Positions 1 through 22,456 of a stretch of DNA of 22,456 bases are shown one piece after another (positions within the stretch are counted from its first letter, which is position 1; each line of letters starts with the position of its first letter). Where the stretch lies: the IMG/VR virus record IMGVR_UViG_3300042893_002189, positions 1-22,456 of that record; one strand, written 5' to 3'. Made by a program: the position numbers and the translations under genes. Below the pieces are notes generated by a model. The model ran no database searches. It saw only the letters and a program-made list of their open reading frames with translations, and was not told where the DNA came from. Origin of the DNA: a virus.

Positions 1-131
1 CTACTATTTGAACCACCCATAAGAGTATTAATGGCCAAAAGAGCGGCCAGAACAGTAATAACCCATCCTGCTTTGTCTTTGATTTGAGCTTCTCTTTCGC
101 TTCTACTAAGCGGCTTTTTTTCTTCTGTCAT
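1..131 (-). CDS. Partial small membrane protein (3' end outside window)
   Basis: Forty-three codons are visible, starting from an ATG at 131 preceded by a strong Shine-Dalgarno (GAGGAG, then 5 nt, then ATG). The N-terminus is charged (MTEEKKPLSRSEREAQ), followed by KAGW and a hydrophobic stretch (about residues 25-37, VITVLAALLAINT) that looks like one transmembrane helix, then GGSNS. The start lies inside the last codons of the upstream 60-residue gene, so the two are probably translationally coupled. The gene is last in the visible part of the minus-strand cassette and leaves the window at its 3' end, so total length and any C-terminal domain are unknown. From memory, similar N-termini occur in membrane proteins of marine T4-like phages, but I cannot confirm a family. 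Function unknown; possibly another envelope-anchored member of the cassette. Confidence 0.7.
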   Translation of the reverse strand, partial: MTEEKKPLSRSEREAQIKDKAGWVITVLAALLAINTLMGGSNS

Positions 132-288
132 CGTCACTCCTCTTTTCTTGGTTGTTCTTTTTTTCACGCCATTCTAAACAAGTTACCTTTCGGTTGTATA
201 CATCACCCGTCCAGGACCACCGAACACATTCGTGTGTTGGCCAACCAAACGCTGTCGTATTTAGTGCCAGCCATATAATAGTGTTCAT
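106..288 (-). CDS. Small 60-residue cassette protein, unknown function
   Basis: It starts with an ATG that overlaps the stop of the upstream 162-residue gene in an ATGA arrangement and ends 26 nt inside the next gene, whose Shine-Dalgarno it contains. That packing supports a real coupled gene rather than a chance ORF. The protein has a short hydrophobic N-terminus (MNTIIWLALNTTAFGW), a Trp-rich centre with two cysteines (HECVRWSW and VTCLEW) and a very charged Lys/Arg/Asp tail. The two cysteines about 20 residues apart could form a disulphide if the central part lies in the periplasm, but no clear full-length membrane helix or signal cleavage site is visible. I do not recognise a named family. 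Confidence 0.65.
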   Translation of the reverse strand: MNTIIWLALNTTAFGWPTHECVRWSWTGDVYNRKVTCLEWREKKNNQEKRSDDDRRKKAA

Positions 289-773
289 CTTGTCAGCACA
301 AAGAAGGTCATACCAACTATTGGAACAACAATCATAAAGCTACCAACTCCTATAAGAGATAGCATAATAAGCTCTGCCATCTGTTCTTTCTTTTTCTTTT
401 GAATAATAGCCTGTCTTCTTTCGTACTCTTTTTTCTCTTTAATCAATCTTGTTTGTTCAGCAATCATGTCATCCCACAGATCACCATTGCCAGAATATAT
501 CAATAATTCTTTTAACTCTTTGGCATACAATCTAACCTGTCTGGCTGCCCATGCTGTTTGTAATGCTTGCTGACCAAGTTGTGCATCTGTCTTGTTTGCG
601 TTGTTGGCTTTCATCTTACCATCAGCGGATAACAGTTCACTGCTTGCGCTGAAGAACTTACTGAAGTCGCCAATGATACCATTAATATCTTTACCCATAT
701 TAATGGCGGCTTTAATCCCCCCTACCGCACTCTGTGCTGTGGCAAATGCTGCGGCAAGGGTGATTGGATCCAT
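285..773 (-). CDS. C-terminally membrane-anchored protein, 162 aa, unknown function
   Basis: The N-terminal part is Ala/Gly-rich and helical (MDPITLAAAFATAQSAVGG), followed by a polar helical centre with a GNGDLWDDM motif near residues 95-103. A very basic and acidic helix follows at about 107-131 (KEKKEYERRQ, KKKKE). A long hydrophobic segment at about 133-159 (ELIMLSLIGVGSFMIVVPIV) is a clear membrane helix with only TR after it. This is a tail-anchored layout, with the soluble part likely cytoplasmic. The ATG lies 2 nt after the stop of the upstream coiled-coil gene and there is little Shine-Dalgarno, which suggests coupling. Similar proteins occur, as I recall, in marine T4-like phages as uncharacterised ORFs. 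A holin role is conceivable because of the single helix and basic stretch, but nothing specific supports it. Confidence 0.8.
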   Translation of the reverse strand: MDPITLAAAFATAQSAVGGIKAAINMGKDINGIIGDFSKFFSASSELLSADGKMKANNANKTDAQLGQQALQTAWAARQVRLYAKELKELLIYSGNGDLWDDMIAEQTRLIKEKKEYERRQAIIQKKKKEQMAELIMLSLIGVGSFMIVVPIVGMTFFVLTR

Positions 774-775
774 TG

Positions 776-1396
776 TTACTTGTTGGCTAGAGGATTATCC
801 ATAGCCTTTTGTATCTTACCATCGACTTCTTTTTTGAGTGTCTCAACTTCACGGTTAATCTCTCTACGTGCCGCAGTGAATTCGCTGTTGATTTCCTTGC
901 GAGTGGATTCCATATCCTTGCGAATTGTATTGGCTTCGTTTCTAGCTCTTTCGAGATCTTCTCGAACTGCTTTACGCATCTCTCTCATTTCACCTTCTAT
1001 CTCACGTTGAGCAGTCTTTACACCACGCTCAACTTGCTCAGTAACAGTCTCATTACGGCGAATGTCATTCTTCAAATCAGTCTTAATGTCACGAGTGTAG
1101 TCTGCACCTTTTTGACTGTTCTCTTCAATGACAGCTAAACGCTTATCAAAACCAGATAGATCAGGAGCCTCGTAAGAAGCAATCTTCTTTTTCATACCAA
1201 TGTAGTCTTTGTACACTTCGAATGTACCATAAAGACCACCAAGGATTGATGATACGATAGTAGCAGCAACCATTAGCTTAGCTGGTGTAAATTCATAACC
1301 ACCAATACTGATAACAGTATCTTTACTTGCATACTTTTTTACCGCCGCTTCTGCTTCGTCGATCTTTGCATTAACGTTTTTAATTTCTTCTGCCAT
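776..1396 (-). CDS. Membrane-anchored long coiled-coil protein, 206 aa
   Basis: Residues 1-38 are polar (with GGYEF), residues about 39-57 (AKLMVAATIVSSILGGLYG) form one transmembrane helix, and about 78-198 are an almost uninterrupted charged heptad-type helix (repeats such as RREINREVETLKKEVDG). The extended coiled coil could be 15 nm or more, enough to reach across the periplasm if it points outward; the topology is not certain from sequence. The start has a good Shine-Dalgarno (AAGGAAG, 4 nt before ATG) in the 9-nt gap after the upstream gene. Its neighbours are a tail-anchored protein downstream and two secreted proteins upstream, so a role as a strut or spanner in an envelope complex is an inference. 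It is not a recognisable Rz-type spanin: no Rz1 partner or lipobox gene is embedded or adjacent. Confidence 0.82.
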   Translation of the reverse strand: MAEEIKNVNAKIDEAEAAVKKYASKDTVISIGGYEFTPAKLMVAATIVSSILGGLYGTFEVYKDYIGMKKKIASYEAPDLSGFDKRLAVIEENSQKGADYTRDIKTDLKNDIRRNETVTEQVERGVKTAQREIEGEMREMRKAVREDLERARNEANTIRKDMESTRKEINSEFTAARREINREVETLKKEVDGKIQKAMDNPLANK

Positions 1397-1405
1397 TTTA
1401 CTTCC

Positions 1406-3229
1406 TTATTTGTATTGTTGGTTAACCATCTCTCGATGGAGTCTATCTGAACCAAGTTGTCTTAAAGCTCTTATGTTGTCCACGTTGTTTTGATTCTTGT
1501 ATATTTCTTTTGGTGTATAGAATGTAGCATCCGTTAACACAACAAAGTATTGTGCATACCCTGCTGGCTGTTTGGCAATTGATTCGATCGTTACATTACC
1601 AGCTGCCTCATTGTTCTGTACGTTACTTTTAACATTACCTTCTTGCTGTCCCTGGCTTGTTTGTGCAATAACAGGTTTTGCATCCATTGCATTCTCTAAA
1701 ACACCTTTGTTGCCAAACTTTATTCCTTCTATGGGTGGAAGTTCTATTTGACTCGATGATGCTCTGTTGGGAGAGTATAGATTGTAAGACACTGATGGTG
1801 TATATGTGGCCACAACAGCTTCTTGTCTCGTACCAGCTTGATTGGTTCTCGTCTGCTGTGAGCTTGTGGTAGAACTAAAGCTCTCGATCTGAGTCCCAAC
1901 ATTGGTGTTGGTTGATAGTTGTTGTCTACTTGCGTTTGATCCTGTGAGGCCTTGAGTGTTACCTTGCATCGATAATCCAGAACCTTGATTTTGCATGAAC
2001 GAGGATTGTGTAGTAGAAGCCACGGAACCACTTGCTGTACCTGAACCGCTATTAGCAATACTTTGTGATTGAGTATCACCAGCTATCTTCTCCGCTTGCT
2101 GCTTTGCTGTCTCACCAGCTGAGAACGCTTGAGCATCTGCAGCTTGAACCACAGACTTTTCTAACGCACTTGTCTTATCTTGATTAGAGCTAATCATACT
2201 AAGAGCCTGTGACAGAGAAACACCCGAAGACGGTTTTGTTGATCCACCCGAATCAGCCACCTCACCAACTTTAGGTTGTGCACCACCAGGACTAGGTTGC
2301 ATTGCTGCTTGTTGCTGACCTGGACCGGGTGTAGGAGCTCCGGGTGGTGGAGGAGATCCTGCTTGCTGTTGTAGTTGTGACTCTGGTTGAGGAGGTGGTA
2401 GACCAGCAGGCAATGGAGCTGCGCTGAATGTTCCTGTTGGTGTTATGGTAACACTTTCAACACTGAGCTGAGTTCCTATTGGGGTTGTTGTCTCCATAGG
2501 TGTACTTGCTACATTCTTTGGTATAAGTTTAGCTAGCGCATCGTTATACCCAGCACAAGAAGGACTAGACAACACATTTGTAGAACAGGGATCGACACTG
2601 TACTTCAAACTAAAACGCGTATCTGTGATCTCTGGTCCATAGGGACCCATCCAATAATTGTTATCTCGACCTATAAAACCATACTTAGCGTTACCCAATC
2701 CAGGGACCCCGTATGGAGTTGTAAACGTTTCGGAGAAGCTGAACTGTGTCCAATTGTATCTTCTGTTTAGATCATAATTATATGATTCGAGTATCTTTGA
2801 GTTTGTGTTGTTGTAAATGTTAACATAGGCCATTAAGTAATCTTGTCTGCCATCATCCCAGCCATTTCCATTCTTAGCCATAAAACTAAAGTTAAAACCA
2901 CTAACCTGTAAGCCCGTACCAGAATTAGGTAAGGCATTTTTAATGTTAACAATTTGATTAAGATCAGTCAACCCGTATGAGAAGTTAATTATGTTCGATC
3001 CCATGCCCCAAACGGCAACGCGCGGTAGAGGACCACAGTACCCAGGATCACCACCCCCCCAGCAGCTCAAAGGCTGACCAATCGAACCAGCATTCTGCCA
3101 CGTAGATGTAACAGAACTAGACTGACTGGTGAAATTTACTAGGTTACCAGTTACATCCTGCGCATTAGAAAAGCTTGTGGGCAATAATGCCAAACAAAGC
3201 ACCAATGCCAATGTTCTTAACAGTTTCAT
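1406..3229 (-). CDS. Secreted multi-segment protein with Pro/Gln-rich linker, 607 aa
   Basis: Residues 1-23 are a textbook Sec signal peptide (MKLLRTLALVLCLALLPTSF, cleavage probably SNA|QD). Residues about 25-235 form a Trp/Tyr/Gly/Asn-rich, beta-looking domain with two Cys pairs: C56/C65 (CWGGGDPGYC) and C215/C225 (DPCSTNVLSSPSC). These would suit disulphides in the periplasm. Residues about 270-320 are a Pro/Gln/Gly linker (GLPPPQPESQ, SPPPPGAPTPGPG). Residues 330-510 are low-complexity Ser/Gln/Thr/Asn. The C-terminus (about 560-607) is more ordered and looks conserved (VVLTDATFYTPKEIY, LRQLGSDRLHREMVNQQY). The ATG lies inside the 3' end of the upstream gene, with only a weak Shine-Dalgarno (GGAT), so translation is probably coupled. 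I do not recognise a family; an exported or surface-linked role during infection is inferred. Confidence 0.85.
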   Translation of the reverse strand: MKLLRTLALVLCLALLPTSFSNAQDVTGNLVNFTSQSSSVTSTWQNAGSIGQPLSCWGGGDPGYCGPLPRVAVWGMGSNIINFSYGLTDLNQIVNIKNALPNSGTGLQVSGFNFSFMAKNGNGWDDGRQDYLMAYVNIYNNTNSKILESYNYDLNRRYNWTQFSFSETFTTPYGVPGLGNAKYGFIGRDNNYWMGPYGPEITDTRFSLKYSVDPCSTNVLSSPSCAGYNDALAKLIPKNVASTPMETTTPIGTQLSVESVTITPTGTFSAAPLPAGLPPPQPESQLQQQAGSPPPPGAPTPGPGQQQAAMQPSPGGAQPKVGEVADSGGSTKPSSGVSLSQALSMISSNQDKTSALEKSVVQAADAQAFSAGETAKQQAEKIAGDTQSQSIANSGSGTASGSVASTTQSSFMQNQGSGLSMQGNTQGLTGSNASRQQLSTNTNVGTQIESFSSTTSSQQTRTNQAGTRQEAVVATYTPSVSYNLYSPNRASSSQIELPPIEGIKFGNKGVLENAMDAKPVIAQTSQGQQEGNVKSNVQNNEAAGNVTIESIAKQPAGYAQYFVVLTDATFYTPKEIYKNQNNVDNIRALRQLGSDRLHREMVNQQYK

Positions 3230-4367
3230 TTTTATCCATTTTCTCTAATTGTGGTATCTTTTGTGGATTTGATTCCCAGGCCAGTTTGGCTTGCTCACCA
3301 ATCTTACCTTCGTATGGGCAAGGTGTACCTGCTGCCAACATAGCGTCAAACACACGACGGTCCTGGCACATAGCTGCAACGGCCGCCACTTTCATTCCCA
3401 TATCATACAAAGTCTTGGATAACTTCAATCGTTCACAATTCATATCACGGATAGTTCCACCACTCGATACACCAAAGATCTGCGTTTGTACAGAACCAGA
3501 TGAACCCGTAGAGCACAAGTCAGCATTACCACCACTCATCATTGCAGGAGCAACAGCTGTAGGAGGTGGTTGAATAACCCTTTGAGTGATTGTTGTTTCG
3601 TTTATATTACGATTTGTCATATCACCTGTCTGTACATTTTGGTTTACAGATGTGCTTTGATTGACATTGTTGTTTACGTTTGTTGATGTTGACGCTGATG
3701 TATTGATATTGCGGTTTGTCATATCACCGCTGTTTACATTGTTGTTAGTCGATGTACTGATGTTATTGTTATTGCTTACTGATACATTGGCGTTATTGTT
3801 GTTGTATGTCATCGTACCAGTGTTCTCATTCTTATTAACACTTGTTGATGAGCTCGAGCTGTTGTTGTTATTGTTAAATGTCTGAGTACCGCTATTGACG
3901 TTATTGTTTGTGTTTACGTTTGTACTTGTTGATGTGTTGACGTTATTATTATTGTTTGTCATTGTACCGGAGTTGACATTATTGTTGTTATATGTCATAG
4001 TACCAGAGTTGACGTTGTTATTGTTAAGTGTTTGAGTACCGCTGTTCACGTTGTTATTTGTATTGACAGATGTGCTTGTGCTGGTACTAGCGTTGTTGTT
4101 AGTGTTGAGAGAAGTACTATTAACTGTTGAGTTGCTCGTAGCATTGCTGTTACTTGTTGCAGTACTATTACTGTTAACAGTACTGACGCTGTTGGATGTA
4201 CTATTAGTATCGACGAGCGACTTACTATCGTATGTACCTTGATTGATTAGTGTTGTAGTACCTGTCGACGTACCGCCGGTTGTACTAGTTGTGCCGGTTG
4301 TTTGTGCAAACGCACTACAAGCTGCCATAACAGAAAGTAGCAGCGCTGCTATCTTTTTGCGATTCAT
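3165..4367 (-). CDS. Secreted Asn/Ser/Thr-repeat protein with C-terminal Cys domain, 400 aa
   Basis: This is the first gene of the minus-strand cassette, with a good Shine-Dalgarno (AAGGAA) before the ATG. Residues 1-21 are a signal peptide (MNRKKIAALLLSVMAACSAFA). Cleavage AFA|Q looks best; MAAC is a poor lipobox, so a lipoprotein is possible but less likely. Residues 22-260 are almost purely Thr, Ser, Asn, Gly and Val, with repeats of about 12 residues such as NNNNVNSGTMTY and NNNNVNSGTQTL. A Pro-rich hinge (IQPPPTAVAP) leads to a compact domain at 285-380 with four cysteines (C285, C311, C334, C350). That domain contains TIRDMNCERLKLSKTLYDMG and AAGTPCPYEGKIG. The last 20 residues are hydrophobic (NIGIGALFGIIAHKLF) and may insert into a membrane. 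The repeats could form a beta-solenoid or amyloid-like fibre; they do not match the curlin repeat pattern. Function unknown. Confidence 0.85.
   Translation of the reverse strand: MNRKKIAALLLSVMAACSAFAQTTGTTSTTGGTSTGTTTLINQGTYDSKSLVDTNSTSNSVSTVNSNSTATSNSNATSNSTVNSTSLNTNNNASTSTSTSVNTNNNVNSGTQTLNNNNVNSGTMTYNNNNVNSGTMTNNNNNVNTSTSTNVNTNNNVNSGTQTFNNNNNSSSSSTSVNKNENTGTMTYNNNNANVSVSNNNNISTSTNNNVNSGDMTNRNINTSASTSTNVNNNVNQSTSVNQNVQTGDMTNRNINETTITQRVIQPPPTAVAPAMMSGGNADLCSTGSSGSVQTQIFGVSSGGTIRDMNCERLKLSKTLYDMGMKVAAVAAMCQDRRVFDAMLAAGTPCPYEGKIGEQAKLAWESNPQKIPQLEKMDKNETVKNIGIGALFGIIAHKLF
3594..4106 (-). repeat. Degenerate tandem repeats encoding Asn/Thr/Ser-rich segment
   Basis: This part of the 400-residue gene codes for residues about 88-258. 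Units of roughly 36 bp encode variants of NNN(N)VNSGT(M/Q)T(Y/F/L/N), interspersed with TSTST and SVSNNNN blocks. At DNA level the copies differ at many third codon positions (GTTGACGTT, GTTGACATT, GTTCACGTT and so on), while the protein pattern is kept. This suggests old expansions held by selection on the protein rather than a recent duplication. On the opposite strand the same bases give long Leu/Val-rich open frames, which are artefacts. Confidence 0.75.
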
Positions 4368-4446
4368 TGGGATTCCTTTTATGTTTTGATTTTCAGTAAT
4401 TCACGACACGTTGCATGCCATCTAAAACATAACTATAACTACCCTA

Positions 4447-4453
4447 TATTTAG
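4447..4453 (-). promoter_or_regulatory. Candidate late promoter (CTAAATA) for the minus-strand cassette
   Basis: On the minus strand the bases read CCTAAATA, a 6/8 match to the T4 late -10 element TATAAATA. It lies about 80 nt upstream of the ATG at 4367. If it acts as a T4-type late promoter, transcription would start near 4441 and give a leader of about 74 nt containing the AAGGAA Shine-Dalgarno. No good sigma70 promoter is visible for this gene. It is only a few bases from the divergent plus-strand promoter, so the two may compete. Confidence 0.4.
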
Positions 4454-4456
4454 GTG

Positions 4457-4485
4457 TTGACATATGTTGGCGGTCGGTGTACAAT
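4457..4485 (+). promoter_or_regulatory. Strong sigma70 promoter (TTGACA-17-TACAAT)
   Basis: A perfect -35 (TTGACA, 4457-4462), a 17-nt spacer and a 5/6 -10 (TACAAT, 4480-4485). This is what an early phage promoter read by unmodified host RNA polymerase looks like. The expected start of transcription, 6-8 nt after the -10, is 4492-4493, exactly at the ATG of the next gene, so the mRNA would be leaderless or nearly so. A second promoter with the same -10 lies upstream of gp43. Confidence 0.8.
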
Positions 4486-4492
4486 CGGTCCT

Positions 4493-4801
4493 ATGCTACA
4501 ATTCCATGAAAACGACAATGCTTTTACCTTTATTCGTAATGAACACGCTATTGCTATAGGTGAATACAGCGAAGAGGGGTTTGTTCTACTGTATGACGAG
4601 CAAATACATACATTTAGCAACGCAATGCAGGCTTTTACCCATCTTCGGTCTATTATTGAACCTTTTACGCCTAGTCCAAATACTATGAGGATGTTCACTA
4701 CTCCTTCGCGGGCTGTTGACAATATGTCGAAGTTCCGTGATAATGAGATTCTAAAAGATATACCCAAAGAGGTTTTTTATGCGTATCCAGGTAGTAAGTG
4801 A
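4493..4801 (+). CDS. Small early protein, 102 aa, unknown function
   Basis: The frame is open upstream to a GTG at 4454, but that codon lies inside the sigma70 promoter, so ATG 4493 is the likely start (MLQFHENDNAFTFIRNEHA). There is no Shine-Dalgarno; transcription should begin at or within a base of the ATG, consistent with a leaderless message. The protein is soluble, mixed alpha/beta in appearance, without cysteines or membrane segments. I do not recognise a family. Its 3' end overlaps the phosphoesterase gene by 23 nt. As the first gene after a strong host-type promoter it is probably expressed immediately after infection, and small proteins in that position are often host-takeover factors; that role is inference. 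Confidence 0.75.
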   Translation: MLQFHENDNAFTFIRNEHAIAIGEYSEEGFVLLYDEQIHTFSNAMQAFTHLRSIIEPFTPSPNTMRMFTTPSRAVDNMSKFRDNEILKDIPKEVFYAYPGSK

Positions 4802-5591
4802 CCTACATCTAGAGTTTGGCACAACAACTATTCCCAATCAAGGCGACTCAGACACTCTAGTGTTGTCTGGTGATATCTGCGTTGCGTCTGACTATGAGCA
4901 GTTTCATATACCAGAGCTATTGAAGCGTGCCAGATCATACACTACTTTTTTTGAGCAAGTTTGTAAGGAATTTAAGAATGTTATTTACGTTTTTGGTAAT
5001 CACGAGCATTATCATGGGAATTTTGCTAATACCTATGACATACTATGTAAAGAACTTAAACATTTTGGCAACCTACATGTACTTAACAATGGTCATGTGG
5101 TTATCGACGGTGTCGTATTTGTGGGTGGTACGTTATGGACTGACTTCTGTAGGAACGATCCCGTTGTAAAGTGGGATGCTCAGCGAATGATGAATGATTA
5201 TCGCGGAGTGTATAATGGACCAAAGAACCGGTTTACACCAGATGATGCGTATAACGAACATCACGCTATGATTCATTATATTGACTCGGTGTACAAGAGG
5301 GAAGATTGGCTAGAGATACCTAATCCTCCTATTGTAGTATGTGGTCATCATGCACCTTCATTTGAATCAATATCTGGAAGATATCTTGGTAACTCTTTGA
5401 ATGGCGCATATGCATCAGATCTCATTGACTTTATTACAGAACGTCCAAGAATTAAGTTATGGACGCACGGTCATGTACATACAACGTTTGACTATATGAT
5501 CGGTAGTACCCGGGTCGTGTGTAATCCACGTGGTTATCATGGTTATGAAGAGAATGATGAATTTGATTACGGAAAGGTAATTGAAATATGA
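4779..5591 (+). CDS. Calcineurin-like metallophosphoesterase, 270 aa
   Basis: Metal-dependent phosphoesterase of the calcineurin-like fold. The ordered metal-binding motifs are all present: D8-x-H10 (VSDLH), GD with D32 (LSGDI), GNHE at 73-76 (FGNHEHYHG), GHH at 188-190 and GHVH at 230-233. All expected ligands are present, so a two-metal active site should be functional. The substrate cannot be told from sequence; family members cleave phosphomonoesters, phosphodiesters, cyclic nucleotides or nucleic acids. The start overlaps the upstream gene by 23 nt and the stop overlaps the dCMP deaminase start (ATGA), so the three early genes are one coupled operon. A link to nucleotide metabolism or to cleaving a host signalling nucleotide is plausible from the neighbouring deaminase but unproven. 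Confidence 0.92.
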   Translation: MRIQVVSDLHLEFGTTTIPNQGDSDTLVLSGDICVASDYEQFHIPELLKRARSYTTFFEQVCKEFKNVIYVFGNHEHYHGNFANTYDILCKELKHFGNLHVLNNGHVVIDGVVFVGGTLWTDFCRNDPVVKWDAQRMMNDYRGVYNGPKNRFTPDDAYNEHHAMIHYIDSVYKREDWLEIPNPPIVVCGHHAPSFESISGRYLGNSLNGAYASDLIDFITERPRIKLWTHGHVHTTFDYMIGSTRVVCNPRGYHGYEENDEFDYGKVIEI

Positions 5592-6013
5592 CAGACTGGA
5601 ATCAAAGGTTTATGGACTTAGCTAAGCACGTTGCTAGTTGGTCCAAAGACCCATCTACTAAAGTTGGTGCTGTTGTTGTTAATGACAAGAAGCAAGTAAT
5701 CAGTATGGGCTACAATGGATTCCCACGTGGTGTTCGTGATTGTCAAGAACGCTATAAGGATAAGGCTACCAAGCTCAGTTTTGTCGCTCATGCAGAACGT
5801 AATGCCTTGGATAATGCATTTGGTGATGTTGAGGGTGCAACATTGTATAGCACATTGTATCCGTGTAGTGATTGTGCTAAAGGAATTATCCAGCGTGGTG
5901 TACGGACTGTTGTAACTTCAAAAGAATGGTATGACCGTCAGGCTCAGCTTTTTAACTTCGAGACATCGAAAATTATGTTTGAAGAGGCTGGTGTCGAGGT
6001 TGTTCTATTATAA
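5588..6013 (+). CDS. cd: dCMP deaminase
   Basis: Zinc-dependent deoxycytidylate deaminase, converting dCMP to dUMP and so supplying substrate for thymidylate synthesis during phage DNA replication. The zinc site is intact: H68-A-E70 (AHAERNAL) with E70 as proton shuttle, and PCSDC at 92-96 giving C93 and C96. The N-terminal motif DPSTKVGAVVV and GYNGFPRGV (41-49) are typical of the dCMP deaminase branch rather than tRNA adenosine or cytidine deaminases. At 141 residues it is shorter than the T4 enzyme (193 aa). The start overlaps the phosphoesterase stop. The stop codon TAA is embedded in a TATAAATA motif, and hairpins with a terminator follow. Confidence 0.95.
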   Translation: MTDWNQRFMDLAKHVASWSKDPSTKVGAVVVNDKKQVISMGYNGFPRGVRDCQERYKDKATKLSFVAHAERNALDNAFGDVEGATLYSTLYPCSDCAKGIIQRGVRTVVTSKEWYDRQAQLFNFETSKIMFEEAGVEVVLL

Positions 6014-6016
6014 ATA
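6009..6016 (+). promoter_or_regulatory. Candidate T4-type late promoter TATAAATA
   Basis: An exact match to the T4 late promoter element, followed by CC as in the copy at 18699. Transcription would be expected to start near 6022. It overlaps the dCMP deaminase stop codon. Downstream lie a hairpin, a terminator at 6067-6093 and then the small gene at 6118, so a late transcript must either pass the terminator or form a short RNA of about 70 nt. Confidence 0.55.
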
Positions 6017-6017
6017 C

Positions 6018-6054
6018 CCCATCTCAGGGATGGGAACTAGGCTGGTACCCTAGT
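6018..6054 (+). other. Two adjacent RNA hairpins, possible structured RNA
   Basis: CCCATC (6018-6023) pairs with GATGGG (6029-6034) over six bases with a five-base loop. Immediately after, ACTAGG (6036-6041) pairs with CCTAGT (6049-6054), six bases with a seven-base loop (CTGGTAC). With the terminator hairpin that follows they make a row of three stems within about 75 nt in a non-coding gap. It may be a small RNA, a leader or a 3' end stabiliser for the early mRNA. It does not match a riboswitch family I know, including the glutamine riboswitches of marine phages. Confidence 0.45.
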
Positions 6055-6066
6055 AATAACTACCAC

Positions 6067-6093
6067 CCAACGCCTTCGGGGTTGGTATTTTTT
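6067..6093 (+). terminator. Intrinsic terminator after the early operon
   Basis: CCAAC(g)CC and GGGTTGG form a seven-pair stem with one bulged G, closed by a cTTCGg tetraloop, followed by TATTTTTT. This is a classic rho-independent terminator, placed 54 nt after the dCMP deaminase stop. It should end transcription from the promoter at 4457 and separates the early operon from the small gene and Hsp20. Confidence 0.85.
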
Positions 6094-6117
6094 AACTCGC
6101 TTAATTAAGGAGCAAAC

Positions 6118-6330
6118 ATGCTATTATACGCAAACATGGCTATTGACGCCATTCAATCTAGTAAAACATCTTGGATCAATCAATTCATCCAAGACAAATC
6201 TGTAAAAGAACCCCTCCAACAATTCGTTGATGCACAGACAGCATTCACCAAGCAAATCGCCAAAACATATTGGGATGTGACTGGTGCCGCTGCTGAGACA
6301 GCAGTGTCTAAGTTGTTTCAAGCTAAGTGA
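6118..6330 (+). CDS. Small protein, 70 aa, unknown function
   Basis: A strong Shine-Dalgarno (AAGGAG, then 6 nt, then ATG) supports the start. The protein is predicted mostly helical and amphipathic: MLLYANMAIDAIQSS, then FVDAQTAFTKQIAKTYWDVT and a short AAAETAVSKLFQAK tail. The second half resembles the aromatic/alanine helical pattern of phasin-type proteins, but this is too short to assign. It lies 13 nt upstream of the hsp20 ATG and likely shares its transcript, since no promoter lies between them. No cysteines or membrane segment. Confidence 0.7.
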   Translation: MLLYANMAIDAIQSSKTSWINQFIQDKSVKEPLQQFVDAQTAFTKQIAKTYWDVTGAAAETAVSKLFQAK

Positions 6331-6343
6331 TCGGAGGTTTATA

Positions 6344-6850
6344 ATGCCAACATTTCAAGTATCCCAGTGGGGTAAAGACTTTGATAAGTTCTTTGTTGGG
6401 TTTGATGACCAGTTCAATCGCATTGCCAAGATGCACGACGATCTGACAAAGAACATTCCTAACTATCCTCCATACAATATCAAAAAGATTGGTGACAGCA
6501 CATACGTTATTGAACTAGCAGTCGCTGGTTTTGCCAAACAAGATATTGAGATTGAGCTTGCCGATGGTAAGATGATTGTTAAAGGTAACGTGACTACTGA
6601 AGAAGATGATAGTAACTTCCTGTTTAAGGGAATTGCTGCTCGCAACTTTACTCGTACGTTTGCATTAGACGATCAAATCGAAATTAAGAATGCCGAGATG
6701 TTTAATGGTATGCTTCAAGTGTTCTTGGAAAGAATTATTCCTGAGCACAAGAAACCAAAGAAGATCGAAGTAAAGGATCCTAGCACTCCAAAACAAAAAG
6801 CTAGACCAATGGGTGAGTTGTTAGTCGAAGAAGACGAACGTAACCTGTAA
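6344..6850 (+). CDS. hsp20: Hsp20 small heat-shock protein
   Basis: ATP-independent holdase chaperone of the alpha-crystallin/IbpA family, 168 aa. The start is ATG 6344, preceded by GGAGG at 6333-6337; the open frame further upstream has no ribosome site. Residues 1-40 are the variable N-terminal arm (FFVGFDDQFNRIA is IbpA-like). The alpha-crystallin domain spans about 42-145: YPPYNIKKIGDSTYVIELAV (beginning at residue 41), GFAKQDIEIEL, and the family signature A-x-x-x-NG-x-L at 117-124 (AEMFNGML). A charged tail follows, with IEV near 141-143 possibly serving as the I-x-I-type anchor. Hsp20 is very common in marine T4-like phages, where a role in folding or protecting virion proteins has been suggested. 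Confidence 0.95.
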   Translation: MPTFQVSQWGKDFDKFFVGFDDQFNRIAKMHDDLTKNIPNYPPYNIKKIGDSTYVIELAVAGFAKQDIEIELADGKMIVKGNVTTEEDDSNFLFKGIAARNFTRTFALDDQIEIKNAEMFNGMLQVFLERIIPEHKKPKKIEVKDPSTPKQKARPMGELLVEEDERNL

Positions 6851-6857
6851 ACCACGC

Positions 6858-6890
6858 AGCCGGCGCTCACGAGGCGCTGGCTATTATTTT
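6858..6890 (+). terminator. Intrinsic terminator after hsp20
   Basis: AGCCGGCGC (6858-6866) pairs with GCGCTGGCT (6874-6882): nine pairs with one G-U, a seven-base loop, then ATTATTTTGTT. It starts eight bases after the hsp20 stop. The T tract is interrupted, so termination may be incomplete. Confidence 0.8.
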
Positions 6891-6915
6891 GTTCAAAAGA
6901 CATATGGGTATAAAC

Positions 6916-7101
6916 ATGCATAAAGAGTTAGAAGCACTAGGTGGGGTACACACTCCTAAATTATCGGATTTCTGGAATTGGGTGAGGAACGCTTTCACTC
7001 CTTCATACCAGAATGAAGTCGAAATGTATTTAAAGGATTCTGTTGATCATAAAGATCTCCAGTCAAGAATGACAACATTAATGCGTAGAGGTTTAATATG
7101 A
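6916..7101 (+). CDS. Small DUF3563-like protein, 61 aa
   Basis: Of the possible starts (TTG 6889, ATG 6904, ATG 6916) the last has the best-spaced weak Shine-Dalgarno (GGG, 7 nt upstream); this choice is not certain. The protein reads MHKELEALGGVHTPKLSDFW and ends VEMYLKDSVDHKDLQSRMTT followed by LMRRGLI. The C-terminal half matches the pattern I know from DUF3563 (a YL-x-x-S-x-D-x-x-DL-x-x-R-M helix), a short protein found in proteobacteria and in phages; its function is unknown. It follows the hsp20 terminator with no clear promoter of its own, so it may depend on read-through. The stop overlaps the next short gene (ATGA). Confidence 0.72.
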   Translation: MHKELEALGGVHTPKLSDFWNWVRNAFTPSYQNEVEMYLKDSVDHKDLQSRMTTLMRRGLI

Positions 7102-7190
7102 TTAAGAAGCTATTGAAATTTATTGATATGATGATTGAAGCACGCGCAGAACATCTGCGTAAGAATCCACAACTCGCTAACTGGTATTGA
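7098..7190 (+). CDS. Very short coupled ORF, 30 aa
   Basis: Its ATG overlaps the TGA of the upstream gene (ATGA). It encodes MIKKLLKFIDMMIEARAEHL and a further RKNPQLANWY: an amphipathic basic helix with a polar tail. The tight overlap is the main support; length alone would not be. The TGA at 7188-7190 is the first base set of the hairpin that precedes the next gene, so ribosomes finishing here would open that hairpin. It could therefore be a coupling or leader peptide for the downstream gene as much as a functional protein. Confidence 0.5.
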   Translation: MIKKLLKFIDMMIEARAEHLRKNPQLANWY

Positions 7191-7220
7191 CTAAATAGGA
7201 GGTCACACTCCTCTTAGTCA
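7188..7220 (+). promoter_or_regulatory. Shine-Dalgarno-sequestering hairpin with embedded CTAAATA motif
   Basis: TGACTAA (7188-7194) pairs with TTAGTCA (7214-7220), and AGGAG (7197-7201) pairs with CTCCT (7208-7212), with a small internal loop and a six-base apical loop. The twelve-pair structure ends one base before ATG 7222. The only Shine-Dalgarno (AGGAGG, 7197-7202) is in the 5' arm, so the folded RNA should translate poorly. CTAAATA at 7191-7197 resembles the late promoter element; a start near 7203 would give an RNA lacking the 5' arm and therefore the hairpin, but also lacking the Shine-Dalgarno. No T tract follows, so it is not a terminator. Confidence 0.6.
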
Positions 7221-7221
7221 T

Positions 7222-7950
7222 ATGGAAAACTTTAGCACATTTTCTGAAGCGGCTGTCAAAACAACGCTTCAATACCACCGCACACTCAATCCCAAGCTAT
7301 GGACTAACCAAAGGCTAGACACGAATGTTCGTTCAAAGCTTTTGGAGATTGCTCGTGTGTGGACTAAGTTTGCAAATATCGAGAACAACAACATCATTGA
7401 CATTGTTCTGACTGGTGGTAATGCCAATTACAATTACACAAAGCAATCAGACCTTGACGTTCATATCATTATCGATTATGATAAGGTCAGTTGCGATGAT
7501 GTTATTGTGATGGATTACTTCATGTCCAAGAAGTCGCTATGGGCTGCTAACCATACCAACATCCGTGTTAAGGGTTATCCCGTTGAGCTGTTTGCAGAAG
7601 ATAAGAGAGCAAAGCCACGTCCAGGTCAGGGTGTGTACTCTTTGTTAAAGAACCGGTGGAACCAGGAACCAAAACTTATTAGCATGAACTTTAAGAATGA
7701 TACCCTGCTGTCGCAGAAGGTTGAGTTCTACATGAAAGAGATTGATAATATGGTCAAGGGCAAGCAAAGTGTTGCTGCTGCCGGAAGTCTCAAGGATCGT
7801 CTGCGTATGATGCGCGGTGCTGCAATCCAACAAGGCGGAGAGTTCTCTTTTGAGAACCTCGTGTTCAAAGAGTTACGTAATCGTGGCTATATGGACAAAC
7901 TCGCCAACTATCTCAAGAGCAACAAAGAAAAGCAGTTGTCACTGCGCTAA
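7222..7950 (+). CDS. Nucleotidyltransferase-fold protein, 242 aa
   Basis: Pol-beta-type nucleotidyltransferase core: IVLTGGNANYNYTKQSDLDV at about 61-80, that is, the GG(N) loop followed by D77-x-D79, with a likely third acidic strand in GYPVELF near E122. These are the metal-binding carboxylates that transfer a nucleotide to an acceptor. The acceptor (RNA end, protein or small molecule) cannot be seen. Similar proteins occur in T4-like cyanophages as uncharacterised ORFs, from memory. The N-terminus MENFSTFSEA resembles the T4 capsid-targeting peptide (MKTYQEFIAEA), so packaging in the head is possible. The ATG sits directly after a hairpin that holds the Shine-Dalgarno. The 3' end contains the -35 box of the gp43 promoter. 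Confidence 0.8.
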   Translation: MENFSTFSEAAVKTTLQYHRTLNPKLWTNQRLDTNVRSKLLEIARVWTKFANIENNNIIDIVLTGGNANYNYTKQSDLDVHIIIDYDKVSCDDVIVMDYFMSKKSLWAANHTNIRVKGYPVELFAEDKRAKPRPGQGVYSLLKNRWNQEPKLISMNFKNDTLLSQKVEFYMKEIDNMVKGKQSVAAAGSLKDRLRMMRGAAIQQGGEFSFENLVFKELRNRGYMDKLANYLKSNKEKQLSLR

Positions 7951-7964
7951 GTTTACTGTACAAT
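7936..7964 (+). promoter_or_regulatory. Sigma70-type promoter for gp43 (TTGTCA-17-TACAAT)
   Basis: The -35 TTGTCA (7936-7941) lies inside the end of the preceding gene; the spacer is 17 nt and the -10 TACAAT (7959-7964) matches the early promoter at 4480. The expected start is near 7970-7972, about 20 nt before the gp43 ATG. It would allow early transcription of the replication block independent of upstream genes. Confidence 0.7.
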
Positions 7965-7981
7965 ACCTGGTCATAAGGTAT
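7963..7981 (+). promoter_or_regulatory. Inverted repeat upstream of gp43, possible operator
   Basis: ATACCT (7963-7968) and AGGTAT (7976-7981) are perfect inverted repeats with a seven-base loop, GGTCATA. The 3' arm contains the AAGG that is the only Shine-Dalgarno-like element before ATG 7991. T4 and RB69 gp43 repress their own translation by binding a hairpin over the ribosome site, so this is a candidate equivalent. A caveat is that RNA from the promoter at 7936 would start inside the loop; only read-through RNA would form the stem. It may instead be a DNA operator. Confidence 0.45.
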
Positions 7982-7990
7982 CCTTTTATA

Positions 7991-10711
7991 ATGAAATTCT
8001 ATACACACGTTGCAAAGCAATTCAATAACCTATACATCCGTGGATATGAGAATGGTGTAAGGTTCAAGGATTTGGTTGAGTACCAACCATATATGTTTGT
8101 TCCATCTCCTAAGCCATCTAAGTTCAAGACAATTGATGGGAAGTATGTTGACAAATACTTTCACGGTAATATGCGTGATATGGATGGTTATGTTAAGAAT
8201 AACGGTGATGTTCATGGCTTTCAAGTTTATGGGAGCCAGGCATATGAATACCAATATATCAACGATCAGTATCCTGGTGAAGTGAGGTATGATCCTCATT
8301 TAATCTCCGTAGTTACACTTGATATCGAGACCGACTCTGAAGGCGGCTTTCCAAACATTAAGACTGCCGACAAAGCACTAACTGCTATTACGATTCGTAA
8401 GAACGACCGAGCAGTAACGTTTGGTATGCAACCATATACTCCTGAATTAGATTATGTGACCTACATTGAGTGTCGCGATGAGCGTGATATGATTGTTCGG
8501 TTCCTCGATGTGTGGAGAAGCGAAGACTGGGTACCAGATGTGATTACTGGCTGGAACGTTGAGTTCTTCGATATCCCATACATGATTAACCGTATCACTA
8601 GATTGTTTGACGATAAGATGGCGAAGCGCTTGTCGCCGTGGGATCGTTGGGAGCAACGTCGGGATCCGACCGTACAGGGCGCCGTCGAGTATATGAATGT
8701 TCCTCTTGGAGTAACGATTCTCGACTACCTGGCCCTTTACAAGAAGTTTACCTTCTCACAACAAGAGAGCTTTAAGTTAGATCACATCGCATTTATTGAG
8801 CTTGGTGAACGTAAGTTGGATTACACCGAGCTTGGGTTTGAGACGTTGAATGACTTCTATAAGGGTGACTTCCGCAACTACATTAACTATAACATCCGTG
8901 ACGTGGACTTGGTTTATCGACTCGATCAGAAGATGAAGTTACTTGAACAAGTATATGCGATTGCATATGACGGTAAGGTTAACTTAATCGATAGTCTGAC
9001 AACAGTAAGTATGTGGGACATAATCATCCACAACTATCTATTGAAGCAAGGGATTGTTGTCCCTCTAAAGATTCGAGGTAACAAACCTCGTCAGATTGAA
9101 GGTGCTTACGTTAAGGATCCACAGTGTGGATTACATAAGTGGGTTGTATCGTTTGACTTGAATAGTCTATATCCTCACTTGATCATGCAGTACAACATCT
9201 CACCAGAAACGTTACGTGGTCAGATGTTAGAGTATGACTTGGCTGTTACATCAAAGAGTGTTGATATGTTCCTGGATGGGGATCTTGATCGTGTTCGTTC
9301 ACCAGAAGAGCGCGCTCAGTTGTTTGAGAACATCAAGAGTGAGACATATGGTCTTGTCGATCAAAGCGTATACGATAAGACAGAAGTCCAAGCCGCACTA
9401 AAGAAGGCTGAGTATTTCTTATCGTTTGAGAAGGTCCGTGATGTGATGGACAAACACAACCTTACGATTACACCAACAGGATGCGTATTCGATAAGACCG
9501 TTCGTGGCTTCCTACCAACGCTGATGGAGACGATGTATAACGATCGTGCTGTGTGGAAGAAGCGGATGTTGCAAGCGAAGAAGGATTACGAAAAGAATAA
9601 GACTCGTGAGAATGAGAATGAGATATCACGGTGCCACAACATGCAGCTGGCAAAGAAGATTCAACTGAACTCTGCTTATGGTGCTTTATCTAATCAGTTC
9701 TTCCGTTGGTTTGACAATCGCTTGGCCGAATCAATTACTAAGTCCGGTCAGTTATCAATTCGTTGGATGGAGCGTAAGGTCAATGAGTATCTTAATAAGA
9801 CGATTGGTACAAAAGACTTTGACTATGTGATTGCAATTGATACAGACTCAATGTACATCACATTAGATAAGCTGATGGATAAGGTTCGTGGTGACGATAA
9901 GAAGACCGCAGAAGAAGATGTGGCTTACCTAGACAAGGTGTGTGAAACCATTATGGAGCCTTTTATCGATCGTGGATATCAACAACTTGCTGATTATGTT
10001 TCTGCATATGAACAGAAGATGAAGATGAAACGTGAGGCGATTGCTAATAAGGGTATTTGGACTGGTAAGAAGCACTACATCTTGAACGTGTATGATCTTG
10101 AAGGTGTTCGGTACAATAAGCCTAAGCTAAAGATACAAGGGATTGAAGCTGTCCGTTCATCAACTCCAGCTGCATGCCGTGAGAACATTAAGCTGGCATT
10201 GGAAGTAATCATGACCGGTGGTGAAGAAGACTTGCAGAAGTATATTCGCGACTTCAAACAGAGGTTCAAGACGCTGCCATTCGAAGACATTGCCTTCCCA
10301 CGAAGCGTTCGAGGTATTTTGAAGGAGGATGTATATGACAAGAAGTCCAATACTCTAATGCAGAAATCCTACAATACAGGAACACTAACATTCCTACCAA
10401 GTACTCCTATCCATGTTAAGGGTGCTCTGATATATAACCATCTGCTTAAGATTCGCAACCTGCAAGCAAAGTATGTACCGATTGGTGAAGGTGAAAAGAT
10501 TAAGTTCTGTTACCTTCTCAAATCATCTCCATTGCCGACCAACGTGATTGCTACACCTGGTAAGTTACCAAAAGAGTTAAACCTCGACAAGTATATTGAT
10601 TATGAGACTCAGTTTGAGAAGTCGTTTGTTGAACCGTTAAGAACTATTATGGAAGCTATTGGTTGGAAAGAAGGCAACGAACAACAAACGTTAGAAGGAT
10701 TCTTCACATGA
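7991..10711 (+). CDS. 43: DNA polymerase, family B (gp43)
   Basis: Replicative DNA polymerase with 3'-5' proofreading, 906 aa (T4 gp43 is 898). The frame is open upstream to 7817, but ATG 7991 (MKFYTHVAKQ) is the start: it follows the preceding stop and promoter and matches the T4 N-terminus. Exonuclease motifs: ExoI D111-I-E113-T, ExoII GWNVEFFDIPY with D194, ExoIII YNIRD with D304. Polymerase motifs: A with D389 (FDLNSLYPHL), B with K556 and NSAYG at 560-564, C with D617-T-D619-S. GKKHYIL is the palm KKxY-type motif. The C-terminus QQTLEGFF (898-905) is a perfect Q-x-x-L-x-x-FF clamp-binding motif, as expected for docking on the gp45 clamp. All catalytic residues are intact. Its stop overlaps the next gene. 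Confidence 0.98.
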   Translation: MKFYTHVAKQFNNLYIRGYENGVRFKDLVEYQPYMFVPSPKPSKFKTIDGKYVDKYFHGNMRDMDGYVKNNGDVHGFQVYGSQAYEYQYINDQYPGEVRYDPHLISVVTLDIETDSEGGFPNIKTADKALTAITIRKNDRAVTFGMQPYTPELDYVTYIECRDERDMIVRFLDVWRSEDWVPDVITGWNVEFFDIPYMINRITRLFDDKMAKRLSPWDRWEQRRDPTVQGAVEYMNVPLGVTILDYLALYKKFTFSQQESFKLDHIAFIELGERKLDYTELGFETLNDFYKGDFRNYINYNIRDVDLVYRLDQKMKLLEQVYAIAYDGKVNLIDSLTTVSMWDIIIHNYLLKQGIVVPLKIRGNKPRQIEGAYVKDPQCGLHKWVVSFDLNSLYPHLIMQYNISPETLRGQMLEYDLAVTSKSVDMFLDGDLDRVRSPEERAQLFENIKSETYGLVDQSVYDKTEVQAALKKAEYFLSFEKVRDVMDKHNLTITPTGCVFDKTVRGFLPTLMETMYNDRAVWKKRMLQAKKDYEKNKTRENENEISRCHNMQLAKKIQLNSAYGALSNQFFRWFDNRLAESITKSGQLSIRWMERKVNEYLNKTIGTKDFDYVIAIDTDSMYITLDKLMDKVRGDDKKTAEEDVAYLDKVCETIMEPFIDRGYQQLADYVSAYEQKMKMKREAIANKGIWTGKKHYILNVYDLEGVRYNKPKLKIQGIEAVRSSTPAACRENIKLALEVIMTGGEEDLQKYIRDFKQRFKTLPFEDIAFPRSVRGILKEDVYDKKSNTLMQKSYNTGTLTFLPSTPIHVKGALIYNHLLKIRNLQAKYVPIGEGEKIKFCYLLKSSPLPTNVIATPGKLPKELNLDKYIDYETQFEKSFVEPLRTIMEAIGWKEGNEQQTLEGFFT

Positions 10712-10962
10712 CAGACTTTACGGACTTCGATGATGACTTTGGCTTTACTATTGTTAGTGAGAAAGAACTAACTTCTGGTCAAGACCAGTTGAATTCACAA
10801 TTGCAAATGTTGTATAATGCAATCGTGCCTTTGCTAAAGAACCTACAACAGAATCCAGATAAAGAATACATTCTCTGGCCGAACCGCGTAGATAAGATTA
10901 ATCAATTTAAAAAGAAGATCGACGCAATTGTCGGTGATAGCGTAACAAGGAAACCACTATGA
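10708..10962 (+). CDS. Small conserved T4-like phage protein, 84 aa
   Basis: It starts at ATG 10708, overlapping the gp43 stop (ATGA), which rules out the longer upstream frame. The N-terminus is very acidic with aromatics (MTDFTDFDDDFGFTIVSEKE), then a helical LQMLYNAIVPLLKNLQQNP and a segment with KEYILWPNRVDKINQFKKKI. The pattern 'YI-WPNR--KI--F--KID' is one I associate with an uncharacterised small protein found beside gp43 in marine T4-like phages. The role is unknown; its fixed place between polymerase and recombinase genes suggests a replication accessory. The stop overlaps the methyltransferase start. Confidence 0.85.
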   Translation: MTDFTDFDDDFGFTIVSEKELTSGQDQLNSQLQMLYNAIVPLLKNLQQNPDKEYILWPNRVDKINQFKKKIDAIVGDSVTRKPL

Positions 10963-11570
10963 ATGTTTTGACAGACTTCCCTATAGCATATGAAAGCTAT
11001 GATCACATTGAGCCGAAAGGTACTAAGCATGATAACACACACCACATGGCGTTTGTTGACCGTGTAGAGGAGTTGGCCGGTGATAACAAGATTGTATTTG
11101 CTGATCTAGGTTGTGCTGGTGGTGGTCTTGTTAAAGACTTCATTGATCGTGGTCATAAAGCAGTGGGTATCGAGGGAAGCGATTACTCACAACGCAACAA
11201 GCGTGCTGAGTGGGCAACAATCCCTGATAACTTGTTTACCGCTGACATTACCAAACCATTCTTTGTTACAGATGATGGTGTGGTTAGTATATGTGATGTT
11301 ATCTCAATGTGGGACGTGCTTGAGCATATTAGTGAGCTTGACCTTGGCAATCTAATTGCAAACATTCGTAACAACCTTAAGATGAACGGTATCTTTGTTT
11401 GCAGTATTGCTACGTTTGAAGACCATCCACATCACGTTACTTTGAAACCAAAAGAGTGGTGGGTTGACTTATTCAAAAAATATAAGATGATTGAGGTAGA
11501 TGCGGGTGCTTTTGAAGAAAAGCATATGGTCAGGCAATCGTCGTTCTATTTGACATTAAAGAAAGTTTAA
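10959..11570 (+). CDS. Class I SAM-dependent methyltransferase, 203 aa
   Basis: Rossmann-type methyltransferase. Motif I is FADLGCAGGGLVKDF (48-62), with an acidic residue ending strand 2 (GIEGSD, 70-75), and ISMWDVLEHI near 115-124 is the motif IV/post-I region typical of the Methyltransf_11/23 group. The LEHI-containing loop is common in enzymes acting on small molecules, sugars or lipids rather than DNA; there is no DPPY or Pro-Cys DNA-methylase motif. The substrate is unknown. It lies inside the replication transcription unit, overlapping its upstream neighbour (ATGA) and ending 1 nt before uvsX. Confidence 0.9.
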   Translation: MNVLTDFPIAYESYDHIEPKGTKHDNTHHMAFVDRVEELAGDNKIVFADLGCAGGGLVKDFIDRGHKAVGIEGSDYSQRNKRAEWATIPDNLFTADITKPFFVTDDGVVSICDVISMWDVLEHISELDLGNLIANIRNNLKMNGIFVCSIATFEDHPHHVTLKPKEWWVDLFKKYKMIEVDAGAFEEKHMVRQSSFYLTLKKV

Positions 11571-11571
11571 C

Positions 11572-12618
11572 ATGAGTGATTTTTTTCGTAATCTGATTAA
11601 GGACCTTAAAGATGAAGATACTTCTATGGCCTCTGACGGCACTGGTAGTGCTGAGTTTGGGGGTTTTATTGATACTGGTAGCTATGCTCTCAATGCTATT
11701 CTCTCAGGTAGCCTCTATGGCGGCGTACCTGATAACAAAGTTACTGCTTTTGCAGGAGAGTCCGCTACTGGTAAAACTTATTTCGTTCTTGGGGTCGTCA
11801 AGTCTTTCCTCGAAAAGAACCCAACAGGAGGAGTAGTTTACTACGACACCGAGGCTGCAATTACTAAAGCAATGATGGAAGATCGTGACATTGATACATC
11901 ACGAGTCATTATTGCAGAGCCAGATACAATCCAAAAGTTTAAGACGCATGCTTTGAAGCTGATCGATGCATATGATATGCAACCAGAAGATAAGCGTCCA
12001 CCAATGATGTTTGTTCTTGATAGTCTAGGAATGCTTTCTACTTCCAAGGAGATGGAAGATAGTTTGGAAGGCAAAGACACAAGAGACATGACGAAGGCCC
12101 AGATTATCAAGGCAACATTCCGTGTGTTGACTTTGAAGCTAGCAAAGGTTAAAATCCCTTTGTTAGTAACGAATCACGTTTATGAACTAGTCGGTTCGTA
12201 CGTGCCTACGAAGGAGCTCGGTGGTGGAACAGGTCTCAAGTATGCAGCTAGCACGATTGCTATGCTCTCAAAACGAAAAGAAAAAGACGGAACAGAAGTC
12301 GTTGGTAACCTCATTAGGGTTAAAATGCACAAGTCCCGACTTTCAAAAGAGAACAGTCAAGTCGAAGTGTTACTTAGTTATGCCAAAGGACTTGACCGGT
12401 ACTATGGTCTCTTAGATATTGCTGAAAAGCATAAGATCTTTAAAAAGGTCTCTACGCGGTATCAACTACCTGATGGAACATCTGTGTTTGGTAAGAACAT
12501 TAATGAGAATCCCGAAAAGTATTATAATGAACAAGTGATGGCATTGCTTGAAAAAGCTGTGCAGAAAGAATTTAAATATGGAGCAGATGATGAGTACACC
12601 CCTGGAACAGACGAGTAA
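11572..12618 (+). CDS. uvsX: UvsX RecA-like recombinase
   Basis: Strand-exchange recombinase of the T4 UvsX type, 348 aa (T4 UvsX is 391), needed for recombination-dependent replication and repair. Walker A is GESATGKT (62-69), the catalytic-Glu region YDTEAA is at 91-96, and Walker B MFVLDSLGML has D150. LLVTNHVYE and GGGTGLKYAAS fit the loop and sensor region. The DNA-binding loop 1 area appears as the SKEMEDSLEGKDTRDM stretch. The C-terminus is acidic (DDEYTPGTDE), as is usual in RecA/UvsX proteins. It starts one base after the methyltransferase stop, and its 3' end overlaps the 2OG oxygenase start by 29 nt. Confidence 0.96.
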   Translation: MSDFFRNLIKDLKDEDTSMASDGTGSAEFGGFIDTGSYALNAILSGSLYGGVPDNKVTAFAGESATGKTYFVLGVVKSFLEKNPTGGVVYYDTEAAITKAMMEDRDIDTSRVIIAEPDTIQKFKTHALKLIDAYDMQPEDKRPPMMFVLDSLGMLSTSKEMEDSLEGKDTRDMTKAQIIKATFRVLTLKLAKVKIPLLVTNHVYELVGSYVPTKELGGGTGLKYAASTIAMLSKRKEKDGTEVVGNLIRVKMHKSRLSKENSQVEVLLSYAKGLDRYYGLLDIAEKHKIFKKVSTRYQLPDGTSVFGKNINENPEKYYNEQVMALLEKAVQKEFKYGADDEYTPGTDE

Positions 12619-13231
12619 CGAAGAACTAAACCAAATTAACACAATTTATTATGAGCCTATCTTCCCTGTCCTGACTGCTAAAGTTAAACTTGATCTTCGT
12701 ATTGAGGACATGGCTCGTGACTTGTTGCAAATGGAAACTGATAAAAACTACAGTGGTGGGTTTACTACTTTTTTCAACAAGCAGAGTATTGACCATATTG
12801 CGGAGTTTCGGCAACTGAAAGAAGCAATATATGGTGTAGGTTTATCTTTTGCTCGCGAACATAAGTTTGAGGTTGATCCAGAAAAGTGTGCCATATGGAC
12901 GTGGGCAAGCATTATGAGGAAAGGTGGATATCTTCCATCTCATAACCATCCACGCTCACATTTTTCAGGAATATTCTTCATTAAGCGCGATCCCGAGTCA
13001 GCGCCGCTAATTGTAGAATCACCTACTGTTCCGCTACGAATGCATGAGCCACCTATTACTAACCCGGAAAATTACGGACCCTTCACATCACCTGTGTTGA
13101 CTTTAACGCCTGAAGATAATACAATATTGATATGGCCTTCGTGGTTGTATCATCAAATACCACCAACTATGGATGACAATCCTTTCATTACTATCTCTTT
13201 TAATATAGATTACTTACCAGCAGGAGCTTAA
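12590..13231 (+). CDS. Putative 2OG-Fe(II) oxygenase, 213 aa
   Basis: Three in-frame ATGs (12578, 12587, 12590) lie inside the uvsX end; 12590 is six bases after GGAG and best placed. The C-terminal half fits the 2OG-Fe(II) oxygenase family common in marine phages (2OG-FeII_Oxy_5 type): LPSHNHPRSHFSGIFFI near 115-131 supplies H118/H120, LIVESP follows, then ILIWPSWLYHQIPP (179-192) with the distal ligand H188, and a final FITISFNIDY strand. The usual HxD is replaced here by H-x-H with a nearby Asp (RDPES), as is typical for this branch as I recall. The substrate is unknown: modified base, protein side chain or small molecule. The position between uvsX and the helicase is notable. Confidence 0.85.
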   Translation: MSTPLEQTSNEELNQINTIYYEPIFPVLTAKVKLDLRIEDMARDLLQMETDKNYSGGFTTFFNKQSIDHIAEFRQLKEAIYGVGLSFAREHKFEVDPEKCAIWTWASIMRKGGYLPSHNHPRSHFSGIFFIKRDPESAPLIVESPTVPLRMHEPPITNPENYGPFTSPVLTLTPEDNTILIWPSWLYHQIPPTMDDNPFITISFNIDYLPAGA

Positions 13232-14593
13232 ATGGTTGAAGAGTTGATCCTCTCGAACCTACTTTATAATGAGGGATATGGCCGTAAGGTCATTCCTTTT
13301 TTACGGACAGAGTATTTTCACAACAAGATCGATCGTGTTATTTTTGAGACGATTGAGAAGTATGTGGCCACGTTCAATTCGTTTCCAAACAAGACAGCAC
13401 TGGAAATAGAAACGAGCCAGCTAACTACTTTGAACGAAGAGGAACATAAGTTATTAAAGAACCGTGTCGATACTTTTGAGAACAAAGATGTTGATGTTGA
13501 GTGGTTGGTAAACCAAACTGAGAAGCATTGTAAGGATAAAGCAATCTACAATGCAATCTCTGACTCAATCCGTATCCTTGATGACAGGACAGGTAAGACA
13601 TCACCGGGTCAGATTCCAAGTCTTTTAGAACAAGCTCTGGCTGTGTCGTTTGATACACAGATTGGCCACGACTTCTTTGATGATGCATCAAGCCGCTATG
13701 AATTCTACCATAAAGTGGAGCAACGTGTCCCCTTTGACCTAGACTTCTTTAATAAGGTAACAAAGGGTGGACTACCTCGTAAAACACTGAACGTTGCATT
13801 GGCCGGCACCGGTGTTGGTAAGTCATTGTTCATGTGTCATTGTGCGGCTGCAAACATATCAGCTGGTAAAAATGTTCTATACATTACAATGGAGATGGCA
13901 GAAGAGCGTATTGCTGAACGTATTGATGCGAATCTGATGAACACGTCCTTGGACCAGCTTGTTATGCTTCCAAGGGATTCTTTTGAAAAGAAGATTGAAA
14001 GAATCAAGGAGAAAGCGCCTGGTAAGCTAATTATTAAGGAATATCCGACTGCTTCCGCCGGATCAGCTAACTTTCGCCATCTTTTGAACGAATTACGCCT
14101 GAAAAAGAAGTTTAAGCCAGATATTATCTACATTGACTATTTGAATATTTGTTGCTCTAGTCGTATGAAGCAGGGTGCGAATGTTAACTCATATACATAC
14201 ATTAAGTCTATTGCAGAAGAATTGAGGGGTCTGGCTGTCGAGTTTGATTTGCCGATTGTTTCAGCAACACAAACAACGCGTTCAGGGTTTGGTAGTACGG
14301 ATGTTGGACTAGAGGATACTTCGGAATCGTTTGGTCTACCAGCGACTGTGGACTTTATGTTTGCGTTGATTTCGACAGAAGAACTTGAAGGCCTGAACCA
14401 GTTAATGGTCAAACAACTAAAGAACCGGTATGCTGACCCGACCTTCATGCGTAGATTTGTGATAGGCGTTGATAGAGCGAAGATGAAGCTGTATGATGTA
14501 GAGGCAGCCGCACAAGAGGATATTGTTGATGATACTCCTCATTATGGTGGTGACAATAAGTTTTCGAAAGATGCATTTAAAGGATTCAGTTAA
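13232..14593 (+). CDS. 41: Replicative DNA helicase gp41 (DnaB-like)
   Basis: Hexameric 5'-3' helicase that drives the replication fork with the gp61 primase, 453 aa (T4 gp41 is 475). The N-terminal helical domain (1-140) resembles DnaB-N; the RecA-like core begins near 165 (PFDLDFFNKVTKGGLPRKTL). Walker A is AGTGVGKS (191-198), then LYITMEMAEERIAERID (the DnaB H1a region) and Walker B IIYIDYLNI near 300. The arginine-finger region is probably within the VGVDRAKM-like segment FVIGVDRAKMKLYD. ATG 13232 follows the stop of the upstream gene directly, with GGAG 4-5 nt before it. The stop overlaps the next small gene (TAATG). Confidence 0.97.
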   Translation: MVEELILSNLLYNEGYGRKVIPFLRTEYFHNKIDRVIFETIEKYVATFNSFPNKTALEIETSQLTTLNEEEHKLLKNRVDTFENKDVDVEWLVNQTEKHCKDKAIYNAISDSIRILDDRTGKTSPGQIPSLLEQALAVSFDTQIGHDFFDDASSRYEFYHKVEQRVPFDLDFFNKVTKGGLPRKTLNVALAGTGVGKSLFMCHCAAANISAGKNVLYITMEMAEERIAERIDANLMNTSLDQLVMLPRDSFEKKIERIKEKAPGKLIIKEYPTASAGSANFRHLLNELRLKKKFKPDIIYIDYLNICCSSRMKQGANVNSYTYIKSIAEELRGLAVEFDLPIVSATQTTRSGFGSTDVGLEDTSESFGLPATVDFMFALISTEELEGLNQLMVKQLKNRYADPTFMRRFVIGVDRAKMKLYDVEAAAQEDIVDDTPHYGGDNKFSKDAFKGFS

Positions 14594-14754
14594 TGCTAGT
14601 TAAGTCTCTCTTATGGATTGTTTTGTTCCCAATTACCGTGATTGGGTTCTTTATCATGACACTCGTTGAGTGTGTATCGTTTATTTTTAATTCACCCGTT
14701 GATGTGTGGGATCTTATTAGTAAGTCCGTAGACGAAGCAACGAGTGAGTCATGA
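14593..14754 (+). CDS. Small single-span membrane protein, 53 aa
   Basis: The ATG overlaps the gp41 stop (TAATG) and its own TGA overlaps the next start (ATGA). The protein has a short basic start (MLVKSLLW), a long hydrophobic segment at about residues 5-34 (LLWIVLFPITVIGFFIMTLV, then ECVSFIF) and a polar acidic C-terminus (DLISKSVDEATSES). One or possibly two short membrane passes are likely. Its role is unknown; tight packing between a helicase and a protease gene suggests it is real and expressed with the replication block. Confidence 0.68.
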   Translation: MLVKSLLWIVLFPITVIGFFIMTLVECVSFIFNSPVDVWDLISKSVDEATSES

Positions 14755-15188
14755 ACATCGTTGTAACAGGCTGTAGAGATCCCATATTTGAGCAGCACCT
14801 GTTAAGTGCAACAAGATTCTTTGGTAAGGAACTTTTATCAAAAAAGATGCTACCTTATATCGATATTGATATTGTAATGAAATCGAAGATGAAGGATCTC
14901 GGCAGTTGCATGGTGTCATACTACAACGACTGGTATCAACCTCGAGAGTTTGAAATAGAGCTTCGTAAGTATCGGACTCTCAAACTAACACTACTCACCC
15001 TGGCTCATGAGATGGTTCACTTGAAACAGTTTGCCAAGAAAGAACTGAACTGTGATCAGACGAGGTGGATGGGTAAGTCATTTAATTCTGAAGACGTATC
15101 GTATCATGACTATCCGTGGGAAGTAGAAGCTACGTCAATGGAATATGTGTTGTATGGATTATATCAAGATTATATAAAAGGTGAGTGA
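14751..15188 (+). CDS. SprT-like zinc metalloprotease, 145 aa
   Basis: Small metalloprotease-like protein. The zinc site is LAHEMVHLKQ (85-94) with H86, E87 and H90, and the downstream WEVEAT (123-128) supplies the third ligand, probably E126. The spacing and WExxA pattern fit SprT-like/gluzincin phage proteins. Related proteins (SPRTN/Wss1) digest proteins crosslinked to DNA, which would suit a neighbour of the replication genes, but this phage branch lacks the extra zinc ribbon of bacterial SprT and its substrate is unproven. The start overlaps the membrane-protein stop and has a GAGTGAG ribosome site. All catalytic residues are intact. Confidence 0.82.
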   Translation: MNIVVTGCRDPIFEQHLLSATRFFGKELLSKKMLPYIDIDIVMKSKMKDLGSCMVSYYNDWYQPREFEIELRKYRTLKLTLLTLAHEMVHLKQFAKKELNCDQTRWMGKSFNSEDVSYHDYPWEVEATSMEYVLYGLYQDYIKGE

Positions 15189-15751
15189 TGGTTACAGAAC
15201 AACAAGTGTTCAATGCGTTTCAACACTACGGAACAGATAAGCTATACTTACATGATTATGTCCCGATGTATACTAAGATGTTTAATCAAATTCCTCCTGT
15301 CACACGGATGCTCGAGGTAGGGATATTAGATGGTAAGTCGCTGGCAGCTTGGGTGGAGTTATTTCCAGAAGCAGAGATTGCTGGAGTCGATATTGAGGAT
15401 AGACGTGTACCCAAATACATAACACAAACGAAACGATATGTTGGTGATTCAACACATTCCGATGTAGCGGATATTGTAGGTAATGGATATGATGTAATTA
15501 TCGATGACGGTAGCCACGAATACAAAGACCAGATCAAAACATTTGATAATCTTGAAGCGTGTTGGAAGCATGCTTACGTTATTGAGGATATTTACGGTGA
15601 ACGCCGCATGAATATTATTATTCAGCATCTCTGGGAAAAGGGATACGATAGGCTAGTTAGGTTTAAGTCCAAAGAAGAGTTCGTGTTCTACACCAAAGCC
15701 GGCGAGGAACCAATGAGCTTTTATTCGTTGGTCGTCTACCCAAAGAGTTGA
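15188..15751 (+). CDS. Class I SAM methyltransferase, CmcI/TylF-like, 187 aa
   Basis: The start is ATG 15188, overlapping the protease stop (TGATG), preferred over a GTG one codon upstream; GGTGAG lies just before it. Motif I is LEVGILDGKS (42-51), the acidic strand-2 end is GVDIED (66-71), and VIIDDGSHEYKDQIKTF (103-119) matches the DDGSH metal/substrate motif seen in the CmcI (cephalosporin hydroxylase)/TylF O-methyltransferase group. Enzymes of this group usually act on sugars or polyketides. In a phage, a surface glycan or a virion sugar is one guess; the substrate cannot be read from sequence. It is the last gene of the replication-type transcription unit. Confidence 0.85.
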   Translation: MVTEQQVFNAFQHYGTDKLYLHDYVPMYTKMFNQIPPVTRMLEVGILDGKSLAAWVELFPEAEIAGVDIEDRRVPKYITQTKRYVGDSTHSDVADIVGNGYDVIIDDGSHEYKDQIKTFDNLEACWKHAYVIEDIYGERRMNIIIQHLWEKGYDRLVRFKSKEEFVFYTKAGEEPMSFYSLVVYPKS

Positions 15752-15795
15752 CTTAACCCACAATTAACTTAGTCGGATATACAATATTGAGATGT

Positions 15796-15803
15796 GATAA
15801 ATA
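15796..15803 (+). promoter_or_regulatory. Candidate late promoter GATAAATA
   Basis: A 7/8 match to TATAAATA, 6 nt before ATG 15810. A T4-type start falls at 15809, one base before the ATG, so the late message for the next gene would be leaderless. No Shine-Dalgarno is present in the 58-nt gap, which fits that idea. The rest of the gap holds nothing else I can recognise. Confidence 0.5.
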
Positions 15804-15809
15804 GCCTCC

Positions 15810-16886
15810 ATGGCTACAACACTCGTATATAAACAAATTGCAGACGCTCTTAACTCAGTTTTGAGACCGTATAATTATCAAGTTGCTCCAAAAAACCCTT
15901 TGGGGGGAAAGCCGCGCGCTGGTGGATATACACGTGAATTCAGACTTCAGTTAATTAATACGCAAAAAGACACATCCGACCAGCTGGTTAAAGATGGTGT
16001 AAAGATAATTAAGAGTATTAAAGGTGACATTACAGGTGTTAAGTTCAATTCTCTTTCACCCAACAGTTCAAAATTCCCAAGTATTGAACTTGTTACTAAC
16101 AAAGAAAAAATAGATCTTGTTATTGCAAGAGGTGCAAACAAGGGAGAGAATTTTGAGAAGAATACTGTGACAAACCTCACGCAGTTTTTTGCACGTAAGG
16201 CTGGTGGTGGGGCATCGGAAACAATGGTGGATTTGATATCACAGCTTAATGAAACGAATAAAGATTTTGCAAAAGTTGATATTGCTAGCGTGAAACAACG
16301 CACCGGTTCAACGAAAAAAGAAGGTGTGCCAATAGAGAAGTTAGGTGCAATTATTGGTGATATTATTTTGACGGATAGGTCTAATAAGCAATGGTATTTG
16401 TCGTTAAAGGATATTAACGGATACACATTCAGTTCTTATTCGGGTGCTGCTACTCTTTTTGACTCGTATGGAGCGCTTCAACCTGATTCACGTGGCGCTG
16501 ACTTCTTAAGAGCGTTTGGTACAGATCTCAACCTTGTGCAGCAAGGATTTGATACACGTAATAATATTACAAGCTTTGGCCGCCCTAAACTTGTTACTGC
16601 AAGAGCTAATAAGTCTGCTCTTAAAGCTATATTTGAAAGAGCGTGGGGAATGAATTACTTTTATGTTAAGAGAGAGAGTAACGGGTGGCAAGTATTCTGG
16701 ATAGATAGAAAAAAACTTGACTCGCTTGTTAATAATATTGAAGTGTACGAAATCCGATACCCATCCGTATCATCAAAGCAAATTTCAATTTACTGTGGCA
16801 ACAATAATAAAAAATATCTGGTCGAAATCAGAAACTCAAAGCGCGGTGAGTATCCAAATGATATTAAAATAAAGATAACAAAATGA
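15810..16886 (+). CDS. Protein with possible PD-(D/E)xK nuclease-like core, 358 aa
   Basis: No family is recognised with confidence. Residues 105-130 contain ARGANKGENFEKNTVTNLTQ, a G-x-x-FE helix resembling the first helix of restriction-endonuclease-like folds. GDIILTD (183-189) followed by QWYLSLK (194-200) gives D...(S)xK, close to the PD-(D/E)xK active-site layout but with Ser in place of the usual acidic residue. The region is followed by a helical SYSGAATLFDSYG segment. The C-terminal third is beta-rich and basic (IRYPSVSSKQISIYCGNNNK), possibly nucleic-acid binding. The upstream late-type promoter and the ATGA overlap with the ligase-NMNAT gene suggest late expression. It could be a virion-linked nuclease or an inactive relative; the assignment is tentative. 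Confidence 0.75.
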   Translation: MATTLVYKQIADALNSVLRPYNYQVAPKNPLGGKPRAGGYTREFRLQLINTQKDTSDQLVKDGVKIIKSIKGDITGVKFNSLSPNSSKFPSIELVTNKEKIDLVIARGANKGENFEKNTVTNLTQFFARKAGGGASETMVDLISQLNETNKDFAKVDIASVKQRTGSTKKEGVPIEKLGAIIGDIILTDRSNKQWYLSLKDINGYTFSSYSGAATLFDSYGALQPDSRGADFLRAFGTDLNLVQQGFDTRNNITSFGRPKLVTARANKSALKAIFERAWGMNYFYVKRESNGWQVFWIDRKKLDSLVNNIEVYEIRYPSVSSKQISIYCGNNNKKYLVEIRNSKRGEYPNDIKIKITK

Positions 16887-18679
16887 TTGACTTCCATACA
16901 TTCTTAGCAGAAGCTGCTACATCAGAAGATAAGCTCCTCCATCTGGAGCATGCAGAAGACCATCCAATCAATGCTGGTGCAGAGGGTTATGCTCATGCTG
17001 CCAAGACCTTGCATTCGGTCCACCAGGCAATGACTGGTAGGTCCAAGGAAGCCAGTATTACAACGAAGTATGATGGTTCACCTTCAATTGTATTTGGCCA
17101 CCATCCAACAACTGGTAAGTTCTTTGTTGCATCTAAGTCTGCTTTCAATAAGAATCCAAAGCTAAACTACACACCAGAAGACATTGAGCAGAATCATGGT
17201 CATGCTCCTGGTCTTGTAGAGAAGCTCAAGCATGCCCTTAAACATCTGCCCAAAGTTGCACCCGATCAAGGTGTCTACCAGGGTGATGTAATGCACTCTG
17301 GTAACGATGTTAAGTCTAGTGGTGATGAGTATCACTTTAAGCCTAACACAATTACATATGGTGTTAAAAAGACTTCACCAGAAGGTCGTAAGATTGAGAA
17401 GTCTAAATTTGGATTAGTTGTTCATACCCAATACAAAGGCAAAGACTTTGAATCGATGAAGGCAACATTCAAGCCTGACCTGGATAAGTTTAATGAGCAT
17501 TCTGATGTTCATATGATCAACCCTGCCGTTGATCTATCAAAGAGTGCGTTTGATTCTAAAACGTCTACTGAGTTTGAAAAACATATGGCTGCTGCTGATC
17601 GATCTCATCAAGAGATAGCGAAAGCTAATGGCTATGACAGAATACTTAAACATTCCGAACATCTTAAAACTTACATTAACAAGACTGTTCGTGACGGCTC
17701 CACACCCAGCGTTGAGGGGTATAAAGCACACATTACCGAAAGAGGTCAGAAGGATGTCGATAAGTTAAAGACACCAGCCGGAAAAGCAACAAGACAAAAA
17801 GCACTTGACTTAGCTCTTAAACAAGTAGATCAAGATAAAAAGCATTTGAAGGGTGCTTTGGAGCTACATGGTCATTTACAAAGAGCAAAGAACTCTCTTA
17901 TCAATGCTATCGAGCCTGCTGTCAAAGGTGACTATACCACATACAAGACAAGTGCAGAAGGTAAACTTGAACCAACGAAGAGTGAGGGGTCTGTTGTAAC
18001 GGTTGGCGGCCGTACTACTAAGCTCGTTGATCGAAAAGACTTCAGTGCAGCCAATTTTATTAATCGTCCACGTCCTGGTGATAAGCCTAAAGAAGAGCAA
18101 CCAAAAGAAAAGCACTTTGTGTTGGCATATGCACGAATGAACCCTCCTCATGAAGGTCATGGGAAGGTGATTAAGAAGGTTAAGTCGATTGCAGAGAAGG
18201 TTGGTGGCGAGCATCAGGTTGTACTTTCTGCCTCACAGGATGCGAAGAAGAATCCATTATCTGCCGCTCAAAAAGTCAAGCATGCAAAGCGTGCTTTTAG
18301 TGATACAAACATATCGGCTGCAACAGAGACAGCTCCTACGATCCTCCATCAGGCAGCTAAATTAGCTAAGCAGGGTGTTCAGCATCTCCATATCGTTGCT
18401 GGATCCGATCGAAAAGAGGAAATGGAAGCTTTACTGAACAAATACAACGGTGTAGAATCAAAGCATGGTACATACAACTTCAAGTCAATCACAGTTCACT
18501 CATCTGGTGAGCGGGATCCTGATTCTGAAGGAACAGAAGGTATGTCAGCATCGAAGATACGTGAACATGCAAAGAGTGGAAACTTCACTGAGTTCAAAAA
18601 AGGAACACCATCCGGAATGACACTGAAGCATAAGGAAGAATTATACAATGATGTCCGTAAAGGTATGAACCTTAAATAA
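16883..18679 (+). CDS. Fusion of KxDG ligase-type and HxGH NMN-adenylyltransferase-like domains
   Basis: 598 aa. Residues 1-11 (MIDFHTFLAEA) resemble the T4 capsid-targeting peptide with a gp21-type cleavage site (LAE|A). The N-terminal domain carries nucleic-acid-ligase motifs: I at K62-YDG (TTKYDGSPSIVF), a motif III-like QGVYQGDVM (129-137), KFGLVVHTQYKG (175-186), IV at EGSVV (368-372) and a motif V-like TTKLVDR (378-384). A long charged helical insertion (about 190-360) separates the motifs. The C-terminal domain is a cytidylyltransferase/NMNAT-type Rossmann fold: HFVLAYARMNPPHEGHGKVI (411-430) with HxGH at 423-426, HIVAGSDR (503-510) and SASKIR (555-560). I recall related phage proteins catalogued as DUF6267. 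The ligase lysine could accept AMP from ATP or NAD; the second domain could make NAD from NMN. The actual substrate is unknown. The start overlaps the upstream stop (ATGA). Confidence 0.85.
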   Translation: MIDFHTFLAEAATSEDKLLHLEHAEDHPINAGAEGYAHAAKTLHSVHQAMTGRSKEASITTKYDGSPSIVFGHHPTTGKFFVASKSAFNKNPKLNYTPEDIEQNHGHAPGLVEKLKHALKHLPKVAPDQGVYQGDVMHSGNDVKSSGDEYHFKPNTITYGVKKTSPEGRKIEKSKFGLVVHTQYKGKDFESMKATFKPDLDKFNEHSDVHMINPAVDLSKSAFDSKTSTEFEKHMAAADRSHQEIAKANGYDRILKHSEHLKTYINKTVRDGSTPSVEGYKAHITERGQKDVDKLKTPAGKATRQKALDLALKQVDQDKKHLKGALELHGHLQRAKNSLINAIEPAVKGDYTTYKTSAEGKLEPTKSEGSVVTVGGRTTKLVDRKDFSAANFINRPRPGDKPKEEQPKEKHFVLAYARMNPPHEGHGKVIKKVKSIAEKVGGEHQVVLSASQDAKKNPLSAAQKVKHAKRAFSDTNISAATETAPTILHQAAKLAKQGVQHLHIVAGSDRKEEMEALLNKYNGVESKHGTYNFKSITVHSSGERDPDSEGTEGMSASKIREHAKSGNFTEFKKGTPSGMTLKHKEELYNDVRKGMNLK

Positions 18680-18698
18680 TAACTAGCAATTTCGTTAT

Positions 18699-18706
18699 TA
18701 TAAATA
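18699..18706 (+). promoter_or_regulatory. T4-type late promoter TATAAATA
   Basis: An exact late element in the 65-nt intergenic gap, followed by CC like the copy at 6009. The predicted start is near 18712, leaving a 33-nt leader with a GAGGT Shine-Dalgarno before ATG 18745. It should drive the structural-type block that follows. Confidence 0.75.
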
Positions 18707-18744
18707 CCGTCAGAGTTAGGCTATGGTAAACCTCAGAGGTAAAA

Positions 18745-20322
18745 ATGACAGACAAATTAAAAGATCAAACATCGGGCATGCCTGCCGCTACCGATGATGG
18801 TAAGAAGCTTACCGTAAAAAAGACAAGTGGCAAAACACAAGTAATCATTAACCCGCCTGAAAAAGTTCAGCGTGATGCTAATGAATCATTCAAACAAGCT
18901 CTTTCAAAGCACACCGTTGTGCTCGAGAAAAAGATTGAGCTCGTTCTCCAAGGAAAATCTCAGCGTAGTGAATTACCCGAAGAAACTCTTCGTCAGGTAT
19001 TCATTCGTGGTTTCAAATCACTCCCCCTCAATACAGAACTGACCCGTGAACAGTATGCGATGAACCGCGTCAACTCGTTTATGGCTGGTGGTGCTGCTAT
19101 GAAAGAAGACTTCGACCTGATTCCTGTGATGGAACGGTTGGGTATGAAGGGTACCGGTGGTGCTCGCCGTCCTCACATTAAACGCGAAAAGAGCCCATAC
19201 AACGGTAAGACTATCTTCCACGTAGTAGATGCAAAGGGTCGCGTTAAGCATTCCACGGGTGATGAGGGTGAAGCAAAACAACATTTAGCAACCAAATATA
19301 ATTCCTATATGGAAAGTACTCTGAGTCCTATGAAAAGATTCGAAGGAACAAAGAGTCTGGTTAAGACATATAAAGGCGACACTCCCGGTGAGAAGCTCAA
19401 AGAAGGTAAAATGAGCGACTTGGATATCGATATGAAGGATATGAAGGATAAAGACTTCGAGACTCATTATGGTAAGCCTAAGGCCGCATACGTTCCTAAG
19501 AAGAAACCAGAACCAGCTAAGCCTGCTAATGTTAAAGAAGCTAAGGATGTTAGGGAGTATGGTTACGAAGGTGACATGGCGATGAGCCAATTGAAGTCTA
19601 TTAGCCGTAATGCTGATCATCTTTGTGGTATGATGAAACCTGATACAGACTTACCTGAGTGGGTCCAATCAAAGATAACATTAGCTCAAGATTACATGCA
19701 AACTGCTCACGATTATATGATGACCGAGATGAATGAAGAACTGGCCACAGATAAGCAAGTTAAAATGGCTATTGGTATTGCTAACGACAAAAGATATGCT
19801 GGTGGTAACATGACAGGTGCTGTGAAAGTCATGGATAAAATTAAAAAAGGTTTAGCTAACCATCCTAAAGTTCAAGGTGCTTTGAAGAAAGCAAACGAGC
19901 AAGTAGAACCAATTGAAGAATTAAAATCCTCTACTTTAACATCTTACATTGATAAAGTTGCAACTGGTCCATCCAGAGGCAAGACACAAACTGGTTTGCT
20001 CAAAAGTATTAAAGCGATTGGTGGTGTAACAAAAGCTATCCGTAAGAGATCTGAAAATGATATCAAGGAAGATACAGTGAATGAAGTTAGTAAAGGTATG
20101 GCTCACAACTACATGGTAGCAGCACATAAAAAGTATGGCCAATTGGATCATAAAAATGATGTAGAGTCCAATGCCAAGAAAGCTAAACTAATCAAAGGTA
20201 TTAAGAAGGCTTCTGATAGACGTAATCCAAAGCCAGCTCCATCTCCTGAACCCAAAGTTGACATGAGTTCTCCTGGTGCTTATTATGCCAGCAAAAAACC
20301 TGGCCAGTATACAGGAGATTGA
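18745..20322 (+). CDS. Modular virion/prohead-like protein, 525 aa
   Basis: Lys-rich, Pro-containing protein made of short helical modules, no signal peptide or membrane segment. Modules I recognise as recurrent in marine T4-like phage structural proteins: SDLDIDMKDMKDKDFETHYG (224-243); EYGYEGDMAMSQLKSISRNA (271-290) continuing through LPEWVQSKITLAQDYMQTAH; DKQVKMAIGIANDKRYAGGN (336-355); and LTSYIDKVATGPSRGK (398-413). A helical AHNYMVAAHKKYGQLDHK segment lies near the C-terminus, which ends in a Pro/Tyr-rich tail. The exact role is unknown; prohead core, scaffold or packaged protein are the likely options. It follows a strong late promoter and is the first gene of a close-packed block with fibre- and Dps-like genes. 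Confidence 0.8.
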   Translation: MTDKLKDQTSGMPAATDDGKKLTVKKTSGKTQVIINPPEKVQRDANESFKQALSKHTVVLEKKIELVLQGKSQRSELPEETLRQVFIRGFKSLPLNTELTREQYAMNRVNSFMAGGAAMKEDFDLIPVMERLGMKGTGGARRPHIKREKSPYNGKTIFHVVDAKGRVKHSTGDEGEAKQHLATKYNSYMESTLSPMKRFEGTKSLVKTYKGDTPGEKLKEGKMSDLDIDMKDMKDKDFETHYGKPKAAYVPKKKPEPAKPANVKEAKDVREYGYEGDMAMSQLKSISRNADHLCGMMKPDTDLPEWVQSKITLAQDYMQTAHDYMMTEMNEELATDKQVKMAIGIANDKRYAGGNMTGAVKVMDKIKKGLANHPKVQGALKKANEQVEPIEELKSSTLTSYIDKVATGPSRGKTQTGLLKSIKAIGGVTKAIRKRSENDIKEDTVNEVSKGMAHNYMVAAHKKYGQLDHKNDVESNAKKAKLIKGIKKASDRRNPKPAPSPEPKVDMSSPGAYYASKKPGQYTGD

Positions 20323-20327
20323 AAATT

Positions 20328-20912
20328 ATGACAGCTACTAACAAAATTTTTACAGACAACATGGGTGGCACTGCCGCCAACACATACATTGGTAATATCG
20401 GTGAGATATTCTATGATGTTACCGGTGATACTCCGTTAAGGTTATCCGATGGTATCACGCCAGGTGGTACTCCATTTGGTATTGCTTCCAATTCTCGTTC
20501 GTTTAATCCAGATTTCAAAGCAGCTGGTGGACCTTTGACTGGTGCTGTTGTTGTAGGAAATTACGTGAAGCAAGGCTTCATTGTCCACTTCAGGGTGAAC
20601 GTTGACTTCTCCAATTGTACTGAATTTCAAGCGACATCGAATACCCAGTATCAACTTACGTTGCCGTTCCCAACAGATGCCTCTATTACAATCCGTGGTG
20701 GCGCGTTACATCAAAATACTGGTAACACGTACTATCATATTGCTGGTATCTCTGATCCAACAAACTTTGCTAATAACACAGTAATGAAGCTGTATTATTC
20801 TGGTAGTACAACGGATCTACCTTTAAGAGCAGCCGTACCTGTTGGCGCAATATCAAACACATCAACAATAGATATATCTGGTGCATATCAAACAACTAGC
20901 TTAGCTGTTTAA
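20328..20912 (+). CDS. Fibre- or head-decoration-like structural protein, 194 aa
   Basis: The start is ATG 20328, about 10 nt after AGGAGA; a TTG at 20319 is too close to that site. The N-terminal module GGTAANTYIGNIGEIFYD (13-30) with LRLSDGITPGGTPF (37-50) is a repeat-type motif found in T4-like marine phage fibre and structural proteins ('G-IG-IFYD... LRLSDG-TPGG'). Residues about 75-194 are beta-rich (FNCTEFQATS-type strands, LPFPTDASITIRGG, NTVMKLYYSG) and resemble a C1q/TNF-like or jelly-roll head. A trimeric capsid fibre or decoration protein is likely. The last strand SIDISGAYQT-like segment ends in TTSLAV. Confidence 0.78.
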   Translation: MTATNKIFTDNMGGTAANTYIGNIGEIFYDVTGDTPLRLSDGITPGGTPFGIASNSRSFNPDFKAAGGPLTGAVVVGNYVKQGFIVHFRVNVDFSNCTEFQATSNTQYQLTLPFPTDASITIRGGALHQNTGNTYYHIAGISDPTNFANNTVMKLYYSGSTTDLPLRAAVPVGAISNTSTIDISGAYQTTSLAV

Positions 20913-20922
20913 GGAAAAATAG

Positions 20923-21369
20923 ATGGAAGAATTAATCCAACAACTGAAAGTGGTGTTTGCAGATACCGTTACATTTGGTATGAAGGCTCACCAGTATCAC
21001 TTTAACGTAGAGGGTGCTGCCTTCTATGCTAATCATAAATTCTTTGAATTAATTTACGAAGAGGCTGAAGGTGCAGTTGATTCTATTGGTGAACAGATCC
21101 GCCAACTAGATTCCTATGTTCCGTTCAGCCCTCGTCGTATCGTGGAGCTTTCACAATTGAGCGATACAGATACATCACCAGAGTCAATGACAATGGTTCG
21201 CAATCTGTACAATGATAACAATATGATTATCAGCCAATTGCAAAAGACATATACATTAGCAGAACGATTCAACGAGATTGGTCTTTCCAACTTCTTGCAA
21301 GACCGTACAATGGCGCATAAACAGCACCTATACATGCTACGCGCTACATTGAAAGGTACTGATCAATGA
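20923..21369 (+). CDS. Dps-type ferritin-like protein, 148 aa
   Basis: Ferritin-fold protein of the Dps group, which normally forms a hollow 12-mer that oxidises and stores iron and can protect DNA. The ferroxidase ligands are all present with exact Dps spacing: H26 (QYHFNVEG), H38 (YANHKFF), D53 and E57 (AVDSIGEQI); in E. coli Dps the pairs are H51/H63/D78/E82, the same 12, 27 and 31-residue intervals. The length (148 aa) is near the family norm (about 150-170), with only a very short N-terminal tail, so no Lys-rich DNA-binding arm is visible. The C-terminal helix carries HKQHLYMLRATLKG. It is expressed with structural-type genes and its stop overlaps the next start (ATGA). Confidence 0.9.
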   Translation: MEELIQQLKVVFADTVTFGMKAHQYHFNVEGAAFYANHKFFELIYEEAEGAVDSIGEQIRQLDSYVPFSPRRIVELSQLSDTDTSPESMTMVRNLYNDNNMIISQLQKTYTLAERFNEIGLSNFLQDRTMAHKQHLYMLRATLKGTDQ

Positions 21370-21965
21370 GTTATAAATCACTAGAAAGCGTGATTCGTAC
21401 TCGTACGGAATCTACAACAAAATATAAGAGTTTTAGAAGTGCTTTAGCATCGATATACGAGATGACACTCGAGACTCACTACAAAGATCAAATTGTTGTT
21501 GGTCAATATAGAACATTTAACTTTGAAATGTGTCCGAGCGCGCAGTTGTTGTATAGTGACCTACCCGATGATGTTGATCGCGATGCTGCTGAGAAGGCTG
21601 CGCAGTTCCTCGACCAGCTGTTTGCACTTGAGAAGAGTGTGATTGCTACAAAGAAGGCAACTGGTGAGGATATCAAGCAAGCAGAGTTAATTGCTAGTAA
21701 AGCAATGACGATGGCTAAAGAAGCTGGTCTTGAAAAAGAACACTCGTTTGTTAAAGATCATATTGAGAAGATTAAGTCTTTTCATAAGGTAGAAGACCTC
21801 AATCCTAAAACAGATATTACACCACAAGATATGAAAGATAAGTTTACACGTCCTTCATTGTCTCAAACACCAGAACCAAAAGATATGGACATCGATAATC
21901 AGAAGTTCCGTATCTCGAGAAGCTTAAAAATGCAACGTAAATTAAAAATCATAGATAACGATTAA
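21366..21965 (+). CDS. Unrecognised helical protein in structural block, 199 aa
   Basis: ATG overlaps the Dps stop (ATGA). The N-terminus is polar and basic (MSYKSLESVIRTRTESTTKY), with an early FEMCPSAQLLYSDL segment, a Lys/Ala-rich helix at about 85-120 (KKATGEDIKQAELIASKAMT), and a Pro-rich C-terminus (RPSLSQTPEPKDMDI) followed by a very basic tail (RSLKMQRKLKIID). No signal peptide, membrane segment or catalytic motif is visible. The basic tail could bind DNA or the capsid interior. Position suggests a late head or virion role, but no function can be given. Confidence 0.78.
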   Translation: MSYKSLESVIRTRTESTTKYKSFRSALASIYEMTLETHYKDQIVVGQYRTFNFEMCPSAQLLYSDLPDDVDRDAAEKAAQFLDQLFALEKSVIATKKATGEDIKQAELIASKAMTMAKEAGLEKEHSFVKDHIEKIKSFHKVEDLNPKTDITPQDMKDKFTRPSLSQTPEPKDMDIDNQKFRISRSLKMQRKLKIIDND

Positions 21966-21971
21966 GGAGCA

Positions 21972-22456
21972 ATGATGATCAAGGACCTTTCCCCCAAACT
22001 CGTGGCAGCTGTGGCTGCTATTAACCAGAAGTCACGTGAGGCATTTGTTGCCGAACAAAAAACACTTCAAGAAAAGCAAACTGCTAAACAACTTGGCAAG
22101 ATGCCTGGCGTAGCTGCTCCTAAAGCAGATGAGCCGGCTCATACCGGTGCTAAGAAGATGGCAGAAGAAGCTGGTGGCACAGCACCAAAGACAGCCGAGC
22201 ATAAAAAGCTTGCTGCACTTCGTCCACCTTTTAACAAGATCACTCACGGTGATGTGTTGCATGGCCGCGGTGTTAAAAAAGAAGAAGTTGAGCAAGCAGA
22301 TGAAGCAATGTCCCATCAAGCTAAAACTACAATGAAGCATATTCCTAATCCTTCACCTGCACTTAAAAAAGCAGCTAAGGACATTAAGCCTGGTGTTTCT
22401 GGTTATCGCGACCGCATTGCTATGCTCAAAGCTGGTGGTGTTAAGGAAGAAGTTGA
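21972..22456 (+). CDS. Partial structural-like protein (3' end outside window)
   Basis: Open to the right edge with 161 codons visible. It starts at ATGATG (21972 or 21975) after AAGGAG. The protein is Ala/Lys/Glu-rich and repetitive: MMIKDLSPKLVAAVAAINQK, then KKMAEEAGGTAP, RPPFNKITHGDVLHGRGVKK, EEVEQADEAMSHQAK and an end near YRDRIAMLKAGGVKEEV. This style of short charged modules with acidic stops is like the 525-residue gene upstream and like prohead core/scaffold proteins of T4-like marine phages. LAxE- or LKE-type gp21 cleavage sites may be present, but none can be called firmly. The total length is unknown. Confidence 0.75.
   Translation, partial: MMIKDLSPKLVAAVAAINQKSREAFVAEQKTLQEKQTAKQLGKMPGVAAPKADEPAHTGAKKMAEEAGGTAPKTAEHKKLAALRPPFNKITHGDVLHGRGVKKEEVEQADEAMSHQAKTTMKHIPNPSPALKKAAKDIKPGVSGYRDRIAMLKAGGVKEEV

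Follow-up and report, generated by a model that had tools for sequence, protein, structure and literature searches.

Architecture and distribution of the fusion gene

The window, by which we mean the whole 22,456-nucleotide stretch of viral DNA analyzed here, contains a stop-free open reading frame at 16883–18679 on the plus strand that translates to a protein of 598 amino acids. This protein combines a capsid-targeting-like leader with a DUF6267 domain of ligase-like character and a domain that resembles NMN/NaMN adenylyltransferases (NMNAT). Profile searches place DUF6267 (PF19782) at residues 19–393 (16937–18061; E = 6.8e-93, 312 bits against a cut-off of 27) and CTP_transf_like at residues 418–561 (E = 7.8e-6). 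Given these E-values, the domains and their motifs are not due to chance. Every motif named in the initial annotation could be located in the translation: K62-YDG, EGSVV (368–372), K380, H423-EGH, GSDR (507–510), SASKIR (555–560) and the leader MIDFHTFLAE|A. A charged linker (residues 394–411, 18062–18115) connects DUF6267 to the NMNAT-like domain (residues 412–598, 18116–18676). An upstream gene (15810–16886, plus strand) overlaps the fusion gene by four bases (ATGA), codes for a PD-(D/E/S/Q)xK-like stretch (DIILTDRSNKQWYLSLK) and has no Pfam match. This gene is hypervariable and in many cases nuclease-like. A further gene follows downstream on the same strand (18745–20322). The PADLOC defence models returned no match.

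The pairing of DUF6267 with a HIGH-type nucleotidyltransferase is widespread in T4-like phages, usually as two adjacent genes, which are fused in the window. The initial annotation regarded the union of AMP transfer and NAD synthesis in one chain as striking. However, neither the pairing nor the fusion is unique to this phage: the two halves are neighboring genes in many T4-like marine phages, fused relatives with about 70% identity are present in three loci (L014–L016), and fused forms are also known from S-PM2 (LN828717, 591 aa) and several IMG/VR contigs. T4-like cyanophages carry the same two families in the same order between replication genes, with DUF6267 (T4-GC_71, PHROG 455) beside a cytidyltransferase (T4-GC_190, PHROG 3041 and 395). 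Unlike in the window, these are usually separate genes, and the leader, if there is one, sits on the cytidyltransferase instead of on DUF6267. We also considered a cellular origin of the family and rejected it, because the matches in genome collections look like host-binned phage contigs, as judged by their titles and the phage families found there.

Hundreds of T4-like phages carry DUF6267, among them phages that infect the dominant cyanobacteria of the ocean. The domain previously had no assigned function and is not mentioned in the literature that we searched. The ligase-like reading of this domain, the NMN/NaMN adenylyltransferase-like fold of the second half and the recurrence of the leader on these genes are new.

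The two predicted domains

Eleven residues of DUF6267 are identical in all 59 diverse homologs compared (K62, D64, G65, K85, Q133, D135, Y159, E368, G369, K380, R384), and most of the invariant residues coincide with ligase motifs I, III, IV and V. Motifs and strands (KxDG, basic residue, III, IIIa, EGxV, V) follow one another as in T4 Rnl2 and other covalent nucleotidyltransferases, with motifs III and V assigned by inspection. Motif I (K62-YDG, 17066–17077) contains the predicted adenylylated lysine. K85 (17135–17137), placed by inspection against T4 Rnl2, is a basic residue at the position of Rnl2 R55. The motif III-like Q133-G-D135 (17279–17287) lies on a long strand of the AlphaFold2 (AF2) model (131–139), and the motif IIIa-like aromatic residue Y159 (17357–17359) lies on strand 158–162. 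Motif IV is E368-G-S-V371 (17984–17995; V in 58 of 59), followed by the motif V-like K380-LVD-R384 (18020–18034). Two elements set DUF6267 apart from T4 Rnl2 and other covalent nucleotidyltransferases, namely an N-terminal H20-LE-H23-xE25D26 motif (16940–16960; both histidines and E25 invariant, D26 in 56 of 59) and a helical insert of about 120 residues between motifs IIIa and IV (residues 225–348, 17555–17926) with invariant N266 and K336. Furthermore, its motif III carries Asp instead of Glu, and its motif V holds one invariant Lys instead of K-x-K.

The AF2 model of this domain (pLDDT 91.5) retrieved ligase or capping-enzyme entries as its top 17 matches in the PDB, with low TM-scores and none reaching significance (best E = 0.054). 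A search of BFVD with the same model found a viral protein named RNA ligase (E = 7.1e-4, probability 1.00), which leads to phage Atu_ph07. Since the DUF6267 profile has no match in Atu_ph07, nor in T4, this connection is a purely structural one. A 324-residue Atu_ph07 gene at 52163–53137 has a length that fits the BFVD entry and a weak PF09414 match, and is a candidate source of this entry.

Sequence profiles tell a different story. The hhalign comparison of DUF6267 with Rnl2 gave a probability of 3%, aligned the wrong region and scored no better than column-shuffled controls. The window protein does not match PF09414 (Rnl2 family), and a direct sequence search of its first domain against solved structures returned nothing. 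Thus, the earlier proposal of a ligase-type domain is supported by motif invariance and by the pattern of fold matches, and not by sequence profiles. On balance, the model and the motif order suggest with good confidence that DUF6267 adopts a ligase-type superfamily fold as a remote covalent nucleotidyltransferase. The chances that it acts on polynucleotide ends appear evenly balanced. This assignment makes DUF6267 directly testable.

For the second domain, which contains [TH]xGH and SxxKxR motifs, AF2 predicts a HIGH-type nucleotidyltransferase fold (pLDDT 93.6). The model matched NadD/NMNAT structures in 17 of the 19 PDB hits with E below 0.001, which bears out the initial call of an NMN-adenylyltransferase-type domain at the level of fold. 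Identical in all 37 homologs are R418, P421, P422, G425, H426, G507, D509, R510, S555, K558 and R560. These residues include G425 and H426 of H423-E-G-H426 (18149–18160), three residues of GSDR (18401–18412; the serine is kept in 36 of 37) and three of SASKIR (S-x-[ST]-K-x-R, 18545–18562). The first His of HxGH in the window protein is Thr in 36 of the 37 relatives, and the Gly that precedes this motif in relatives is Ala in the window protein. With the HIGH-type fold and the GRxNPP[T/H]xGH and SxSKxR motifs, the domain resembles NadD/NMNAT and phage NadM/NadR. It differs from them by falling below all NMNAT family cut-offs, with the NCBIfam equivalog models scoring far too low (PRK01153: 19 bits against 127; TIGR01527: 15.6 against 181). 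TmcAL (tRNA-Met cytidine acetate ligase) is also a fold match (E = 1.9e-4), although this enzyme has other partner domains, and the window protein bears no sequence sign of tRNA acetylation. NMN/NaMN adenylyltransferase activity has slightly better than even prospects, and the fusion protein may make or use NAD, as the initial annotation proposed.

The leader and virion evidence

The first ten residues (MIDFHTFLAE, 16883–16912) are in the register of the T4 IPIII leader, with F4, F7, L8 and E10 at the positions known to set targeting and processing of IPIII (4, 7, 8 and 10; PMC9026906). It thus has the aromatic residues at positions 4 and 7, the Leu or Ile at 8 and the Glu at 10 that characterize an IPIII-type leader. 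A strict leader pattern was counted 114 times close to ORF starts of the fetched loci, compared to 3 of 5563 internal methionines, and its recurrence on the genes of this family greatly exceeds chance. The leader is present on 48 of 66 DUF6267 genes overall, including most non-cyanophage members and the window, and was found again on 15 of 33 DUF6267 genes in independently fetched genome contigs. In the 168-kb genome of DLP6, the DUF6267 gene is the sole clear leader carrier. A gp21-type prohead protease (PF03420) is encoded by all 14 complete relatives; the protease region lies outside the window fragment. The initial annotation attributed the comparable T4 peptide MKTYQEFIAE|A to Alt. This attribution is wrong, because the T4 sequence identifies it as the leader of IPIII, and the Alt propeptide has seven residues (PMC9026906).

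Presence in virions is published for leader-bearing NMNAT-like homologs. As far as the accessible portions of the cyanophage studies report, four such "cytidyltransferases" were detected, and all four carry a leader: T4-GC190 in S-SM1 (PMC3037559; MKKFSAFLNE|A), gp154 in S-CREM2 (PMC10665884; MKNFSSFLTE|A), the NMNAT of S-SCSM1 (PMC9602691; MKSFLQFLKE|A) and the homolog in S-SZBM1 (PMC10665884; MRFRQFIIE|A). The same portions report no cleavage of these proteins and do not name a DUF6267 protein among the virion proteins, and in them the authors consider that the cytidyltransferase may be carry-over. The leader register, the protease and these four homologs lend good support to the earlier proposal of packaging and injection, and the leader is most probably a capsid-targeting sequence. 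Like T4 IPI, IPII, IPIII and Alt, the window protein has a leader with Glu at the predicted cleavage site and relatives with a gp21-type protease. Unlike them, it is a much larger enzyme with unrelated domains, and its packaging is read from sequence. Our literature search found no paper on leaders of this type in cyanophages. As a sequence rule, the leader can be used to pick out injected proteins among those of marine T4-like phages, and it accounts for the repeated virion finds of "cytidyltransferases" in these phages.

Proposed role and alternatives

Because its first ten residues match the T4 head-loading tag, the fusion protein of this T4-like aquatic phage probably acts in repair or metabolism, as an enzyme that is packed beforehand and delivered with the phage DNA. 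The reading that we prefer, which we hold to be as probable as its negation, is that of an enzyme which is packaged in the head, injected, and used at an early stage of infection to seal or adenylylate nucleic acid, and which has an NMNAT-like partner domain. The leader would target the enzyme into the prohead in the manner of an internal head protein, a T4-gp21-type protease would cut after E10, and the cleaved enzyme would enter the cell together with the DNA. K62 of DUF6267 may then become charged with AMP and transfer it to a 5'-phosphate to allow sealing of the break. The most likely substrates would be broken RNA, for example in tRNA repair, and incoming DNA that contains nicks. For its part, the NMNAT-like domain would adenylylate NMN, NaMN or a similar mononucleotide, and may contribute to this early task through NAD+ synthesis or through recycling of a nicotinamide nucleotide. 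In favor of this reading, 12 of the 14 complete relatives encode no recognized ligase, a lack that the ligase-type assignment, if true, would explain. Against it count the non-significant PDB matches of the first domain, the failed profile comparison with Rnl2, the deviations in motifs III and V, the missing leader on cyanophage DUF6267 proteins, the possible carry-over in the virion studies and the classical DNA ligase of two relatives.

Alternatively, NAD restoration could be the main function, with the early-delivered NMNAT-like domain rebuilding NAD+ in the face of NADase defences or a collapsing host and DUF6267 as an accessory or regulatory part. The fold of the second domain favors this idea, but the equivalog scores and the strict conservation of the DUF6267 motif residues, unexpected for a passive domain, speak against it. 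Every phage with NadM is reported to have NadV as well (PMC9503650), whereas NadV (PF04095) occurs in just one of the 14 complete relatives, a count that excludes the window as a 22-kb fragment. The absence of NadV from the other 13 argues against ordinary NAD salvage and, together with the lack of a Nudix or kinase partner, distinguishes the fusion from phage NadM/NadR and NAD reconstitution pathways. We consider this alternative unlikely.

DUF6267 might also be the missing replication ligase for Okazaki fragments and nicks, with head packaging as a secondary trait. It lies between the UvsX/gp41 helicase and gp61 primase genes, the cyanophage DUF6267 proteins in our comparison have no leader, and 12 of the 14 complete relatives encode no recognized ligase (PF01068 in two, PF09414 and PF01653 in none; T4 Rnl2 was detected as a control). 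However, the leader on 48 of 66 genes would put the enzyme into the head, hosts supply LigA, and two relatives (DLP6 and S-CRM01) encode a classical DNA ligase besides DUF6267. This renders the replication ligase quite unlikely.

A role of the protein in head assembly or DNA condensation, with its enzyme domains disused, is very improbable: the leader, the virion homologs and the adjoining genes annotated as head protein in relatives would fit, but all of the diverse homologs compared, 59 for the first domain and 37 for the second, keep the catalytic-type residues. Least probable is that the HIGH domain synthesizes NDP-sugars, as proposed for cyanophage HIGH enzymes (PMC7824862) and in line with the cytidyltransferase annotation, or some other small-molecule adduct, while DUF6267 attaches a nucleotide to a target other than nucleic acid. 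The fold neighbors are NadD/NMNAT and TmcAL instead of sugar-phosphate cytidylyltransferases and we recognized no sugar genes beside the fusion gene in the window.

An extension of the preferred reading, the packaged sealing enzyme, is a pre-packaged ligase that refuels itself. It would draw AMP from NAD+ and release NMN, from which the fused NMNAT and ATP would rebuild NAD+, so that the injected enzyme could go on sealing RNA or DNA breaks despite an NAD+ drain in the cell. The role of attacker beside this repair enzyme would fall to the translationally coupled, nuclease-like upstream gene. We regard this extension as a long shot. The downstream gene has weak similarity to DUF5824 (E = 0.01, below cut-off). 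A DUF5824 match in another locus (L004) reaches E = 1e-18, and in HTVC008M the cytidyltransferase gene carries DUF5824 as its C-terminal part.

Architecture and distribution of the fusion

The protein in which DUF6267, assigned here as ligase-like, is fused to an NMNAT-like domain behind a capsid-targeting leader is real and widespread. The assignment is new, although packaged T4-type enzymes are already known, and the chemistry is predicted. Translation of the window, a 22,456-base viral contig from a T4-like phage, gives one open frame of 598 residues at 16883–18679 (+), surrounded by genes for a family-B DNA polymerase, RecA/UvsX-type recombinase, DnaB-type helicase, Hsp20, dCMP deaminase and 2OG-Fe(II) oxygenase. 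Pfam assigns residues 19–393 to DUF6267 (E 6.8e-93) and residues 418–561 to CTP_transf_like (E 7.8e-6), and the PHROGs families are 455 (unknown) and 3041/395 (cytidyltransferase). The protein matches 558 phage records, mostly from T4-like cyanophages. In annotated relatives the two parts are usually separate adjacent genes, T4-GC_71 and T4-GC_190, flanked by polymerase, UvsX and gp41 on one side and by head-annotated genes, gp61 and nrdA on the other. The two parts are fused in the window, in the fetched loci L014–L016, L031, L043, L044, L046 and L051, and in the S-PM2 record LN828717 (L133). The older S-PM2 record NC_006820 (L013) has two split genes, which suggests that the split is either genuine or the product of a frameshift error.

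Another fusion, from Synechococcus phage metaG-MbCM1 (BFVD H8ZNG8; JN371769 / NC_019443), is labeled "NrdB ribonucleotide reductase A subunit", apparently in error; in related records it is the cytidyltransferase that bears the name "ribonucleotide reductase A". DUF6267 also occurs on a 188-kb contig (L165) of the Nonlabens xiamenensis 1Q3 isolate assembly. Since the same genome encodes a gp21-type protease, this isolate may harbor a T4-like phage.

Predicted folds of the two domains

The ligase-type domain proposed in the initial annotation is supported by motif invariance and by the pattern of fold matches, and finds no backing in the sequence profile of Rnl2. Among 59 diverse IMG/VR homologs (34–78% identity to the window protein), K62, D64, G65, K85, Q133, D135, Y159, E368, G369, K380 and R384 are unchanged in all 59. 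Few of the domain's charged residues are ≥97% identical in this set (5 of 48 Lys, 2 of 26 Asp, 2 of 25 Glu and 1 of 12 Arg), and most of these fall on ligase-type motifs. An AF2 model built from the same alignment (pLDDT 91.5, pTM 0.89) has no PDB fold match below 0.001; the top 17 matches, with low TM-scores, are all DNA/RNA ligases or capping enzymes, led by T4 Rnl2 (E 0.054). Among viral predicted structures beyond its own family, the model resembles an Agrobacterium phage Atu_ph07 protein named RNA ligase (E 7.1e-4, probability 1.00); several viral RNA ligases rank next. Its elements run strand–K62–strand–strand–K85, helices, QGD strand, Y159 strand, helix, strand, EGxV strand and K380 strand, an order which we take to be that of the Rnl2 adenylyltransferase domain. 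Unlike Rnl2, the model contains a helical insert (residues 225–348) that divides its two halves. Membership in the Rnl2 family was rejected: hhalign against an eight-member Rnl2 alignment gave 3% probability, in the wrong place and not above shuffled-column controls. Because sequence profiles miss the Rnl2 likeness, we file DUF6267, by its modeled fold and its motifs, as ligase-like and outside that family.

For the second domain (AF2 pLDDT 93.6), 19 PDB fold matches lie below 0.001, 17 of them NadD/NMNAT and two TmcAL. GRxNPP[T/H]xGH, GSDR and Sx[ST]KxR are close to invariant among homologs; the window protein departs from this consensus at the T/H position and at the first Gly of the first motif. 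Fold and motifs support a domain of the proposed NMN-adenylyltransferase type, but the NCBIfam NMNAT models match weakly and far under cut-off, so that NMN specificity is a good guess rather than a result. The downstream ORF (18745–20322) matches DUF5824 weakly. In HTVC008M the cytidyltransferase gene carries DUF5824 as its C-terminal part, which points to domains shuffled within the cassette.

A capsid-targeting-type leader

The first ten residues of T4 IPIII are enough for packaging; positions 4 and 7 affect targeting, positions 8 and 10 affect processing, and gp21 cleaves after L/I-x-E (PMC9026906). The window protein (MIDFHTFLAE|A; the bar marks the predicted cut) shares the register and residue classes of IPIII (MKTYQEFIAE|A), in line with the capsid-targeting-like peptide initially noted. 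In the fetched loci, a sample biased by selection for DUF6267, the strict pattern occurs 114 times near ORF starts, against 3 matches among 5563 internal Met codons; among ATGs near ORF starts in the IMG/VR loci, selected likewise, the counts are 85/1430 on the plus strand and 0/136 on the minus strand. Across the complete 168-kb DLP6 genome, no gene other than that for DUF6267 clearly carries it. Among ATG starts in Melnitz-3 the coupled upstream gene is the sole match, and the DUF6267 gene, starting with TTG, has the leader too. An independent collection shows it on 15 of 33 DUF6267 genes, plus several near variants.

Cyanophage DUF6267 proteins begin directly with MSKNTHLEH or similar, and in P-RSM6, Syn9, S-SM1 and S-SZBM1 the leader sits on the adjacent cytidyltransferase gene. 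Mass spectrometry of virions detected homologous cytidyltransferases in S-SM1 (MKKFSAFLNE|A; PMC3037559), S-CREM2 (MKNFSSFLTE|A; PMC10665884), S-SCSM1 (MKSFLQFLKE|A, from the one gene of this phage that matches the domain; PMC9602691) and S-SZBM1 (MRFRQFIIE|A; PMC10665884), although the authors note that carry-over may explain their presence. All four bear the leader, and all 14 complete relatives encode the gp21-type protease PF03420. A kinase-like protein near DUF6267 in S-CRM01 (L010:7661–10126) starts with a leader of the same type (MISFDQFLSE|K); a protein kinase is reported in S-CRM01 virions, as cited in PMC10665884.

Predicted function and neighboring genes

A classical DNA ligase was not found in 12 of the 14 complete relatives, and PF09414 and NAD-type ligases in none, with the T4 control detected. 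Since most relatives thus encode no recognized ligase, it is plausible that the core gene DUF6267 is a hidden one. The leader suggests that in the window's group the enzyme would act on entry into the cell; among predicted uses of the DUF6267 domain, the sealing of cleaved tRNA or of nicks in DNA has the best support. The usual phage NAD salvage is disfavored because NadV occurs in only 1 of the 14 relatives, whereas phages with NadM are reported to have NadV in every case (PMC9503650).

The stop of the translationally coupled upstream gene (window 15810–16886; counterparts include those in L009, L015, L017, L022, L023, L086, L091 and L101) usually lies on or near the DUF6267 start, with an ATGA overlap in the window. 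This gene is hypervariable, the window copy matching none of 49 others by phmmer. A PD-(D/E/S/Q)xK-like stretch occurs in 17/50 upstream genes vs 9/286 other ORFs (p 7e-10), an enrichment we treat as a lead, since the pattern was drawn after viewing these same genes and Pfam supports a nuclease-type reading in 1 of 10 tested. Going by this signature, the upstream gene may encode a variable nuclease whose partner is the conserved, ligase-like DUF6267; known fusions of Rnl2 enzymes to HNH nucleases (PMC7824862) make such a pairing less odd.

Elsewhere in the window, a repetitive ORF very rich in N/S/T, with a signal-peptide-like start (3165–4367, −) lies beside a large signal-peptide-like ORF (1406–3229, −); weak PHROG matches were the only families found for either. 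RlaP enzymes are RNA-ligase-associated Pol-beta enzymes present in jumbo phages. No RlaP match was found for the Pol-beta-type nucleotidyltransferase-like ORF at 7222–7950 (PF01909, E 0.0022; PHROG 36119), which resembles an S-CRM01 gene (L010:12197–12925).
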